A stretch of 64,000 nt of DNA, from positions 496,001-560,000 of the forward strand of contig NZ_RBKS01000001.1 in the NCBI RefSeq assembly GCF_003634555.1, written 5' to 3'. Source of the DNA: Frondihabitans australicus (GTDB taxonomy: Bacteria > Actinomycetota > Actinomycetes > Actinomycetales > Microbacteriaceae). Under the pieces are notes generated by a model. The model did no database searches and was not told the DNA's origin. It saw nothing but the letters and a program-made list of their open reading frames with translations. The translations under genes and the position numbers were made by a program. Shown piece by piece: positions 1 through 64,000 of this stretch; the first letter of the stretch is position 1; each line of letters begins with the position of its first letter.

Positions 1-2
1 CG

Positions 3-1661
3 AGCGAGCAGCACGCGTTCCAGCTCCTGCGCGAGCTCACCTACCTGCAGACGACGACGGGTCCGCACGCGGGCGACGTCGTGCTCTGGCAGCAGTCCGA
101 CGGCACGCTCAACCCGAGCGCGATCCCGGCCGACAACCCGAACCCGAGCGACTCCGGCAACTCGTACTGGCTGGCCAGGACGATCTGGGCGCTCGGAGAG
201 GGGTACGCGCAGTTCCGTTCCGCCGATCCTGCGTTCGCAGCGTTCCTGCAGCAGCGCATGGACCTGTCGCTGACCGCCCTCACCCGCGAGAGTCTCGCGA
301 CCTACGGGAAGACGACGCTCTCGAACGGCACCCGCGTGCCGACGTGGCTGATCACCGGCAGCGCGGGCGCGACCGCCGAGGCCGTCGTGGGGCTCTCCGC
401 GTACGTCACGGCCGATCCGCACGACCGGCTCGCGACGAAGGCGCTCTCCGAGTCGGCCGACGGGATCCAGGCCATGGCCGTCGGCGGCATCGGGACGTGG
501 CCGTTCGGCGCGATCCTGCCCGAGACGACCGCCGTGAACTACTGGCACGCGTGGTCGGGCTTCGCACCCGACGCGCTCGCCGCCGCCTCGACACCGCTGC
601 ACCGGCCCGACCTGCTGAAGACCGCCGACACGGCGCTCGCGCAGTTCACCGCGCAGCTGCTCGCCTCGGGCGGCCCGGACAACGGGCTCACGCCGACGCC
701 GTCCGACGCCAGCCAGATCGCCTATGGCACCGACTCGCTCGTCGAGTCGCTGCTCGACACGGCCGATCGCACGCACGATTCCGGGCTCGACTCCCTCGCC
801 GCGGTGGCCGCGGGCTGGTACTTCGGCGCGAACCCGGCGGACGCGCCCGTCTACGACCCCGCGACCGGCGTCGGCGTCGACGGCATCAGCGCCACCGGCG
901 AGCCGAACCTCAACTTCGGCGCGGAGTCGACGATCCACACCGAGCTGTCGATGCTGGCTCTCGACGCGCATCCGTCCGTCCGGGCGATCGCCACGACCCT
1001 CACGTCGAAGACCGCCGTGCAAGGGCAGAGCGTGGTCGAGGCCGAGTCCGGCGCTCTCACCGGCGGCGCCACCGTCGTCACCCCGTCGTCGCCGGCCGTC
1101 GGCTCGGGCGTGCTCTCGGGCGGCGCGTACGTGCAGGCGCCCGCCGGTTCGACCGTGACGGTCGCCCTGCCGGCCGGCATGGGCCCGGTGAACGTGTACC
1201 CGATCGTGAACCGCGGGGCAGCCGCGGCCGGGTCGACCACGTGGACGGCGTCCGCGCCGCACGGCCGCACGGTCGCGCTCGGCTCGACGCCCAACGGGGG
1301 AGTCGGGGCTCAGGGCGCAGGAGCCGCGCCCAACCTCCTCGCCCCCCTGTCGCTCCGCTCGGCAGCGCCCGCCGGCGCCACGAGCGTCACGGCGACCGTC
1401 CGATCCGGCAGCGCCCAGATCGACGCCCTCCTGGTCCAGCCGATCGTCTCGCACGTGGGGATGACGGGGCCGGCCGGCGCCTACGACCTCTACGTCAACG
1501 GCTCGTCGCGCACCGCGACGGAGACCGTCACGAGGTCGACGCCGGCACCGGCGACCGTGAGCCGATACGACTCGACCGGTCGGCTCGTGGGCACGTCGCG
1601 TGTCGTCGGCAGCCGCCTGGTGCTCGCAGTGCCGGCCGGCGGGTTCGTCACCGTGCGGTGA
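3..1661 (+). CDS. Secreted glycoside-hydrolase-like protein with C-terminal carbohydrate-binding module (5' end outside window)
   Basis: The frame is open from the first bases of the window, so the N-terminus and any signal peptide lie upstream; about 552 residues are visible. The first ~340 residues look like an (alpha/alpha)6-barrel enzyme: helical repeats rich in Trp, Tyr and Gly, and a motif 'WYFGANP' reminiscent of the C-terminal helix of GH9-type enzymes. From about residue 344 a new domain starts with 'VEAESGAL', the usual opening of CBM6/CBM35-like beta-sandwich modules. The tail lacks a sortase or membrane anchor. The stop overlaps the end of the convergent membrane-protein gene by 14 bp. 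Substrate is unknown; the polysaccharide locus 5 kb downstream suggests a glycan, but this is inference. Confidence 0.6.
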   Translation, partial: SEQHAFQLLRELTYLQTTTGPHAGDVVLWQQSDGTLNPSAIPADNPNPSDSGNSYWLARTIWALGEGYAQFRSADPAFAAFLQQRMDLSLTALTRESLATYGKTTLSNGTRVPTWLITGSAGATAEAVVGLSAYVTADPHDRLATKALSESADGIQAMAVGGIGTWPFGAILPETTAVNYWHAWSGFAPDALAAASTPLHRPDLLKTADTALAQFTAQLLASGGPDNGLTPTPSDASQIAYGTDSLVESLLDTADRTHDSGLDSLAAVAAGWYFGANPADAPVYDPATGVGVDGISATGEPNLNFGAESTIHTELSMLALDAHPSVRAIATTLTSKTAVQGQSVVEAESGALTGGATVVTPSSPAVGSGVLSGGAYVQAPAGSTVTVALPAGMGPVNVYPIVNRGAAAAGSTTWTASAPHGRTVALGSTPNGGVGAQGAGAAPNLLAPLSLRSAAPAGATSVTATVRSGSAQIDALLVQPIVSHVGMTGPAGAYDLYVNGSSRTATETVTRSTPAPATVSRYDSTGRLVGTSRVVGSRLVLAVPAGGFVTVR

Positions 1662-2460
1662 CCGGGGAGGCGGCGGGCCCGTTCGATCGGTCGCGCCGCC
1701 GCGCCCGCACCGCGAGGGCCGCCACGACGCCGACCAGGATCACGCCGAAGCCGAGGCTTGTCGTCGACGTGCCGAGCTGCAGACCGTCGCCGTAGGGCGC
1801 CGGCACGCCGAGCCAGTCGGCGAACGACGCGCCGAGGGGCCGGGTGAACGTGTAGGCGAGCCAGAAGGCGAGCACCTCGTTCATCCGGAGCCAGCGGAAG
1901 CCGACGGCCGGCACGAGGATCGCGGCCAGGAAGACGAACGTCGCTGCGAACGTGCCGAGGCCGAGCGTCGTCGACACGAAGTCGCCGGCCGCGGTGCCGA
2001 GCGCGAAGGTGAAGAGCACCGTCAGCCAGTAGAAGAGCTCGCGCAGATGCGTCGTGATGCTGTGCACGTTCAGGGTCTTCTGCGTGACGTACCAGGCGGT
2101 GAAGACGGCGCCCTGCAGCACGAGGAGCAGGAGCGTCGACGCCCACAGCGGCATGCCGAGGTCCTGGTTCAGGAAGTCGGCCGACATGGTGCCGAAGATG
2201 CTCACCGCGGTCACGCCGAGCCAGTACACGGCCGGCACATAACGGCGCCGCGTGAACTGGATCACCATGCAGACCGCGAAGAAGGCGAGTCCGAGCAGGA
2301 TCGCGAGGTGCTGGCCGAGGTAGTCGTTGAAGAAGACGAAGTCGGAGAAGGCCTCTCCGAAGGCGGTGGTGGCGAGCTTCGCGGCCCAGAAGGAGACCGT
2401 GATCTCGGGGACCTTCTGCAGGAGCGCCGTCGGGGCGGGTCGTTCGCGGGTGAGTGTCAT
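1648..2460 (-). CDS. Uncharacterised multi-pass membrane protein (COG4705-like)
   Basis: About 270 residues with seven to eight hydrophobic segments, including a 'TALLQKVPEITVSFWAAKL' opening and a 'YWLTVLFTFALGTAAGD' segment; these features resemble the COG4705 'membrane-anchored protein' family, whose function is not known. I place the start at the ATG at 2460, which directly precedes 'TLTRERP'; an upstream in-frame ATG at 2499 would add 13 Pro/Gly-rich residues and has no ribosome binding site. The C-terminal tail is Arg-rich and should be cytoplasmic. It converges on the preceding gene and is transcribed away from the two-component pair, so it may share a regulatory region with it. Confidence 0.7.
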   Translation of the reverse strand: MTLTRERPAPTALLQKVPEITVSFWAAKLATTAFGEAFSDFVFFNDYLGQHLAILLGLAFFAVCMVIQFTRRRYVPAVYWLGVTAVSIFGTMSADFLNQDLGMPLWASTLLLLVLQGAVFTAWYVTQKTLNVHSITTHLRELFYWLTVLFTFALGTAAGDFVSTTLGLGTFAATFVFLAAILVPAVGFRWLRMNEVLAFWLAYTFTRPLGASFADWLGVPAPYGDGLQLGTSTTSLGFGVILVGVVAALAVRARRRDRSNGPAASPVTAR

Positions 2461-2566
2461 GGCCCCAGCGTCGCCGCCGGCCGGCGGCGGCGAATCCATC
2501 GAACGTGGTCACTGTCGGGCGGGGCGGGTCAGACGAAGGTCTGACGTGCCCTGAGCCCGGACTCCC

Positions 2567-2572
2567 TAGCCT
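2567..2572 (+). promoter_or_regulatory. Leaderless promoter -10 hexamer TAGCCT
   Basis: TAGCCT lies exactly six bases before the GTG at 2579. The same layout recurs throughout the window, so I read it as a -10 element giving a leaderless transcript. Confidence 0.5.
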
Positions 2573-2578
2573 GGGGTG

Positions 2579-3754
2579 GTGACCCTCCTGCGCCTGGCCT
2601 CCATCGTGGTGGCCCCGATCGTGCTCACCGTCGCGGCCACGCACGAGCTGGCGTACAACGCGTCGCCGATCCTGCAGTGGGTCGCCGTCCTCGCCATGGT
2701 GTGGTCGCTCGTGGCCCGCCGTCGCGCGCCGGTCGCCGTGTTCGCCTTCGGGCTGGCGATGGTCGGCGTGATGGCGGCTGTGAACGTGGAGAGCGTCGGC
2801 GATCTCGCGATCCTGGTCGCCCTCTACAGCGTCGCCTCCCATCGCGACCTGAGGTACTCGCTGGCGTGCCTCGCGGCGGTCGAGCTCGGTGTCGTGCTCG
2901 TCGGCATGCGGATCGCGCCGCACGGGAGCGTCGGCGACACCGTGCTCGTGCTCTCGGCCATGTCGGCGGGCGCGTTCTTCCTGGGCACGACTGCCCGTGC
3001 GCAGCGGCGCTACCTCGCCTCGGTCGAGGACCGCGCCGAGCGGGTGGAGCGCGAGCGCGAGCACCTGGCCGAGCTCGCGGCCGCCGACGAGCGGGCCAGG
3101 ATCGCCCGCGAGATGCACGACATCGTGGCGCACGGGCTCTCGGTCGTGATCACCCTCGCCGACGGCGCCGCCGAGATCACGCCGGCCGAGGCAGGGCCGG
3201 GGCGCGAGGCGATGCGCCAGGTCGCAGCGGCGGGCCGGCAGTCGCTCGCGGAGATGCGGAGCCTCCTCTCGGTGCTCCGGACGGACGACGTCGCCGAGCG
3301 GGAGCCGCAGCCCGACCTGGCAGCGCTCGAGGCGCTCGTCGACGACGTGCGCGCGACCGGGCTCGACGTCGACCTCGACCAGGACGCCGCCTGCAGCCGA
3401 CTGCCGTCGACCGTCCAGGCGACCTTGTACCGGATCGTGCAGGAGTCGACGACGAACGTGCTGCGGCACGCGCCCACGGCGCAGCGGATCCTGATCGACC
3501 TCACCGTCCGCGGGGACACGGTGCGTTTCTCCATCGCGGAATTCGCGACCGAGCCCGCGCGCGTCGTGCCGGCCGGCGCCGGGAGCGGCAGTCACAGCGG
3601 CGGGAGCGGCGCCGGCCACGCCACGGCGCTGGGCTCGGGCAACGGCATCCGCGGCATGCGCGAGCGGGTGGCGCTCTTCGGCGGCGAGCTCGAGGCGGGG
3701 CCGACCGTCGACGGCTGGCTGGTGCGCGGCTACCTCCGGATGGCGCAGCCGTGA
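2579..3754 (+). CDS. Sensor histidine kinase, NarL/DesK type
   Basis: About 391 residues. The first ~145 contain four to six membrane segments with no large extracellular loop, so the signal is probably sensed in or near the membrane. A short coiled linker ('ERVEREREHLAELAAADERA') leads to a HisKA_3 dimerisation domain with the phosphoacceptor His near residue 180 in 'REMHDIVAHGLSV'. The HATPase_c domain follows, with an N-box 'ESTTNVLRHA' and a G-box 'GNGIRGMRERV'. The GTG at 2579 is preferred over the adjacent GTG at 2576 because it sits six bases after a TAGCCT element. The stop overlaps the response regulator start, so kinase and regulator are co-translated. The inserted Gly/Ser-rich stretch before the G-box is a normal variable ATP-lid. 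Confidence 0.9.
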   Translation: MTLLRLASIVVAPIVLTVAATHELAYNASPILQWVAVLAMVWSLVARRRAPVAVFAFGLAMVGVMAAVNVESVGDLAILVALYSVASHRDLRYSLACLAAVELGVVLVGMRIAPHGSVGDTVLVLSAMSAGAFFLGTTARAQRRYLASVEDRAERVEREREHLAELAAADERARIAREMHDIVAHGLSVVITLADGAAEITPAEAGPGREAMRQVAAAGRQSLAEMRSLLSVLRTDDVAEREPQPDLAALEALVDDVRATGLDVDLDQDAACSRLPSTVQATLYRIVQESTTNVLRHAPTAQRILIDLTVRGDTVRFSIAEFATEPARVVPAGAGSGSHSGGSGAGHATALGSGNGIRGMRERVALFGGELEAGPTVDGWLVRGYLRMAQP

Positions 3755-4428
3755 CGATCTCGGTGCTCATCGTCGACGACCAGGCGCTCGTCCGCACCGG
3801 GTTCCGGTTCATGCTGCAGTCGACGCCCGACCTCGTCGTCGCCGGCGAGGCCGCCGACGGCCGACAGGCGGTCGCTCAGGCGCGTGCCCTGCGGCCCGAC
3901 GTGGTGCTCATGGATGTGCGCATGCCGACGATGGACGGCATCGAGGCCACGCGCCGCATCGTCGCCGAGACGACGAGCCGCGTCCTGATCCTCACGACGT
4001 TCGACCTCGACGAGTACGCCTTCGAGGGTCTGGGCGCAGGAGCAAGCGGATTCCTCCTCAAAGACACCCCGCCGGCCGCGCTCTACGACGCCGTCCGAGC
4101 CGTCGCCGACGGAGACGCCGTCCTGACGCCCCGCATCACCCGCGACCTCGTCACCCGCTTCGCGGCGCAGTCCGTCGCGCCCCGGCCGCGACCTGCCGAG
4201 GGCCTGCCTATCGATGGCTTGGCCGCCGACGACCTGGCGGCCCTCACCCCGCGCGAGCAGGACGTCTTCCGGTCGATCGCCGCAGGGCTCAGCAATGCCG
4301 AGATCGCGGCCTCGCTCTTCCTCACCGAGGCGACGGTGAAGACGCACATCACCCGGCTTCTCGCCAAGCTGCACCTGCGCGATCGCGTCCAGGTCGTCAT
4401 CTACGCGTGCGAGCGCGGTCTCGTCTGA
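3751..4428 (+). CDS. Response regulator, NarL/FixJ family
   Basis: 225 residues. The receiver domain (1-120) has the acidic pair D9/D10, phosphoacceptor D55 in 'VVLMDVRMP', and the conserved Lys near 104 in 'GFLLKDT'. A LuxR-type helix-turn-helix domain occupies the last ~65 residues, starting at 'LTPREQDVF' and including 'NAEIAASLFLTEATVKTHI'. The GTG start at 3751 overlaps the kinase stop by 4 bp, which fixes the start and shows the pair is one transcription unit. Target genes are unknown; the membrane protein at 1648-2460 is the nearest divergently placed candidate. Confidence 0.93.
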   Translation: MTISVLIVDDQALVRTGFRFMLQSTPDLVVAGEAADGRQAVAQARALRPDVVLMDVRMPTMDGIEATRRIVAETTSRVLILTTFDLDEYAFEGLGAGASGFLLKDTPPAALYDAVRAVADGDAVLTPRITRDLVTRFAAQSVAPRPRPAEGLPIDGLAADDLAALTPREQDVFRSIAAGLSNAEIAASLFLTEATVKTHITRLLAKLHLRDRVQVVIYACERGLV

Positions 4429-4470
4429 CGCGCGACGACGGTGCTGTCCTCGGAGGCGTGGCACTCGAGT

Positions 4471-4490
4471 GGTACGCTATCGTGTACTAC
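4471..4490 (+). promoter_or_regulatory. Probable promoter/operator of yefM-yoeB
   Basis: The 20 bp before the yefM ribosome binding site contain two GTAC boxes separated by nine bases (GGTAC...GTGTACTA). YefM-family antitoxins autorepress at GTAC/TGTACA-type palindromes overlapping the promoter, so this is the likely site. The strong RBS AAGGAGG follows at 4492-4498. Confidence 0.35.
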
Positions 4491-4504
4491 CAAGGAGGTG
4501 GGTG

Positions 4505-4756
4505 ATGTCCGCACTGACCGTCACCGAGGCCCGGAAGCGACTCTTCGGCCTCATCGAACAGGTGAACGACGACCACACGGCGGTCGAAGTGGTCTCGCGC
4601 CACGGCAACGCCGTCATCATGTCGAAGGACGACTACGACGCGATGACCGAGACGGCCTATCTCCTCAAGAGCCCGGCGAACGCCGAGCGCCTGCTGGAGT
4701 CGATCGTGCGAGCCCGCCGCGGCGAGTTCGAGCGTCACGACCTCATCGAGGAGTGA
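4505..4756 (+). CDS. yefM: Antitoxin YefM (Phd/YefM family)
   Basis: 83 residues, the usual family length. The N-terminus 'MSALTVTEARKRLFGLIEQV' is the Phd/YefM DNA-binding fold, and the second half has the conserved 'EVVSRHGNAVIMSKDDYDAM'. The acidic C-terminal tail ('HDLIEE') is the part that wraps the toxin. The ATG at 4505 is chosen because AAGGAGG lies six bases upstream; an in-frame start at 4469 would begin inside the promoter. The last codon overlaps the toxin's GTG. The protein should neutralise YoeB and repress its own promoter. Confidence 0.93.
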   Translation: MSALTVTEARKRLFGLIEQVNDDHTAVEVVSRHGNAVIMSKDDYDAMTETAYLLKSPANAERLLESIVRARRGEFERHDLIEE

Positions 4757-5013
4757 GCCGCAACCTGGCCTTCGACCCGAACGGGTGGGAGGACTACGTC
4801 CACTGGCAGACTCAGGACCGCAAGACGCTCAAGCGGATCAACGCCCTCTTGGCCGACGTCCAGCGCGATCCGTTCGCGGGAATCGGCAAGCCCGAGCCGC
4901 TCAAGCACGTCCTCACCAGCGCGTGGTCTCGTCGAATCGACGACACGAACCGGCTCGTCTACTACGTGACCGACGAGACGATCGTCGTGCTCCAGGCTCG
5001 GCACCACTACTAA
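4753..5013 (+). CDS. yoeB: mRNA interferase toxin YoeB (RelE superfamily)
   Basis: 86 residues. YoeB is a ribosome-dependent endoribonuclease that cleaves mRNA in the A site. Family hallmarks are present: 'WEDYVHWQTQDRKTLKRIN' at the N-terminus, the 'GIGKPEPLK' loop carrying the catalytic Glu, 'WSRRIDDTNRLVYYV' with the catalytic Arg, and the terminal 'QARHHY' whose His-Tyr completes the active site. The GTG at 4753 overlaps the antitoxin stop (GTGA), which sets the start and couples synthesis. No disruption is seen, so the toxin looks functional. Confidence 0.95.
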   Translation: MSRNLAFDPNGWEDYVHWQTQDRKTLKRINALLADVQRDPFAGIGKPEPLKHVLTSAWSRRIDDTNRLVYYVTDETIVVLQARHHY

Positions 5014-5020
5014 GGTGCGC

Positions 5021-5048
5021 CCGGCCGGTGACATCTGTCACCGGCCGG
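5021..5048. terminator. Bidirectional hairpin terminator
   Basis: Perfect 13-bp inverted repeat (CCGGCCGGTGACA / TGTCACCGGCCGG) with a 2-base centre, between the convergent yoeB and anti-sigma genes. It has no T-run, as is common in high-GC actinobacteria. Confidence 0.7.
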
Positions 5049-5058
5049 ACGCGGCGGG

Positions 5059-5787
5059 TCAGGCAGGCAGCTCGAACACCGGGGGAGTCGTCGGGTGCGA
5101 CGGGGTGGGCGTCGACTCGACGGTCGCGGCGACGACGTCGTGGGCCTCGTAGCGGCCCGTCAGCGGGACGACGACACGACTCGAGCCGGACGTGAACGAG
5201 CCGGCCGCAGTGGCCTTTCCATCGCGCACCAGCCAGAGCTCGTACACCTTGCCCGAGCCGACGGCGGGAGCCCCGGAGACCACGACCACGCTGCGACCGA
5301 GCGACACGGACGACACGAGGCGGACGCTGGCCGAACCTCCGGAGAAGACGGCGGAGGTGCGCTGGGCGTCGGGAGCCGAGGCGACTGCGGCGTACGCCGT
5401 CGAGGCTCCGTGATCCTGCGACCTGTTGACGGCGAAGCCGGCTCCGATCCCGGCGACGACGAGCATCGCGGCGGCGGCGAGGCCCCCGACGAGGCCGAGG
5501 CGGCGACGGCGTGCGGCGGGGCGGGCAGCGGCGACGCGGGCCACGGGGCGGCCGCGACGCGGGACGGCGTGCTGACCGTCGACGAGATGGAGAGCGGGCC
5601 CAGGCGAGGGCACCTCGTCGAGCCGTGCGAACAGCGCGGCCTTCATCGACGCCGACGGCGCGACAGGAGTCGCGAGCGTGGCGAGGACGGCCGCGGCGGT
5701 CGCCTCGAACTCGGCGGCCTCGGCTTCGGTGTCGGCGCCGAGGGCCCGCCCGAGGCGGGGACGCAGAGCGGTGGGCTGGTCGATCAT
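5059..5787 (-). CDS. rskA: Anti-sigma-K factor RskA-like
   Basis: 242 residues. A cytoplasmic N-terminal ~110 residues, ending in an Arg-rich stretch, precedes one membrane segment ('LGLVGGLAAAAMLVVAGIGA'). The exported C-terminal domain has the RskA pattern: 'VYELWLVRDGKATAAGSF' and a final Ser/Pro/Thr-rich tail. It lacks a zinc-binding HxxxCxxC motif, as expected for this family. The ATG at 5787 overlaps the sigma-factor stop (ATGA), so the pair is co-translated. In Mycobacterium RskA holds SigK at the membrane and is released by regulated proteolysis; the same role is inferred here. Confidence 0.88.
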   Translation of the reverse strand: MIDQPTALRPRLGRALGADTEAEAAEFEATAAAVLATLATPVAPSASMKAALFARLDEVPSPGPALHLVDGQHAVPRRGRPVARVAAARPAARRRRLGLVGGLAAAAMLVVAGIGAGFAVNRSQDHGASTAYAAVASAPDAQRTSAVFSGGSASVRLVSSVSLGRSVVVVSGAPAVGSGKVYELWLVRDGKATAAGSFTSGSSRVVVPLTGRYEAHDVVAATVESTPTPSHPTTPPVFELPA

Positions 5788-6353
5788 CGGCTGTCTCCCA
5801 ACAGGCCTCGGAGTCGGATGAGGGCGTCGCGCAGACGCGTCTTGACGGTGCCGATCGGCACCCCGGTGCGGGCGGCGATCTCCGCCTGGGTGAGCCCGCC
5901 GAAGTAGGCGAGCTCGACTGCCTCGCGCTGGACGGCGCTGAGCTCCGTCATGGCCGCGGAGGCACGGGCGTACTCGAGCGACGTCTCGACGTCGCCCTCG
6001 ACGGACGGCGCCTCTTCGTGGAAGTCGCGGATGCCGATCCTGAGATCGCGATCCCTCGACGACTGCGAGGCACGGACCCGGTCGATCGCCCGGCGGTGGG
6101 CCATCGTGAGGATCCAGGTCAGTGCCCGGCCGCGCTCCTGGTCGAAGCGGGACGAGGTCTGCCAGATCTCGAGGAACACCTCCTGCGAGACCTCCTCCGA
6201 GAGGGCGGGGTCGATCAGGATCCGACGGCACAGCCCCAGAACTCGGCTCGCGGTCAGCTCGTACACCGTCTCGAACGCGCCCCGATCGCCGCCGGCCACG
6301 GCCTGGAGGGCCGTGGTGAGCACGTCGTCGCCGGTGGGCTCTGCGAGGGTCAT
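5784..6353 (-). CDS. sigK: ECF sigma factor SigK-like
   Basis: 189 residues. Region 2 spans roughly 30-95, with 'EEVSQEVFLEIWQTSSRFD' and 'ALTWILTMAHRRAIDRVR', typical of the SigK group. Region 4 covers about 130-185, with the helix-turn-helix 'LTQAEIAARTGVPIGTVKTR'. The gene is followed directly by rskA, the standard arrangement. It is divergent from the polysaccharide locus across a 0.5-kb gap, so those genes are candidate targets, although no promoter sequence can be assigned by eye. Confidence 0.9.
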   Translation of the reverse strand: MTLAEPTGDDVLTTALQAVAGGDRGAFETVYELTASRVLGLCRRILIDPALSEEVSQEVFLEIWQTSSRFDQERGRALTWILTMAHRRAIDRVRASQSSRDRDLRIGIRDFHEEAPSVEGDVETSLEYARASAAMTELSAVQREAVELAYFGGLTQAEIAARTGVPIGTVKTRLRDALIRLRGLLGDSR

Positions 6354-6857
6354 CGGGGCGTCGAGCAGAGCGACTCCGCCTCCGGGCCGATCACTGCCGC
6401 GCGGGCTCCGGGCCCGGTGCGTGTCGGAATCGATATGGACGAACGTGGTGTGCCTCCCACCTTGAGGGTCTTCACAGACCCGACGGTCGAGCAGCGCACC
6501 GTTCGCGTGCCGGAAAGCACCATGCGCACCTCGTCAACCCTGTCATTCAGCCAAGGGTGTTCGGAGCGGACCGCCTCAAGGTTGTGAACGAGTTGACCGA
6601 CTGCGCCGCGCGGCTCGGCCCGCGGAGCGCGCCACCGGCTCCTGTTCACCCCGTCGTCCCCCGATTCACGCCTCAGATGAACGGGATGTGTCGTGTTCCT
6701 GGCAGTTCCAGGAAATTGCTGTACCCCGTGCAAACCCTCGAGCGGGTGCCCCCGAAGAGACACCATCTGCGCTCGCCTCCCCTGTTCGGGGGCCACGCAC
6801 CGTCACCGACGACGACCACCACCCGAAACCGCCTCCACCCGAAGAGGAGCGTGACCC
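6354..6857. other. 504-bp divergent intergenic region between sigK and the polysaccharide locus
   Basis: No convincing gene is visible here. GC content is lower than in the flanking coding DNA. The right end (6814-6857) has the motif CCACCCGAA twice, then the RBS GAGGAG (6844-6849) for the glycosyltransferase. A very similar CACCCGAA-containing leader precedes the DUF4397 gene at 10387-10420, which hints at shared post-transcriptional or promoter control of the locus. Promoters for both directions must lie here, but I cannot place them confidently. Confidence 0.5.
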
Positions 6858-8363
6858 GTGTCGGCACCCACGACGCATTCCACGACCGGCCTGCTCACAG
6901 CAGGCTCGGCACCCCACCCGATCCTCACCCCGCAGCCGTCCGACGACGGCTCGTACGTGCCCAACCGGGGCGGCGCGGGCCTCGGCCACGCCGTGGCCGG
7001 CGGCTTCCACCTCCCGGCCTGGACGCCCGGCGAGTGGATCGGCTACTCGGCGCTCGTCGTCGCGTCGATCCTGCTGACCGCCGTCGCCATCTCGACGCTG
7101 TGGTGGATGCTGCACGCCTGGCGCTCGCGCGACAACCTCGACGGGACGACGTTCTCGGCGACGCCCCTGCCGGCGCGCCACCGCTTCACGCTCCTCGTCC
7201 CCGGGCGGCACGAGGAGGACGTCTTAGGCCAGACCCTCGACCGGCTGGCCGAGCAGGACCACCCCGACTTCGAGATCATCGCGATCGTCGGCCACGACGA
7301 CCCCGGCACGGACCGGGTCGCCCGCGAGGCCGCGGCCCGCCACCCCGACCTCATCCGGGTCGTCGTCGACGAGACGAGCCCGAAGAACAAGCCGAAGGCG
7401 CTCAACCTCGCGCTGCAGACCGCCACGGGCGACATCGTCGGGGTGTTCGACGCGGAGGACGAGGTGCATCCCCGGCTCCTGAGCCTCGTCGACTCGCGCT
7501 TCACCGAGACCGACGCCGACGTGGTGCAGGGCGGCGTGCAGCTCATGAACTTCCGCACGTCGTGGTGGAGCCTCCGCAACGTGCTCGAGTACTACTTCTG
7601 GTTCCGGTCGCGGCTGCACTTCCACGCGAAGTCGAAGTTCATCCCGCTCGGCGGCAACACCGTGTTCGTGACCAAGGAGCGCCTCGACTGGTCGGAGGGC
7701 TGGGACGCCTCCTGCCTCGCCGAGGACTGCGAGCTCGGCGTGCGGCTCTCGAGCGCCGGCGCCAAGGTCGTCGTCGCCTACAGCCCCGAGGTCGTCACCC
7801 GCGAGGAGACTCCCGGCTCGTTCACGTCGCTGCTCAAGCAGCGCACCCGCTGGAACCAGGGCTTCATGCAGGTGCTCGGCAAGGGCGAGTGGAAGAAGCT
7901 GCCGACGATGAAGCAGCGCTTCTACGCGCGCTACCTGCTCACCATGCCGTTCATCCAGGCGATCACGGGCCTCCTGATCCCGGTCTCGGTGATCCTGATG
8001 CTCACGGTGAAGGTGCCGACGGGTGTGGCGCTCATCTCGTTCATCCCGCTCGCGCCGACGCTGGTGCTGCTGGCCGTCGAGTTCACCGGGCTCGCCGAGT
8101 TCGGGCGGACGTACGGCGAGAAGGTCCGCGCCCGCGACTACTTCCGCCTGGTCTGGGGCCTGATCCCGTACCAGATCTTCCTGGCCCTCGCGGCCGTCCG
8201 TGCGGTCTACCGCCAGCTGCGCCAGCAGAACGGCTGGGAGAAGACCGAGCACACCGGCGCCCACCGCGACGCCCCGGCGCAGGATGCGACGGTCACCCCG
8301 ATCGGTGCCGCCCGGCCCGCACCCGAACCCGCCTTCCTCATGGCGTCTGGAGACGAGCGATGA
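6858..8363 (+). CDS. Processive family-2 glycosyltransferase (cellulose/chitin/hyaluronan synthase-like)
   Basis: 501 residues. One membrane segment (about 62-85) precedes a cytoplasmic GT-A domain, and two or three membrane segments follow at about 355-410. The catalytic signature of processive inverting synthases is complete: the DxD-like 'FDAEDE' (about 197-202), the TED-equivalent 'AEDCELG' (288-294) and 'QRTRW' (328-332). No PilZ domain is present, so cyclic-di-GMP activation of the BcsA type is not expected. The GTG at 6858 has GAGGAG eight bases upstream. The stop overlaps the next gene (ATGA). With the GH8 endoglucanase downstream, a beta-1,4-glucan or related surface polymer is the likely product, but the sugar donor cannot be read from sequence. 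Confidence 0.85.
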   Translation: MSAPTTHSTTGLLTAGSAPHPILTPQPSDDGSYVPNRGGAGLGHAVAGGFHLPAWTPGEWIGYSALVVASILLTAVAISTLWWMLHAWRSRDNLDGTTFSATPLPARHRFTLLVPGRHEEDVLGQTLDRLAEQDHPDFEIIAIVGHDDPGTDRVAREAAARHPDLIRVVVDETSPKNKPKALNLALQTATGDIVGVFDAEDEVHPRLLSLVDSRFTETDADVVQGGVQLMNFRTSWWSLRNVLEYYFWFRSRLHFHAKSKFIPLGGNTVFVTKERLDWSEGWDASCLAEDCELGVRLSSAGAKVVVAYSPEVVTREETPGSFTSLLKQRTRWNQGFMQVLGKGEWKKLPTMKQRFYARYLLTMPFIQAITGLLIPVSVILMLTVKVPTGVALISFIPLAPTLVLLAVEFTGLAEFGRTYGEKVRARDYFRLVWGLIPYQIFLALAAVRAVYRQLRQQNGWEKTEHTGAHRDAPAQDATVTPIGAARPAPEPAFLMASGDER

Positions 8364-10360
8364 CGACGACCACCGAGCGCCCCGCAGCGCCTCCGGCCAG
8401 CCCGATCACCCTCGACACCTCGAGGAACGCCGCACCCGTCGCGCCCCGCTCGCGCGTCCGCGACTGGCTCGGCCGACACGGCGCGACACTCTCGTGGCTC
8501 CTGCCCGTCCTCGCGATCGTCGGCGTGGTGCAGCGGATCAACATGACCGGCTCGCCGCAGCGCATCGACGACGAGGGCACCTACACCGCCCAGGCCTGGG
8601 CGATCGGCCACCTCGGGGAGCTGACGCACTACACCTACTGGTACGACCACCCGCCGCTCGGCTGGATCCAGATCGCCGGCTACCTGGGGCTCACCGACGG
8701 CTGGGCCCGGTACTCGCAGGCGGTCTACGCCGGTCGCGAAGCCATGCTGTTCTTCGCGCTGGTCTCGGTCCTGCTGGTGTGGCTCCTGGGGCGCAGGATC
8801 GGCCTCGGCCGCCCGGCCGCAGCCGTCGGGGCCCTGGTGTTCGGCGTCTCGCCCCTCGCGATCCAGTACCACCGGACCGTGTACCTGGACAACGTGGCCG
8901 TTCCCTGGCTCCTGCTCGCCTTCTGGCTCGCGATGACGAAGAAGAACCAGCTCGCCGGATTCGTCGGCGCCGCCTTCGCGTTCGGCATCGCGGTGCTGTC
9001 GAAGGAGACCTTCCTGCTGGCGCTGCCGTTCCTCGCCTGGACGATGATCCGGTCGTCCGACCGGTCGACCCGCCGGTACACCCTGGCGACGTCCGGCGCC
9101 GTGCTCGCTCTCGTCGGCTTCTCGTACGTCGCGCTCGCCGCGGTGAAGGGCGAGCTGCTGCCGGGCAAGAACCACACGAGCCTCATCACGGGCCTCACCT
9201 TCCAGCTCGGCACCCGCAACTCGTCGGGGTCGATCTTCGACACGAAGAGCCTGTTCTTCCAGACGGTCAGCCAGTGGTGGAACCTCGACCAGGTCTTCAT
9301 CGTCCTGGCTCTCCTCGCCGCGATCAGCGGCCTCTTCTTCCGTCGCACGCGCCCGTTCGCAGCCCTCGTGGTCTTCGCGGTCGCCGTGATGTTCCGCCCG
9401 AACAGCTACGTGCCCGTGCCCTACGTGATCATGGTGATCCCGTTCGGCGCCCTGCTCATCGCCGCAGTGTCGGACAGCGCCGTAAGGGCGTACCGAGAGC
9501 GCCGAGGCGGTGCGATCACCACGACGGCGAACCGCATCGGCGCCACCGCGTGGCTGGTCGCCGCGGCCGTCGCCGTCGCCGCGATCGTCCCGCTGTGGAC
9601 GACGCAGCTGCGCGGCTTCGTCGCGGCCGACCTCGACTCGCCGATGGTCGGCGCCGAGAAGTGGGTCGACGACAACGTGCCGCACTCCTCGCGCCTGCTC
9701 GTCGACGACTCGATGTGGGTCGACCTCGTGAACGACGGGTTCGCCCGCGACAACGTCATCTGGTTCTACAAGCTCGACACCGACTCGGCGGTCCGGGCGC
9801 AGAACCCGAACGGCTGGAAGGACAGCGACTACGTCATCGAGACGAACTCGGTGCGCACCTCCGCCTACGCCGAGCCGAACATCAAGAAGGCGGTCGCCAA
9901 CTCCACCGTCGTCGCCTCGTTCGGCACCGGGACCCAGCAGGTCACGGTCCGGCAGATCCACCCGCAGGGCCTCGCCGCGTACCAGGCGTCGGCGAAGGCG
10001 CAGGCCGCCGCCCGCGCGGCGATGGGCGCGCAGCTGGCCGCGAACCGCGACCTCACGGCGTCGTCGCAGGTGGTCACCGCCCTGAAGCAGGGCCGGGTCA
10101 ACGCCCGCGCCGAGATCGTGCTCGGGCAGCTCCTCGCCACCGGGCCCGTCACCGTCTCGAACCTGTCGACCCTGCCCGGCGAGTCGTCCGAGCCCTATCG
10201 CCGGCTCGTCCTCAAGGCCTCGGCCCTGCCCGGCGCGCAGCTGGACGCCTGGCTCGAGGGGGTCGGCGACGCCTACCGGCCCTCGACCGTCACCCCGGGC
10301 GGCGGGGGCACCGCTGTCGCCGTGTTCCCGGCCGTCGACACCATCACCACGACGGGCTGA
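8360..10360 (+). CDS. GT39/ArnT-like membrane glycosyltransferase
   Basis: 666 residues. About ten membrane segments span residues 45-420, followed by a soluble extracytoplasmic domain of ~230 residues. The first loop contains 'RIDDEGTYTAQAW' and 'YWYDHPPLGW', matching the acidic motif and HPP-type loop of polyprenyl-phosphate-sugar-dependent transferases (PMT/ArnT superfamily). These enzymes transfer a sugar from a lipid-phosphate donor on the outer face of the membrane. Translation is coupled to the upstream synthase by a 4-bp overlap. It may decorate the polymer or a surface protein such as the DUF4397 protein next door; this is inference. Confidence 0.82.
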   Translation: MTTTTERPAAPPASPITLDTSRNAAPVAPRSRVRDWLGRHGATLSWLLPVLAIVGVVQRINMTGSPQRIDDEGTYTAQAWAIGHLGELTHYTYWYDHPPLGWIQIAGYLGLTDGWARYSQAVYAGREAMLFFALVSVLLVWLLGRRIGLGRPAAAVGALVFGVSPLAIQYHRTVYLDNVAVPWLLLAFWLAMTKKNQLAGFVGAAFAFGIAVLSKETFLLALPFLAWTMIRSSDRSTRRYTLATSGAVLALVGFSYVALAAVKGELLPGKNHTSLITGLTFQLGTRNSSGSIFDTKSLFFQTVSQWWNLDQVFIVLALLAAISGLFFRRTRPFAALVVFAVAVMFRPNSYVPVPYVIMVIPFGALLIAAVSDSAVRAYRERRGGAITTTANRIGATAWLVAAAVAVAAIVPLWTTQLRGFVAADLDSPMVGAEKWVDDNVPHSSRLLVDDSMWVDLVNDGFARDNVIWFYKLDTDSAVRAQNPNGWKDSDYVIETNSVRTSAYAEPNIKKAVANSTVVASFGTGTQQVTVRQIHPQGLAAYQASAKAQAAARAAMGAQLAANRDLTASSQVVTALKQGRVNARAEIVLGQLLATGPVTVSNLSTLPGESSEPYRRLVLKASALPGAQLDAWLEGVGDAYRPSTVTPGGGGTAVAVFPAVDTITTTG

Positions 10361-10431
10361 CGGCTGCTCCTGCGCCCTGAAGCCCACACCCGAACCAGCA
10401 CCACCCACCCCACCCGAAAGAAGGTCTCACC

Positions 10432-11286
10432 GTGACACGCATCACGACACAGCCGCCCCAGACACGTGGCGGCCTCCCGAGACGACTCGTCGTCGGATTC
10501 ATCGTCGTCGCCGCAGTTCTGCTGGCCTCCGCCGCCGCGCTGTTCGGCGGTGCGAGCCAGGCCAAGGCCGCAGGATCAGGCGAGGGCTGGGTCCGGGTCG
10601 GCCATCTCTCGCCCGACACGAAGGCCGTCGACGTCACGCTGACCTCGCTCGCCGGCGGACAGGTCGTCTACAAGCTCGACGACGTGACCTATGGCCAGGT
10701 GAGCCCGTACAAGGAGCTGCCCGACGGCACCTACACCGTCGCCATGCGGGCGGCCGGAGCCGCGGCGTCGGCGAAGCCCGTCATCAGCGACTCGATCACG
10801 GTCGCCACCGGCAAGCCGATCACCGTCGTCGCGTACGGCAAGAACGCCGCGCTCAAGACCACGGTGTTCCAGGACGACCTCACGGCGCCCGCCGCCGGTG
10901 ACGCACGCATCCGCCTCGTGCAGGCGGCCACCGTGTCGAAGTCGGTCAGCGTGAAGACGTCGACGGGCACGCCCGTGGCGACGAACGCGCCGTTCGGCAG
11001 CGCCTCCGGCTACGCGTCCGTCGGCGCCGGCAAGTGGACCCTCGACCTGACCGGAAAGCAGAAGGCGACCGCGTCGACCGCGAACGTCTCGCTCGCGAGC
11101 GGCTCGATCACGACGCTGTTCGTGCTCGACAACTCGAAGAACGGCATCACGATCGTCCCGGTGGTCGACTCTGCCGCGACGACCACCACGCCGAAGGGCG
11201 GGGTGCAGACGGGCGGCGGCTACGAGGCCACCCATCCGCAGCTCGACCTGACGAGCGGCTTCGTGCCGTTCAGTGCGGTCGGCTGA
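10432..11286 (+). CDS. Exported DUF4397-domain protein
   Basis: 284 residues with an N-terminal signal sequence: Arg-rich start, hydrophobic 'VVGFIVVAAVLLASAAALFG', and a probable AxA-type cleavage region at 'ASQAKA'. The mature part begins 'WVRVGHLSPDTKAVDV', the hallmark of DUF4397, whose function is unknown; two beta-sandwich-like repeats follow. The C-terminus is Gly-rich ('PKGGVQTGGGY') without an LPxTG motif or membrane anchor. The GTG at 10432 has AAGAAGG seven bases upstream. It sits between the glycosyltransferases and the endoglucanase/sortase genes, so it is probably a surface component of this locus. Confidence 0.82.
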   Translation: MTRITTQPPQTRGGLPRRLVVGFIVVAAVLLASAAALFGGASQAKAAGSGEGWVRVGHLSPDTKAVDVTLTSLAGGQVVYKLDDVTYGQVSPYKELPDGTYTVAMRAAGAAASAKPVISDSITVATGKPITVVAYGKNAALKTTVFQDDLTAPAAGDARIRLVQAATVSKSVSVKTSTGTPVATNAPFGSASGYASVGAGKWTLDLTGKQKATASTANVSLASGSITTLFVLDNSKNGITIVPVVDSAATTTTPKGGVQTGGGYEATHPQLDLTSGFVPFSAVG

Positions 11287-11289
11287 GCC

Positions 11290-12471
11290 CTGTCGGTCAA
11301 GACGAAAGCACTCATCGCCTCAGGCGCGGCACTGGCTGTCGTCGTGACGGGAGGCATCGCCGCCGTCGCCGTGGGGCTGCCGGGGTCGGACTCGTCCGCC
11401 CCGGCCCCCTCGGCATCGGCGACCTCGACTCCCACGTCGAACGACCGCGCGACGTCGACACGGTCGGCCAAGCAGATCGGCCAGGCCTTCCTCGCCGACT
11501 ACCTCGACTCGTCGGGGCGGATCGTGCGCCGCGACCAGGGCGGCGACACCGTCAGCGAGGGGCAGGGCTACGGCATGCTCGTCGCGGTCGGCGTCGGCGA
11601 CCGGTCGGCGTTCCGATCGATCTGGACGTGGACGAAGTCGAACCTCGAACGGAAGGACGGCCTCATGGCCTGGCAGTGGAAGAACGGGAAGGTCGTCGAC
11701 GAGCAGCCCGCGAGCGACGCCGACCTCGACATCGCCCGCGCCCTCGTCCTCGCCGGGACGACCTTCCACGACGCCTCCTACACGAAGGCCGGCAAGGCGC
11801 TCGCCGGCCACATCGCCGACGACCTCACCGTCGGGACACCCGACGGCCGCGTGCTGCTGCCCGGCCTTTGGGCGAAGCAGGCCGGCGGAACGGCCGGGCC
11901 GTGGTCGTACGACCCGTCGTACGCGGCGCCGGCGACGTTCTCGCTGCTGGCGAAGGCCACGGGCGACGACCGGTGGTCCCAGCTGGTGACGGGGTCGCGG
12001 AAGGTGACCGGCCGGATCCTGCAGTCCACCGCGCTGCCCGCCGACTGGGAACAGATCAGGGCCGACGGCTCGGTCGTGCCGCTGCCCAACGCCACGGGCA
12101 GCGGAGGGACGGTCATGTACGGCTACGACGCGGGGCGCGTGGCCCTGCGATACGCCGCGTCGTGCTCGGCCGACGACACGGCGCTCGCCGCGAAGCTGGC
12201 GGCGCCCCTCGCGGGCAAGAGCCCGCTGCCGATGGAACTCGACCTCGGCGGCACGCCCCTGAACCAGGATCAGAGCCCCCTCGGCTACGACGCACGAGCG
12301 GCGGCACGAGCCTCGGCCGGCGACGCCTCGGGAGCCCGGAGCGATCTGCGCGCCGCCGACCGGCTGGCCCAGCGGACCCCGACCTACTACGGCTCGGCCT
12401 GGGACGCCCTCGCGGCACTCCAGCTCGAGACCACGACCCTCGGCGGATGCTCGCCGCTTGCGGGGGAGTGA
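11290..12471 (+). CDS. Secreted family-8 glycoside hydrolase (endoglucanase, BcsZ-like)
   Basis: About 393 residues if translation begins at the CTG at 11290. GH8 features are clear: the general-acid Glu in 'VSEGQGYGML' (about residue 90) and the conserved Asp region 'SDADLDIARALVLAG' (about 142-156). In cellulose operons this enzyme (BcsZ/CMCax) trims or edits the nascent beta-1,4-glucan. The start is uncertain. The GTG at 11344 would remove the positively charged part of the signal peptide, whereas the CTG start yields 'SVKTKALIASGAALAVV', a proper signal sequence; no ATG, GTG or TTG lies between it and the upstream stop. It begins 3 bp after the DUF4397 stop. Confidence 0.85.
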   Translation: MSVKTKALIASGAALAVVVTGGIAAVAVGLPGSDSSAPAPSASATSTPTSNDRATSTRSAKQIGQAFLADYLDSSGRIVRRDQGGDTVSEGQGYGMLVAVGVGDRSAFRSIWTWTKSNLERKDGLMAWQWKNGKVVDEQPASDADLDIARALVLAGTTFHDASYTKAGKALAGHIADDLTVGTPDGRVLLPGLWAKQAGGTAGPWSYDPSYAAPATFSLLAKATGDDRWSQLVTGSRKVTGRILQSTALPADWEQIRADGSVVPLPNATGSGGTVMYGYDAGRVALRYAASCSADDTALAAKLAAPLAGKSPLPMELDLGGTPLNQDQSPLGYDARAAARASAGDASGARSDLRAADRLAQRTPTYYGSAWDALAALQLETTTLGGCSPLAGE

Positions 12472-12473
12472 TC

Positions 12474-13139
12474 GTGCAGCGCTCTCGCCTCCGTTCCGCC
12501 CTCGTCGTCGTGGCGCTCGGCGCCGCCGCCGTGCTCGGCCTCGCCGGGTGCGCAGGAGCCGGGGCGTCGTCCGCCGGCCCCACACCGACCCCCTCGCCCA
12601 CGGCCACGCACGACACCGACGCCGCCGGGCGAATCCAGGATCCGTCGTCGACCTCGCTCTCACAGGCCCCCGCCGCCGGCGTGGTGCCGACGCGCGTCTC
12701 GATCCCCGCGATCGGCGTGAACGCGGGCCTGCAGGATCTCGCGATCGCCGCCGACGGGTCGCTCAACCCGCCCGTCGGCGTCGTCGACGCCGGCTGGTAC
12801 GCCAAGGGCGTCGTGCCCGGCGCGGTCGGCCCGGCCGTGATCGCCGGGCACATCGACTCGACGACGCAGCCCGGCGTCTTCCTGCACCTGGCGAAGCTGG
12901 TGCCGGGCGACACCGTGACCGTGACGATGTCGTCGGGGTCGGTCGAGACCTGGAAGGTGTCGGGGTCGCGCGCGGCCCTCAAGACTGCCTTCCCGACCAG
13001 CGACGTCTACGGCACCAGCCCGACCCCGCAGCTCCGGCTCATCACCTGCGGCGGCACGTTCAACGCCGCGATCGGTCACTACAACGAGAACACGATCGTG
13101 TTCGCCGACCTGGTCTCGTCGACCGCCCCGACGAAGTAG
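12474..13139 (+). CDS. Class F-like sortase with lipoprotein-type signal
   Basis: 221 residues. The N-terminus has a lipobox 'LAGC' with Cys26, so the protein is probably a membrane-anchored lipoprotein. The sortase domain (about 70-215) has the catalytic His126 in 'AGHIDS' and Cys192 in 'LITCGGTF'. At the usual third catalytic position the sequence reads 'GHYNENTIVF', with Asn where an Arg is often found, so activity is uncertain. The GTG at 12474 lies 2 bp after the GH8 stop. Sortases transpeptidate surface proteins; no canonical LPxTG partner is encoded in the window. Confidence 0.8.
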   Translation: MQRSRLRSALVVVALGAAAVLGLAGCAGAGASSAGPTPTPSPTATHDTDAAGRIQDPSSTSLSQAPAAGVVPTRVSIPAIGVNAGLQDLAIAADGSLNPPVGVVDAGWYAKGVVPGAVGPAVIAGHIDSTTQPGVFLHLAKLVPGDTVTVTMSSGSVETWKVSGSRAALKTAFPTSDVYGTSPTPQLRLITCGGTFNAAIGHYNENTIVFADLVSSTAPTK

Positions 13140-13142
13140 CGC

Positions 13143-14039
13143 TCAGGGCGTCGGCATGCCGCCGTCGACGTGCAGGGTCTCGCCGACCACGTACGACGAC
13201 TCGTTGCTCGCGAGAAACACGAACGCCGGCGCGAGCTCGGCGGGCTGCCCCCAGCGGCCCAGGTAGGTCTGGTCGCCGGCGGTGGGCAGCGCCTCCGGCG
13301 GCTGGCCGCCCGCGGGCTGCAGCGGGGTCCAGATCGGGCCGGGTGCGACGGCGTTGACCCGAATGCCCTTCGGCGCGAGCTGCGCCGCGAGCCCCTTGGC
13401 GAGGTTGTTCACGGTCGCCTTCGTCGCCGCGTAGTGCACCAGGTGCGGCGACGGCGCGTACGCCTGGATCGACGTCGTGTTGATGATCGCGGAGCCCGGC
13501 GGAAGGTGAGGCACGGCCGCCTTGGTGATCCAGAATGTCGCGTAGGCGTTCGTCTTGAACGTCTGATCGAACTCGTCGTCGCTGATGTCGACGATGCTCT
13601 CGACGTTCTGCTGCTTGCCCGCGTTGTTCACGACGATGTCGAGGCCGCCCAGTCCGTCGACGGCCCTCTGCACGGCCTCCCGCGCGAAGGCGGCGTCCTT
13701 GAGGTCTCCGGCGATGTCGACGGCCGTGCGGCCCGCCTCGCGGACGAGCGCCAGGATCCTGTCGGCGTCCTCCTGCTCTTCGGGGAGGTGGACGATCGCG
13801 ACGTCGGCGCCCTCGCGCGCGTACGCGATGGCGACCGCGGCTCCGATGCCGGAGTCGCCGCCGGTGATCAGCGCCTTGCGGCCCTCGAGCCTGCCGGAGC
13901 CGCGATAGGTCTCCTCGCCGTGGTCGGCGGGCACGTTCTCGGCCATCTCGGCGTCCGTGCCGGCGCCTTCGAGGTACTGCTCGTCGGGCTTCCGGTCGGC
14001 GTACATCGCGGTCGGGTCCTGCATCGTGTACTGGTCCAT
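13143..14039 (-). CDS. SDR-family oxidoreductase (YghA/YdaD-like)
   Basis: 298 residues. An N-terminal extension of ~45 residues rich in acidic and polar side chains ('MDQYTMQDPTAMYADRKPDE') is typical of this stress-associated SDR subgroup. The Rossmann motif is 'TGGDSGIG', the NNAG motif 'VVNNAGKQ', and the catalytic Tyr-Lys 'YAATK'. The ATG at 14039 has GAGAGGA about 5-7 bases upstream. The end is 3 bp from the convergent sortase stop. Substrate is not known; relatives are induced by general or osmotic stress. Confidence 0.88.
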   Translation of the reverse strand: MDQYTMQDPTAMYADRKPDEQYLEGAGTDAEMAENVPADHGEETYRGSGRLEGRKALITGGDSGIGAAVAIAYAREGADVAIVHLPEEQEDADRILALVREAGRTAVDIAGDLKDAAFAREAVQRAVDGLGGLDIVVNNAGKQQNVESIVDISDDEFDQTFKTNAYATFWITKAAVPHLPPGSAIINTTSIQAYAPSPHLVHYAATKATVNNLAKGLAAQLAPKGIRVNAVAPGPIWTPLQPAGGQPPEALPTAGDQTYLGRWGQPAELAPAFVFLASNESSYVVGETLHVDGGMPTP

Positions 14040-14152
14040 GTCGGTCCTCTCGTCAGGCGCCGACGGTACGCGCGGCCCCGATCCGGCCCGCCCGGGATGT
14101 CACCCGCCCTGTCCGTTCTGCGACGACACGTCGGAGGCACCCGGGCCGAGGA

Positions 14153-15100
14153 TCAGGCGGCGTCGGGGACGGTCGCGAGCAGTTCGCGGGTCTGCCGCAC
14201 GTAGTCGTCCTGGAACGCAGGGTCCATCACCTGGTGGGAGCCGCGCATGGGCCGGGCGTTCTCGTCGTAGTAGGTGCCCGTGGCTCCTGCGCCCGTGAGA
14301 ATGCCCGCGATGACCCGGCCGGCGCGCTTCGGGGTGGTGAAGTGGGGCAGCAGCGTGAGCGCCGGGGCCAGCATCTTCGACAGACGCAGGAGCGCGGGCG
14401 ACGCGTCACGCGAGAGGTTCGACCCCGGGTTGACGCCCGGCTCGATCGCCGAGAAGCGCAGCCGCGGGTACTCGCGGGCGAAGGCGAGCGCCGTCGCGAG
14501 ATTGCCCTGCTTCGACGTGGCGTAGGCGTCGGCGCCCGGCAGCCGCGAGCCGCCGTCGGTGAGCCACTCGCCGCGCGACGACGCCTCGACCGAGATGAAG
14601 CGGGAGCCGCGGAAGCCGGCGCGGACGGCGGGCACGCGCTCGGGGTCTTCGACGGCGGAGACGATGAACACGACGTGCGTGCCGTCGGCGAGCTGGGGGA
14701 GGAGAGCCTCGGTGAACGCGAACGGCCCGAGGTGGTCGGTGGCGTAGGTGCCGTCGAATCCCTGCGGGCTCGAGAACGGCTTCATCGACATGATGCCGGC
14801 GTTGTTGAGGACGCCGCCGATCGGCAGTCCGAGGGCCGCGACCTCACGGGCAGCGCGACGCGCGGAGGGGATGTCGGCGAGGTCGCCGGTGACGCTCACG
14901 GCGCTGCCGCCGGCCTCGCGGATCTCCGCCTCGACGGCGGCGAGCTTGGCGGGGCTCCGCCCGACGAGCACGACGGTGCCGTGCTTCGCGAGCTCGAGGG
15001 CGGTGCGGTGTCCGATGCCCGACGTGGGGCCGGTGATCACCCAGGCGGAGCCGCCTGCGGTACCCGCGGTGCCGGGAGCGGCTGGATCGGTGGGGGTCAT
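14153..15100 (-). CDS. SDR-family oxidoreductase (retinol-dehydrogenase/protochlorophyllide-reductase-like)
   Basis: 315 residues. The cofactor motif is 'TGPTSGIG', followed by 'LNNAGIM', and the catalytic 'YATSK' appears at about two-thirds of the length, as in the extended retinol-dehydrogenase-like SDRs. I start at the ATG at 15100 ('TPTDPAAPG'), with AAAGG as the likely RBS; a longer reading frame extends upstream to 15214 but would enter the promoter of the divergent regulator. The divergent XRE regulator at 15244 is a likely controller, since such MmyB-like regulators commonly sit next to the SDR they regulate. Confidence 0.88.
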   Translation of the reverse strand: MTPTDPAAPGTAGTAGGSAWVITGPTSGIGHRTALELAKHGTVVLVGRSPAKLAAVEAEIREAGGSAVSVTGDLADIPSARRAAREVAALGLPIGGVLNNAGIMSMKPFSSPQGFDGTYATDHLGPFAFTEALLPQLADGTHVVFIVSAVEDPERVPAVRAGFRGSRFISVEASSRGEWLTDGGSRLPGADAYATSKQGNLATALAFAREYPRLRFSAIEPGVNPGSNLSRDASPALLRLSKMLAPALTLLPHFTTPKRAGRVIAGILTGAGATGTYYDENARPMRGSHQVMDPAFQDDYVRQTRELLATVPDAA

Positions 15101-15243
15101 GTCGAGCCTTTCGTCGTGGGGCCGTCTCTCGGGCCCCGTCTTCCTCGATACTCCGCGTCGCGCCGGAGCGGAACCAGTGGCCCCGATGTCGTAGGACTGC
15201 CGGGGCCAGGACAACGCACCGCGCAGCCGAGCACACTGGGCGC

Positions 15244-16089
15244 ATGGAAGCGAGCGAGTTCGGTCGGATGGTGCGGCGCCGCCGTGAGGCGACGGCCCCC
15301 GCCGACGTGGGCCTGCCCGTAGGTTCGCGGCGCCGGGCTCCCGGGCTCCGCCGCGAGGAGCTTGCCGGTCTCGCGGGCATCTCGCCCGACTACCTCACCC
15401 GGCTCGAGCAGGGCCGCGCCACATCGCCGTCGGCGCAGGTGGTCGAGGCGCTGGCGCGGGCACTGCGGCTGTCGGACTCCGACCGCGACCTGCTCTATCG
15501 GCTCGCCGGGCACGCCGCTCCGGGCCTCGACCTCATGCCGACCCGCATCCCGGCCAGCATCTCGAGGATGCTCGACCGCTTCGCCACGACTCCCGTGGGA
15601 GTCTTCGACGCCACCAACACTCTCCTCGTGGCCAACCGCCCGTATGACGCGCTGATGGGCGACACGACCGCGTGGAAGGGCCTCGAGCGCACGTCGCTCT
15701 GGCGCCACCTCGTCGGCCCCGGCTCCCGCGTCGTCCACACTCCGGCCGAGTTCGACGAGCTGATCCGCCTGCAGGTCGCGGACCTCCGCCTCACCGCGGC
15801 TCGGTATCCGCGCGACGCGTCGCTCGCGTCGCTCGTTGCGCGGCTCACGGACGCGAGCCCGCTGTTCGCGTCGCTCTGGCGGACCGGGTCGACCGAGCTG
15901 CCGCGCGAGCTGGGCCGCCGAAAGGTCGTCGATCATCCGGCCGTAGGGCGGATCGAGCTCGACTGCGACACGCTGATCGTGGCCCAGGACGACCTGCGGA
16001 TCCTGATCTACACCGCCGAGCCCGGCACGGAGGACGCCGCGCGGCTCGACCTCGCGATCGTCGTCGGCACGCAGGCCCTGGTCGACTAG
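15244..16089 (+). CDS. XRE-family regulator with MmyB-like ligand domain
   Basis: 281 residues. The N-terminal helix-turn-helix (about 1-80) includes 'GLRREELAGLAGISPDYLTRLEQG', characteristic of the actinobacterial MmyB-like group. The C-terminal part, with 'PVGVFDATNTLLVANRPYDALMG', is the PAS-like MmyB domain that binds a small, probably fatty-acid-like ligand. The ATG lies six bases after a CACACT hexamer, a one-base variant of the leaderless element used elsewhere. Divergent from an SDR gene, which is the likely target. The end overlaps the convergent dehydratase gene by 4 bp. Confidence 0.88.
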   Translation: MEASEFGRMVRRRREATAPADVGLPVGSRRRAPGLRREELAGLAGISPDYLTRLEQGRATSPSAQVVEALARALRLSDSDRDLLYRLAGHAAPGLDLMPTRIPASISRMLDRFATTPVGVFDATNTLLVANRPYDALMGDTTAWKGLERTSLWRHLVGPGSRVVHTPAEFDELIRLQVADLRLTAARYPRDASLASLVARLTDASPLFASLWRTGSTELPRELGRRKVVDHPAVGRIELDCDTLIVAQDDLRILIYTAEPGTEDAARLDLAIVVGTQALVD

Positions 16090-17231
16090 GCCCGGGCCTC
16101 GGGCGACGACCCGAAACGCAGCCCGAGCCCGACCTCGCGGGTGTCGCGCAGTCGCCCGCCCGAGACCTCGACGGGCGCAGGATCCGACAGCACCCCGCAC
16201 TCCCCGAACATCGCGCCCTCGACCACCTCGGCGGGCGACTCGGCGTCGAGCGCGAGGGCGAGGGGCCCCGAGAGCTCGGGCAGCAGATGCAGGGCGATCG
16301 TCGCGCCGGCGTCGGCGATCTCGGCCGCGATGTCGAGGAGCGGGGTGATGCCGCCGACGCGCACCACGTTCGGCTGCAGCACGGCGGCGGCGCCCGATCG
16401 GGCGAACTCGCGGAAGCGGTACCGCGTGTGGAGGTTCTCGCCGCAGGCGACGGGGGTGGGGATGGCCTTCGCGAGCTCCTGGTAGCCCTCGAGGTCGTCG
16501 GCGCGCAGGGGTTCCTCGATCCAGGCGGGGTCGACGTCGCCGAGCACGCGCATCGCCGCACGGGCGTCGTCGCGGCTCCAGCGCTGGTTGGCGTCGAGCA
16601 TCAGCCTCCGGTCGTCGCCGAGGAGCGCGCGGACCTCCCTGACGCGCGACACGTCGCGGGCGAGGTCGGGGGAGCCGACCTTGATCTTCACGGCGTCGAA
16701 GCCCGCGTCGATCCACCGCTGCACCTGCGCCAGCAGGTCGTCGAGCGGGTAGTGCAGGTTGACGCCGCTGCCGTAGGCCGCGACGTCGTCGCGTCGGCGG
16801 CCGAGGAGGTCGGCGATGGGAAGCCCCGCGCGACGCGCGGCGAGATCCCACAGCGCGGTGTCGAGGCCGGCCGTCGCGATCGTGGTGACGCCGCCGGATC
16901 CGGCCTCGTGCAGGTGCGCCCAGAGGTCGGGCCAGAGCGTCCGGGCGTCGGCGGTCCGACCGACGGCCCACGACGCGATGTCGTGATCGAGCATCGCCCG
17001 CACACTCGCGGCGCCGATCGAGGGCGTCCACGACAGACCCCAGCCGGTCGCGCCGTCGGTGTCGTCGACGCGTGTCTCGATGACGGTCACGGCGGGGACG
17101 TCGTCGGCCCATGGGCGGCGGAGGGGCACGCGGATCGCGCGGGTGGTGAGCGCTGCGATGCGCGAGTCGGAGGATGCGCGCGAGTCGGCGGGTGCGACCG
17201 AGCCGGCGGGCACCCCCGTGTTCGCGGGCAT
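16086..17231 (-). CDS. Enolase-superfamily sugar-acid dehydratase (mandelate racemase/muconate lactonizing type)
   Basis: 381 residues. The capping domain covers about 1-135 and the barrel follows. Active-site signatures are 'DAVKIKVG' (catalytic KxK Lys), metal ligands in 'LDANQRW', 'IEEPL' and 'ACGEN', and a C-terminal 'LHLLPELSGPL' that supplies the His/Glu region. These are the residues of an acid-sugar dehydratase. It is co-transcribed with, and overlaps by 1 bp, the KDG-dehydratase-like gene, which fits a glucarate- or galactarate-type pathway. The N-terminal ~25 residues are Ala/Ser-rich and may be an extension or show that the true start is further in. Confidence 0.85.
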   Translation of the reverse strand: MPANTGVPAGSVAPADSRASSDSRIAALTTRAIRVPLRRPWADDVPAVTVIETRVDDTDGATGWGLSWTPSIGAASVRAMLDHDIASWAVGRTADARTLWPDLWAHLHEAGSGGVTTIATAGLDTALWDLAARRAGLPIADLLGRRRDDVAAYGSGVNLHYPLDDLLAQVQRWIDAGFDAVKIKVGSPDLARDVSRVREVRALLGDDRRLMLDANQRWSRDDARAAMRVLGDVDPAWIEEPLRADDLEGYQELAKAIPTPVACGENLHTRYRFREFARSGAAAVLQPNVVRVGGITPLLDIAAEIADAGATIALHLLPELSGPLALALDAESPAEVVEGAMFGECGVLSDPAPVEVSGGRLRDTREVGLGLRFGSSPEARA

Positions 17232-18202
17232 CAGGCCCGAGGCGCCGCGGCGGTGGCCGAGCGTGTGTCGGCGAGCTCCTGCGCCAGCCGTTCACCCGCC
17301 TCGAGGATCGTGCCGAGGCGCGCCAGCTGCTCGTCGGTCGGATCGGCCAGCGGAGGCCGCACCGAGCCGACCGGCACGCCCTGCAGGCGCAGCCCGGCCT
17401 TGACGAGCGACACGGCGAAGCCCGGCGTCTCGTCGCGCAGTCGCACCAGCGGCAGGTAGAACTCGCGCAGGATCCGGAGGCGCGTCGGCTCGTCGCCCGC
17501 TCGGTACGCCTCGTAGAACGCGGTCGCGATACCCGGTGCCATCGCGAAGGCCGCCGACGAGTAGAGCGGCACGCCGATGCCCCGGTAGGCCGCCTGCGAC
17601 ACCTCGGCCGTGAGGAGCCCGTTGAAGAAGAGGAGGTCGGGGCGGATCGCCGTGGCGGCGGCGACGAGCTCCTGCATCATCGCGATGTCGCCGTGGCCGT
17701 CCTTCACGCCGATGACCCGCGGGTCGGCGACGAGCCGCTCGACGGTGGCGGCCCGATAGAGGGCGTTGGCCCGGTGGTAGAGCACGACCGGCAGGTCGGC
17801 TGCCTCGACGATCGTCTCGACCCAGCGCGCCAGGCCGTGCTGCGGGCCCGAGACGAGATACGGGGGCAGCAGGAGCAGGGCGTCCGCCCCGGTGTCGCGC
17901 ATCCTCCGCGCGCTCTCGATCGCGTCTCCGAGGGCGCCGCCCACCCCGGCGACCACGGGCACGCGATCGTCGGCCGGTCGCCCTGCGACGGCTTGGGCGG
18001 CAACGCGCGCGACGACCGCGCGCTCGGCGATCGAGAGCGCGTGGAACTCGCCGGTGCCGCATCCGGCGAACACTGCACCCGCGCCGTCGTCGAGCCGTGC
18101 CGCCACGTGGTCGCGAAGCACCCCCTCGTCGACGTCGCCGCCGTCGCCGAACGGTGTGACCGGGAAGAACAGGACTCCGTCGAACGTGAGGGGAGCGGGC
18201 AT
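17231..18202 (-). CDS. 5-dehydro-4-deoxyglucarate dehydratase (DapA superfamily)
   Basis: 323 residues. The aldolase-type TIM barrel opens with 'GVLFFPVTPF', followed by 'GCGTGEFHAL' and 'ALLLLPPYL'. The Schiff-base Lys is in 'VIGVKDGHGD', whose Lys-Asp-Gly pattern, with 'YHRANA' before it, marks the 5-keto-4-deoxyglucarate dehydratase group rather than true dihydrodipicolinate synthase. The enzyme dehydrates and decarboxylates 5-keto-4-deoxyglucarate to 2,5-dioxovalerate and CO2. The ATG is leaderless, six bases after TAGGAT. It is the first gene of a two-gene unit with the enolase-superfamily dehydratase. Confidence 0.88.
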   Translation of the reverse strand: MPAPLTFDGVLFFPVTPFGDGGDVDEGVLRDHVAARLDDGAGAVFAGCGTGEFHALSIAERAVVARVAAQAVAGRPADDRVPVVAGVGGALGDAIESARRMRDTGADALLLLPPYLVSGPQHGLARWVETIVEAADLPVVLYHRANALYRAATVERLVADPRVIGVKDGHGDIAMMQELVAAATAIRPDLLFFNGLLTAEVSQAAYRGIGVPLYSSAAFAMAPGIATAFYEAYRAGDEPTRLRILREFYLPLVRLRDETPGFAVSLVKAGLRLQGVPVGSVRPPLADPTDEQLARLGTILEAGERLAQELADTRSATAAAPRA

Positions 18203-18208
18203 GGGGGA

Positions 18209-18214
18209 ATCCTA
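18209..18214 (-). promoter_or_regulatory. Leaderless promoter -10 hexamer TAGGAT
   Basis: On the minus strand TAGGAT ends six bases before the ATG at 18202, giving a leaderless transcript for the sugar-acid operon. Confidence 0.55.
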
Positions 18215-18244
18215 CGATCCCCGACGGTCTCGCCGCCCGTAGGT

Positions 18245-18895
18245 CTAGACGGCGACCGTGGCGAGCGTCACCTCGGCCCACTCCGGCTCCCACGAGCCGA
18301 CGAGGGTGGCCTCGGGCGGCGCGGGCCGGACCAGGGGTTCGCTCGCCGGCAGACGCGACACCGTCACCCGCAGGGTCGGCGTCGTCGCGGTCGAGGAGCT
18401 CGCAGTGTCGGACACCGTGACGGCCTCGGGCTCCGGCACCGAGATCCGTGCCGCGGCCTCGGACCCACCACCGCGCACGACGGCATTCGGTTCGCGCGCC
18501 ACCTCGACGCCGTCGATCTCGTAGTGCTCTTCGGCCTGCGTGGCACCCGTCAGAACGGCTGTCACGAGCGCCACCAGCGAGGCGGGATCGCCGAGGCCGT
18601 CGTAGACATAGCGCGTGCCGAGCACGGAGTGGCTGAGGGTGCCGATGAGGTGCCCCTCCGCGCCGACGAGCGGAGTGTCGCGATAGGTCAGGGGCACCTG
18701 GAGCACGGGCCCGTCACCGGCGCGCACGAAGAGGGTCTCGATGCCCACGAGCCCCTCGGGGTCGTCGAACCGGAACGCCGCGACCTTGTCGAGGGGTGCT
18801 CCCGCTTCGCCGCGGAACCACGGGCGGCTCTTGACCCACGCGTCGACGAGCTCTGTCTTGGAGGGCACGAGTTCGGCCCGGTGGATGAGTGCCAT
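18245..18895 (-). CDS. Maltokinase N-terminal-cap-like protein
   Basis: 216 residues, starting 'MALIHRAELVPSKTELVDAW'. The conserved 'FRFDDPEGLVGIETLFV' and 'GTLSHSVLGTRYVYDGLGD' segments are those of the actinobacterial family annotated as maltokinase N-terminal cap-like domain proteins. In true maltokinases this cap precedes a kinase domain; here no kinase part is present and the protein ends in a Ser/Thr-rich region and 'EPEWAEVTLATVAV'. Family function is not established. Leaderless start, six bases after TAGGAT. It stands alone between the sugar-acid operon and the acyltransferase. Confidence 0.8.
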   Translation of the reverse strand: MALIHRAELVPSKTELVDAWVKSRPWFRGEAGAPLDKVAAFRFDDPEGLVGIETLFVRAGDGPVLQVPLTYRDTPLVGAEGHLIGTLSHSVLGTRYVYDGLGDPASLVALVTAVLTGATQAEEHYEIDGVEVAREPNAVVRGGGSEAAARISVPEPEAVTVSDTASSSTATTPTLRVTVSRLPASEPLVRPAPPEATLVGSWEPEWAEVTLATVAV

Positions 18896-18901
18896 GCTGC
18901 G

Positions 18902-18907
18902 ATCCTA
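18902..18907 (-). promoter_or_regulatory. Leaderless promoter -10 hexamer TAGGAT
   Basis: On the minus strand TAGGAT ends six bases before the ATG at 18895. Confidence 0.55.
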
Positions 18908-18968
18908 GGAGCGGCCGGCGCACGGCGGATCCAGAGGCGGGGCATCGAGTCCCCACTGACGACGCTCG

Positions 18969-18974
18969 TAGCGT
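18969..18974 (+). promoter_or_regulatory. Leaderless promoter -10 hexamer TAGCGT
   Basis: TAGCGT ends seven bases before the GTG at 18982, and so fixes that codon as the acyltransferase start. Confidence 0.5.
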
Positions 18975-18981
18975 CGCCAGG

Positions 18982-20217
18982 GTGTCCGTCGAAGCTCCTC
19001 CCGCCTCCGGGGCGGAGCCCGGGGCGTGGCGAGCCGCGGCGGGTGCACCGCAGCCACCCCGCACCGGCCGCCTGCACGAGCTCGACCTGCTGCGCGTCAT
19101 CACCTTCTGCGGCGTGATCGCCGTGCACACGATCTCGTTCACGGCCCCCTCGACCTCGACCGGCGCCTACGCGCTGCTCATGCTGCTGCACTGCACACGC
19201 GACGTGTTCTTCTCGCTGACCGCGTTCCTCCTGGCCCGCACCGCGCTCGCCGACCCGACACGAGCGCGGCGCGGAGCCCGCAGGCGCTACCTCCTTGTCG
19301 CGGTGCCGTACCTCGCCTGGTCGCTGATCTACGTGGTCGTCGACAGCGGCGAGGCGGGCGACCCGCTGCGGCTCCTGGGCACCTACGCCGCCGACGTCGT
19401 CATGGGCACGGCCGAGTACCACCTGTACTTCCTGCTCGTGACGCTGCAGCTGTACGCGGCGATGCCGTGGATCGTGCGTCAGGTGAAGCGCTTCGCCGGG
19501 CGGCCGTGGCCGATCCTGCTCGCAGCCCTCGCGGTGCAGGGAGGCATCGTCGCCGTCGCCGAGTACCTCCCGGCGCAGATCGCGTGGATGCACGACGCCG
19601 AGCAGCAGCTCCTGCCCACCTACCTCTTCTCGGTCGTGCTCGGCGTCGTCGCGGCGACGCGAGAGCGTGCCCTGCTCGAGTGGGTCCGCTCGAGGCGCGC
19701 CGCCCTGGCGGGGCTGTTCGGCGCAGGAGCATGCGCCACCGTCGCCGTCTTCCTCGCCCAGCGCCAGGCCGGTCTCTCCCCGCAGAACGCCGCCGCAGCC
19801 CTCCAGCCCGTCACGGTGCTCTGGAGCGCTCTCGCGGCCGTCGCCCTGCTCGCGGTCGGCGCCGTCTGGGCGGACCATCGCCGCCCGGCCTCGCGGGCAT
19901 CTCGGGCGGTGGCCTGGGCCAGCGACCGGTCGTTCGGCGTCTACCTGGCGCACCCGCTCGTGCTCGCCGGGCTCCTCGCCGGTGGCTGGTTCGTCGGGCA
20001 CACGGGGTTCCCGTCGCGCACCGCGGTGGCGTACGTGCTCGTCGTCGCGGGCGCCATCGGTCTCGTCGAGGTGCTGCGGCGCTCGCCGCTGAGTCTCCCG
20101 CTCACCGGGCGGCCGCGAATCGGGCCCGCCGCGGCGCATATCGGAACGCCCAGAACAGGCTGGCCGTTCGGTGAGCGCGCGTGGTCGCGGCCGGGGAAGC
20201 GGGCGGACGCACCCTAG
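18982..20217 (+). CDS. Membrane acyltransferase family 3
   Basis: About 411 residues and ten membrane segments. After a Pro/Ala-rich cytoplasmic start the acyltransferase_3 motif 'ELDLLRVITFCGVIAVHT' carries the conserved Arg and His. 'RDVFFSLTAFLLARTAL' is the equivalent of the usual 'FFVLSGFLL' segment. Such proteins O-acylate surface polysaccharides, peptidoglycan or lipids. The GTG start is set by the TAGCGT element. Its own TAG stop forms the first three bases of the TAGCGT promoter of the next gene, so the two genes are tightly packed but separately promoted. Confidence 0.85.
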   Translation: MSVEAPPASGAEPGAWRAAAGAPQPPRTGRLHELDLLRVITFCGVIAVHTISFTAPSTSTGAYALLMLLHCTRDVFFSLTAFLLARTALADPTRARRGARRRYLLVAVPYLAWSLIYVVVDSGEAGDPLRLLGTYAADVVMGTAEYHLYFLLVTLQLYAAMPWIVRQVKRFAGRPWPILLAALAVQGGIVAVAEYLPAQIAWMHDAEQQLLPTYLFSVVLGVVAATRERALLEWVRSRRAALAGLFGAGACATVAVFLAQRQAGLSPQNAAAALQPVTVLWSALAAVALLAVGAVWADHRRPASRASRAVAWASDRSFGVYLAHPLVLAGLLAGGWFVGHTGFPSRTAVAYVLVVAGAIGLVEVLRRSPLSLPLTGRPRIGPAAAHIGTPRTGWPFGERAWSRPGKRADAP

Positions 20218-20220
20218 CGT
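20215..20220 (+). promoter_or_regulatory. Promoter -10 TAGCGT of the penicillin-binding protein gene
   Basis: TAGCGT overlaps the acyltransferase stop codon. Unlike the leaderless cases, the true start (20272) lies ~50 bp downstream behind the RBS AGGAG at 20261-20265. Confidence 0.4.
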
Positions 20221-20271
20221 GGCCCGGGTGCGTCGCGAACCGAGCGACCATCGTGCCCCGAGGAGTCCCGC

Positions 20272-22056
20272 GTGCCGAAGAGACGCTCCGCAGCCCAGGC
20301 GCGGCTGATGCGACCCTTGAATCGCCGCACGGGCCTCGTCGCCGGCATCATGCTGGCGCTGATCCTGGCCCTCGCGGTCCGGCTCGTCGACCTGCAGGTC
20401 GTCGACGCGCGCACCCTCGACGCCGAGTCGAACAGCCAGATCTCGGTGACGCAGCCGATCTACGCCGACCGCGGCGACATCGACTCCGCCGACGGCACGG
20501 TGCTGGCGTCGACCGTGCTGCGGTACGACGTGACCGCTGCTCCTGCGGAGGCGTCGACCTTCAGCCGCGCCGACGGGAAGAAGAGCGAGAAGGTCACGGT
20601 CGAGCAGGCGATGATCTCGCTCGCCAAGATCACCGGCACCCCGGCCAAAACGCTGCTGAGCAGGATCACGGCGAACCCGAAATCGCAGTACGCCCTGCTC
20701 GCCTCGAGTGTCGACGTCTCGGCGTACGACTCGATCACGGCGCTGAAGATCCCGTACGTCTACCTCGAGCGGCACACGGCGCGGACCTACCCCGATGGCG
20801 CCGTCGCCGGAAACCTCGTCGGCTTCACCGGCGACTCGGGCGCGCAGGCCGGTCTCGAGCTCAAGGAGAACTCGTGCCTCGCCGGCACGGACGGCTCGGA
20901 GACCTACGAGCGCTCCGCCGACGGCACCGCCCTACCGGGCACGACGACCGTGACGAAGAAGGCGGTCTCGGGTGGCACGGTCGAGACGACCATCGACGCC
21001 GACCTGCAGTATCAGGTGCAGCAGGTGCTCGACGAGCAGGTGAAGGCTCTCGGCGCCCAGTCGGGCACGGCCATCGTCGAGCGCGTGTCGGACGGCCACC
21101 TGCTCGCGGTGGCGGACTCGCCGAGCGTCGACCCCAACAATGTGAACGGCACGGCGTCGGGAAACCTCTACTCGAAGGCGTTCACGGACCTCTACGAGCC
21201 GGGCTCCACGATGAAGGTGCTGTCGGCGGCGTCGCTGATCGACCAGGGCAAGGCGTCGCCCTCGACCGAGGTGACCGTGCCCGACGAGCGGACCTTCCCC
21301 TGGGGCGGCCGCATCGGCGACGCCGAGACGCACCCGGTCGAGAAGCTCACGCTGACGGGGATCCTGGCGAACTCGTCGAACGTCGGCATCTCGCTGATCG
21401 GTACGCGCCTGTCGAAGCAGGAGCGCTACGACTACCTCGAGAAGTTCGGCCTCGGGCAGGTCTCGGGCGTCGACTTCCCGGGCGAGCCGACCGCGCCGCT
21501 CAAGCCGGTGTCGCAGTGGGACGAGCAGACGAACTACAACGAGCTGTTCGGGCAGGGCATCTCGGCGACCGCGATCCAGATGGCCGACGCCTACCAGGCC
21601 ATCGCGAACGGCGGCGTCCGGATCCCGGCGACACTCGTGACCGGATGCCGCAGCGCCGACGGGACCGTGACGAAGACGGCGGCGCAGACGCCGGTCAGGG
21701 TGGTCTCGTCGTCGACGTCGAAGCAGATGCTCGAGATGATGGAGACGACGATGCAGTCCGGCACGCTGAGCGGGACGGCGCCGATCTCGGGCTACTCGAT
21801 CGCGACCAAGACCGGCACCGCGCAGATCGCCGACGCCCCGAACGGCGGCTACGGGCAGGACTACGTCACCTCGGTCGCCGCCATCGCGCCGGCCGCCGAC
21901 CCGCAGTACGTCGTCTTCATCACGTTCACGAAGCCGACCGTCAACAAGACCTCGGCGGGCGTCGGCCCGGCGTTCCGCGAGATCACGAGCGACGTGCTCC
22001 AGGACTACCGGGTCACGCCGAACGACCAGGAGTCGAACCTGCCGACGATCTGGTGA
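20272..22056 (+). CDS. Class B penicillin-binding protein (FtsI/PBP2-like transpeptidase)
   Basis: 594 residues. A short Arg/Lys-rich cytoplasmic tail and one membrane segment ('LVAGIMLALILALAVRLVDL') are followed by the PBP dimerisation domain with 'PIYADRGDI'. The transpeptidase domain has all three active-site motifs: 'PGSTMK' (SxxK serine), 'SSN' in 'LANSSNVG', and 'KTGT'. It cross-links peptidoglycan outside the membrane. It is not in a dcw cluster, so it is likely a second, accessory PBP rather than the division FtsI. Start GTG at 20272 with AGGAG six bases upstream. Confidence 0.9.
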   Translation: MPKRRSAAQARLMRPLNRRTGLVAGIMLALILALAVRLVDLQVVDARTLDAESNSQISVTQPIYADRGDIDSADGTVLASTVLRYDVTAAPAEASTFSRADGKKSEKVTVEQAMISLAKITGTPAKTLLSRITANPKSQYALLASSVDVSAYDSITALKIPYVYLERHTARTYPDGAVAGNLVGFTGDSGAQAGLELKENSCLAGTDGSETYERSADGTALPGTTTVTKKAVSGGTVETTIDADLQYQVQQVLDEQVKALGAQSGTAIVERVSDGHLLAVADSPSVDPNNVNGTASGNLYSKAFTDLYEPGSTMKVLSAASLIDQGKASPSTEVTVPDERTFPWGGRIGDAETHPVEKLTLTGILANSSNVGISLIGTRLSKQERYDYLEKFGLGQVSGVDFPGEPTAPLKPVSQWDEQTNYNELFGQGISATAIQMADAYQAIANGGVRIPATLVTGCRSADGTVTKTAAQTPVRVVSSSTSKQMLEMMETTMQSGTLSGTAPISGYSIATKTGTAQIADAPNGGYGQDYVTSVAAIAPAADPQYVVFITFTKPTVNKTSAGVGPAFREITSDVLQDYRVTPNDQESNLPTIW

Positions 22057-22222
22057 CCGGCGCGTGACACCCGACTCCCAGCGAGCATCGGCTGACTGGC
22101 GAGAAACGTCCAGATTTCCTACGGCCCGCTCATAGCCGATCTCAGGAGCCTCGGAATCGGACATGAGACGCGCATGTCCCGGCCGACACAGCAACGGCCG
22201 CGCCCCTGAACGAAGAAGTCCC

Positions 22223-23578
22223 ATGCCCGGCACCACAGCTCTGCCCTCGTGGCTGATGTCCCTCCCGATCACCTCCTTCCGAGTCCTCGCCGTCGTCGAC
22301 GTCGTGGCCGCGATCCTCGCGATCGTTCTCCTGCTGCCGATGCGGAGGCGTCGATGGTGGCTCTGGGTATCGGTGGCCGCCCTCGTCGGCGCCGTCGCGG
22401 GCGGCGTGACGATCTGGTGGGTCGGCGACGTCCAGGACGTCTTCGACGTGTCGCCGACGTGGGTCGACCGGATCTGGACCGGCGTCGTGTTCGCCGGGGT
22501 CCTCGTGGCCCTGGTCAACATCGCCCTGGCCGGATGGCTCCGCAAGGCCGTCGCGGTGCTGGCGATCGTCGCGATCGTGCTCGCCGGCGGTCTGGCGATC
22601 AACCGCGACGTGGGGGAGTTCCTCACGCCCAGCCAGCTGCTCGGCACGAACGGGTATCGGCGGATCCTGCTGCCGAAGGAGAAGCGGCTGGACCCGGCGG
22701 CCGAGGCCGCGGCCGACGCCTTCGACCCGACGCTCTACGAGACCTGGCGCGCGCCGTCGACGATGCCCGACAAGGGCCGTGTCGGCGAGGTGAGCATCCC
22801 CGGCACGGTGTCGCACTTCCACGCCCGTGACGCGATGGTCTACCTGCCGCCCGCGGCCCTGGTGAAGCACGCGCCCTCCCTGCCGGTCGTGATCCTGATG
22901 TCGGGGCAGCCGGCCAGCCCGAGCTCGGTGATCGACGCCGGCCACATCCCGGCGACCCTGAACGCGTTCGCCCGCAAGAACCACGGGCTGGCTCCGATCG
23001 TCGTGGTGCCCGACCAGCTCGGAGCGAGCGAGGACAACCCGATGTGCGTGAACGGCGCGCTCGGCAACAGCGCCACCTACCTGCTCGACGACGTGCCGAC
23101 CTGGATTCGCGACCATCTGCACGTCGAGACCGGGCGCCTCGCCTGGACGGTCGGCGGCTTCTCGCAGGGCGCGACGTGCTCGATCCAGTTCGCGACCGCG
23201 CACCCTCAGATGTTCGGGCAGTTCATCGACATCTCGGGGCAGCAGTACCCGACCCTCGACAACGACCAGCAGGCCATCGTGGAGGGCTTCGGCGGCAGCA
23301 CGCAGGCGTTCGACGACGCCAAGCCCGCCACGATCATGGCCCGGCACGGCCGCTACCAAGACCTCGACGCGCTCTTCGGGTACGGCCAGTTCGACGAGAA
23401 GTACGGCGCCAACTCGAAGGTGATGTCGGCTCTCGCCGAGCACTACGGCATCCGCGTGACCCGCTACGTCTCGCTCGGCAGCGCCCACGACTGGACCACC
23501 GCGACGAACGGGTTCGCCGAGGGCATCGGGCTGTTCTTTCCGCGGATGGGGCTCTCGGCGACGAGGCAGTCGCTGTGA
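22223..23578 (+). CDS. Membrane-anchored alpha/beta-hydrolase (esterase/mycolyltransferase-like)
   Basis: About 451 residues. Four membrane segments lie in the first ~135 residues, then an extracytoplasmic esterase domain. The nucleophile elbow is 'VGGFSQGATCSIQFA' (Ser in GFSQG), the oxyanion region is 'PVVILMSGQP', and the C-terminal 'SLGSAHDWTT' supplies the likely catalytic His. This architecture matches actinobacterial esterase D/antigen 85-like hydrolases. The ATG at 22223 is preferred because it directly precedes the first hydrophobic segment. The stop overlaps the MprF-like gene (GTGA), so both act together, probably on membrane lipids or surface polymers. Confidence 0.8.
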   Translation: MPGTTALPSWLMSLPITSFRVLAVVDVVAAILAIVLLLPMRRRRWWLWVSVAALVGAVAGGVTIWWVGDVQDVFDVSPTWVDRIWTGVVFAGVLVALVNIALAGWLRKAVAVLAIVAIVLAGGLAINRDVGEFLTPSQLLGTNGYRRILLPKEKRLDPAAEAAADAFDPTLYETWRAPSTMPDKGRVGEVSIPGTVSHFHARDAMVYLPPAALVKHAPSLPVVILMSGQPASPSSVIDAGHIPATLNAFARKNHGLAPIVVVPDQLGASEDNPMCVNGALGNSATYLLDDVPTWIRDHLHVETGRLAWTVGGFSQGATCSIQFATAHPQMFGQFIDISGQQYPTLDNDQQAIVEGFGGSTQAFDDAKPATIMARHGRYQDLDALFGYGQFDEKYGANSKVMSALAEHYGIRVTRYVSLGSAHDWTTATNGFAEGIGLFFPRMGLSATRQSL

Positions 23579-26025
23579 GCGCGGCCTCGGGCGGCCCCGA
23601 CCGCGCGCCTGCCTCTGGCCCGGCGTCAGCGCCCCGGTCTCCGGGCGCGGCAGTCGCCGTGAGCCTGTGGGCGGCGCTCCGTCGCCACCCGGTCACGGCG
23701 CTGACCGCGCTCGTTGCCGCCGTCCTGCCCGACCCGCTGCCGGAGCGGATCCTCGGGGTCGTGGCCGCCGTCGCCCTGATGGGCCTGGCCGAGTCGCGGC
23801 TCGGATCGCGCCGCACCCTCGTCGTCGCGCTCACCGGCTCGGCGGCGGCGATCGGCGCGGCGGCCGCCCTCACGTCGGTCGCCGAGCACGTCCCGGCGGG
23901 TTGGGCGCACGACGTCGTGGCGCACGCCGACGTGTCGCCGATCACGCCGTCGCTCGCGGCCGTGATGGCCGCGTCGGCGGTGCTGAGCCCGCTCTGGCGG
24001 CGCAGGATCCGGCTGCTCGGCTTCGCGGCCATCATCGCGTTGGTGCTCTACGACGGCCGGCCGTCCAGCCTGTACGCGCTGATCGGCGCCCTCGTCGGGC
24101 TCGCCGCCGGCCGGGTGATCCGACGAGGCACCCGCGCGCCCGTCGGCTGGTCGCAGAGCACCCGCCACGAGGCCCGCGTGCTGCTCTCGGGAGTCGTCGC
24201 GCTCACGGCGATCGGTCCGCTCATCACGCTGTCGGCCCGCGCGCCCGCGGGTGTTCTCGCGCCTCTCGGCGGCCTGTTCGAGGACCGCTACAGTGTCAGC
24301 CGGTCGGCCGCGCAGAGGTGCGCGGACATCGGCCAGGCGCTGTTCGCCCGGGGGACCTCCGCGGGCTCCTGCGTCCGCGACATGGCCCTGGCCGACCTTC
24401 ACGGGCCGGGCACGATCGCGCTCAGCGTGCTTCCGCTGGCGACGCTGCTCGTCGCGGCCGCGTTCATCCGCCGCGGCAGCCGGCTCGCCGTGATCGCGGC
24501 GGTGACGGTGAACCTCCTCCTCGCGGGGCTCGCCGCCGTGTACTACGCGGTGCTGCCGCTGGCGGTCGACCCCGCGGGCAGCGAGCGCGGCGCGAGATTC
24601 CGACTGCTGTTCGTCCACGGGCTGTCGATCGTCACTCCGCTCGCGGTCGCCGTCGTGCTGCTCGTGTTCCTGCGTCATTTCGCCGTCCGCACGCCCCGCC
24701 GTGTCACGGCCGCGTACCTCGGTGTCGTCGCCGTGGCGTTCGCGGCGCTGTCGGCCCTCTACGTCGGGGTCGCGGCGAGTCACCTGGGGGAGTTCCGGCC
24801 GTCGAGCGGCCTCGGGGACGTGATCCTGCTCACACCCCAGCGGTTCGTGCCGCTCGGGTACCTGGGCCCCGAGCACCTCGGCCCGGTGCCGGCCGGCGGT
24901 GTCGCGCGCGTCGCGTTCGAGAGCGTCGGCGCCGTGTTCTGGCTCGTCGTCGCGGGCGGCCTGGCCGTGGCCGCGGGGCGGACGGCCGTGAGGGGCGCAG
25001 GAGCGCGGGATCGTGCCGACCTCCGCCGGCTCCTGCGCCAGGGCGCCCCCGGGGCGATGTCGCACATGGCGACGTGGCCCGGGAACTCGCTGTGGTTCGC
25101 CCCCGACCGGACGGCCGCCGTCGCCTATCGCCGCGTCGGATCGACCGCGATCACGCTCGGCGACCCGCTGTGCGACCCCGATGCGGCGCCCAGCGTGGTG
25201 CTCGGCTTCGCCCGGTGGTGCGACGAGCACGGCCTCACCCCGGTGTTCTACAGCGTCGACGCCGACCTCGAGCCGACGTTCGCGAGGCTGGGCTGGCGCA
25301 CCATGCCGATCGCGGAGGAGACCGTGATCCGCACGGCGACGTTCTCGATGACGGGCAAGAAGTGGCAGGACGTCCGGTCGAGCATCAACCGTGCGGCCAC
25401 CCGCGACATCGAGGCGGTCTGGACGCGGTACGCCGACCTCGGAGCGGGGCAGCTCGACCAGATCGAGCAGCTCTCGGAGGACTGGGTCGCCGGCAAGAGG
25501 CTGCCCGAGCTCGGCTTCACCCTCGGCGGCCTCGAGGAGATGGACGACCCCGACGTGCGCCTCATGCTCGCCGTCGACGACGCCGGGCGCGTGCTCGCCG
25601 TCACCAGCTGGCTGCCCACCTGGCGCGCCGGCGTCGTCGTCGGCTGGACCCTCGACTTCATGCGTCGGCAGGACGACGCCATGAACGGGATCATGGAGTT
25701 CCTCATCGCCCAGGTCGCGCTCCGGGCGCAGCAGGATGGCGTCGAGTTCGTCAGCCTCTCGGCCGCGCCGCTCGCGACCGTGCCGGGCGAAGCGGGCGCG
25801 ACGAGTCAGACCGAGCGTCTGCTGGCCGCCCTGAGCCGCATGCTCGAGCCCGCCTACGGTTTCCGCTCGCTGCTGACCTTCAAGCTGAAGTTCCAGCCCG
25901 AGCTGTCGCCGCTGCTCATGGCCTACCCCGACCCCGTGCAGCTCCCCGCCATCGCCACGGCCCTCACCCGCGCCTACCTGCCCGGCCTCTCGCCGCGCAC
26001 TGTCGCCGCCCTCCTCGCGCCGTGA
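23575..26025 (+). CDS. MprF-like protein: membrane domain plus DUF2156 (phosphatidylglycerol lysyltransferase-type) domain
   Basis: 816 residues. About 11-12 membrane segments cover residues 30-480; the C-terminal ~320 residues form a tandem GNAT-like DUF2156 domain starting near 'LLRQGAPGAMSHMATWPGN' and ending 'GFRSLLTFKLKFQPELSPL'. MprF proteins transfer an amino acid from aminoacyl-tRNA to phosphatidylglycerol and flip the product, giving resistance to cationic peptides. The DUF2156 group is broader, so the exact acceptor is uncertain. The GTG start overlaps the esterase stop by 4 bp, indicating translational coupling. Confidence 0.8.
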   Translation: MSAASGGPDRAPASGPASAPRSPGAAVAVSLWAALRRHPVTALTALVAAVLPDPLPERILGVVAAVALMGLAESRLGSRRTLVVALTGSAAAIGAAAALTSVAEHVPAGWAHDVVAHADVSPITPSLAAVMAASAVLSPLWRRRIRLLGFAAIIALVLYDGRPSSLYALIGALVGLAAGRVIRRGTRAPVGWSQSTRHEARVLLSGVVALTAIGPLITLSARAPAGVLAPLGGLFEDRYSVSRSAAQRCADIGQALFARGTSAGSCVRDMALADLHGPGTIALSVLPLATLLVAAAFIRRGSRLAVIAAVTVNLLLAGLAAVYYAVLPLAVDPAGSERGARFRLLFVHGLSIVTPLAVAVVLLVFLRHFAVRTPRRVTAAYLGVVAVAFAALSALYVGVAASHLGEFRPSSGLGDVILLTPQRFVPLGYLGPEHLGPVPAGGVARVAFESVGAVFWLVVAGGLAVAAGRTAVRGAGARDRADLRRLLRQGAPGAMSHMATWPGNSLWFAPDRTAAVAYRRVGSTAITLGDPLCDPDAAPSVVLGFARWCDEHGLTPVFYSVDADLEPTFARLGWRTMPIAEETVIRTATFSMTGKKWQDVRSSINRAATRDIEAVWTRYADLGAGQLDQIEQLSEDWVAGKRLPELGFTLGGLEEMDDPDVRLMLAVDDAGRVLAVTSWLPTWRAGVVVGWTLDFMRRQDDAMNGIMEFLIAQVALRAQQDGVEFVSLSAAPLATVPGEAGATSQTERLLAALSRMLEPAYGFRSLLTFKLKFQPELSPLLMAYPDPVQLPAIATALTRAYLPGLSPRTVAALLAP

Positions 26026-26038
26026 CCCCCGCCGCCGG

Positions 26039-26044
26039 TAGCCT
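26039..26044 (+). promoter_or_regulatory. Leaderless promoter -10 hexamer TAGCCT
   Basis: TAGCCT ends six bases before the ATG at 26051. Confidence 0.55.
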
Positions 26045-26050
26045 CGCGAC

Positions 26051-26734
26051 ATGGACGCCCGAGACGCCTTCCGCGACATGCTCCGCGATCGCGTGGGGCC
26101 GGGGCTGCGCGAGCTCGGCTTCGCCGGCTCCGGCAACACCTGGCGACTGCGCGGCGACGCCGGGGACTGGGCGGTGGTGAACTTCCAGAAGTCGCAGTGG
26201 GGCTCATCGCAGGCGGTGCGCTTCTACATCAACATGCTCTTCGTGCTGGAGCCGATGCGCGAGTTCCTGGTGGACTACGAGCAGCGGCGACCCTCCCGGA
26301 TCCCGGGACGATTCGACCACGTGTGGGAGAAGAGGCTCGACCGCCTTCCGCGAAAGGGCCTCAGCATGCGGCAGATTTGGGACTTCGCGGACGGCGCCGA
26401 TGCCGAGGGAGTCGCGGCCGAGGTCGTGTCGACCGTCGAGGTCGCGGCGATGCCGACGTTTCGTCGCCTGCTCGATCGGAAGTCGTTCGTCGCAGAGCTC
26501 GCGAACGCCGAGAACGGGGGAATGCTCGGCGGGTGGTTGAGTCGAACCTCTCCCGAGGGTACGCGCGCGCTCATTCTCAGCGAGGCGGGTCCCGGCAACG
26601 AGGTGGGCGCCCTGCTGCAGTCTCTCGAAGCCGGTCTCCGCGTCGAGGACGGTGTCGAGGAGGGCACCTGGGACCACCGTCAGCTCGCCATCATCGAGTG
26701 GATTCGACGGCGGCTCGAGCAGCCCGAGGAGTGA
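26051..26734 (+). CDS. DUF4304-domain protein
   Basis: 227 residues. The first ~130 match the DUF4304 pattern: 'AFRDMLRDRVGPGLRELGFAG', 'WAVVNFQKSQ' and 'VRFYINMLFVLEP'. The family is found near toxin, immunity and mobile genes in many bacteria, but its role is unknown. The rest is hydrophilic, with no membrane segment or signal. The start is leaderless, six bases after TAGCCT. The C-terminal 'WDHRQLAIIEWIRRRLEQPEE' is intact, so the gene does not look decayed. Neighbours give no functional hint. Confidence 0.75.
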   Translation: MDARDAFRDMLRDRVGPGLRELGFAGSGNTWRLRGDAGDWAVVNFQKSQWGSSQAVRFYINMLFVLEPMREFLVDYEQRRPSRIPGRFDHVWEKRLDRLPRKGLSMRQIWDFADGADAEGVAAEVVSTVEVAAMPTFRRLLDRKSFVAELANAENGGMLGGWLSRTSPEGTRALILSEAGPGNEVGALLQSLEAGLRVEDGVEEGTWDHRQLAIIEWIRRRLEQPEE

Positions 26735-26748
26735 TGCGGGAAGTGGAG

Positions 26749-26754
26749 TAGCGT
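26749..26754 (+). promoter_or_regulatory. Leaderless promoter -10 hexamer TAGCGT
   Basis: TAGCGT ends six bases before the ATG at 26761. Confidence 0.55.
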
Positions 26755-26760
26755 CCGGGC

Positions 26761-27363
26761 ATGACAGCACGGTTCGTGTACTGGATGAACGTCTCGCTCG
26801 ACCTCTACATCGAGGGCGGCCCGAACGAGCACGGCGACCTCGACGGGCCCGGCTGGGTGCGCATCGACGAGCAGCTCCACCGCGAGTTCAACGCGCGGGC
26901 CGCGGCCCTATCGACCATGGTGCAGGGCCGCACCGTGTACGAGCTCATGGATCCGTTCTGGCCCGACGCCCGCACCAACGAGAGCTTCCCCGATTACCTC
27001 CGCGAGTACGGCGAGATTTGGACCTCGAAGCCGAAGATCCTCGTCTCCCGCACGCGCACGTCGGCCGAGCATGGCACGCGCACCTTCGGCAGCGACGGTG
27101 ACGCCATAGAACAGCTGGCCGAGCTGCGGGCCGCAGGATCCGGCGACATCGGCGTCGGCGGATCGAACCTCGCCTCGCAGCTCCTGCGAGCCCACCTCCT
27201 CGACGAGCTGATGATCTTCACCCACCCGAGCCTCCTCGGCGCAGGCAAGCCCCTCTTCGACCGCCTCGACGAGCCCGTCGAACTCGATCTGCTCGAGCAG
27301 CGCTCGTTCGACCAGGGCGTGACGCTGCACCGCTACAGCGTGCGCGGGGCCCTGCCGGCCTAG
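26761..27363 (+). CDS. Dihydrofolate-reductase-family protein (RibD C-terminal-like)
   Basis: 200 residues, a single DHFR/RibD-C fold: 'VYWMNVSLDLYIEG' at the N-terminus, 'MVQGRTVYELMDPFWPD' in the middle, and the NADPH-binding 'GDIGVGGSNLASQLL' followed by 'DELMIFTHPSLLGAGKPLF'. These proteins are common in actinobacteria and reduce unknown pterin- or pyrimidine-like substrates. Leaderless ATG after TAGCGT. The gene stands alone and its 3' end is followed by a 19-bp tandem repeat. Confidence 0.85.
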   Translation: MTARFVYWMNVSLDLYIEGGPNEHGDLDGPGWVRIDEQLHREFNARAAALSTMVQGRTVYELMDPFWPDARTNESFPDYLREYGEIWTSKPKILVSRTRTSAEHGTRTFGSDGDAIEQLAELRAAGSGDIGVGGSNLASQLLRAHLLDELMIFTHPSLLGAGKPLFDRLDEPVELDLLEQRSFDQGVTLHRYSVRGALPA

Positions 27364-27429
27364 GGTGCCGCCCGTCTATCGGTCCGACGGCGTATCCGCG
27401 GCCGATCGGCGTAGCCGCGAGTCCTAGGA

Positions 27430-27543
27430 GCCGCGGGCTGGCCGGACGGGCGCGGGCTGGCCGGAAAGCCGCGGGCGGGCCGAACAGCCGCGGGCAGGCC
27501 GGACGGCCGCGGGCGGGCCGAAAAGCCGCGGGGCCGCCGGACG
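27430..27543. repeat. Six-copy 19-bp tandem repeat (minisatellite)
   Basis: Copies start at 27430, 27449, 27468, 27487, 27506 and 27525, all exactly 19 bp apart. The unit is close to GCCGCGGGCNGGCCGRAMG and the copies differ at a few positions. Nineteen is not a multiple of three, and no start codon with RBS leads into it, so it is almost certainly non-coding. It lies in the 250-bp gap upstream of the aldehyde dehydrogenase. Confidence 0.9.
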
Positions 27544-27613
27544 GGCGCGCTTGAGCGGCGCGGAGGGCCACACGCCCAGCGCGACGTGGCACGATCGAGG
27601 GAGGAGGTCACCA

Positions 27614-29122
27614 ATGACGATCGACACCACCACCGCAGGCGCCCCCACGACGGGCGGAGCGGGCGGGGCAGACGACGAGCTCGCGCGGGTTCCCGCGATC
27701 CTGCGCCAGGCCCAGACGGCTCACGACGAGTGGTCGGCCCTGCCCCTCGAACGCCGGGCCGAGCTGCTGCGGGCCATCGCCGACGGGCTCGACGAGGCGG
27801 CCGGCACTCTGATCCCGATCGCCGAGCGCGAGACCGGGCTGACGACGGCGAGGCTCACCGGCGAGCTGACCCGCACCACCTTCCAGGTGCGGCTGTTCGC
27901 ACGGGTGGTCGAGCGCGGCGAATTCCTCGGCCTGCGCGTCGACCACGCCGACGCCGACTGGCCGATGGGCGCACCCCGCCCGGACCTCCGCCGCATCCTC
28001 GTGCCGATGGGCCCGGTGCTGGTCTTCGCAGCCGGCAACTTCCCGTTCGCGTTCTCGGTCGTCGGCGGCGACACCGCGTCGGCGCTCGCCGCGGGCAGCG
28101 CCGTCGTGCTCAAGGCGCACCCCGGCCACCCCGAGCTCTCGCGCGCGACCCTCGACGTCGTCGCGGCCTCCGTCGACGCGGCGGGCGGCCCGGCGAATCT
28201 ACTGCAGGGCCTGTTTTCGCAGGAGGCCGGCGTCGCAGCCCTCACAGCCCGCGAGATCAAGGCGTCCGCGTTCACCGGGTCGATCCGCGGCGGTCGCGCC
28301 CTGTTCGACATCGCGCAGTCGCGGCCCGAGCCGATCCCGTTCTACGGCGAGCTGGGCAGCACCAACCCGGTCTTCGTGCTGCCTGAGGCCGCAGGAGCCC
28401 GCGCAGACTCGATCGCCGAAGGCTTCCTCGCGTCCGTCACCGGCAGCCAGGGGCAGCTGTGCACGAAGCCGGGCGTGCTCTTCGTGCCCACCGGCAGCCC
28501 GGTGCTCGCGGCGGTGGCGGGAGCGTCGTCGACCGGGCCGGCGCGGCTCCTGGACCCCCGGATCGAGGCGAACTACCTGAACCGCCTCGAGTCGCTGCGC
28601 GAGCGCGCCGACGTGTCGGTGCTCTGGGACGACGACGCCTCGCTGGCGACGCCGCCCTCGCCGAGCGTGCTGCGCACCACGATCGACGCGGTGCTCGCCG
28701 ACCCGGAGACACTCGTGGCAGAGACCTTCGGGCCGACCAGCCTCGTCGTCGAGTACACCGACGTCGCCGACCTGACCCGCGTCGCCCGGGGCCTCGAAGG
28801 GCAGCTCACCTCCACCGTCGTCGGCGACGAGGGCGACACGGCCGCCGCCGGGCCTCTGGTTCAGGAGCTCACGCAGCACGCGGGGCGCGTCCTCTGGAAC
28901 ATGTGGCCCACCGGCGTCTCGGTCACCTACGCGCAGACCCACGGCGGCCCGTACCCGGCGACGACGGCTCCGGGCTCGACGTCGGTGGGGACGACGGCGA
29001 TCGAGCGGTTCCTGCGCCCGGTCACGTACCAGAACCTGCCCGACGCGCTGCTGCCGGAGGCGCTGCGCCGCGGCAACCCGCTCGGGCTGCCGCGCACCGT
29101 CGACGGTGTCCGCGAGGCCTGA
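27614..29122 (+). CDS. NADP-dependent aldehyde dehydrogenase, 2,5-dioxovalerate (alpha-ketoglutarate semialdehyde) type
   Basis: 502 residues. The segment 'FAAGNFPFAFSVVGGDTASALA' (split: 'GGDTASALAAGSAVVLKAH') is the signature of the alpha-ketoglutarate-semialdehyde dehydrogenase branch. 'AFTGSIRGGRAL' is the cofactor loop, 'GELGSTNPVFV' contains the catalytic Glu, and 'GQLCTKPGVLFV' the catalytic Cys. The enzyme oxidises 2,5-dioxovalerate to 2-oxoglutarate, the step after 5-dehydro-4-deoxyglucarate dehydratase, which is encoded at 17231-18202. Start ATG at 27614 with GAGGAGGT six bases upstream. A palindromic terminator-like element begins 2 bp after the stop. Confidence 0.85.
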   Translation: MTIDTTTAGAPTTGGAGGADDELARVPAILRQAQTAHDEWSALPLERRAELLRAIADGLDEAAGTLIPIAERETGLTTARLTGELTRTTFQVRLFARVVERGEFLGLRVDHADADWPMGAPRPDLRRILVPMGPVLVFAAGNFPFAFSVVGGDTASALAAGSAVVLKAHPGHPELSRATLDVVAASVDAAGGPANLLQGLFSQEAGVAALTAREIKASAFTGSIRGGRALFDIAQSRPEPIPFYGELGSTNPVFVLPEAAGARADSIAEGFLASVTGSQGQLCTKPGVLFVPTGSPVLAAVAGASSTGPARLLDPRIEANYLNRLESLRERADVSVLWDDDASLATPPSPSVLRTTIDAVLADPETLVAETFGPTSLVVEYTDVADLTRVARGLEGQLTSTVVGDEGDTAAAGPLVQELTQHAGRVLWNMWPTGVSVTYAQTHGGPYPATTAPGSTSVGTTAIERFLRPVTYQNLPDALLPEALRRGNPLGLPRTVDGVREA

Positions 29123-29124
29123 TT

Positions 29125-29184
29125 CGCGACACAACGCGACACCTGCGACGCGCCCGCACGTCGCAGGTGTCGCGTTTTGTCGCG
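29125..29184. repeat. Dispersed long palindrome, copy 1 (probable terminator)
   Basis: Arms 29125-29150 and 29159-29184 are 26 bp with one mismatch; the 8-base centre is CGCCCGCA. The arms contain GCGACA/GCGACG boxes at about 10-bp spacing. Three further copies lie at 38476, 44559 and 63930. Here it starts 2 bp after the aldehyde dehydrogenase stop. Confidence 0.9.
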
Positions 29185-29295
29185 CGATGGGGAGGAGCCG
29201 GGGAGCGCAGGGGAGGGGGACAGCGGCGCGCGCCTGAGCGAGCGGGCAGGGCCCGGCGAGTAGACCGAGGAGGACCCCGAACGAAGGAGCGATCC

Positions 29296-29802
29296 ATGCA
29301 CGCGTCCCCGAAGATGCAGGAGAACCTGCAGAAGGTTCTCGTCGACCTCATCGACCTCCACCTCCAGGGCAAGGAGGCTCACTGGAATATCCTCGGCCAC
29401 AACTTCCGAGACCTGCACCTGCAGCTCGACGAGCTGGTCGACGCGGCCCGCGAGTTCTCGGACGACATCGCCGAGCGCATGCGCGCCCTGTTCCTCGTCC
29501 CCGATGGTCGCGCGTCGACGATCGCGGCGTCGTCGCACCTCGACCAGTTCCCCGAGGGCGAGATCTCGACGCACGACGCGATCGACGCCGTCACCCTGCG
29601 GATCTACCAGGCCACGGGCACCATGCGCGAGGTCCACGACGGCGTCGACTCCGAAGACCCGTCGACCGCCGACCTCCTCCACGCGATCATCGACCGGCTC
29701 GAGCAGATCGCCTGGATGATGGGCGCCGAGAACCGCCTGCCGCGCGAGTCGATCGCCGAGGCACTCGGCGACGAGGCCGCGACCGCTTCGACGATCAGCT
29801 AG
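29296..29802 (+). CDS. dps: Dps-family DNA-binding ferritin-like protein
   Basis: 168 residues. The four-helix ferritin fold carries the Dps ferroxidase ligands: His in 'KEAHWNILGHNFRDLH' and the acidic pair in 'DELVDAAREFSDDIAERM'. Dps assembles as a dodecamer, oxidises Fe(II) with peroxide and protects DNA in stationary phase. The ATG at 29296 is chosen because AAGGAG lies six bases upstream; in-frame readings further upstream would cross the palindrome. A short N-terminus suggests little DNA-binding tail. The SDR gene follows 6 bp after the stop. Confidence 0.92.
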   Translation: MHASPKMQENLQKVLVDLIDLHLQGKEAHWNILGHNFRDLHLQLDELVDAAREFSDDIAERMRALFLVPDGRASTIAASSHLDQFPEGEISTHDAIDAVTLRIYQATGTMREVHDGVDSEDPSTADLLHAIIDRLEQIAWMMGAENRLPRESIAEALGDEAATASTIS

Positions 29803-29808
29803 GCCGTC

Positions 29809-30609
29809 GTGGATCTCGGAATCTCGAACCGCACAGCACTCGTCTTCGGCGCCGACTCCGGCATCGGCTGGAACACGGCTCGCCTGCTTCTGGACGAGGG
29901 GGCGACCGTGGTCGTCAGCGATCTCGACCAGGAGTCGCTCGACGAGGCCGCCGCGACCCTGAAGGCGCCGAAGGGCAAGCTCTTCTCGTTCGCCGCCGAC
30001 GTCCGCAGGGCCGCGAGCCTGGCCGACCTCCACGCGAAGGTGCGCGAGGCGGTGGGCCAGATCGACATCCTGGTGCAGTCCTCGGGCGTCACCGGCGCGC
30101 AGGGCTACTTCCACGAGATCGACGAGGAGGGCTGGGCGTCGACGATCGACATCGACCTGATGGGCCCGGTCAGGATCACGCGAGAGTTCATCGCCGACCT
30201 GCGCGAGGGCGGCTGGGGCCGCATCGTGTACCTCGTGTCGGAGGACGCCCCGCAGCCGTACGACGACGAGCTGCCCTACTGCGCCGCGAAGGCGGGTGTC
30301 CTGTCGTTCGCGAAGGGGCTCTCGCGCACCTACGCCACCGAAGGGCTGCTCGTGAACACCGTCTCGCCGGCGTTCATCCACACCCCGATGACCGACGCGA
30401 TGATGGAGAAGCGCGCGAAGCAGATCGGCACCAGCGTCGACGAGGCGATCGTCTCGTTCCTCGACGAGAAGCGCCCCTACATGGAGCTCAAGCGCCGCGG
30501 CGAGCCCGAGGAGGTCGCCAACGTGATCGCCTTCCTCTGCTCCGACCGCGCGAGCTTCGTCAACGGCTCGAACTACCGAGTCGACTCCGGCTCGGTCGCG
30601 ACGATCTAG
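29809..30609 (+). CDS. SDR-family oxidoreductase
   Basis: 266 residues. The cofactor loop reads 'FGADSGIG' (Ala-Asp instead of the usual Gly-Gly), and the usual NNAG motif is replaced by 'VQSSGVTGA'. The catalytic Tyr-Lys is in 'YCAAKAGVLSFAKGL', and a C-terminal 'GSNYRVDSGSVATI' replaces the usual GG(x) end. These departures suggest a subgroup with its own substrate. GTG start at 29809, 6 bp after the Dps stop and without a good RBS, so it is probably co-transcribed with dps. Confidence 0.85.
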   Translation: MDLGISNRTALVFGADSGIGWNTARLLLDEGATVVVSDLDQESLDEAAATLKAPKGKLFSFAADVRRAASLADLHAKVREAVGQIDILVQSSGVTGAQGYFHEIDEEGWASTIDIDLMGPVRITREFIADLREGGWGRIVYLVSEDAPQPYDDELPYCAAKAGVLSFAKGLSRTYATEGLLVNTVSPAFIHTPMTDAMMEKRAKQIGTSVDEAIVSFLDEKRPYMELKRRGEPEEVANVIAFLCSDRASFVNGSNYRVDSGSVATI

Positions 30610-30627
30610 GCGGGCCACCCCACACCG

Positions 30628-32502
30628 ATGGCATCAGGATCCGACAGCGGGTCGGGGCGAAAGCGCCCCGGCCCGCGATTCCGCACCGACCGAAACCGCA
30701 CCCCTCCGGGCGTCCGCCCCCACGCCGACCTGCGCCGACGCGACGGCTTCGTGCCGCTCGAGACCTACGCGCCGATCGGCGACGGCCGCACCGTCGGCCT
30801 CGTCGCGCTCGACGGCAGCATCGACTGGCTGGCGCTGCCCGAGCTCGACACGGCGCCCGTCTTCTCGGCGATCCTCGACCCCGAGCACGGCGGCTCGATC
30901 TCCCTCCACCCGAGTGAGCCCGCCACCGTGCGGCGTCACTACGAGGACGACTCGAACGTGCTCGTCACCGAGTGGACCACCGACTCCGGCATGTGCCGGG
31001 TGACCGACGCGATGCTCACCGGCACGGCGGGGCGCCTGCCGTGGGCACAGCTGGCGCGCGTCGTACACGGGGTGGAGGGCGAGGTCGCCATGACGTGGGA
31101 GGTCGTGCCCGGGCGGGCACTCGGATCCTGCGTTCCCGAACGCCGCGAGACGGCGAACGGCACCGTGCTGGTCTGCGACTCGGTGACCCTCGGCGTGAGC
31201 GAGCAGGGCTTCGGCTCGGTGGCGCGCGACGACGTGGGGTTCGGCGGCGGGTTCACCACGGGTGCCGGAACCGAGCACGTGCTGACGGTCGTGGGGACGG
31301 ACGGCGAGCCGCTGCTCATTCCCGACCCCGCCGACGTGCCCGGGCAGCTCGACGTGACCCGGGCGAACTGGGACCGCTGGTCGTCGGCCATCGACTACGA
31401 CGGGCCGTGGGACGCCCAGGTGCGGCGGAGCGCCCTCGCGCTCAAGCTGCTGATCCACGCGCCGAGCGGCGCGATCGCGGCCGCCGCGACGACCTCGCTG
31501 CCGGAGGACAGGCGCGGAGGCAAGAACTGGGACTACCGGTTCGCCTGGGTGCGCGACCTCGCCTACACCGTGCGGGCCATCTCGAGCCTCGGCTTCCGGG
31601 AGGAGGCGCACGCCGCGGTGTCGTGGCTCCTGCGCACCATCCGTCAGCACGAAGACGACATGCCGATCTTCTACACGCTGCAGGGCGACAAGTCCGACGG
31701 TGTGACCGAGTCGGACGCCCCCGGCTGGAACGGCATCGGCCCCGTGACCGTCGGCAACCACGCTGTGTCGCAGCTGCAGCTCGGGGTGTGGGGAGACGTG
31801 CTCGACGTGATGGCCCAGTACGTCGCGCAGGGCAATCAACTGGATCCTGCGACCGCCGGCCTGCTCGAGAGGCTCGCGGACTCGGCGTGCCGCCAGTGGC
31901 CGAAGAAGGACTCGGCGATGTGGGAGCTCGACGACGAGCAGCACTACACCTCGGGCAAGCTCGGCTGCTGGCAGGCCCTCGACCGCGCGATCGAGCTTCA
32001 CGACGCAGGGCAGATCGCAGGCGACCGCGAGACCTGGGCGAAGAACCGGCGGCTCATCGAGCAGTGGGTCGATGAGAACGGGTGGAACGAGGAACGCGGC
32101 GCCTACGTCATGCGCCCCGGAACCTCGGCGCTCGACACGGCGGTGCTGCTGCACACGATGTCGGGCTTCGACCGCGGGCCCCGCATGTCGGCCACGATCG
32201 ACGCCATCGTCTCCGAGCTCGAGCGCGACGGGCTCGTCTTCCGCTACTCGGGCGTCGCCGAGGAGGAGGGCGCGTTCGTCGCGTGCTCGTTCTGGCTGGT
32301 GACCGCTCTGGCACAGGTCGGCAGGATCGACGAGGCCCGCTCGCTGATGGAGAAGGCGGTCGCGCACGCCAACGACGTGGGCGTCTACTCCGAGATGATC
32401 AGCGTCGACGACGGCTCGTTCCTCGGGAACCTGCCGCAGGCGCTGTCGCACCTCGCGCTCGTGCAGGCCGCGCTCGCGATCCGCGACGCGGAGCGCGCCT
32501 GA
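30628..32502 (+). CDS. Glycoside hydrolase family 15 (glucoamylase/trehalase-like)
   Basis: 624 residues. A trehalase-like N-terminal beta domain ('YAPIGDGRTVGLVALDGSIDWL') precedes the (alpha/alpha)6 catalytic domain. This has 'NWDYRFAWVRDLAYTV', the catalytic Glu region 'MWELDDEQHYTSGKLGCWQAL', and 'EEEGAFVACSFWLV' for the second acid. No signal peptide is visible, so it is probably cytoplasmic and acts on trehalose or alpha-glucans. The first ~40 residues are basic and poorly conserved; the true start may lie nearer 'DGFVPLETYAP'. It is followed by a bidirectional hairpin. Confidence 0.88.
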   Translation: MASGSDSGSGRKRPGPRFRTDRNRTPPGVRPHADLRRRDGFVPLETYAPIGDGRTVGLVALDGSIDWLALPELDTAPVFSAILDPEHGGSISLHPSEPATVRRHYEDDSNVLVTEWTTDSGMCRVTDAMLTGTAGRLPWAQLARVVHGVEGEVAMTWEVVPGRALGSCVPERRETANGTVLVCDSVTLGVSEQGFGSVARDDVGFGGGFTTGAGTEHVLTVVGTDGEPLLIPDPADVPGQLDVTRANWDRWSSAIDYDGPWDAQVRRSALALKLLIHAPSGAIAAAATTSLPEDRRGGKNWDYRFAWVRDLAYTVRAISSLGFREEAHAAVSWLLRTIRQHEDDMPIFYTLQGDKSDGVTESDAPGWNGIGPVTVGNHAVSQLQLGVWGDVLDVMAQYVAQGNQLDPATAGLLERLADSACRQWPKKDSAMWELDDEQHYTSGKLGCWQALDRAIELHDAGQIAGDRETWAKNRRLIEQWVDENGWNEERGAYVMRPGTSALDTAVLLHTMSGFDRGPRMSATIDAIVSELERDGLVFRYSGVAEEEGAFVACSFWLVTALAQVGRIDEARSLMEKAVAHANDVGVYSEMISVDDGSFLGNLPQALSHLALVQAALAIRDAERA

Positions 32503-32534
32503 GCGGTGCGCGCCTGAGCGTTGCGCCGTCCCCA

Positions 32535-32592
32535 CACCAAATTTCGGACAAAACTCCAACGATTTTCGTGGAGTTTTGTCCGGAATTTGGTG
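32535..32592. terminator. Bidirectional hairpin between convergent genes
   Basis: 24-bp arms (CACCAAATTTCGGACAAAAC.. / reverse complement) with one mismatch and a 10-base centre. It is AT-richer than its surroundings and lies between the GH15 and methyltransferase stops. It is unrelated in sequence to the four-copy palindrome. Confidence 0.8.
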
Positions 32593-32618
32593 CTGGGGGC
32601 GCGCGGCGGGCCGACGCT

Positions 32619-33362
32619 TCAGGCGGGGCGACGCCAGACGCTCACGTGCGACGTGCTCTCGGTCGTGAACGGCGCGCGCGACCAGTCGGCGTAGCGCGCC
32701 TCGAGCGTGAGCCCGGCGAGCTGCGCCATGAGATCCAGCTCGGAGGGCCACACATACCGGTAGTGGTGCGGTACGGAGCGGAACGAGCCGCCCGCCTGCC
32801 GCACGAAGTGGTGCGAGACCGCCCGCTGCGAGACGAGGTCGTAGGTGTCGAAGCCGACGTGGTTGTCGGAGATATCGAATGGCACCCCGAGCGCTCCCGG
32901 CGGCAGGCTGCGCAGCGACGGCACGCCGACCTCGACGACGAAGCGGCCGCCGGGCGTGAGGTGTCGGGCGGCGTTCCGGAAGCAGGAGACCTGGGCGTCC
33001 TGCGTCCAGAGATTGCCGATCGTGTTGTACACGAGGTAGACGAGCGAGAAGTCGCCGTCGACGCGGGTCGACGACATGTCGCCCATCGTGACCGGGAGGT
33101 CGGGGCTCTTCTCGCGCAGCTTCGCGGCCATCGCCTCGGAGTACTCGAGGCCCTGCACCGGCACGCCGCGGGCGGCGAGCGGGATCGCCACGCGGCCGGT
33201 GCCGATGGCGAACTCGAGGGCTGCGCCGCCGTCCGCCGCCTCGGCGAGGAATGCTGTCGTCGCGTCGAGCAGCGCTGGCGCGAACATGGGGTCGTCGGGG
33301 TTGTCGTACGTGTCGGCCTGGACGTTGGTCCAGAGGTCGCTGGGCACGGCGTCGTCGCTCAT
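32619..33362 (-). CDS. Class I SAM-dependent methyltransferase
   Basis: 247 residues. SAM-binding motif I is 'ALEFAIGTGRVAIPLA', followed by 'GLEYSEAMAAKL' and the motif-IV-like 'FSLVYLVYNTIGNL'. Similar proteins methylate small molecules, but no substrate can be inferred. Leaderless ATG at 33362, six bases after TAGCCT on the minus strand. The C-terminal 'RAPFTTESTSHVSVWRRP' matches the usual final strand of this group. Adjacent to an alpha/beta-hydrolase gene in the same direction, but each has its own promoter element. Confidence 0.88.
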   Translation of the reverse strand: MSDDAVPSDLWTNVQADTYDNPDDPMFAPALLDATTAFLAEAADGGAALEFAIGTGRVAIPLAARGVPVQGLEYSEAMAAKLREKSPDLPVTMGDMSSTRVDGDFSLVYLVYNTIGNLWTQDAQVSCFRNAARHLTPGGRFVVEVGVPSLRSLPPGALGVPFDISDNHVGFDTYDLVSQRAVSHHFVRQAGGSFRSVPHHYRYVWPSELDLMAQLAGLTLEARYADWSRAPFTTESTSHVSVWRRPA

Positions 33363-33368
33363 GCGGCG

Positions 33369-33374
33369 AGGCTA
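33369..33374 (-). promoter_or_regulatory. Leaderless promoter -10 hexamer TAGCCT
   Basis: On the minus strand TAGCCT ends six bases before the ATG at 33362. Confidence 0.55.
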
Positions 33375-33398
33375 CTCGCCGTCGCTTCCGGGCGGAGG

Positions 33399-34178
33399 TC
33401 AGCGGAGGGCGGGGAGCAGCGAGCGGATCAGCCCGGCGACCGCGTCGGGGCGCTCGACGGGTAGCAGGTGCGCGGCGCCGTCGACCACGGCGAGCCGACC
33501 GCGCGGGTAACGGGGGAGGTTCAGGCGGCGCTGGGCGGTTTCGCCGAGAGGGCCGTCCGCTGCTCCTGCGGCCACGACCGCGGGAACGTCGAGCGTGCCC
33601 AGACCCGCAGTGGTGCGCAGACCCGGAGTGCAGTCGCGCAGCGAGCCCTCGGTCAGCCACGAGCGCCAGGCTGCGGGCGCGCTGCGGGTCACGTCGGCGA
33701 CGATGCGCGCGTCGACGGCAGCGGCCAGTGGCGCCGCAATGTTGTCGTCGACGAACGTGCGCGCATCATCGCGAGAGATGGCGTCGCCCCGGGCAAATCC
33801 GAGCATCTGCTCGCGCGCTTCGTCGGACATGGGCTCAGGATCGGGAGGTGACGCCGCGAGAAGCACCACTCCCGCCGGTGCCTGCACGCCCGACACCCCC
33901 GTCAGCGCGCGGGAGGTCACGAGGGTCGCGACCTTGCCGCCCATCGAGTGTCCGGCGAGCAGGTACGGCGCCCCGTCGAGTGCCCGCAAGCGCTCCTCGA
34001 CGAGCGCGATCGCGGCGTCGAGCAGCGACCCGGGCGGCGCGGGCTCGTCGCCGAACCCGGGCAGGTCGGGGGTCAGGATCCGAAGGTCGTCGGCGACAAG
34101 TGGCCGCACGTGGTCGAACAGCCTGCCGCTGAGGCCGAGGCCGTGCAGGCAGACGAGTGCGGGCCGGGTGTCGTTCAC
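33399..34178 (-). CDS. Alpha/beta-fold hydrolase
   Basis: 259 residues. 'LVCLHGLGLSGRLFDHV' supplies the oxyanion HG motif, 'LAGHSMGGKVA' the nucleophile Ser, and 'VVDGAAHLLPVERPDAVAG' the catalytic His. The acid is probably in 'VPAVVAAGAADGPLG'. It is a generic hydrolase or haloperoxidase-like fold, and no substrate can be named. The GTG at 34178 lies seven bases after TACGGT on the minus strand, so it too is probably leaderless. Confidence 0.85.
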   Translation of the reverse strand: MNDTRPALVCLHGLGLSGRLFDHVRPLVADDLRILTPDLPGFGDEPAPPGSLLDAAIALVEERLRALDGAPYLLAGHSMGGKVATLVTSRALTGVSGVQAPAGVVLLAASPPDPEPMSDEAREQMLGFARGDAISRDDARTFVDDNIAAPLAAAVDARIVADVTRSAPAAWRSWLTEGSLRDCTPGLRTTAGLGTLDVPAVVAAGAADGPLGETAQRRLNLPRYPRGRLAVVDGAAHLLPVERPDAVAGLIRSLLPALR

Positions 34179-34185
34179 CCGCCCG

Positions 34186-34191
34186 ACCGTA
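34186..34191 (-). promoter_or_regulatory. Leaderless promoter -10 hexamer TACGGT
   Basis: On the minus strand TACGGT ends seven bases before the GTG at 34178. Confidence 0.45.
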
Positions 34192-34442
34192 CGCGGCTCC
34201 TGCGCCCCGCCTCTCAGCCCTGGCCCGCCGTGCCGCCTTGGACCGCCTCGCCCTTGATCGTCGTGCTCGCTGCAGATAACGTTTCATTCGCGGCCGAACG
34301 GCCGCACACCTTCGCGCCGGACACTGCACGCCGGTTGGGGAGCGGGTTCCGCTCTCAAGTGCACGATGATGACTCTCTCTCGCGCGGCCGCGTTGCCGCA
34401 GTCTCATGTCCGTCGGCAGGAAGGCTCTCGAGCCGCTCGCGC

Positions 34443-34823
34443 ATGAGCGGCCGACACATCTCGTTGTCCCTGACCGGAGATGAGATATTCATTCTGCGCG
34501 CCGCGCTCCTGCTGTGGGGCGACTTACCCGCAGTTCCGGAGACATTGGCCGTCGCACTGGGGTTCGAGGACCAACGTGACTTCGCGCAATCACGCCGACC
34601 CCTGATGGAGTCGTTTCGAGCTGACGCCGGTCTGACAGTCGAGGACTGGGACCGGGTCCTGGCAGCGACAGAGACGATCTTCGTCAGCCATCGGTGGGGC
34701 CTCGGCGCCGAATGGCGCCGCCGGACGGCGTACTCCGACGAGATGACGCTTCACCTGCTGCGCGGCGTATCTCGGAGGCTGGCTCTAGCCCGACAGGACG
34801 GAGACGACAGGGAGGTGCGGTGA
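34443..34823 (+). CDS. Unknown small protein, paralogue A
   Basis: 126 residues, not a family I recognise. 'LSLTGDEIFILRAALLLWGD' is followed by 'ETLAVALGFED', 'LTVEDWDRVLAATETIFVSHRWGLGAEW' (given in parts) and 'SDEMTLHLLRGVSRRL'. No signal peptide or membrane segment is visible. It is clearly homologous along its whole length to the protein at 35184-35564 (shared LTG-E, LAV-LGF, DW-R-L-A-E--FVS-RWG, and SDE-T---LR). Codon usage is less GC-biased than in the neighbours, suggesting recent acquisition. Size and duplication are reminiscent of immunity or antitoxin proteins, but this is inference. Confidence 0.7.
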   Translation: MSGRHISLSLTGDEIFILRAALLLWGDLPAVPETLAVALGFEDQRDFAQSRRPLMESFRADAGLTVEDWDRVLAATETIFVSHRWGLGAEWRRRTAYSDEMTLHLLRGVSRRLALARQDGDDREVR

Positions 34824-34825
34824 TC

Positions 34826-35116
34826 ATGGGATTGTCGATACGGGCCGAAAACCAGATTCACGAACGAATCGCGAGAGTGTTCGACGATTCCGCCGCTTCG
34901 ATCATGAGCTTCTGCGAGGCGGGTGAAAACTCGAGTGTGCGACGAGGCGTGTTCAAGTACGGCGACACGATGTTCAACTCACTGCAGATCCGGCGCCTTC
35001 TCGACGAGATCGAGGCCGTGCCGTACAGCGAGAGATCTCCTGCGCTTCACGAACTGGCAGAAGCCGGTTACCTTGCCATTCGGCGGCGGGGCTACCTGTT
35101 TTTCCTCGGGGACTGA
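34826..35116 (+). CDS. Unknown small protein between two paralogues
   Basis: 96 residues with no family recognised. The sequence is hydrophilic: 'MGLSIRAENQIHERIARVFD', then a central 'GVFKYGDTMFNSLQIRRLLDEIE' and a C-terminal 'YLAIRRRGYLFFLGD'. No Cys pair, signal or membrane segment is present. The ATG at 34826 lies 2 bp after the stop of paralogue A, with GGAGGT nine bases upstream, so both are co-translated. A GTG two codons earlier is an alternative start. The islet context (two paralogous partners, lower GC, next to a Fic/XRE pair) suggests a conflict-type function, but nothing in the protein proves it. Confidence 0.65.
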   Translation: MGLSIRAENQIHERIARVFDDSAASIMSFCEAGENSSVRRGVFKYGDTMFNSLQIRRLLDEIEAVPYSERSPALHELAEAGYLAIRRRGYLFFLGD

Positions 35117-35183
35117 TGAAGGCATCTCTGCGCGGTTTCAGCCAGGCCGGCTCACTCATGACAGGACGACGAAGAGGCGATTC

Positions 35184-35564
35184 ATGACGAACATCACGGG
35201 ATATGAGCTACCTTTCGATCTCGACCTCACCGGCGAAGAACGGGCGCTGCTCAGGCGCGGTCTGAACGAATGGGGAGGACCGGCCCGACCGACGGACGCC
35301 TTGGCTGTGATGCTCGGATTCGCTGACAAGAATGACCTGTGGCGTTCGGGCGAGTACCTGAGGAAACTGCTGCAAGCGCAGGAATCGATGACGGCGACGG
35401 ACTGGCACCGGATTCTCTTTGCTGTCGAGGTCGTCTTCGTCAGCGATCGTTGGGGTTCCGGTTGGGACTGGAGCATCACAACGGGTTTCTCGGACGAGGC
35501 GACTATTGGCATCCTCCGGAGCATCCAGCGCAAACTCAGCCGAAGGCTGCGCAGCCTGAATTAA
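35184..35564 (+). CDS. Unknown small protein, paralogue B
   Basis: 126 residues. 'LTGEERALLRRGLNEWGG', 'DALAVMLGFADKNDLW', 'TDWHRILFAVEVVFVSDRWG' and 'SDEATIGILRSIQRKLSRRL' align with paralogue A at 34443-34823. It differs mostly in the N-terminal dozen residues and the first linker. The ATG at 35184 has AGAGG upstream. Its stop overlaps the end of the convergent Fic-like gene by 4 bp. The pattern 'A - X - B' with A and B homologous suggests tandem duplication of one partner of X. Confidence 0.7.
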   Translation: MTNITGYELPFDLDLTGEERALLRRGLNEWGGPARPTDALAVMLGFADKNDLWRSGEYLRKLLQAQESMTATDWHRILFAVEVVFVSDRWGSGWDWSITTGFSDEATIGILRSIQRKLSRRLRSLN

Positions 35565-36373
35565 ATTGGCCCCACGCCGGCCGCACCCGGGTACAGACCG
35601 ACGAGGAATGCGACGTGATCGGTCAGGTCGCCCGACCGGAGCGCGGCCACGACGACGTCCTCGTAGTCGGCCTTGAGGGCTGCGGGCACGAGGATGGCAT
35701 CGAAGCCGTGCGACAGGAGGACCGCGTTCATGACGTACCGGCCCGTGCGCTTGTTGCCGTCGAGGTAGAACTGCTCGTAGGCGGCGAAGGCCGCCCACGT
35801 GGCACCGCGGAGCACCGGATGCTCGATCGCGAGGATCCTGCGCAGTCCCGCATCGAAGACGCCGTGCGTGAGTCGCGCGTCTAGGGCGCGGAACCGCTCG
35901 CCGCGGCCGAGAGCGACGAGCGGCCCCTCGTACTGCGCACGCTGATCGCCCCGGAAGGCCGTCGACTTCAAGCCGAGATGCGCCGAGATGAACAGGTGGA
36001 GGTCGTCGGAGATCTGCTGGCCCGGCTCGATCTCACCCGTCTGCACCCGATCGATGAGGAAGCCCACGGCCCGCTGCATGTCGCGGACCTGGAACTCCTC
36101 GCCCTCGGTGTGCCCGGGCACATGCGTGCCTCCCATGACCTCGACGATCTCGGGCTCGGTGTACGAGATCCCTTCGAGCCACGCGTCGTTGAACACGGCG
36201 CCGGTCTGCCGGTCGCGGAAACGGGCGACGACCTCGGGCACGGTTCGCTGGGTGGCACGTTCGATGTCGATGCCGTCGAGGTCCCAGGAGGGCTCGGGGA
36301 CGGCGATGACGTCAGCAGGAGCCGACGGAAACCGCGCGAGCAGGGCGTCCCAGTCGACCGTCGACTCACTCAC
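35561..36373 (-). CDS. Fic/Doc-fold protein with altered catalytic motif
   Basis: 270 residues. The Fic core is recognised by 'QFYLDGNKRTGRYVMNAVLL' (about 201-220), the counterpart of the canonical HxFx(D/E)GN(G/K)Rxx motif. At the position of the catalytic His the sequence has Gln201, whereas the phosphate-binding Asp205-Gly-Asn-Lys-Arg part is kept. Canonical Fic enzymes AMPylate (and Doc phosphorylates) targets using that His, so this member may be inactive or catalyse something else. The GTG at 36373 overlaps the XRE gene stop by 4 bp, so the two are a co-translated pair resembling a toxin-antitoxin unit. Confidence 0.82.
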   Translation of the reverse strand: MSESTVDWDALLARFPSAPADVIAVPEPSWDLDGIDIERATQRTVPEVVARFRDRQTGAVFNDAWLEGISYTEPEIVEVMGGTHVPGHTEGEEFQVRDMQRAVGFLIDRVQTGEIEPGQQISDDLHLFISAHLGLKSTAFRGDQRAQYEGPLVALGRGERFRALDARLTHGVFDAGLRRILAIEHPVLRGATWAAFAAYEQFYLDGNKRTGRYVMNAVLLSHGFDAILVPAALKADYEDVVVAALRSGDLTDHVAFLVGLYPGAAGVGPI

Positions 36374-37137
36374 GACGCGAGCCGGACGTCGTCGATGCTG
36401 GCCGCGAGGACGCGGCTCAGCGGCCCTGCGTCGCCGCCGTCCGCGCACACGACGAGTGCGCGGCGGTACTCCGCCGCGAGGCGGTAGGGGGGATAGACCC
36501 ACGCGTAGCCGTGGTGGACCAGGAGCCCGTTCGCACGTGTGGAGGCAAGAGTGGCGTCCGCCCCGGCCGTGAGGGCTCGCGCGAGCCAGTCGAGGGCTCG
36601 CGCCACGGGCGCCAGCGTCGGCCTGTCGGCGACGAGCGAGCCGTTCACGACGGCCGTGAGGGCGCGGGGCTCGGCGGCTCCGGCGGCATCAAGCGTCTGA
36701 CGGATCGAGCGGGCGATCAGCTGAGCGCGCCGAACATCCACGGGGTCGCCGGCGACCGACCAGCCGTCGACGATCGTCTTGATCGCGCCCCAGGTCAGGT
36801 CGAGTCGCTCGGCGGTGGCATACGCCTCGACGATCTCTGCGGTCTCGCGGCGAGTTCGGGCGATCGACGTCTCGCGGCCGACGCGGGCCGTCTCGATGGC
36901 GGCGACGGCGTCGACATCGAGGGGCGGACGCCACGAGGCGGGTTCGGTTGCGAGCGAGACGGGCGCCAGCGTACGGCCGAGGGCGCGCAGGATCCGGTCG
37001 GCGGTGTCGATGCGCGGTTGCTTGCGGTTGGTCTCGTAGTCGGTGATGGCTGCACGAGACGTGTGGGACCGCTCGGCGAGCTCGGCGATCGAGACGCCGG
37101 CGCGCTCGCGGGCGTCACGCAGATCGTCGCCGAACAT
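36370..37137 (-). CDS. XRE-family regulator partnered with the Fic-like protein
   Basis: 255 residues. An N-terminal helix-turn-helix (about 1-60) with 'AGVSIAELAERSHTSRAAITDYE' is followed by a long helical C-terminal domain of unknown fold. The ATG at 37137 has AGGAGGA seven bases upstream. A symmetrical TGTACTC-N4-GAGTACA operator lies at 37147-37164, immediately before the RBS, so autoregulation is likely. By position and coupling it is the probable antitoxin or regulator of the Fic-like protein; its large C-terminal domain is unusual for a simple antitoxin. Confidence 0.8.
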   Translation of the reverse strand: MFGDDLRDARERAGVSIAELAERSHTSRAAITDYETNRKQPRIDTADRILRALGRTLAPVSLATEPASWRPPLDVDAVAAIETARVGRETSIARTRRETAEIVEAYATAERLDLTWGAIKTIVDGWSVAGDPVDVRRAQLIARSIRQTLDAAGAAEPRALTAVVNGSLVADRPTLAPVARALDWLARALTAGADATLASTRANGLLVHHGYAWVYPPYRLAAEYRRALVVCADGGDAGPLSRVLAASIDDVRLAS

Positions 37138-37146
37138 GCTTCCTCC

Positions 37147-37164
37147 TGTACTCGATTGAGTACA
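37147..37164 (-). promoter_or_regulatory. Operator of the XRE-Fic pair
   Basis: TGTACTC-GATT-GAGTACA: 7-bp perfect arms, 4-bp spacer, about ten bases upstream of the ATG at 37137. A TACAGT hexamer (minus strand) adjoins it as the likely -10. Confidence 0.55.
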
Positions 37165-37196
37165 CTGTAGCGCGGAAGGTCCTTGACAAGGTGGAT

Positions 37197-38414
37197 TTAC
37201 GCGGCGACGGGCGTCAGTCGCTGCTTCACCCACTGCGAGAACCGGTGCGCGGGCTTCTCGACCACGCGGTAGAACGCCCAGCCGACGACGAGGGAGAGCG
37301 GCACCGAGATGATGCCCGACCAGTCCTCGAGTCCGCGCGGCAGCAGCTGCGCGACGCCGACGACGATCGGCTCGTGGGTCAGGTAGAGGCTGAACGAGAT
37401 CATGCCAAGCCACCGGACGACGGGGGTGGTGAGGAATCGGCGGGCTCCGGCGCTCCCCAGGGCGATGAAGACGAAGAGGGCCGCGCCGAGCAGCACCGGG
37501 AAGGCGGTGACGCCCAGGAGCCGCGCGGGCAACACCGGGGCGAGCGTCCACCGCGCCGTGATGAGCAGCGACGCCACCACGGTGAGAGCGACCCAGGTGA
37601 CGGCCGTGCGCCGCCCGGGCTGCCGGTTGACGCGGTCGGCGAGCCCGGTGACGCGGGGGAGCGCCGCCGCGAAGAGGGCACCGATGCCGAACGCGGGCAT
37701 GTACTCGAGGCTGGGGTGGCTGGCGACGGCGACGGTCCCCAGGGCGCTCACGGCGCAGAGCACGAACGCCATCTGCAGCCAGCCGCGCTCCAGCTTCACG
37801 GCGACGAACACGTACAGGGGCAGGAGCAGGGAGAACCACATCTCCCACTGGAGAGACCACAGCGGCCCGTCGATGCTGTTCGCCCCGTCGAGGAGCACGG
37901 CGTCGCGGGCGATCTTGAGGAGGTTGATGCCCTCGGCGTGATCCTGCATGTAGGCCGCGGGGTCGTGCGCGAGCACCTGGCGGGGCAGCACGCTGATGAC
38001 GAGCAGGCACCACACGATCGCCGCGAAGACGGGCAGGTACAGGCGCAGCAGCCGCGACGGGTAATAGGCGCGCCAGGCGAACTTCGCCGCGCGCAGCACC
38101 GGCAGCGTGAGCACGAAGCCCTAGAGGATGAAGAAGACGAGCACCCCCTCGGTGCCCGAGAGCACGATGCGCAGCGGCGAGTAGTCGAACCAGGCCCAGG
38201 AGCCGGCACCTCGCCCGGTGAACTCGGGGTTCGAGAACTGCGGGACGACCATGACGGCGTGGTAGACGAGCACCATCAGCGCGGCGACGCCTCGGAGTCC
38301 GTCGAGGTTCTCGAACCGGCGCGGGGCGGCGACGGTCGAGGTGTGGGGCGATGCGGGCGCGGCGGTGCGCGCGCCCTCCGGGTCAGCGGTTCGGGCCGCT
38401 TCGGGTGGGGTCAC
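37197..38414 (-). pseudogene. Membrane acyltransferase family 3, interrupted by an in-frame amber codon
   Basis: The reading frame runs from a leaderless GTG at 38414 (six bases after TAAGTT) to 37197, about 404 residues, broken only by TAG at 38121-38123. The N-terminal part has the acyltransferase_3 signature 'FENLDGLRGVAALMVLVYHA'. The stop falls within 'EGVLVFFIL*GFVLTLPVL', exactly where the family has Ser in 'FF(V/I)LSGF'. A single change from TCG would produce it. The downstream half ('WSLQWEMWFSLLLPLYVFV', 'YLTHEPIVVGV') shows no decay. It is therefore a very recent pseudogene, a sequencing error, or a read-through gene. Confidence 0.85.
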
Positions 38415-38420
38415 GCCCTA

Positions 38421-38426
38421 AACTTA
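38421..38426 (-). promoter_or_regulatory. Leaderless promoter -10 hexamer TAAGTT
   Basis: On the minus strand TAAGTT ends six bases before the GTG at 38414. Confidence 0.5.
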
Positions 38427-38475
38427 AGGTGTCCTCAGAAAAGGGGACAGGCCCCGAACGGGGGGCTGGCCCCCG

Positions 38476-38533
38476 GCGACAAAACGCGACAGCTGCGACG
38501 CCGAGACGCGTCGCAGGTGTCGCGTTTTGTCGC
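38476..38533. repeat. Dispersed long palindrome, copy 2 (probable terminator)
   Basis: 26-bp arms 38476-38501 and 38508-38533 with one mismatch; centre CGAGAC. It lies 12 bp beyond the stop of the RamB-like gene on the minus strand. Arm sequence is essentially identical to the copies at 29125, 44559 and 63930. Confidence 0.9.
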
Positions 38534-38545
38534 GCGCGGCGGGGC

Positions 38546-39988
38546 TCAGACCGACGCGGCGTGCCGATCGAGGAACTCGTACACCTCCGAGTCGTCGATG
38601 CCGGGGAACGTCCCGGTGGGCAGCGGCGACAGGATGTGCGCGTGCAGCCGTGCGCTCGGCCACGACTGGTCCTCCCAGCGTTCCGCCAACGACGCGGGTG
38701 CCCGTCGGCAGCACGACTCGTCCGGGCAGGTCGAGGCCCCTCGCGAGGTCGTCTCGCGCCCCCGGAACCACTTCGCGTCGGCGAACGGCACGCCGGTCGT
38801 GATCGAGAACGCCCCGTCGGCCGTCGTGCCGGTCTGCGTCGAGCACCAGAACGTGCCGGCCGGGGTGTCGTTGTACTGGTAGAGCTCGGTGGTGCCGTTG
38901 TCGCGGTCGAACGCCGTTCGGGCGCTCCACTTGCGGCACACGATCTGGCCTTCGATCGCCCCGGTCACGTCGACCGGCAACGGCAGGCCGTCGTTCTCGT
39001 ACGCCTTCTGGATCGCGCCGTCGTCGGTGATGCGCAGGAAGTGCATCGTGAGGTCGAGGTGCGACGTGGCGAGGTTGGTGAGGCGCAGGGCGGCGGACTC
39101 CTGCGTCACGCCGAACGCGTCGCGGAAGTCGGCGACCGAGAGGTTCTTCTCCTTCTTCGCCTCGGTGAGGAACGCGACCGCCGCCGTGCGAGGCATGAGG
39201 CAGCACGCGGCGAAGTAGTTGATCTCGAGCCGCTGCCGCAGGAACTCGGCGTAGTCGCCCGGCCGTTGATGTCCGAGCACCCGGTGCGCCATCGCCTGCA
39301 GTGCCATCGAGCGCAGGCCGTGGCCGCCGGGAATCGAGGCCGGCGGCAGGTAGATGCGGCCGTTCGCGAGGTCGGTCACCGAGCGGGCGGAGTGGGGGAG
39401 GTCGTTCACGTAGACGAGCGAGAACCCGAGCTCCTCGGCCATGACCTGCACCGACCGGTGCGAGAGGGCGCCGCGGACGTGGCCGCTGCGGCGGACGAAG
39501 TCCTCTGCGACCTCTTCGATCGCGGGGATGTAGTTGTCCTCCGCCCTCATGCGCAGCCGGATCTCCGTGTTCGCGCGCCTCGCCTCCTCCGGCGTCGCGA
39601 TCGCGAGCCGGCCTCGCCGTTCGAGCTCCCGGTGCAGCCCGACGATCGCCTCGAGCGTCTCGGAGGGGGTGCCCGCGGTCGGCTTGATCTGCGGGAGGCC
39701 GAGGGAGCCGTAGAGCTGCCCCGCCTGGATCCTGCTCACCTCGATCTCGAGGGCCGAGCGCGGGTCGGGGGCCTCGGGCCGCAGCAGGTCGGCTGTCGTG
39801 ACGCCGAGCGACTCGGCGATGCGCCCGAGCAGGGAGACCCGGGGCTCGCGTCGGCCGTTCTCGAGAAGGGAGAGCTGGCTCGGCGAGATGCCGACCTGCT
39901 CGCCGAGGTCGGAGAGGGTGAGTGACCGGGCCGTGCGGTAGTGCCGGATCCGGTGACCGAGGGTGGAGACATCGCCATCGAGTGCCAT
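38546..39988 (-). CDS. ramB: XRE-ImmA/IrrE regulator, RamB/short-chain-acyl-CoA-responsive type
   Basis: 480 residues. N-terminal helix-turn-helix '[23 protein letters not shown]'; central ImmA/IrrE peptidase-like domain with '[15 protein letters not shown]'; and a C-terminal domain with Cys residues ('[10 protein letters not shown]', '[14 protein letters not shown]') as in RamB and the ScfR/MccR group. In Corynebacterium RamB controls acetate and glyoxylate metabolism; relatives sense short-chain acyl-CoA. Start ATG at 39988. It is divergent from pckG-gapB-glpX, which makes that operon the likely target. Because the annotation is by family resemblance, the specific effector is inferred. Confidence 0.85.
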
Positions 39989-40003
39989 GTGCTTGACGAT
40001 AGC

Positions 40004-40023
40004 GAAAGATCGTCGATTCTTTC
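40004..40023. promoter_or_regulatory. Candidate RamB operator
   Basis: Inverted repeat GAAAGA-N8-TCTTTC in the 121-bp divergent gap between ramB and pckG. It does not match the published RamB consensus closely, so assignment rests on symmetry and position. Confidence 0.35.
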
Positions 40024-40109
40024 CAGTGATTTCTTCGCAGGATCCGCGCAAACCGCCGAAGGATGAAAGCGCAGGGCGAAGCAGCCCGATCTTCTTGGAG
40101 GGGTCATCG

Positions 40110-42032
40110 ATGATCAGCAATCCGAATCCGCGCTACCGCACGACCGAGAACGTCGTGGCCGGCGCCCCGCGAGTCCGTCTCGACGCCTGGGTGGCCGAGA
40201 TCGCGGCCCTCACGCAGCCCGACCGCGTCGTGTGGTGCGACGGATCGGACGCCGAGCGAGAGCGCCTCACCGCTGAGATGGTGGCCGAGGGCAAGCTCAT
40301 CGCCCTCGACCCGGTGAAGCGCCCGAACAGCTACCTCGCCCGCACGTCGGACGACGACGTCGCGCGCGTGGAGAGCCGCACCTTCATCTGCTCGATCGAC
40401 GAGGCCGACGCCGGCCCGACGAACAACTGGCGGGCGCCGTCCGTGATGAAGCAGGAGCTGACCGACCTCTTCCGCGGCAGCATGCGGGGTCGCACGATGT
40501 ACGTCGTCCCCTTCGCGATGGGGCCCGACGGCTCGGAGCTCACCCGCCTCGGCGTCGAGGTCACCGACAGTCCCTACGTCGTGCTCTCGATGGCGATCAT
40601 GACGCGTGTCGGAGCCCGCGTGCTCCGCGAGATCGAGGCAGGCACGCCGTGGGTGGCCACCCTGCACAGCGTCGGCTATCCGCTGGTCGACGCCGACGGG
40701 CAGACCCGCGATGACGTCGAGTGGCCGTCGAACGAGATGAAGTACATCGCCCAGTTCCCCGACTCCCGCGAGATATGGTCGTTCGGCTCGGGCTACGGCG
40801 GCAACGCCCTCTTGGCGAAGAAGTGCTTCGCCCTCCGCATCGCGTCGGTGATGGCCCGCGACGAGGGCTGGCTCGCCGAGCACATGCTGCTCATCCGCCT
40901 GAACTCGCCGAAGGGCCGCAGCTACCACGTGGCCGCCGCGTTCCCCTCCGCCTGCGGCAAGACGAACCTGGCGATGCTCAAGCCGACCCTGCCGGGCTGG
41001 AGCGTCGAGACCATCGGCGACGACATCGCCTGGATGAAGAAGGGCTCCGACGGGCGGCTCCACGCGATCAACCCCGAGGCGGGATTCTTCGGCGTGGCCC
41101 CCGGCACCGGCCCGACGTCGAACCCCACCGCGATCGACACCGTCGCGAGCGACACGATCTTCACGAACGTCGCCCTCACCGACGACGGCGACGTCTGGTG
41201 GGAGGGCCTCACCGACGAACCGCCGGCGCACCTCATCGACTGGCGGGGTGACGACTGGGTCGCAGGATCCGAGACCCCCGCGGCGCACCCCAACTCGCGC
41301 TTCACCGTCTCCCTCGACAACTGCCCGCAGCTCGCCGCCGACGCGCACGAGTCGGTGCCCATCGACGCCATCCTCTTCGGCGGTCGCCGCGCGACGAACC
41401 TCCCGCTCGTGGCGCAGGCGCGCGACTGGACTCACGGCGTCTTCCTCGGCGCCACCATCTCGTCCGAGCAGACGGCCGCCGCCGAGGGGACGGTCGGCGA
41501 GCTGCGCCGCGACCCGTTCGCGATGCTGCCGTTCTGCGGCTACGACATGGCGGACCACTGGTCGCACTGGCTCGACGTCGGCCGCGAGCTCGGTCGCAGG
41601 GCTCCTGCGATCTTCCAGGTCAACTGGTTCCGCAAGGGCGACGACGGGGGCTTCCTCTGGCCGGGCTTCGGCGAGAACTCGCGCGTGCTCGACTGGATCA
41701 TCCGCCGGGTCGAGAAGGAGGTCGCGTTCGTCGAGTCGCCCGCCGGCCGCCTGCCGCGTCCGGGCGATCTCGACCTGGACGGCATCGACGTCTCGGACGA
41801 CGCGCTCGAGCAGCTCTTCCACATCGACGCCGACGCCTGGCTCGACGAGCTCGGCCTCACCGAGGAGTTCTTCGATACGTTCGGCGAGCGGGTCCACCCC
41901 GACCTCCGCGGCGTGCTGCGGTCGCTGCGGTACGAGCTGCAGCGGGAGGCGCGCATCCACGCCGCCCGCACGCTGGTCGAGTCGGCGGGCGGCTCGCTGG
42001 CGGCGCGCGAGTCGGACGAGGCGGCGGCCTGA
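40110..42032 (+). CDS. pckG: Phosphoenolpyruvate carboxykinase (GTP)
   Basis: 640 residues, slightly longer than the usual ~610. Converts oxaloacetate and GTP to PEP, CO2 and GDP, the entry to gluconeogenesis. Signatures are '[13 protein letters not shown]' (kinase-1a/P-loop with the active-site Cys), '[11 protein letters not shown]' and '[22 protein letters not shown]' (nucleotide and metal binding). The ATG at 40110 has TTGGAGGGG seven to ten bases upstream. The extra length is in the C-terminal tail after '[19 protein letters not shown]'. It overlaps gapB by 1 bp (TGATG). Confidence 0.96.
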
Positions 42033-43546
42033 TGGCGGCGCGCGACGAGCTCGACGACACCCTCGAGCTCGCCTGGTCGGACCGCCTCGCGGCGGCGGAG
42101 AGCATGATCCCGATCATCGGCCGCCTGCACCGCGAGTCGGGCGTGGTCGTGTCGCTCCACGGTCAGCCCCTGCTCGGCCAGTCGCCGATCGGCATCGTCA
42201 AAGCCCACCGCTTCACGCGCCGGGTGGAGGAGACCGAGGTCCCTCTGGTCGAGACGCTGGCCGTGCTCACCGAGCTCGCGCGCGCCGACCTCGGGCCCGC
42301 CTCCGTCGACGTCGCGGAGCTCGCACAGCGATTCCGGCAGGAGGGCGGCGGGACGACCCTCGCCGACTACCTGCGCGACGAGTTCTTCCTCGCCGGTCGG
42401 CCCGCCGCGGCAGCCGTGGAGGCCGCCGCCGCAGCCTCGTCGCCGTCGTCCAAGCAGGACGTCGTGCTCTACGGCTTCGGCAGGATCGGCCGCATGCTCG
42501 CCCGCATCCTCATCGAGCGGGCCGGCGCGGGATCGACGCTCGCACTCCGCGCCGTCGTCGTGAAGCGCCGCGGCGAGCACGACATCGTCAAGCGCGCCAG
42601 CCTGCTCCGCCGCGACTCGATCCACGGGCCGTTCGAGGGCACGATCACCGTCGACGAGGCGAACGACGTGATCATCGCCAACGGCACCAGGATCCAGTTC
42701 CTCTACTCGGACTCGCCGGCCGAGGTCGACTACGCAGCGCATGCGATCCATGACGCGATCGTCGTCGACAACACGGGCCGGTGGCGGGACCGCGCGGGGC
42801 TCTCACAGCACCTCCAGAGCTCGGGAGCCTCGCGCGTCATCCTCACCGCACCGGGCAAGGGCGACGTGCCGAACGTCGTCCACGGGATCAATCACGAGCT
42901 CGCCTCGGGCGAGACGATCGTCAGCGCCGCCTCCTGCACGACGAACGCGATCGTGCCCGTGCTGCAGGTGATGTCGGATCGCTTCGGCATCCGGCACGGG
43001 CACGTCGAGACGGTCCACTCGTTCACGAACGACCAGAACCTCGTCGACAACTTCCACTCGGGCGACCGCCGGGGGCGCGCCGCCGGGCTGAACATGGTGA
43101 TCACCGAGACGGGCGCGGCGAAGGCCGCCGAGAAGGCGCTGCCGGAGCTCGCCGGTCGTCTCACCGCGAACGCCGTGCGCGTCCCGACCCCGAACGTCTC
43201 CCTCGCGATCCTGCACCTCTCGCTCGAGACGGTCGTGTCACGCGACGACGTGAACGCCGTGCTCCGGGAGTCGTCGCTCTCCGGGCCCCTGCGTCGCCAG
43301 ATCGACTACATCGAGTCGCCCGAGGTCGTGTCGACGGACTTCCGCGGATCCCGGCGCGCAGGAGTCGTCGACGGTCTGGCGACCATCGGCACCGGCGACG
43401 GCCACGTCGTGCTCTACGTCTGGTACGACAACGAGTCGGGCTACAGCCGTCAGGTCGTGCGCGTGCTGCGCGAGATGGTCGGCGGCGACAGCGTCACGAT
43501 CCCGGCGCCTCGCGCCACCGCACTGAAGGAAGGCGTCACCGCATGA
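42032..43546 (+). CDS. gapB: Glyceraldehyde-3-phosphate dehydrogenase with N-terminal extension (GapB/Gap2 type)
   Basis: 504 residues. The last ~360 form a full GAPDH: '[17 protein letters not shown]' (Rossmann), the catalytic Cys in '[13 protein letters not shown]', '[14 protein letters not shown]', and '[15 protein letters not shown]'. The first ~140 residues form an extra helical domain ('[20 protein letters not shown]') as in the corynebacterial GapB class, which works in the gluconeogenic direction and can use NADP. The residues after the Rossmann core ('[10 protein letters not shown]') do not allow a firm cofactor call. Translation couples to pckG by TGATG and to glpX by ATGA. Confidence 0.92.
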
Positions 43547-44547
43547 CCCTGCTCGACCCCGTCGCACCCGCCACCCTGTTCACGCATCCCGATCGCAACC
43601 TCGGCATGGAGCTCGTCCGCGCCACGGAGGCGGCGGCCATCCGCTCCGCTCCGTGGATCGGCCGCGGTGAGAAGAACCTGGCCGACGGGGCGGCGGTCGA
43701 TGCGATGCGGAAGTTCCTCGGCACGGTCGACTTCGACGGCGTCGTGGTGATCGGCGAGGGCGAGAAGGACCATGCGCCGATGCTCTTCAACGGCGAGCAC
43801 GTCGGCACGGGCAACGGGCCCTCCTGCGACATCGCCGTCGATCCCATCGACGGGACCTCCCTGACGGCCGCCGGCCGTATGAACGCACTCTCGGTGATCG
43901 CCGTCTCCGACCGGGGCTCGATGTACGACCCGTCGGCCGTGTTCTACATGGACAAGATCGTCACCGGCCCCGAGGGGCGCGGGCTCATCGACCTCGACCT
44001 CCCGATCGGCGAGAACATCCGACGCCTCGCCGACGCCAAAGGCGTGACCGTGGGCGACATCGTCGTCGCGGTGCTCGACCGTCCCCGTCACGCCGGTTTG
44101 ATCGCCGACATTCGGGCTGCAGGAGCCGGCACTCGTCTGCTCCTGGACGGTGACGTGGCCGGTGGCATCAACGCCGCCCGCCCGGACTCGCGGATCGACA
44201 TGTGCGTCGGTGTCGGCGGCACGCCGGAGGGCATCATCACGGCGTGCGCGGTGAAGGCCCTCGGAGGTGTGATCCAGGGTCGGCTGAAGCCGAAGGACGA
44301 CGAGGAGCGGCAGAAGGCCCTCGATGCGGGCCACGACCTCGACCGGATCCTCGACCAGGACGACCTGGTGACGGGCGACAACACGTATTTCGTGGCGACG
44401 GGTGTGACGGACGGGGCGCTGGTCGCGGGGGTGCAGCGGAGCAACGGGATGATCCGGACGGAGTCGCTGATCCTGCGCTCGCACTCGGGCACCCAGCGTC
44501 GCGTGATCGCCGACCACCTCGAGTCGAAGTGGTACGGCGAGGACTGA
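43543..44547 (+). CDS. glpX: Class II fructose-1,6-bisphosphatase
   Basis: 334 residues, the normal GlpX length. Catalyses the last irreversible gluconeogenic step, fructose-1,6-bisphosphate to fructose-6-phosphate. Motifs are '[12 protein letters not shown]', '[14 protein letters not shown]', the metal site '[14 protein letters not shown]', and '[21 protein letters not shown]'. The ATG at 43543 overlaps the gapB stop (ATGA), with AAGGAAGG as RBS. It is the last gene of the operon and is followed 11 bp later by a perfect palindromic terminator. Confidence 0.96.
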
Positions 44548-44558
44548 CCCCGGTCACG

Positions 44559-44616
44559 GCGACAAAACGCGACACCTGCGACGTCTCAGAACGTCGCAGG
44601 TGTCGCGTTTTGTCGC
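44559..44616. repeat. Dispersed long palindrome, copy 3 (bidirectional terminator)
   Basis: Perfect 26-bp arms (44559-44584 and 44591-44616) around CTCAGA. It lies between the convergent glpX and NlpC/P60 stops, 11 and 12 bp away. Confidence 0.92.
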
Positions 44617-44628
44617 GGGGGCCAGCAG

Positions 44629-45549
44629 CTAGGCGCCGTCGATGTGCACGTAGACGGGCGTGCCCCACACCTTCTGCACCTCGACGTCGCGACCCACGTT
44701 CGGAGCGTCGACCATGTAGCCGTCGCCGATGTAGATGCCGATGTGCTGGTGCGGGTACACGACGAGGTCGCCGGGCCTGGCGTTCTTCACGTCGATCGGG
44801 GTGCCGAGGGCGGCGATGCCGTCGACGTCATGCGGCACGGCGATGCCGTACTTCGCGTAGACGTACATGACCAGGCCGGAGCAGTCGAAACCGGTCTTGG
44901 GGTCCGCGCCGTCGTGGACGTAGGGCACCTTGCCGACGTACTGGGTGGCCGCCGCGACGATGCCGACGGCGGTGGCCGAGGCGCCCTTGAGCGTGGCCGG
45001 GTCGACGACATCGGCGACCGTGCCCGTGGTGGTCACGGTGACACCGGTCGAGCCGTCACCGGTCGTGCTCGTGTTCGGTTCGCTCGCCGCCGCGACCGCG
45101 GAGTACGAGATGGACGACACCGGGGCCGCCAGGATCGCGGCGATCGCCGCCGACTTGCGCACCGCACCCGACTGCGCCGCCGCCTGCTTCGCGGCGAGCA
45201 CCGCCGGAGCGGTCGCGGTGAAGCCGTCGCGGGCCGTCGACGCTGTCTCGGTCGCGGTGGCCGGAACCGTGTACGACTGGGCCTTAGGAGCCACGACACG
45301 CGGCGCGATGCGGGAGTGAGTGTGTGCCGTGGGCAGTGCGGCGGCGTTCGCGGGGACGGTCATCGTGAGCGAGAGCCCCGCGACGGCGACGACGGCCGAT
45401 GAGGTGATGGCGGCGCGACGGAAGGCGGCGCCCGACACCCGCGGGAGGTCGAACGACGGCGTCGGCAGCGAGAGCTGGCGGCGTGCCGGCTCGGCGCGGT
45501 GGCGTCGGGAGGGCGCGGCGCGGTGTCGTCCTGAGCCCTCGAAAGTCAT
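44629..45549 (-). CDS. Secreted NlpC/P60 peptidoglycan hydrolase
   Basis: 306 residues. A basic N-terminal stretch of ~50 residues precedes a hydrophobic segment ('AAITSSAVVAVAGLSLTMTV') ending in 'PANAAA', a typical signal peptide with long n-region. A Thr/Ala-rich linker leads to the C-terminal NlpC/P60 domain (about 195-306). This has the catalytic Cys in 'GFDCSGLVMYVYAKYG' and His in 'VYPHQHIGIYIGDGYMVDA'. It should cut peptide stems in the cell wall. The ATG at 45549 is leaderless, six bases after TACCGT. Confidence 0.9.
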   Translation of the reverse strand: MTFEGSGRHRAAPSRRHRAEPARRQLSLPTPSFDLPRVSGAAFRRAAITSSAVVAVAGLSLTMTVPANAAALPTAHTHSRIAPRVVAPKAQSYTVPATATETASTARDGFTATAPAVLAAKQAAAQSGAVRKSAAIAAILAAPVSSISYSAVAAASEPNTSTTGDGSTGVTVTTTGTVADVVDPATLKGASATAVGIVAAATQYVGKVPYVHDGADPKTGFDCSGLVMYVYAKYGIAVPHDVDGIAALGTPIDVKNARPGDLVVYPHQHIGIYIGDGYMVDAPNVGRDVEVQKVWGTPVYVHIDGA

Positions 45550-45555
45550 GCCTCC

Positions 45556-45561
45556 ACGGTA
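45556..45561 (-). promoter_or_regulatory. Leaderless promoter -10 hexamer TACCGT
   Basis: On the minus strand TACCGT ends six bases before the ATG at 45549. Confidence 0.55.
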
Positions 45562-45666
45562 CGGACGGGGCTCGGGGGCCACGAGCCCCCCTTCTCGTGG
45601 CACCCGAACGGGCGGGCGACGTCGCGGCGGCGCCAGGGTCACCCGCGGGTGGTGTAGAAACTTCCC

Positions 45667-46260
45667 ATGCCCTCTCTCGACGCCGCTGAGACCGCCGACC
45701 TGCGACGCCGGATCGTCGACGCCGGCATCGACGCGATCCGGGCGACCGGCCACTCGACGGTCACGCTCGACGACATCGCCCGGCAGGCCGACCTCGAGGT
45801 CGCCGAGGTGGAGTCGGCGTTCCCGATCTGGGACCTCCTCATGGTGTCGATCATCGACGGGTGGGTGGGCGTGATCCGCCGCGACCAGGCGCTGATCGCC
45901 GAGCGAGACGGGGCCGTCGCCTACGTGCGGAGCCTCGTCGAGGCGGCGGCCTCGGATCCTGCGATGGTCCGCACCCGGCTGGCCTTCATCGGTGCGGCGT
46001 CCGACGAGAACCACGCCGCGAACGGCTGGTACCGGTCGAGCTACGCGCAGTTCATGCAGGACGTCACCCTGTTCTTCACCCGCGACATCGTCGCCAAGCG
46101 GGAACCCCGGACGGTGTCGCCGAGGTTCGCCGCCGAGCAGCTCATCGCGCTCTACGAGGGCCTGCAGGTGCAGTCGACGATGCTCGACACGGTCGACCTG
46201 CTCACCGCGTGGGACCGCGCCGTCGGCTTCCTGCACTTCGGGTGGTCCGAGGGCGCGTAG
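45667..46260 (+). CDS. TetR-family regulator
   Basis: 197 residues. The DNA-binding helix-turn-helix 'TVTLDDIARQADLEVAEVESAFPIWD' (in two parts) is in the first 55 residues, with the usual Tyr/Phe of 'YFxSK' replaced by Phe-Pro-Ile-Trp. The C-terminal ligand domain includes 'LIALYEGLQVQSTML'. The ATG lies six bases after TAGAAA, a weak version of the local leaderless element. Its targets are not evident; it stands between the NlpC/P60 gene and a second TetR gene, convergent with the latter. Confidence 0.85.
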   Translation: MPSLDAAETADLRRRIVDAGIDAIRATGHSTVTLDDIARQADLEVAEVESAFPIWDLLMVSIIDGWVGVIRRDQALIAERDGAVAYVRSLVEAAASDPAMVRTRLAFIGAASDENHAANGWYRSSYAQFMQDVTLFFTRDIVAKREPRTVSPRFAAEQLIALYEGLQVQSTMLDTVDLLTAWDRAVGFLHFGWSEGA

Positions 46261-46304
46261 CCCGGCACGGGTGAGGCAACCGCGGGGTCAGCGGTGCCGC
46301 GGGG

Positions 46305-46931
46305 TCAGCGGGCGCCGGAGGCCTCGATGCGGGCTCCCGCGACGAGGGCGGCGGCGGCGGCCTCCACGGCCCGACTCCGGTACGCCTCGTCGTGCTCGGG
46401 GTCGACGACGGCCGTGACCGCCTCGGGCTCCGTGAACCACATGCGTGCGAGCGCCTGGACGGCGAGGGCCAGGGCGGCGGGGTCGAGGGCGGGGTCGAGG
46501 GTCGCAGGCGCCGCGTCGGGGGCCGGGGGAGTGTCGGCGTGCTCCTGCGCCCGTCGGATCGCCTCGATCTTGCTCGACATCGCCTCGTCTGTCGCCGTCG
46601 AGCGGCCGCCCGTGCGCTCGAGCTGGTACCAGGTGGCGAAGCGCTGCACGTCGGGGTGCTCGACGCCGGCCTCGTGGAGCCGGCGAGCGTAGCCGGGCAG
46701 GTCGGCAGGATCGAGAGCGACCTCGGCCACGGTGCGCTCGGAGATGTCGGCGAGCACGGCGTCGAAGAGGGCCTCTTTGCTGCCGAAGTAGGTGTAGACG
46801 AGACCGGCGCTGCAGGCGGCCCGCGAGGCGATGGTGTCGATCCGGGTGCCGGCGAGGCCGCTGCGGGCGAACTCGGTGAGGGCGGCGTCGAGGAGTCGGC
46901 GCTTCTTGTCGTCGGGATTGCGTTCGCGCAT
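46305..46931 (-). CDS. TetR-family regulator of the adjacent SDR
   Basis: 208 residues from the ATG at 46931. Helix-turn-helix with 'IDTIASRAACSAGLVYTYFGSKEALFDAVL'-type sequence (residues ~25-55), then a helical ligand domain. I prefer the ATG at 46931, seven bases after TAGACT; an upstream in-frame start at 46979 would read through the operator. Two related palindromes with core TGAACGnTCATT lie in the divergent gap, and one of them covers its own promoter, so it probably represses both itself and the SDR at 47025. Confidence 0.9.
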   Translation of the reverse strand: MRERNPDDKKRRLLDAALTEFARSGLAGTRIDTIASRAACSAGLVYTYFGSKEALFDAVLADISERTVAEVALDPADLPGYARRLHEAGVEHPDVQRFATWYQLERTGGRSTATDEAMSSKIEAIRRAQEHADTPPAPDAAPATLDPALDPAALALAVQALARMWFTEPEAVTAVVDPEHDEAYRSRAVEAAAAALVAGARIEASGAR

Positions 46932-46938
46932 GGAGCCC

Positions 46939-46944
46939 AGTCTA
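46939..46944 (-). promoter_or_regulatory. Leaderless promoter -10 hexamer TAGACT
   Basis: On the minus strand TAGACT ends seven bases before the ATG at 46931. Confidence 0.5.
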
Positions 46945-46946
46945 GT

Positions 46947-46962
46947 AAATGAACGATCATTT
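46947..46962. promoter_or_regulatory. TetR operator 1
   Basis: AAATGA-ACGA-TCATTT, perfect 6-bp arms, directly upstream of the tetR promoter. Core TGAACGATCATT. Confidence 0.7.
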
Positions 46963-46998
46963 GACAGCAGGCGCGCCACGACTTAGGGTCGGACTTAT

Positions 46999-47012
46999 TG
47001 AACGCTCATTCA
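46999..47012. promoter_or_regulatory. TetR operator 2
   Basis: TGAACGCTCATTCA, sharing the core TGAACGnTCATT with operator 1 about 49 bp away, just before the SDR ribosome binding site (AAGGAGAG at 47014-47021). Confidence 0.65.
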
Positions 47013-47024
47013 TAAGGAGAGACC

Positions 47025-47963
47025 ATGGCGCGCACGACCCGCTGGACCCGCGACGATCTCGGCCCCCAGGACGACAGGACGGTCGTGGTGACCGGCGGCT
47101 CCGGAGGCATCGGCCTGCGCACGGCGGAGGTGTTCGCCGAACGGGGAGCACGCGTGATCATCGGTGCGCGCGACGCGGCGAAGGCGACGGCCGCCGTCGA
47201 CAGCGTGCGCGCGGCCGCCCGGCGCGCGGGGCGGACCACGCGCAGCGACGGCGTCGACTGGCGCCCCCTCGACCTCGCCGACCTCGGCTCGGTGCGTGGC
47301 TTCGCCGACGATGTCCTGGGGATGACCCCGTCGATCGACCTGCTGGTGAACTGCGCCGGCGTCATGGCGATCCCCGAGTGCCGACTCACGGCCGACGGCA
47401 TCGAGATGCACTTCGGCACGAACCACATCGGCCACTTCGCTCTCACCGGACTCCTGCTGCCGGCCCTGGGCGCCGGGCGGCCCGCCCGGGTCGTCACGGT
47501 GAGCGCCCAATCGGCCCGCACCGCGCGACTCGACGTCGACGACCTCCAGCGCGAGAATCCCCGGTACGCGCCGATGGCCGCCTACGGCAACTCGAAGCTG
47601 GCCAACGTCCTCTTCGCGGTCGAACTGAACCGGCACGTCGACCCGGCGCGCGTCCTCAGCGTGCCGGTGCACCCGGGCACCGCCCGGACCGGCATCCAGC
47701 AGTACTCGACGAGCCGGGTCTACCGCGGAGTCGGCCAGGTCATCATGCGCGCCGTCGGCCAGCCGCTCGACCGCGTCGCCGACCCGATCGCGTTCGCCGC
47801 GACGAGTCCGGAGGCGACGCCGATGTCGTTCGTCGCGCCGACCGGCCCGTTCGAGCTCGGCGGGGCGCCCGGGTTCGTGCGGCTGCCGGCGCAGGCCGAC
47901 GACGACGCCCTCCGCGCCGCGCTCTGGGCCGAGTCCGAGCGGCTCAGCGGCGTCGCCTACTGA
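47025..47963 (+). CDS. SDR-family oxidoreductase (retinol-dehydrogenase/WWOX-like)
   Basis: 312 residues. Cofactor motif 'TGGSGGIG', 'LVNCAGVM' as the NNAG variant, and catalytic 'YGNSKLANVLFAVEL'. This is the same broad SDR group as the protein at 14153-15100. ATG at 47025 with AAGGAGAG four bases upstream. Control by the divergent TetR through two operators is strongly suggested, so an inducer for this enzyme, possibly its own substrate, should exist. Substrate unknown. Confidence 0.88.
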   Translation: MARTTRWTRDDLGPQDDRTVVVTGGSGGIGLRTAEVFAERGARVIIGARDAAKATAAVDSVRAAARRAGRTTRSDGVDWRPLDLADLGSVRGFADDVLGMTPSIDLLVNCAGVMAIPECRLTADGIEMHFGTNHIGHFALTGLLLPALGAGRPARVVTVSAQSARTARLDVDDLQRENPRYAPMAAYGNSKLANVLFAVELNRHVDPARVLSVPVHPGTARTGIQQYSTSRVYRGVGQVIMRAVGQPLDRVADPIAFAATSPEATPMSFVAPTGPFELGGAPGFVRLPAQADDDALRAALWAESERLSGVAY

Positions 47964-48058
47964 ACCACGCCGGCCGGCGGCGATCCGCCCTGAGCAGAAC
48001 GTCGCGCCCGAGCGCCTCCCGTGTGGCTGACTGGGGTGACGACGAGAAAGGCGGCAGG

Positions 48059-48772
48059 ATGCGCGGAGTCGTGTTCGTCCACGGAGCCCTGGTGCGCGAC
48101 GGCGAGTGGTGGTGGCGCCCCGTCGCCGAGCGGCTCGAGGCGGAGGGTGGGGTGACTAGCCGAGCGGTGCTGCTGCCGTCGTGCGGCGAGACCGCGGCTC
48201 CTGCGGGCTCGGCAGGCCTCGCAGACGACGCCGCGGCGCTGCGCGACACGCTCGACGAGTTCGACGAAGCGGTCGTCGTCGGGCACTCGTACGGCGGCAC
48301 CGTGATCGCCGAGGGGGCCGACCACCCGGCCGTGAGGCACCTCGTCTACATCAGCTCGTATCTGCCCGACACCGGCGAGGCGCAGGGCGGGATCATGGCC
48401 GACGAGCCCGACCCGGTGCGGGTCGCGATGACGGAAGACGGTTGTGTGCGCGTCGACGGGTTGGACGAGGCGGCGTTCGCGGCTCGGTTTCTGAACGACG
48501 TGCCGGACGAGTCCGTGCCGGCCGAGGCGTGGAGTCGGGTCGTGCCCCAGGGCTTCGGCGCGTTCGCGACGCCGACGACCGGCGCGGCGTGGCAGGGCCG
48601 GGAGTCGACGGCGCTCGTCTGCCTCGACGACATGGGCACCTCGGTCGGTCTGCAACGTCGGCACGCGGCGCGGGCGACCCACGCCGTCGAGCTGCCGACC
48701 GGGCACCACCCGTTCCTGTCGCGGCCCGACCTCGTCGCGAGCGAGCTCTCGCGGATCCTGCGGTCGCTCTGA
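48059..48772 (+). CDS. Alpha/beta-fold hydrolase (esterase, EstC-like)
   Basis: 237 residues. 'GVVFVHGALVRDGEWWW' (oxyanion region), 'VVVGHSYGGTVIAEGA' (nucleophile Ser) and 'VELPTGHHPFLSRPDLVA' (catalytic His). The tryptophan cluster after HGA is typical of the plant-esterase-like/methylketone-type hydrolases in this superfamily. ATG at 48059 with AAAGG upstream. The preceding and following genes run in the same direction but are not overlapping; co-regulation is uncertain. Confidence 0.85.
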   Translation: MRGVVFVHGALVRDGEWWWRPVAERLEAEGGVTSRAVLLPSCGETAAPAGSAGLADDAAALRDTLDEFDEAVVVGHSYGGTVIAEGADHPAVRHLVYISSYLPDTGEAQGGIMADEPDPVRVAMTEDGCVRVDGLDEAAFAARFLNDVPDESVPAEAWSRVVPQGFGAFATPTTGAAWQGRESTALVCLDDMGTSVGLQRRHAARATHAVELPTGHHPFLSRPDLVASELSRILRSL

Positions 48773-48773
48773 A

Positions 48774-48830
48774 CGACGGGCGCCGGACGACGGACAACGG
48801 GCGACGGCAGACAGGCGACGGCCGCGCCGA
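48774..48830. repeat. Short degenerate direct repeats (GACGG/GGCGACGG)
   Basis: The 112-bp gap after the hydrolase starts with a run of imperfect repeats built on GACGG(G/A)C, of about 9-12 bp spacing. No hairpin or gene is visible. Confidence 0.4.
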
Positions 48831-48872
48831 AGGGTGTACCACCAGGGCATCCCTCGACGGGCGCGGCGCTCG

Positions 48873-48878
48873 TAGTGT
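48873..48878 (+). promoter_or_regulatory. Leaderless promoter -10 hexamer TAGTGT
   Basis: TAGTGT ends six bases before the ATG at 48885. Confidence 0.55.
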
Positions 48879-48884
48879 CGAGGC

Positions 48885-49606
48885 ATGACACCCAGCCCCC
48901 TCGCCTCGACCGACCCCGAGTTCTGGTCGTTCTACAGCGCGTTCGCCTTCGGCGACATCCTCGAGCACTCCTCGCTCGACGAGCACGACCGGCTCGTCTA
49001 CCAGCTGGCCGCCACGATCTCGGTCGGCGCCGTCTCGGAGTTCCGCGCCCTCCTCGAGCTCGCGCTCGACTCGGGCGTCACACCCGTCGAGGTCAAGGAG
49101 GTCGCCTACCAGGCGGTCGCCTACGTCGGCATCGCCCGCGTCGTCGACTTCCTCTTCGCGATCAACCAGGAGCTCGCCGCACGCGGCATCGACCTCCCGC
49201 TGCCCGGCCAGTCCAAGACCACGCCCGACACCCGAGCCGAGCTCGGCCTGGCGAAGCAGGGGGAGATCGTCGGCGCCGAGAGGCTCGCCGGGATGCGGTC
49301 CGCGGCTCCTGCCGATGCGATGCACTTCCAGGAGTTCCTGGCCGCCAACTGCTTCGGCGACTACTACACGCGCACCGGGTTCGGCGTGCGGCAGCGCGAG
49401 CTCATCACGTTCGCACTGCTCGTCGCGCTCGGCGGCGCCGACGCCCAGGTGCGCGGTCACGTCACGGCGAACGTGAACGTCGGCAACACGCGGCAGAACC
49501 TGCTCGACGTGCTGACCGTGCTCGTGCCGTACATCGGCTACCCCCGCACCCTGAACGGCCTCGCCGCCGTCAACGAGGTCGCACCCGCCTCGACGAAGGA
49601 GTCCTG

Positions 49607-49607
<1 letters not shown>
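48885..49607 (+). CDS. Carboxymuconolactone decarboxylase-family protein (two CMD domains)
   Basis: 240 residues with two CMD (AhpD-like) repeats. The first has 'ISVGAVSEFRALLELALDSGV', the second 'FALLVALGGADAQVRGHVTANVNVG'; neither carries a CxxC pair, so it is not a typical AhpD peroxidase. Double-CMD proteins of this size often partner aldo/keto reductases, and here an AKR gene overlaps it by 1 bp (TGATG). Leaderless start after TAGTGT. A role in small-molecule redox or quinone metabolism is possible but unproven. Confidence 0.85.
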
Positions 49608-50602
<995 letters not shown>

Positions 50603-50693
50603 CCGCCCGGGCCGCACGCGACTCTAGCCGCGGCGCGCCGGCAGGAGGATACTGCCGTGCAACGCCGCGTGAGGCGCGGCCCGGGAGGCCGGC

Positions 50694-52199
50694 ATGGAGA
50701 CCCCGTTCGACAGCGACTACGTCGACGTGCTCATCGTCGGCGCCGGGGCGTCCGGCATCGGTGCGGCGTGCCTCCTGCAGCGCGAGCTGCCCGGCAAGAC
50801 GTGGGCGATCGTCGAGGCGCGCGAGCGCAGCGGCGGCACCTGGGACCTCTTCCGCTACCCCGGCGTCCGCAGCGACTCCGACATGTTCACGCTGAGCTAC
50901 TCGTTCCGCCCGTGGCTGCGCCCGGAGTCGATGGCCTAGGGCGCCGACATCCTCGACTACGTCCGCGAGACCGCCGACGAGTTCGACGTCACCGACCGGA
51001 TCCGCTTCGGGCACCGGGTGCTCCGAGCCGCCTGGTCGAGTGACGACGCGGTGTGGCGCACGACGGTCGTGCCTCCCGGCGGCGACGAGCGGACCCTCAC
51101 GTCCTCGTTCCTCTACGTCTGCAGCGGCTACTACGACTACGACGAGCCCTACGACGCCCACCTGTCCGGGCTCGCCGACTTCGCCGGCGACGTCCTGCAC
51201 CCGCAGCACTGGCCCGACGGCTACGACGTCGGCGGCCGCCGCGTGGTCGTCGTCGGCAGCGGGGCGACCGCGGTGAGCATGGTCCCCGAGCTCACGCGCA
51301 CGGCCCGCAGCGTCGTGATGCTCCAGCGCACGCCGTCGTTCGTGCTGTCTCTGCCGCGGGTCGACCCCACCTCGGACGCCCTCCGCGCGCTCCTGCCGCC
51401 TCAGGCCGCGCATCGCGCGAATCGCACCAAGAACGCCCTCGTCGCCTTCGGCATCTACCAGGCCTGCCGCCGTGCGCCCGGGCTGGCCCGCCGGGCGCTC
51501 ACCGGGCTCGCCGGGCGGGCCCTGCCGCCGGGCGCCGACGCCGGCACCCTCTTCGACCCGCCGTATGAGCCGTGGGACCAGCGGCTGTGCATGGTGCCCG
51601 ACAACGACCTCTTCGAGGCGGTGGGCGCAGGAGCCGAGATCGTCACCGACACCATCGACACCTTCACGCGCACGGGCATCCGTCTGACGTCGGGCCGCGT
51701 GCTCGAGGCCGATGCCATCGTCACGGCCACCGGTCTCGCCGTGAAGCCTGCGGGCGGCATCGCCGTCGAGGTCGACGGGGCGCCGGTGGACATCGGCGAG
51801 ACCTGGTTCTTCCGCGGGGTGCTCGTGAGCGGACTGCCGAACTTCGGGCTGTGCGTCGGCTACACGAACTCGACCTGGACGCTGCGGGCGGAGTTGTCGA
51901 CGAGGTTCGTGTGCCGGCTCCTGAAGCATCTGGACCGGCATGGGCTGACCGTCGCCGTGCCCGACGCGCCGCCCGAGGGCGAGCCGCCGCTGCCCCTGCT
52001 CGACCTCACGTCGGGGTACCTCGCTCGCTCAGCGCACCTCCTGCCGAGGCGGGCGGCTTCGGCGCCGTGGAACCTGACGCAGAACTACCTCCGCGACAGT
52101 TTCGACGCCGTCGCGGTGCCGGTCGGTCGCGGGCTGACGTTCGCGCGGACGCCGGTGAGGCCGCGGGGCGCCGGGCAGCGCGAGACGGTCGGCGCCTGA
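50694..52199 (+). pseudogene. Flavin-containing (Baeyer-Villiger-type) monooxygenase interrupted by an in-frame amber codon
   Basis: The frame runs 502 codons from the ATG at 50694 and is broken only by TAG at 50937-50939 (codon 82). The FAD motif is 'IVGAGASGIGAACLL', followed by 'RSGGTWDLFRYPGVRSDSDM', the second dinucleotide motif is 'VVVVGSGATAVSMVPEL', and the rest matches FMO/BVMO proteins ('YTNSTWTLRAELSTRF'). The stop is in 'RPESMA*GADILDYVRET', where relatives have a charged or polar residue. Nothing else is degraded. As with the acyltransferase at 37197, it is a fresh nonsense mutation, an error, or read-through. Confidence 0.85.
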
Positions 52200-52236
52200 C
52201 GGTCGACCCCTGACGGTCAGCCCCTGACGGTCAGTG
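52195..52236. repeat. Three 14-bp tandem repeats spanning two convergent stop codons
   Basis: Copies of CCTGACGGTC(A/G)(G/A)CC start at 52195, 52209 and 52223. The first contains the monooxygenase TGA, the last the MarR stop. Confidence 0.8.
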
Positions 52237-52695
52237 GCTGAGAGCTCCGAGGGCCCGCACGATGCCCGCGAGATCGTCCGACGGCAGCACTCCGAAGAAC
52301 GCCGCGTCGGCGGCCTCGACGGCACCGTTCGCCTGGTTCGCGAGCGCCACGCCCCGCTCGGTCGGCTCGAGCGCGACTGCCCGACCGTCGCCCGGATGCT
52401 TCGCACGGGTGACGAGCCCCTTCGCCTCGAGCGCCCGGACCACCTGCGACGTCATCATCACGTCGGTGCCCGCGTGGGCGGCGAGGTCGCGCTGCGTCAC
52501 CGGGGCGGCCACGCCGTCGAGGTCGGGCGCACGGTCGAGATACGCCAGCGACGCCAGCAGCACGAACTGCACGTGCGTCAGGTCGAACGGCGCGAGAGCG
52601 GCCCTGATCTGGCGCTGCCACACGTTCGTGACGCGCCAGAGGGCGAGGCCGGGGCTGCCGGCCGACTCCGGGAAGGCGGTCTCAAAGCGGGCCAT
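52231..52695 (-). CDS. MarR-family regulator
   Basis: 154 residues. Winged helix-turn-helix with 'LTHVQFVLLASLAYL', 'VTQRDLAAHAGTDVMMTSQVVRAL' and the wing 'RAKHPGDGRAVALEPTERG'. The ATG at 52695 overlaps the SRPBCC stop (TGATG); a GTG one codon upstream is possible. Co-translated with the SRPBCC gene, and a symmetrical TAAG-N4-CTTA element overlaps the -10 of this unit at 53189-53205, so autorepression is likely. Confidence 0.9.
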   Translation of the reverse strand: MARFETAFPESAGSPGLALWRVTNVWQRQIRAALAPFDLTHVQFVLLASLAYLDRAPDLDGVAAPVTQRDLAAHAGTDVMMTSQVVRALEAKGLVTRAKHPGDGRAVALEPTERGVALANQANGAVEAADAAFFGVLPSDDLAGIVRALGALSH

Positions 52696-53168
52696 CACGC
52701 CTCGGCCGGCGCGACGGCGGCGGGGCTCTCGCTCGAGTCGGTCAGCGGGGCGCCGTGCTCGGCGGCCGCGAACAGCTCCGCCAGGGCGGCGGGGAAGTCG
52801 GCGCTGATCTGCGGGCCGAGTTCGGGCGCGACGCTGTCGGATCCTGCGCCGTCGATGACGAGGGTGTGGGTGACAGTCGTGCCGCCGCCGGGCAGGGGTG
52901 CGAGGTCGTGCCGGAAGGCGAGGGTGATGTCGCCGTAGACGGTGACGTCGGCGTAGACGCGCTCAGGTTCGACGTGGGTGATGGTGGACTCCATGGGATC
53001 CTGCCCCTGCGGAGTCACGGTGAGCGTGGTGCCGACGGCGAACGGGCCGTGCAGCTCGAACGTGTCGGACTCGGGGCCGATCTTCGTGCCCGAGTGCAGC
53101 GCCTCGATCATCGCCCACACAGCGGCGGGTGAGGCGGTGGTGGTGCCGGTGTGCGAGGTGGTCCACAT
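52695..53168 (-). CDS. SRPBCC-superfamily (START-like) protein
   Basis: 157 residues forming one helix-grip cavity: 'MWTTSHTGTTTASPAAVWAMIE', 'ESTITHVEPERVYADVTVYGD' and 'GGGTTVTHTLVIDGAG' strands, then a C-terminal helix. The family binds hydrophobic ligands; no catalytic residues are evident. The pairing with a MarR regulator suggests a ligand-responsive unit. ATG at 53168 with GGGAGAA upstream. Confidence 0.85.
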   Translation of the reverse strand: MWTTSHTGTTTASPAAVWAMIEALHSGTKIGPESDTFELHGPFAVGTTLTVTPQGQDPMESTITHVEPERVYADVTVYGDITLAFRHDLAPLPGGGTTVTHTLVIDGAGSDSVAPELGPQISADFPAALAELFAAAEHGAPLTDSSESPAAVAPAEA

Positions 53169-53188
53169 GGTGTTCTCCCATCAACTAA

Positions 53189-53205
53189 TAAGTGCGCTTA
53201 CTATA
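53189..53205 (-). promoter_or_regulatory. Promoter/operator of SRPBCC-marR
   Basis: TAAG-TGCG-CTTA palindrome (53189-53200) abuts TATAGT (minus strand, 53200-53205), a good -10. This placement fits MarR autorepression. Confidence 0.5.
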
Positions 53206-53241
53206 TGACGGGCGTTCGGCCGCGGTCAAGAGAGCGAAGGC

Positions 53242-53279
53242 CCCTTACCGACACTTTCTATCGAAAGTGTCGGTAAGGG
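53242..53279 (-). terminator. Hairpin terminator of the RutA-like gene
   Basis: Perfect 17-bp stem CCCTTACCGACACTTTC with loop TATC, 8 bp beyond the stop at 53287. Confidence 0.85.
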
Positions 53280-53286
53280 CGCGGGG

Positions 53287-54387
53287 TCAGGCGGCAGGAG
53301 CCGGCGCGGCCGCGTTCACGAGAGGGATGACGCGCCGCCCGAACGTCTCGACGTCGGTGGTGAAGTCCGGGAACGACAGCACCGTCCGCCCCACCCCGCC
53401 GTCGGACTCGAGGTGGCGGAAGAACGCCGCCACCCGCTCGTACGACCCCACGAGGTGCGGGTGGAAGAGCGCCGGGTGGTACACGATCGCCGCCCGATCC
53501 TCGGGGAAGACCACCTCGGGGATGTCGTGCGTCAGCCCGTTGAGCCGGTTCGACGCGGTGCCGACGGTGTCGGCCTGCCCGGCGACGATGAGGCCCTGCG
53601 CGTTGTCGAAGTCGACCTCGCGGCAGATCTCGTAGAACTGCTCGATGGCCGCGTCGTCGGTCTCGGCCGCGATGACGCCGTAGAGCGCGGCGCTGTCGAC
53701 GTTCCTGCCGGTCTCGGCGGTCGCTGAGAGCAGCCCGGCGCGCGCCGCCTTCACCTCCTCGTAGGTGCCCTGCACGAAGTTGAAGTCGGCGTAGGCCGCG
53801 GTGATCGCCTGCGACTTCGCCGACAGGCCGGGCACGACGATCCGCACGCCGTGGGCCGGGCGGGGCTGCACGAGGCTGTCGTCGAGCTGGAAGAACTCGC
53901 TCTTCCGGTTCGAGCGGCCGGTGGCCCACAGCTCGAGCAGGATCCGGATGTACTCGCGGCTGTAGTCGTACCGCGACTCCATGTAGCCCTCGGGCCACAG
54001 CCCCATCTGGGCGTACTCGGCCTTGTTCCAGCCGGCGACGACGTTGAGCACGAAGCGCCCGCCCGACGCGTCGTCGTAGGTCGCGGCCATGCGCGCGGCC
54101 ATCGACGGGTGGAGGGTCGGGGCCGCCACGGAGCCCCAGATCTCGAGGGTCTTCGTCTCGGGGATCAGGAGCCCGGAGAGACCCATCGGGTCGAGGCTCT
54201 GATCCCAGAACCCGTCGCCGTTGCCGTAGCCGCGGAGCTTCGACATGTTGAGCAGGAACGTGTAGCCGGTCTCCTCCGCCACGTGGGCGATGTCGGTGTT
54301 CATCGCCACGGTCGGCGTGAAGGAGGGGACGGCCTTGGAGAGGATGTAGCCGTCGTTGGTCGTGGGCATGAAGATGCCGAAGTGCAT
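53287..54387 (-). CDS. Luciferase-like flavin monooxygenase, RutA-like
   Basis: 366 residues, the length of pyrimidine monooxygenase RutA. The middle matches RutA features: 'MSKLRGYGNGDGFWDQSLDP', 'SGGRFVLNVVAGWNKAEYAQMG' (in parts) and 'SRYDYSREYIRILLELWATG'. RutA opens the uracil ring with FMNH2 and O2, cutting an amide C-N bond. No other rut genes and no flavin reductase are visible nearby, so uracil is not assured as substrate; the surrounding genes point to aromatic or heterocyclic acid degradation. The gene is preceded by a possible short leader ORF and followed by a strong hairpin. Confidence 0.82.
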   Translation of the reverse strand: MHFGIFMPTTNDGYILSKAVPSFTPTVAMNTDIAHVAEETGYTFLLNMSKLRGYGNGDGFWDQSLDPMGLSGLLIPETKTLEIWGSVAAPTLHPSMAARMAATYDDASGGRFVLNVVAGWNKAEYAQMGLWPEGYMESRYDYSREYIRILLELWATGRSNRKSEFFQLDDSLVQPRPAHGVRIVVPGLSAKSQAITAAYADFNFVQGTYEEVKAARAGLLSATAETGRNVDSAALYGVIAAETDDAAIEQFYEICREVDFDNAQGLIVAGQADTVGTASNRLNGLTHDIPEVVFPEDRAAIVYHPALFHPHLVGSYERVAAFFRHLESDGGVGRTVLSFPDFTTDVETFGRRVIPLVNAAAPAPAA

Positions 54388-54435
54388 GGGGTGCCTTTCC
54401 TGGCGGGTGAGGGGGGTCGGGGGAGGAAAGGCGGT

Positions 54436-54525
54436 TCAGGTGCCGTGGGCGATCTGCCCGGTGCCCCAGGCCAGGTGCGCGCACGCCGACGGCAGCGTCG
54501 TCGGGTCGCCCGGTCGGGTGTTCAT
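54436..54525 (-). CDS. Possible 29-residue leader peptide
   Basis: An ATG at 54525, six bases after TATGTT, opens a 30-codon frame with one Cys ('PSACAHLAWGTG') and ends 48 bp before the RutA-like gene. The leaderless layout is the same as for real genes here. There is no homology I recognise. It could be a regulatory leader or simply chance. Confidence 0.4.
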   Translation of the reverse strand: MNTRPGDPTTLPSACAHLAWGTGQIAHGT

Positions 54526-54531
54526 GGTGTG

Positions 54532-54537
54532 AACATA
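54532..54537 (-). promoter_or_regulatory. Promoter -10 hexamer TATGTT of the leader/RutA-like unit
   Basis: On the minus strand TATGTT ends six bases before the ATG at 54525. It is the only convincing promoter between the hemerythrin gene and the RutA-like gene. Confidence 0.45.
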
Positions 54538-54583
54538 ACGAGCGTACGTTTCGACGCTGTTTCGCCAGCGCGAAAGTCGGGTT

Positions 54584-55264
54584 TCAGCTTCCGAGCGGCA
54601 GCTTCGCCCGAGCGCGACGCCACCGCGGCTCGAACACCGCCCGGTTGAGCAGGCGCACGGGTGCGGGGATGCGGCGGGTGAGCATCATGTACCGCGTCGA
54701 CGGCTCGGCGTACGACAGCATCCTCGGCAGGAGGTCGGCCATCTCGCGGGCGCCGAGCCCCTTCACCATGTCCTGCTCGAGGCGCGCCCATGCGGCGGGG
54801 GAGAGCCGCGTGGCGAAGAGCGGCGCCACCAGGGACTCCTCGCGCTCGAGGTGCTCGCCGACGATGCGCCCCAGCTCGTCGAGCTGGCGCACGAGCGCCG
54901 ATCTCTGCGCATCGAAGTCGGCGGCGTGGACGAGCGACGGCAGGTCGCGCGTCCGCTCGTCGACGGCGGCGAGTGTCCGCAGCACGGCGCTGTGATCGGC
55001 CTCCAGCTCGGCGAGGGCAGACGCCGCCTCGGGCGCGAGGGTGCGCAGCTGCGGCCAGATGCGGTGGTCCTCCGACTGCATGTGGTGCACGAGCGACGCC
55101 GAGAACGACGCCCACCACTTCGCCAGCGCCCACGCGGCCTGCGTGTCATCGCGCCGGAGCGCCAGCAGCTGGGCGCTCTGGTCACGGATCTCGCCGCGGA
55201 TCTGGTCGTGCACGAGCATCCAGCCGCGCACGTCGTTGTCATCGGCCCGCGTCTGCTCGACCAT
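54584..55264 (-). CDS. Hemerythrin/HHE cation-binding domain protein
   Basis: 226 residues. The first ~160 form a four-helix HHE domain with metal ligands spread as 'LVHDQIRGEI', 'SLVHHMQSEDHRIWPQL', 'ELEADHSAVL' and 'GEHLEREESLVAPLF'. The C-terminal ~60 residues are basic. Such proteins bind a di-iron centre and may sense oxygen, nitric oxide or iron. ATG at 55264 with GGGGAGG upstream; a good promoter is at 55310-55338. No obvious link to the catabolic genes beyond position. Confidence 0.85.
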   Translation of the reverse strand: MVEQTRADDNDVRGWMLVHDQIRGEIRDQSAQLLALRRDDTQAAWALAKWWASFSASLVHHMQSEDHRIWPQLRTLAPEAASALAELEADHSAVLRTLAAVDERTRDLPSLVHAADFDAQRSALVRQLDELGRIVGEHLEREESLVAPLFATRLSPAAWARLEQDMVKGLGAREMADLLPRMLSYAEPSTRYMMLTRRIPAPVRLLNRAVFEPRWRRARAKLPLGS

Positions 55265-55309
55265 GTCGCCTCCCCGGCGAAGGCCTTCGGGTGCCTCCGC
55301 CTGGCACGG

Positions 55310-55338
55310 ACGCTAACGGCGCCGCCACGTCATGCCAA
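55310..55338 (-). promoter_or_regulatory. Promoter of the hemerythrin gene
   Basis: On the minus strand -35 TTGGCA (55333-55338), 17-bp spacer, -10 TAGCGT (55310-55315), followed by an RBS-containing leader. Confidence 0.6.
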
Positions 55339-55389
55339 TACGCACAATCGCGTAGACGTGGCACCGTGGTGCGACGACCGTGGGAGGGG

Positions 55390-56040
55390 TCAGGCGGTCG
55401 CGCGCAGCTCGTCGATGACGCTCTGCAGCTGCGCGGCGGCCGCTGCGTCAGCGGCATCGGCATCGCCGGCGACGACGGCGTCGATGATGCTCAGGAGCTG
55501 AGGCAGCGACTGAGCGGGCCGCCCCGGCCGCATCGCCAGGCGGAACTGGAAGCGCACGACCTGCACGTTCAGCCGCTCCAGCTGCCTCGCCGCCACGACC
55601 TGCCCGCTGTACTCGATCACGAGGTCGTGCAGCCGTCGGTTGAGCGTCGAGTACGTCTCGACGGCGCCCTGCGCGACGGCCTCGCGGAGGCCGTCGCCCA
55701 CCGCCACGAGTGCGGCGCGCTGGGAGGGCGTCGCGAGGACTGCGGCCTTCCGCGCGCACAGCCGCTCCAGGGCCGACCGGCACTCGGTGATCTGCACGGC
55801 CTCGTCGACGCTGACCACGCGGATGCGGGCGCCCCGGTGCGGCACGAGCTCGACGACGTCGTCGGCGGCGAGGTCCGAGAGGGCCTCGCGGGCCGAGTTG
55901 CGGGTCACGCCGTACTGGTCCGCCAGATCCTGCTCGACCAGTCGCTGGCCGGGGACGAGCTCGCCGGCCCAGAGAGCTCGTCGGATCGCATCGGCCACGT
56001 GCGTGCGGCCGGCGGCGCCCTTGATCGCGGTGATGGTCAC
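55390..56040 (-). CDS. GntR-family regulator, FCD (FadR) subgroup
   Basis: 216 residues. N-terminal winged helix 'RRALWAGELVPGQRLVEQDLA' then 'YGVTRNSAREALSDLAADDVV'; C-terminal FCD helical domain with 'ALERLCARKAA' and the metal-ligand His in 'NRRLHDLVIEYSG'. FCD regulators respond to carboxylic acids or related metabolites. GTG at 56040 with ACAGGAG upstream. Divergent from the 4-oxalomesaconate hydratase operon; the TTGT-CA-ACAA palindrome in that operon's promoter fits this family, so it is the likely regulator of the cluster. Confidence 0.88.
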   Translation of the reverse strand: MTITAIKGAAGRTHVADAIRRALWAGELVPGQRLVEQDLADQYGVTRNSAREALSDLAADDVVELVPHRGARIRVVSVDEAVQITECRSALERLCARKAAVLATPSQRAALVAVGDGLREAVAQGAVETYSTLNRRLHDLVIEYSGQVVAARQLERLNVQVVRFQFRLAMRPGRPAQSLPQLLSIIDAVVAGDADAADAAAAAQLQSVIDELRATA

Positions 56041-56110
56041 GTCGGCTCCTGTCTCGTCCTGGTCATTCTGGCACGCGGCCGAAAAAATTCACGAAAAAAT
56101 CGCTGACAAG

Positions 56111-56140
56111 ATTGTCAACAATGTCGTCAACGAGTACCGT
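56111..56140 (+). promoter_or_regulatory. Promoter of the ligJ operon with embedded GntR operator
   Basis: -35 TTGTCA (56112-56117), 17-bp spacer, -10 TACCGT (56135-56140). The palindrome ATTGT-CA-ACAAT (56111-56122) covers the -35 box, so a bound regulator would block polymerase. Confidence 0.65.
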
Positions 56141-56169
56141 GGGTCGCATCGAGCGGCAAGGAGGCCCGG

Positions 56170-57195
56170 ATGATCATCGACTGCCACGGTCACTACACGA
56201 CGGCGCCGACTGCGCTGGGCGACTGGCGCGATCGTCAGATCGCCTCGCTCGAGCGCGGGGAGACCGCACCTGACCCGCGGTCTCTCCGCATCTCCGACGA
56301 CGAGATCCGCGAGTCGATCGAGGCGAACCAGCTTCGCCAGATGGATGCGCGCGGCATCGACGTCACCGTCTTCTCGCCCCGCGCCTCGTTCATGGCCCAC
56401 CACGTCGGCGGCTTCGAGACCTCGAGCGTCTGGGCGGCGATCTGCAACGACCTCTGCGCCCGCGTCGTCGCGCTCTACCCGACGAGGTTCGCCCTCGGCG
56501 CCATGCTGCCGCAGTCGCCCGGGGTCGACCCGGCGACCTGCCTGCCCGAGCTGGACCGCGCCGTCACCGAGCTGGGCGCCGTCGCCGTGAACCTCAACCC
56601 CGACCCGTCGGGCGGGCACTGGACGTCGCCGCCGCTCACCGATCGCTCGTGGTACCCGCTCTACGAGCGCCTGGTCGAGCTCGACGTGCCCGCGATGGTG
56701 CACGTGTCGACGAGCGTGAACCCCGCCTTCCACACCACCGGTGCGCACTACCTCAACGCCGACACGACCGCGTTCATGCAGCTCGTCGAGGGCGACCTGT
56801 TCCGCGACTTCCCGACCCTCCGCCTCGTGATCCCGCACGGCGGCGGGGCGGTGCCGTACCACTGGGGCCGGTTCCGCGGGCTCGCTCAGGCTCTGGGGAA
56901 GCAGGAGCTGCGGGAGCACCTGCTGGGCAACGTGTTCTTCGACACCTGCGTCTACCACCAGCCCGGCATCGACCTGCTCCTCGACGTGATCGGGCACGAG
57001 AACGTGCTCTTCGCCTCCGAGATGATCGGCGCCGTGCGCGGCGTCGACCCCGACACCGGCCACCACTTCGACGACACGCGACGCTACGTCGAGGCGGCGG
57101 ACCTCTCGCCGGAGGAGCTCGAGGCGATCGAGTCCGGAAACGCGCTGCGGGTCTACCCGAGGCTCGCGGCGGCACTTCAGAAGGAGACGGCATGA
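56170..57195 (+). CDS. ligJ: 4-oxalomesaconate hydratase (amidohydrolase superfamily)
   Basis: 341 residues. Opens 'MIIDCHGHYTTAPTALGDW' and contains 'DVTVFSPRASFMAHHVG', 'AVNLNPDPSGGHWTSPPLTD', 'FHTTGAHYLNADTTAFMQ', 'VIPHGGGAVPYHWGRFRGLA' and 'LFASEMIGAVRGVDPDTGHH', which together are the near-complete signature of LigJ/GalB-function hydratases. It hydrates 4-oxalomesaconate to 4-carboxy-4-hydroxy-2-oxoadipate (CHA), in the lower protocatechuate 4,5-cleavage or gallate route. RBS AAGGAGG. First gene of a four-gene overlapping operon. Confidence 0.93.
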   Translation: MIIDCHGHYTTAPTALGDWRDRQIASLERGETAPDPRSLRISDDEIRESIEANQLRQMDARGIDVTVFSPRASFMAHHVGGFETSSVWAAICNDLCARVVALYPTRFALGAMLPQSPGVDPATCLPELDRAVTELGAVAVNLNPDPSGGHWTSPPLTDRSWYPLYERLVELDVPAMVHVSTSVNPAFHTTGAHYLNADTTAFMQLVEGDLFRDFPTLRLVIPHGGGAVPYHWGRFRGLAQALGKQELREHLLGNVFFDTCVYHQPGIDLLLDVIGHENVLFASEMIGAVRGVDPDTGHHFDDTRRYVEAADLSPEELEAIESGNALRVYPRLAAALQKETA

Positions 57196-57893
57196 ACGAC
57201 ATCGGAGTGGTCCGCACCAGGATCACGCGCACCGACCCCGCGCTCGTCGACCGCCTGGCCGCGCTCGACGTGGCCACGGTCCACGAGGCGATGGGGCGCC
57301 GAGGGCTCATGCGGCCGTACCTGCGGCCGGTGTACCCGGGGGCGAGGCTCTGCGGGACGGCGGTCACCGTGCTCCTGCAGCCCGGAGACAACTGGATGAT
57401 GCACGTCGCGGCCGAGCAGGTGCGCCCGGGCGACGTGGTCGTCGCGGCGTGCACGACGGAGTCGGAGGACGGCTTCTTCGGCGAGCTGCTCGCCACGAGC
57501 ATGCGGGCTCACGGCGCGACCGGGCTCGTCGTCGACGGAGGCTGCCGCGACGTCGCCGAGCTCGAGGCCATGGACTTCCCGGTGTTCAGCCGCGCCGTCC
57601 ACGCCAAGGGCACGGTCAAGGCGACGCTCGGCTCGGTCAACGTGCCGGTGGTCTGCGGCAACGCCCTGGTGCATCCGGGCGACGTCGTGCTCGCCGACGC
57701 CGACGGGGTCGTCGTGATCCCGCGGGCCGAGGCCGCAGCCGTCGCCGACGCTGGCGAGAAGCGGCGCGACGACGAGGTCGGCAAGCGCGCCCGCCTCGCC
57801 GCCAGCGAGCTCGGCCTCGACATCTACTCCATGCGCGGCCCCCTCGAGGCTGCGGGACTCCGCTACATCGACGATCCGGAGGATCACGAATGA
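57192..57893 (+). CDS. ligK: 4-carboxy-4-hydroxy-2-oxoadipate aldolase/oxaloacetate decarboxylase (RraA-like fold)
   Basis: 233 residues. 'LDVATVHEAMGRRGLMRPYLR' and 'GLVVDGGCRDVAEL' (with the Arg-Asp of the active site) plus 'HPGDVVLADADGVVVIPR' are those of LigK/ProA/GalC aldolases, which split CHA into pyruvate and oxaloacetate. This is the step directly after LigJ. The ATG at 57192 overlaps the ligJ stop (ATGA) and the end overlaps the next gene in the same way. An acidic tail extends past the RraA core, as is usual for the aldolases. Confidence 0.92.
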   Translation: MNDIGVVRTRITRTDPALVDRLAALDVATVHEAMGRRGLMRPYLRPVYPGARLCGTAVTVLLQPGDNWMMHVAAEQVRPGDVVVAACTTESEDGFFGELLATSMRAHGATGLVVDGGCRDVAELEAMDFPVFSRAVHAKGTVKATLGSVNVPVVCGNALVHPGDVVLADADGVVVIPRAEAAAVADAGEKRRDDEVGKRARLAASELGLDIYSMRGPLEAAGLRYIDDPEDHE

Positions 57894-58753
57894 CGACCTT
57901 CACCGACGCGCACACGCACGTCATCTCGACCGATTTCGACGCCTACCCGCGCGACCCGATCGGCGGAAAGCAGTCGACCTGGTCCGAGGAGCACCCCGTC
58001 GACGTCGACGGCCTCCTCGCCGCCATGGACGCGGCCGGCGTCGCCCAGGCCGTCGCAGTCCAGGCCTCGACCGTCTACGGCCACGACAACCGCTACCTCG
58101 CAGCCTCTGTCGCGGCCCACCGCGACCGCCTCGTCGGCGTCTACTCGCTCGACGCGATGGCCCCCGACGCGGTCGCCACGATCCAGCGCTGGCAGGAGGC
58201 GGGCCTGAACGGCTTCCGCCTCTTCACCACCGGCACGACGATGCCCGGCCAGGCCGACTGGCTGGGCCACCCCGACTCGTACCCGGCGTGGGCGTACGCC
58301 GAAGAGCACGGAATCCCGGTCTGCCTCCAGATGACGATCGACGGCATCCCCGCCCTCCAGAAGACCCTCGAGAGGTACCCAGGATCGCGAGTGGTTCTCG
58401 ACCACTGCGCCCGCCCCGACCTCTCCGACGGAGCCCCGTACCGCACGTCGCACGGCCTGTTCGACCTCGCGGCCTTCGACGGCGTCCACCTGAAGCTGAC
58501 CCACCGCGCGATCGGCGCCGCTGCGAAGGGGGCCTCGACCGTCGAGGCGTTCCTCGACGCGCTGCTGTCGACCTACGGGTCGTCGAGGCTCATGTGGGGC
58601 TCGAACTTCCCGGCCGCCGACGGCTCGCTCGCGTCGCTCGTCAAGGAGGGGCGCGAGTCGCTCGCCTTCCTCGACGACGCCGATGCCGCGAACGTCTTCG
58701 GCGGCACGGTGCGGCGCTTCTACGCGATGGCGGAGGCGAGCGCGAATGTCTGA
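57890..58753 (+). CDS. Amidohydrolase-2 family lactonase (2-pyrone-4,6-dicarboxylate hydrolase-like)
   Basis: 287 residues. TIM-barrel amidohydrolase with 'FTDAHTHVIS' (HxH), 'VVLDHCARPDLSDG' (His/Cys region) and 'RLMWGSNFPAADGS' (final Asn/Asp). The group includes LigI (2-pyrone-4,6-dicarboxylate to 4-oxalomesaconate) and related lactonases. LigI would feed directly into LigJ, so that assignment is attractive, but the substrate loops cannot be judged by eye. ATG at 57890 overlaps the ligK stop by 4 bp. Confidence 0.8.
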   Translation: MTTFTDAHTHVISTDFDAYPRDPIGGKQSTWSEEHPVDVDGLLAAMDAAGVAQAVAVQASTVYGHDNRYLAASVAAHRDRLVGVYSLDAMAPDAVATIQRWQEAGLNGFRLFTTGTTMPGQADWLGHPDSYPAWAYAEEHGIPVCLQMTIDGIPALQKTLERYPGSRVVLDHCARPDLSDGAPYRTSHGLFDLAAFDGVHLKLTHRAIGAAAKGASTVEAFLDALLSTYGSSRLMWGSNFPAADGSLASLVKEGRESLAFLDDADAANVFGGTVRRFYAMAEASANV

Positions 58754-59648
58754 GTCGAGAGACGAGTCGCCGATCCTGCGGATGGCGCTCGGGAAGCACG
58801 AGATCGCCCGCCTGCTGCGCGACCGCGAGATCACCGACCCGGGTGTGCGCTTCGACTTCGCCGACGTCGAGCCGATCCACAGGGCGTTCGCGCCGATGGT
58901 GCGCGAGCAGGCGTTCGACGTGTCGGAGCTCGCCATCGTCACGGCCCTCCAGGCGATCGCCTACGACCACCCGATCGCGCTGCTGCCGGTCGTCGTGGCG
59001 GGGCGCTTCCAGCGCAAGTGCCTCATCTCGCACGCGTCGAACCCGATCCGCGACGCCCGAGAGCTCGTCGGGAAGACCGTCGGGGTGCGGTCGTACACGC
59101 AGACGACGGGCTTCTGGATCCGGTCGCACCTCGCCGAGGACTACGGGGTCGCCGCCTCCGACATCACCTGGATCACCCAGGACGAGCCGCACGTGCCCGA
59201 GGCGGTCGAGCCGTCGTTCGTGCACCGCACCCTCGAGCGCCCCCTCGTCGACGCGCTGCGCGACGGCGAGATCGACGCGGCGATCCTCGGCAACGACCTG
59301 CCGAGCGGCGACGAGTGGGTGCCGGTCATCGACCACGCCGCCGACCGCGACCACGCGTGGGCGCTGAAGCACGGCTACGTGCCGATCAACCACCTCGTCT
59401 CGGTCTCGCTGACGGCGCTCGACGAGCACCCCGAGGCCGTGGCTCGCACGCTGGGCCTCCTCGAGCGGGCCGACGCGAAGGCCTCCGAGTCGCAGGATCT
59501 GCCCGTCACCCTCGCCGGGCTCGACCGCCTCCGAGGACCCGTCGACGAGATCGCCGCCGCCTGCCTCGCGCAGGGCATGCTTCCCCGCCCCGTCACGAGC
59601 GACGAGGTGTTCGCCCCCGTCAGCGAGCTGCTCGCGGCCCGGGCCTGA
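58746..59648 (+). CDS. 4,5-dihydroxyphthalate decarboxylase-like protein (periplasmic-binding-protein fold)
   Basis: 300 residues, no signal peptide, so cytoplasmic despite its binding-protein-like fold. 'FDVSELAIVTALQAIAYDHP', 'FQRKCLISHASNPIRDAREL' and 'HLAEDYGVAASDITWITQDE' align with the decarboxylase Pht5/PhtD group rather than with ABC-type lipoproteins. That enzyme turns 4,5-dihydroxyphthalate into protocatechuate; a related carboxylated substrate is possible here. The ATG at 58746 overlaps the previous gene by 8 bp, which sets the start. Confidence 0.75.
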   Translation: MSESRDESPILRMALGKHEIARLLRDREITDPGVRFDFADVEPIHRAFAPMVREQAFDVSELAIVTALQAIAYDHPIALLPVVVAGRFQRKCLISHASNPIRDARELVGKTVGVRSYTQTTGFWIRSHLAEDYGVAASDITWITQDEPHVPEAVEPSFVHRTLERPLVDALRDGEIDAAILGNDLPSGDEWVPVIDHAADRDHAWALKHGYVPINHLVSVSLTALDEHPEAVARTLGLLERADAKASESQDLPVTLAGLDRLRGPVDEIAAACLAQGMLPRPVTSDEVFAPVSELLAARA

Positions 59649-59655
59649 GCGCTTC

Positions 59656-59682
59656 GCAGGAGCCGGTGCCGCCGGCTCCTGC
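59656..59682 (+). terminator. Intercistronic hairpin formed by two opposed GCAGGAGC octamers
   Basis: GCAGGAGCCGG (59656-59666) and its exact complement (59672-59682) with a 5-base loop, 7 bp after the decarboxylase-like stop. It could end transcription or stabilise the operon mRNA before the symporter gene. Confidence 0.7.
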
Positions 59683-59745
59683 ACCCACCCCACCGCAACG
59701 ATCCCCGACGCGCCCCATCGCAGTGGCGCAGAGACGAGACAGAGA

Positions 59746-61131
59746 ATGTCCGCACAGATCGCATCCCCGGCCCCGGGCCGGGGTGGCCGCTTCAGCTTCA
59801 CGCAGCTGAACCCGTTCTCGAGGCCGCTCTACAAAGACCTCACCTTCCAGGTGCTCACCGGCATGGTTGTCGGCGTCCTCCTCGGCGTGTTCGTGCCGAA
59901 GGTCGGTCTCAACGTCAACGACGTGTCGACGATCTTCATCAACCTGATCCAGATGGTGGTGGGCCTGATCGTGTTCTGCACGGTCACGCTCGGCATCGCC
60001 AAGGTGCGCGACTTCGGCAAGGTCGGCCGCATCGCGATCAAGGCGATGGTCTACTTCGAGGTCATCACCACGTTCGCGCTGATCATCGGCCTGGTCACGA
60101 TCAACATCCTGCGACCCGGCGTGGGCCTCCACATCGACCCGTCGACGCTGTCGCAGAGCGCGAGCACCAAGGCGGCGACCAACGAATCGTTCGGCACGTT
60201 CGTGACGAGCCTCGTTCCGACGAGCGCCATCGGGGCGTTCTCGTCGGGGAACATTCTGCAGATCCTGATCTTCTCGGTGCTGTTCGGCTGCGGCGTCTCG
60301 GCCGTCGGCGAGAAGGCGGCGCCGCTCATCTCCGTCGTCGAGACCACGCAGTCGGCGCTGTTCTGGATGATCCGCCAGATCATGAAGCTCGCCCCGCTCG
60401 CCGCCTGCGCCGCCATCGCCTTCTCGGTCGCGACCTACGGCCTGCACACGCTGGTGTCGCTCGGCGCGCTCGTGCTCGAGTTCTTCCTCACCGTCGTGCT
60501 CTTCTTCGTGCTCGTGCTCTGGCCCGTGTCGCACTACGCCAACGTCAGCCTGCTGAAGCTCATGCGGTACATCCGCAACGAGCTGCTGCTCGTGATCGGC
60601 ACGTCGTCGTCCGAGAGCGTGTTCCCGCAGCTCACCGAGAAGCTCAAGAAGCTCGGCGTCAGCGACGAAGTCGTGGGCCTCGTGCTGCCGACGGCGTACA
60701 GCTTCAACCACGACGGCACGTGCCTGTTCTTCGCCGCGACGAGCGTGTTCCTGGCGCAGGCCACCGACACGCACCTCGGCTGGACGGGCCAGCTCACCCT
60801 GATGATCGTGCTCCTGCTCACGTCGAAGGGCGGGGCGGGGGTCGCAGGATCCTCGATCCCGATCCTCGCGCTGACGCTCGCCGCGACCCACATCATCCCC
60901 GTGGCCAGCGTCGCGCTGATCCTGGGCGTGCAGAAGATCATGTCGGCCGCGTTCGTCTTCGCGAACATCACCGGGAACTGCGTGGCGACGGTGGTGGTCG
61001 GCAAATGGGAGAAGGCGATCGACTGGGATCAGATGCATCGCGAGCTCGACGCGGGCTACGTCGAGCCGTCGGCCTTCACCCGGAAGGCCGACGAGACCGA
61101 GCAGGAGCAGCCGGCGCTCGTCTCGCAGTAG
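59746..61131 (+). CDS. DAACS-family symporter (DctA/GltP-like) with atypical binding site
   Basis: 461 residues. About eight membrane helices and two re-entrant hairpins. Hallmarks are 'GTSSSESVFPQL' (HP1 serine-rich), 'PTAYSFNHDGTCLFF' (TM7), 'LTSKGGAGVAGSS' (HP2) and 'ANITGNCVATVVVGKWE' (TM8). In DctA/GltPh TM8 has the pattern D..F.SEAR.LTN..GN, whose Arg binds the substrate carboxylate; here it is 'VQKIMSAAFVFANITGN', with Phe at the Arg position and Gln at the first Asp. The transported compound is therefore unlikely to be a normal C4-dicarboxylate and may be the cluster's growth substrate. Confidence 0.85.
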   Translation: MSAQIASPAPGRGGRFSFTQLNPFSRPLYKDLTFQVLTGMVVGVLLGVFVPKVGLNVNDVSTIFINLIQMVVGLIVFCTVTLGIAKVRDFGKVGRIAIKAMVYFEVITTFALIIGLVTINILRPGVGLHIDPSTLSQSASTKAATNESFGTFVTSLVPTSAIGAFSSGNILQILIFSVLFGCGVSAVGEKAAPLISVVETTQSALFWMIRQIMKLAPLAACAAIAFSVATYGLHTLVSLGALVLEFFLTVVLFFVLVLWPVSHYANVSLLKLMRYIRNELLLVIGTSSSESVFPQLTEKLKKLGVSDEVVGLVLPTAYSFNHDGTCLFFAATSVFLAQATDTHLGWTGQLTLMIVLLLTSKGGAGVAGSSIPILALTLAATHIIPVASVALILGVQKIMSAAFVFANITGNCVATVVVGKWEKAIDWDQMHRELDAGYVEPSAFTRKADETEQEQPALVSQ

Positions 61132-61146
61132 CGGCCGGCGCCCGGC

Positions 61147-62457
61147 TCAGAACGACCGCAGGTTCTCCCGCAGGGTCGTGTGCGCGTACGAGGTGCGCAC
61201 GACCCCGCGGCGCTGCAGCGCCGGCACGAGCCCGTTCGTGATGTCGTTGATGTACTCGCGCGAGACCGGCTGGCCGAAGATCAAGAAGCCGTCGCCGCCG
61301 ACCTCCTGCATGAACTCGTCCATCTCGGCGGCCACGCTGTCGGGCGTGCCGACGAGCGGAACCGTCTCGATGCGCATGGCGCTCATGCCCTCGCGGATCG
61401 TGCGGCCGCCGAGCACCTTCCGCCAGATGTCGAGCTGGCCCTGGTGGCCGTTCGTCGTGACGTCGTCCGGCAGGGGCTGGTCGGGGTCGAACTGCAGGAA
61501 GTCGATCTCCATCGTGCCGGCCATGTGCGCCATCTGCAGCTCCATGGCGTGCTGCTTGTCGGCGAACCAGCGGTCGCGCTTCTCGCGGGCGAGCTCCATC
61601 GTCTCGGCGAGGATCGGCTGGATCACGGGGAAGATCTTGATCTCGTCAGGATCCCGGCCCATCGCCTCGGCGCGCCGACGCACGTCGGCCCGGTACTCCT
61701 TCGCGCCCTCCACGCCGTTCGGGATCGTCAGGATCACGTCGCTGTTCGCCGCCGCGAAGTCGCGGCCCTTCGGCGACGAGCCGGCCTGGCAGAACACGGG
61801 GCGGCCGCCGGGCCCGGCCGGCAGATTCAGGGGCCCACGCGACTTGTAGAACCGGCCCTCGTGGTTCACCTCGTGCACCTTGGTGTGGTCGGCGTAGTAG
61901 CCGGTCTCGGGGTCGGCGACGATCGCGTCGGGCTCCCACGACGCCCAGAGCTTCTTGGCCACGTCGACGAACTCGGCCGCCATCTCGTAGCGGAGGTCGT
62001 GCTCGGGCAGCACGTCGAGGCCGTAGTTCTGCGCGGCGAGGTCCTCGCTCGAGGTGACGATGTTCCAGCCGATGCGGCCCTGGGTGATGTTGTTGAGCGT
62101 CGCGAACTGCCGAGCCAGGTGCCACGGGTGGTAGAACGTCGTCGACGCGGTGGCGATGATGCCGATCCGCTCGGTCGCCTCGGCGAGCATCGACGCCGTG
62201 ACCACCGGATCCATCTTCGGCGCGTAGACCGCGTGCTTCAGCTCCATCTCCATGTCGCCGCCGAGCACGTTCGGCACCATGAGCGAGTCCTCGATCATGA
62301 TGAAGTCCATGCACGCCTTCTCCATGGCGCGCACCATGTCGACGTGGAACCGGCCCGAGAAGAAGTTCTCGACCGGGTCGTTGCCGCGGAAGGCGGTGTT
62401 CCAGTTCGGTGCGGTGAGGTTGGCGAACCAGCCGAGGCGGAAGGGATCAGCAGACAT
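61147..62457 (-). CDS. NtaA/SnaA/DszA-type flavin monooxygenase 1
   Basis: 436 residues from the ATG at 62457 ('SADPFRLGWFANL'). Luciferase-like TIM barrel with 'GRIGWNIVTSSEDLAAQNYG', 'PVFCQAGSSPKGRDFAA' and 'AMRIETVPLVGTPDSVAAEM'. This group uses FMNH2 supplied by a separate reductase to oxidise N- or S-containing or aromatic substrates. It is paralogous to, and divergent from, the gene at 62604. A CACACT hexamer lies six bases before the ATG. An in-frame extension to 62580 is not supported by RBS or conservation. Confidence 0.88.
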   Translation of the reverse strand: MSADPFRLGWFANLTAPNWNTAFRGNDPVENFFSGRFHVDMVRAMEKACMDFIMIEDSLMVPNVLGGDMEMELKHAVYAPKMDPVVTASMLAEATERIGIIATASTTFYHPWHLARQFATLNNITQGRIGWNIVTSSEDLAAQNYGLDVLPEHDLRYEMAAEFVDVAKKLWASWEPDAIVADPETGYYADHTKVHEVNHEGRFYKSRGPLNLPAGPGGRPVFCQAGSSPKGRDFAAANSDVILTIPNGVEGAKEYRADVRRRAEAMGRDPDEIKIFPVIQPILAETMELAREKRDRWFADKQHAMELQMAHMAGTMEIDFLQFDPDQPLPDDVTTNGHQGQLDIWRKVLGGRTIREGMSAMRIETVPLVGTPDSVAAEMDEFMQEVGGDGFLIFGQPVSREYINDITNGLVPALQRRGVVRTSYAHTTLRENLRSF

Positions 62458-62591
62458 GGGTCGAGTGTGGGGGAGCGGGGTTTCTGTGCCGCAACGCGTG
62501 GATTCCGCCGGGGTTACGCCGATCCTGCGCCCGTGATCGCACCACGCCGAGACTTTTACGGCGGCGCAATGGCGGCGCAAATGCGCGTCGG

Positions 62592-62597
62592 TACCGT
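62592..62597 (+). promoter_or_regulatory. Leaderless promoter -10 hexamer TACCGT
   Basis: TACCGT ends six bases before the ATG at 62604. Confidence 0.55.
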
Positions 62598-62603
62598 CTG
62601 GTC

Positions 62604-63920
62604 ATGTTCAAACTCGGTTGGTTCGTGAACGGCTTCGCACCCAAGACCTGGCACGGCCCCTGGGCGGGTGAGAACCGCACGGAGTGGATGGGGCCCGGCT
62701 TCTGGCAGGACGTCGCCCGCGGCCTCGAGCGCGGCGGATTCGACATGTTCTTCCTGGAGGACACCGCCATGATCGAGGACACCTACGAGGGCTCCGCCGC
62801 TTACACGCTGCGGCACGCCGCCATGGCGCCGAAGAACGACCCGATGCCCCTGATGCCTCTGCTCGCGGCCGCGACGAAGCACATCGGCCTGGTGTCGACG
62901 ATCTCGACGATCCAGTACCCGCCGTATCTGGCCGCCCGACTCGGCACGACGCTCGACCACCTCACCGAGGGCAGGATCGGCTTCAACGTCGTCACGAGCG
63001 TCAGCCATCGGGTCGCGCAGAACTACGGCTACGAGCGCCACCTCGAGCACGACGAGCGTTACGTGATGGCCGAGGAGTGGATGGACGCCGTCTCGCAGCT
63101 CTGGGAGTCGTGGGAGCCGGACGCCCTCGTGCTCGAGACCGACCCGCCGTTCTTCGCCGACCACACGAAGGTGAAGGCCGTCGACTTCGAGGGGAAGTAC
63201 TTCCGCACCCGCGGCCCGCTCAACACCGTGCCGGGGCCGCAGCGACGCCCGGTGATCGCGCAGGCCGGCGGCTCGCCGAAGGGTCGAGACCTCGCCGCGC
63301 GCAACGCCGACGTCATGCTCGGGCTCGTGCAGAGCCCGGAGGAGATGGTGGAGTTCCGCGCGGACATGGACCGCCGCCTCGCCGCCTTCGGCCGCGACCC
63401 CGACGACCTGCACATCTTCTTCATGGCGCACGCCTACATCGGCGAGAGCGACCGCGACGGCCGGGAGCGCTTCGACGCCGTGGCCGCCTCACGCCACGAT
63501 CCGTCGGCGATCGCGGCCAAGCTCTGGGCGATGTCGTACACCTCCGGCGGCGAGATCGACTTCTCGAAGTTCGACCTCGACGGCCCCGTGCCGACTCGCC
63601 TGGGGAATGGCGAGACCACCACGCACAAGGCCTGGACGGCCGCAGGAGCCGGCAAGACCCTGCGCGACGTCGTCACCGGCCCCGCCAACTACGGCCTCGA
63701 CTTCGTGGGGTCCGCCGCGACGATCGCCTCGCAGATGGACGAGGTCATGCGGGCGACCGGACGCATGGACGGGTTCCTGATCCAGGGCATCGAGGACGAG
63801 CTGACCCGGCGCTCCCTCGCCGAGGTCACCGACGGCCTGTGCCCCGAGCTGAAGCGCCGCGGCCTGATCCGGAAGTCGTACGAGCACGACACCTTCCGCG
63901 AGAACCTCGAGTCCTGGTAG
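62604..63920 (+). CDS. NtaA/SnaA/DszA-type flavin monooxygenase 2
   Basis: 438 residues. 'GRIGFNVVTSVSHRVAQNYG', 'RPVIAQAGGSPKGRDLAARN' and the final 'LKRRGLIRKSYEHDTFRENL' parallel monooxygenase 1, so the pair arose by duplication. It differs mainly in the substrate-side loops ('MPLMPLLAAATKHIGLVSTI' and 'SGGEIDFSKFDLDGP'). Reduced flavin must come from elsewhere in the genome, since no reductase is visible. Leaderless ATG after TACCGT. A perfect palindrome begins 10 bp after the stop. Confidence 0.9.
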   Translation: MFKLGWFVNGFAPKTWHGPWAGENRTEWMGPGFWQDVARGLERGGFDMFFLEDTAMIEDTYEGSAAYTLRHAAMAPKNDPMPLMPLLAAATKHIGLVSTISTIQYPPYLAARLGTTLDHLTEGRIGFNVVTSVSHRVAQNYGYERHLEHDERYVMAEEWMDAVSQLWESWEPDALVLETDPPFFADHTKVKAVDFEGKYFRTRGPLNTVPGPQRRPVIAQAGGSPKGRDLAARNADVMLGLVQSPEEMVEFRADMDRRLAAFGRDPDDLHIFFMAHAYIGESDRDGRERFDAVAASRHDPSAIAAKLWAMSYTSGGEIDFSKFDLDGPVPTRLGNGETTTHKAWTAAGAGKTLRDVVTGPANYGLDFVGSAATIASQMDEVMRATGRMDGFLIQGIEDELTRRSLAEVTDGLCPELKRRGLIRKSYEHDTFRENLESW

Positions 63921-63929
63921 CCCCACTGC

Positions 63930-63985
63930 GACAAAACGCGACACCTGCGACGTGGATCCACGTCGCAGGTGTCGCGTTTTGTCGT
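63930..63985. repeat. Dispersed long palindrome, copy 4 (probable terminator)
   Basis: Perfect 56-bp palindrome centred on GGATCC (63955-63960). The outer arms match copies at 29125, 38476 and 44559; only the centre differs. It follows the stop of the flavin monooxygenase by 9 bp. Confidence 0.92.
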
Positions 63986-64000
63986 GAAGAGAGACAGCGT

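Follow-up and report, generated by a model that had tools for sequence, protein, structure and literature searches.

How does a bacterium feed the lower end of the 4-oxalomesaconate pathway when no ring-cleavage dioxygenase accompanies it? This question is raised by a locus of Frondihabitans australicus, from whose complete genome (4.04 Mb) a window of 64,000 nt, the whole stretch of DNA analysed here, was taken. The original prediction described a catabolic cluster in which LigJ- and LigK-type enzymes are joined to three luciferase-like monooxygenases, and proposed that the latter open the ring of an aromatic or N-heteroaromatic dicarboxylate. On balance we lean towards a different reading, in which gntR and the divergent ligJ-ligK-ligI'-pht5'-dctA genes form a redox-neutral unit turning an imported small acid into pyruvate and oxaloacetate, 2-pyrone-4,6-dicarboxylate (PDC) being the best-fitting compound and the luciferase-like genes bystanders.

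Gene content of the locus

LigJ and LigK were readily confirmed, the former through its matches to PDB entries 2gwg and 6dxq and the latter through a TIGR02798 score above the cut-off (Table 1). The two other enzymes predicted for the same overlapping operon need qualification: the supposed LigI-like lactonase is indeed encoded by an overlapping Amidohydro_2 gene, but is not a canonical LigI as it carries Asn in place of Asp, and the supposed Pht5-like decarboxylase is a related protein with the Pht5 fold, also overlapping, at 21% identity. They are referred to as LigI' and Pht5' below. The overlaps amount to 4 bases for ligJ/ligK, 4 for ligK/ligI' and 8 for ligI'/pht5', with gene starts, like the gene calls outside the window, taken from our own simple caller. 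All three PF00296 genes are in place, and both NtaA-like ones exceed the TIGR03860 cut-off, whereas the RutA-like one stays under that of TIGR03612. A hemerythrin-domain gene and the GntR regulator, neither of which figures in the original prediction, separate the RutA-like gene from the operon.

Table 1. Features of the locus, in window positions.
Feature	Positions	Strand	Support
RutA-like luciferase-like monooxygenase (PF00296); probably outside the operon	53287..54387	-	TIGR03612 270.9 bits, cut-off 498.3
Hemerythrin-domain protein; membership doubtful	54584..55264	-	PF01814 E 7e-12
GntR/FCD-family regulator, divergent from the operon	55390..56040	-	Pfam FCD 1e-21, GntR 3e-17
Candidate operator of GntR, palindromic, between gntR and ligJ	56104..56117	.	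inverted repeat
LigJ, 4-oxalomesaconate/KCH hydratase	56170..57195	+	PDB 2gwg E 5e-166, 6dxq E 8e-145
LigK, CHA aldolase/oxaloacetate decarboxylase	57192..57893	+	TIGR02798 369.6 bits, cut-off 304.5 (queried from 57177)
LigI', COG3618-type amidohydrolase, Asn239 for LigI Asp248	57890..58753	+	Amidohydro_2
Pht5', fold of 4,5-dihydroxyphthalate decarboxylase	58746..59648	+	AF2 model, Foldseek, profile match
DctA-type dicarboxylate symporter (SDF)	59746..61131	+	PF00375 E 5e-88; PRK01663 480.8 bits, below the 513 cut-off
NtaA/DmoA-family monooxygenase (PF00296); assigned to the NtaA/Dpp island	61147..62457	-	TIGR03860 415.2 bits, cut-off 279.7
NtaA/DmoA-family monooxygenase (PF00296); same NtaA/Dpp island	62604..63920	+	TIGR03860 378.1 bits, cut-off 279.7

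Dioxygenases and classical-pathway enzymes in the host

The predicted lower pathway without a ring-cleavage dioxygenase could be extended to the complete genome for the three families covered, LigB-type, intradiol and Rieske enzymes: neither PF02900 (the LigB subunit) nor PF00775 (intradiol) finds a match at E<=0.1, and PF00848 (Rieske alpha subunit) finds none at E<=0.01. No ligAB/ligC set was recognised by eye just past the window, in the gene calls covering 559.5 to 595 kb, and the operon itself encodes no LigC-type dehydrogenase, in line with the claim that the cluster lacks the upstream enzymes LigAB and LigC.

These absences bear on the most conventional reading of the locus, an ordinary phthalate/protocatechuate 4,5-cleavage route in which Pht5 makes protocatechuate and the dioxygenase genes lie elsewhere in the genome. 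The names LigJ, LigK, LigI and Pht5 would suit such a route, as would the ligJ-ligK-ligI order, which is that of canonical operons (L026/L027; PMC8431788, in the part of the article available). However, none of the three profiles has a match in the complete genome, for which we rejected this route, and Pht5-dependent phthalate degradation begins with a Rieske oxygenase, whose alpha subunit the host lacks. LigI', moreover, has no catalytic Asp, whereas two canonical operons from the same family encode a LigI with Asp along with LigA-LigB. We give this explanation next to no chance. The actinobacterial protocatechuate 4,5-cleavage operon (pca/pcm type, Pseudarthrobacter Sphe3) shares with the present one the ligJ-ligK-ligI-type order, LigJ and LigK (available part of PMC8431788; L026/L027, L028 being left out for its implausible gene calls), but the operon described here is devoid of LigAB and of a LigC-type dehydrogenase, LigI is replaced in it by a remote paralogue whose Asp has become Asn, and it has Pht5' and DctA in addition.

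PF04303 (PrpF/LigU) does not match the host's own genome at E<=0.01 either, a weak test. This absence carries little information, since the canonical operon L026/L027 also lacks ligU among the genes listed. Its use as strong evidence that Pht5' is the isomerase is weakened by these operons and by the PrpF/LigU-family gene present in 21 of 26 carrier genomes. Some PF02900 protein occurs in all 26 carriers, scoring >200 bits in 6; in the other 20 no match exceeds 200 bits, many matches span only the middle of the profile, and the low-scoring ones are presumably YgiD-like proteins. Given these PrpF/LigU and PF02900 genes, many carriers could also run the classical pathway.

Conservation of the operon in other bacteria

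The order gntR, ligJ, ligK, ligI', pht5', dctA recurs unchanged in a distant actinobacterium (Streptomyces, G465), with identities of 71% for GntR, 81% for LigJ, 78% for LigK, 66% for LigI', 55% for Pht5' and 65% for DctA, and no monooxygenase match at 1e-10 was found within the 31 kb searched at that locus. Genes 71-76% identical to gntR adjoin ligJ in loci L074, L078 (Streptomyces spinosisporus) and L084. Streptomyces olivaceus NRRL B-3009 and members of Dyella and Paraburkholderia are also among the carriers. None of the five other genus members searched has ligJ.

Neighbourhoods of ligI' were counted in the best 80 of 162 relatives, 28 of these 80 stretches being shorter than 20.5 kb, so that genes may fall outside them: pht5' is present in 77 loci, dctA in 62, ligJ in 30, ligK in 27, and either of the last two in 37. 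Neither ligJ nor ligK was found within the available stretch in 43 of these best 80, which suggests that LigI' and Pht5' may feed other lower pathways as well. LigI' and Pht5' themselves are coupled, as 71 of the 74 same-strand pairs lie <=60 bp apart and 39 overlap; 8 additional LigI' genes have no same-strand Pht5' call. In the same best 80 of 162, a monooxygenase match accompanies ligI' in three loci and none does in 77 (five queries from this locus were used, which dissimilar luciferase-family genes would escape), and the hemerythrin-domain gene occurs in 0/80. When neighbours were clustered over 84 loci (the 80 plus L002, L063, L064 and L065), the families found in >10 loci were LigI', Pht5', DctA, a LysR-like regulator, LigJ, LigK and two outer-membrane-like proteins, unnamed families being labelled by eye with support for LysR and porin from the annotation of L063. 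No oxygenase-, dehydrogenase- or ligase-like family was seen by eye among those in >10/84 loci; aldehyde-dehydrogenase-, SDR- and CoA-transferase-like families (also by eye) occur in 3-4 loci each.

The luciferase-like monooxygenases

Flavin-dependent opening, as first proposed, would have the RutA-like and/or NtaA-like enzymes act on an aromatic or N-heteroaromatic dicarboxylate and end in 4-oxalomesaconate; ring opening of 6-hydroxypyridine-2,4-dicarboxylate, for instance, would give 2-amino-4-carboxymuconate, whose hydrolysis would yield 4-oxalomesaconate and ammonia. The physical adjacency of the genes, the similarity to RutA and a genome devoid of LigB-type and intradiol dioxygenases all speak for it. 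In addition, neither ligJ nor a close RutA-like homologue occurs in any of the five other genus members searched, and the two could therefore have arrived together. It sits badly, however, with an operon that is kept without these genes in G465, and with the 77 of the best 80 of 162 ligI' loci that have no related monooxygenase.

The surroundings of the NtaA-like genes also point elsewhere. Past the window lie two further NtaA-like genes, together with genes for a Dpp-type ABC transporter and for another regulator of the GntR type, and the four NtaA-like genes score 415.2, 378.1, 412.6 and 407.7 bits against TIGR03860, all above its 279.7 bits. This argues for a separate island, resembling the known association of NtaA/DmoA/DszA/MoxC-type FMN monooxygenases with Dpp ABC transporters. 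Such Dpp-transporter/NtaA modules occur elsewhere in the host genome and in genus-mates without ligJ; the one described here adjoins the ligJ operon, but the two are not conserved together elsewhere. Most likely the NtaA-like genes thus belong to a different system and are neighbours of the pathway rather than members of it.

For the RutA-like gene the evidence is thinner, yet it too is unlikely to be part of the ligJ operon. With up to 8 candidates per genome scored, it found only itself at E<=1e-90 in 249 genomes of the family, and with up to 5 candidates only itself at E<=1e-85 in 394 genomes of the class. Homologues on plasmids, many of them annotated rutA, reach at best 37.7% identity, and on a Rhodococcus plasmid a 35% identical gene has Dpp-type genes and one NtaA-like gene for neighbours but no ligJ, which hints that RutA-like genes may go with NtaA/Dpp islands. 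The context of the RutA-like gene on Arthrobacter pSI-1 is unlike this locus.

A last point concerns regulation. The palindromic candidate operator has counterparts with 1-2 mismatches in the gntR-ligJ gap of L074, L078 and L084. Matches with <=3 mismatches number 8 versus 2.1 expected, for a pattern derived from the window itself; those outside the gntR-ligJ gap lie at 12922, 35324 and 43950, none near the monooxygenases. Upstream of the monooxygenase genes the best matches have 5-6 mismatches, which is chance level, and we rejected a single regulon including them. Altogether, we consider flavin-dependent opening by these enzymes improbable.

LigI' and Pht5'

Judging from its sequence, the "LigI" gene does not encode a canonical PDC hydrolase. 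The position of Asp248, the catalytic general base of LigI, is occupied by Asn239 in LigI', and all 78 members of the alignment, which was restricted to sequences of 250-320 aa, have Asn there. H8 and H10 are kept in 77 of these 78 (one gap) and H172 in all, residues which we take to be the equivalents of the active-site histidines of LigI. The AF2 model (pLDDT 93.2) has LigI (4d8l/4dia) and 2ffi among its nearest PDB entries, matching LigI of Sphingomonas paucimobilis (4d8l) with a Foldseek E of 2.6e-13 at 19-21% identity in structural alignment; 4d8l carries the Asp, whereas 4dia is, by its title, the D248N mutant. The fold, the three histidines and the equivalent of Arg124 are thus shared, but Arg130 aligns with Thr/Ser, at the edge of a gap, and a canonical LigI from the same family gives only a local match (24% over 109 aa). 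Because of the changes at Asp248 and Arg130, PDC hydrolysis by the LigI mechanism appears unlikely for LigI'.

Pht5' (AF2 model, pLDDT 95.7) resembles 4,5-dihydroxyphthalate decarboxylase (9jp7) along the whole chain, with a Foldseek TM of 0.85 at 21% identity, the next different proteins reaching TM 0.54-0.56, and its profile match to Pht5 has an E of 6e-38. This closeness would point to a C8 substrate, against the C7 reading. Pht5' could then be a true decarboxylase acting on an imported C8 polycarboxylate (e.g. a pyrone tricarboxylate or an oxaloacetate-dimer lactone), with LigI' working on the ring or lactone, Pht5' removing CO2, and LigJ and LigK finishing. Glu61 and His216, common to both proteins in the profile alignment, would agree with this, but the identity is low, several conserved residues differ (the invariant Arg115, His149 and Asn215 have no counterpart in Pht5), and we know of no natural C8 substrate for such a route. 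We hold it to be a less probable, though serious, alternative.

A proposed route from an imported acid to pyruvate and oxaloacetate

The redox-neutral unit that we favour draws on the identities of LigJ and LigK, the conservation of the unit, the absence of LigB, intradiol and Rieske matches and the lack of a conserved linkage to monooxygenases; from these we infer the reactions of LigI' and Pht5', the transported substrate and the compound itself. DctA would take up a small di- or tricarboxylic acid, from which LigI' and Pht5' would make 4-oxalomesaconate or the isomeric KCH by redox-free steps. This compound would serve LigJ as substrate and be hydrated to 4-carboxy-4-hydroxy-2-oxoadipate, and LigK would cleave the product into pyruvate and oxaloacetate. 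By enzyme set and atom balance, PDC would fit best (C7H4O6 + 2 H2O = pyruvate + oxaloacetate), with four steps (lactone opening, isomerisation, hydration and aldol cleavage) for four enzymes, where either of LigI' and Pht5' may perform ring opening or isomerisation; alternatively, Pht5' could decarboxylate a C8 precursor. PDC is also a polymer building block produced by engineered bacteria.

An outside supply of PDC exists, since it is reported at levels of 0.1-2% in genera of the Rosoideae, and as 1-1.7% of the dry leaf in strawberry (PMC9415522, as far as the available part of the article goes). More tentatively, we suggest that this operon might be an oxygen-independent system, widespread in actinobacteria and proteobacteria, for scavenging free PDC from plants or lignin degraders, LigI' with its fixed Asp-to-Asn change and an enzyme of substrate-binding-protein fold replacing LigI and LigU. 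Among the matches listed, the open-access literature held no description of a ligJ-ligK-ligI'-pht5'-dctA route, in agreement with the original expectation that the full route would be new, and named no dedicated uptake-and-degradation system for free PDC.

If the operon degrades free PDC, its transporter would be known, two enzyme activities would be new, and the invariant replacement of Asp by Asn would find an explanation. If the substrate is another acid, the operon would still open a way into the 4-oxalomesaconate pathway that bypasses the customary dioxygenase, and one that, by its gene names alone, would be taken for phthalate or protocatechuate degradation. A similar ending by hydrolysis, hydration and aldol cleavage, with differently named genes, occurs in riboflavin catabolism (PMC12746152, in the part of the article available).

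Gene content and layout

Gene calling and domain and family profile searches recovered every gene named in the original prediction in its place (see the table). The F. australicus genome is a single contig of 4,036,723 bases with a completeness rating of 100%, and it contains 28 matches to PF00296, the luciferase-like monooxygenase family. The genes ligJ, ligK, ligI′ (a paralogue of ligI) and pht5′ (related to pht5) overlap successively by 4, 4 and 8 bases, and dctA, a gene for a DctA-type symporter, starts 97 bases after pht5′. The genes ligI′ and pht5′ are closely coupled: of the 74 pairs that share a strand, 71 lie within 60 bp of each other, and 39 overlap. Just past the window follow two further NtaA-like genes, together with another GntR-type regulator gene and the genes of a Dpp-type ABC transporter. 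Of two small adjoining genes at 52231-53168, the one at 52695-53168 had no NCBIfam match at 1e-10.

Features of the ligJ operon, its surroundings and related variant clusters
Feature	Position	Strand	Remark
Pair of small adjoining genes	52231-53168	-	
RutA-like monooxygenase	53287-54387	-	past GntR/FCD regulator gene, alongside hemerythrin-domain gene
Hemerythrin-domain gene	54584-55264	-	between RutA-like gene and gntR
GntR/FCD regulator			divergent from ligJ operon
LigJ	56170-57195	+	matches solved 4-oxalomesaconate hydratases (E 5e-166, 8e-145)
LigK	57192-57893	+	over curated family cut-off
LigI′	57890-58753		
Pht5′	58746-59648		
NtaA-like monooxygenase	61147-62457		far side of dctA
NtaA-like monooxygenase	62604-63920		far side of dctA
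Variant cluster L070/L071	G465:C66		
Variant cluster L072	G303:C32		
Variant cluster L073	G368:C33		

The original prediction had noted the absence of ligAB and asked whether these genes lie just outside the window; no LigB-family match was found anywhere in the genome. Nor did we detect an intradiol dioxygenase or a Rieske alpha subunit; the three families covered, LigB, intradiol and Rieske, gave matches in 4, 7 and 4 of 14 control genomes, respectively. What such an operon would be expected to contain is seen in two canonical examples from the same family. One (L026/L027) combines ligJ and ligK with a LigI bearing the Asp motif, a fused LigA-LigB and a LigC-type dehydrogenase, and the other (L037) comprises ligK, a PrpF/LigU-family gene, ligJ, a LigI with Asp, LigA and LigB, plus a further gene at the LigC position. 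Only ligJ and ligK are shared with the operon studied here, in which the remainder is replaced by a different amidohydrolase, Pht5′ and DctA.

Probable separation of the operon from the monooxygenases

Four lines of evidence speak against the proposal that the flavin monooxygenases belong to the pathway. In a genome from another family of the same class (G465), gntR, ligJ, ligK, ligI′, pht5′ and dctA occur in identical order with 55-81% identity, and no monooxygenase match at 1e-10 was found in the 31 kb searched. Among the loci around the closest relatives of ligI′ (best 80 of 162), pht5′ is present in 77, dctA in 62 and ligJ or ligK in 37; the five monooxygenases of the present locus, used as queries, had matches in only three (L102, L122, L124), where identity was 28-37% and the distance 6-9 kb. 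The hemerythrin gene had no match in any of the 80. Identical settings recovered monooxygenases in three loci known to carry them. Around ligJ in 14 other genomes of the family (20 stretches), monooxygenases, LigI′ and Pht5′ were all unmatched at 1e-15. NtaA-like and Dpp-type genes recur together at 104-123 kb of the host genome and in two genus-mates (G201, G246), and ligJ is absent at E<=1e-60 from all five other genus members searched. Finally, a palindrome in the gntR-ligJ gap, a candidate operator, is matched in the corresponding gap of three loci (L074, L084 and the Streptomyces locus L078; 0 to 6 of 2000 shuffles equally good), and the upstream regions of the RutA-like, hemerythrin, NtaA-like, DppA and dctA genes contain no match to it above chance. 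We judge the operon to be very probably separate from the NtaA-like genes.

For the RutA-like gene, conservation neither ties it to the operon nor rules this out, because its sole match was itself, both among 249 family genomes (E<=1e-90) and 394 class genomes (E<=1e-85). A distant RutA-like gene (35%) lies among Dpp-type genes on a Rhodococcus plasmid, together with an NtaA-like gene, a context that would lean towards placing it on the NtaA/Dpp side. We consider it likely that the operon is separate from this gene as well.

The NtaA/Dpp grouping is a repeated module (L002:510-9490 and L166, G000:C1:104000-123000), in which a GntR-type regulator and the genes of a Dpp-type ABC transporter accompany several NtaA/DmoA-like FMN monooxygenases. 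It is found in the host genome as well as in G201 and G246, the regulator being unmatched in the G201 stretches.

LigI′ and Pht5′

LigI′ is a COG3618-type amidohydrolase whose predicted model (mean pLDDT 93.2) is closest to 2ffi, 4do7/4dlf, 4i6k and LigI. In LigI, Asp248 activates the hydrolytic water; this residue is Asp in structure 4d8l and Asn in an entry titled D248N mutant, and the position is occupied by Asn in all 78 aligned LigI′ sequences. LigI Arg124 is retained (conserved Arg110 of LigI′), and Arg130 lines up, at a gap edge of the alignment, with Thr or Ser. From these residues and the Asn, LigI′ probably binds a related carboxylate without using LigI chemistry.

The predicted Pht5′ model (pLDDT 95.7) shares its fold with 4,5-dihydroxyphthalate decarboxylase (TM 0.85, 21% identity), the next different proteins reaching TM 0.54-0.56. 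In a profile alignment Glu61 and His216 are common to both proteins, and the invariant Arg115, His149 and Asn215 of Pht5′ are unmatched in Pht5. Three actinobacterial variant clusters combine LigJ and LigI′ with more than one Pht5′ paralogue. L072 and L073 each have three; L070/L071 has four, along with an additional LigI′. In L071 a TPP enzyme and a DUF3500 protein lie among the paralogues, and in L072 an HpcH/HpaI aldolase adjoins LigJ. These clusters suggest that the Pht5′ family may have diversified for several steps or substrates.

Putative route and substrate

Of the neighbour families across 84 loci, those present at more than 10 comprise DctA, a LysR-like regulator, LigJ, LigK and two outer-membrane-like proteins, with no oxygenase-, dehydrogenase- or ligase-like protein among them (labels by eye; LysR and porin agree with the L063 annotation). 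Such a gene set makes it likely that the pathway is redox-neutral and starts from an imported acid. Rarer families (3-4 loci, also labelled by eye) include dehydrogenase- and CoA-transferase-like proteins.

2-Pyrone-4,6-dicarboxylate (PDC) fits the atom count (C7H4O6 + 2 H2O = C7H8O8 = pyruvate + oxaloacetate), and LigI′ and Pht5′ would substitute for LigI and LigU. Two findings speak against PDC, the Asn at the Asp248 position and the fold of Pht5′, which is decarboxylase-like; with these, a C8 substrate that loses CO2 is another possible starting point. We put PDC forward as a tentative candidate, less likely than not to be the substrate. The host has no LigU-family gene, and 5 of the 26 carrier genomes likewise lack one, which is weak support for such a replacement because the other 21 have them. 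PF02900 proteins occur in all 26, with one above 200 bits in six.

PDC contents of 0.1-2% are reported for Rosoideae genera (PMC9415522), and a passage of PMC9241852 reports ligJ and ligK homologues in a Sodalis, naming no substrate there. Neither the operon nor a dedicated PDC uptake system is described in the titles and abstract openings of the open-access matches listed, which falls short of establishing novelty.

On a Paraburkholderia largidicola plasmid (L063), ligI′-pht5′-dctA is followed by a porin gene, ligJ and ligK being unmatched within 29 kb, and the plasmid record contains six Pht5-like places. Second, diverged LigJ-like genes (40-41% identity) occur in L024 (G117:C18) and L025 (G046:C2), each with one in-frame stop codon in the translated match.
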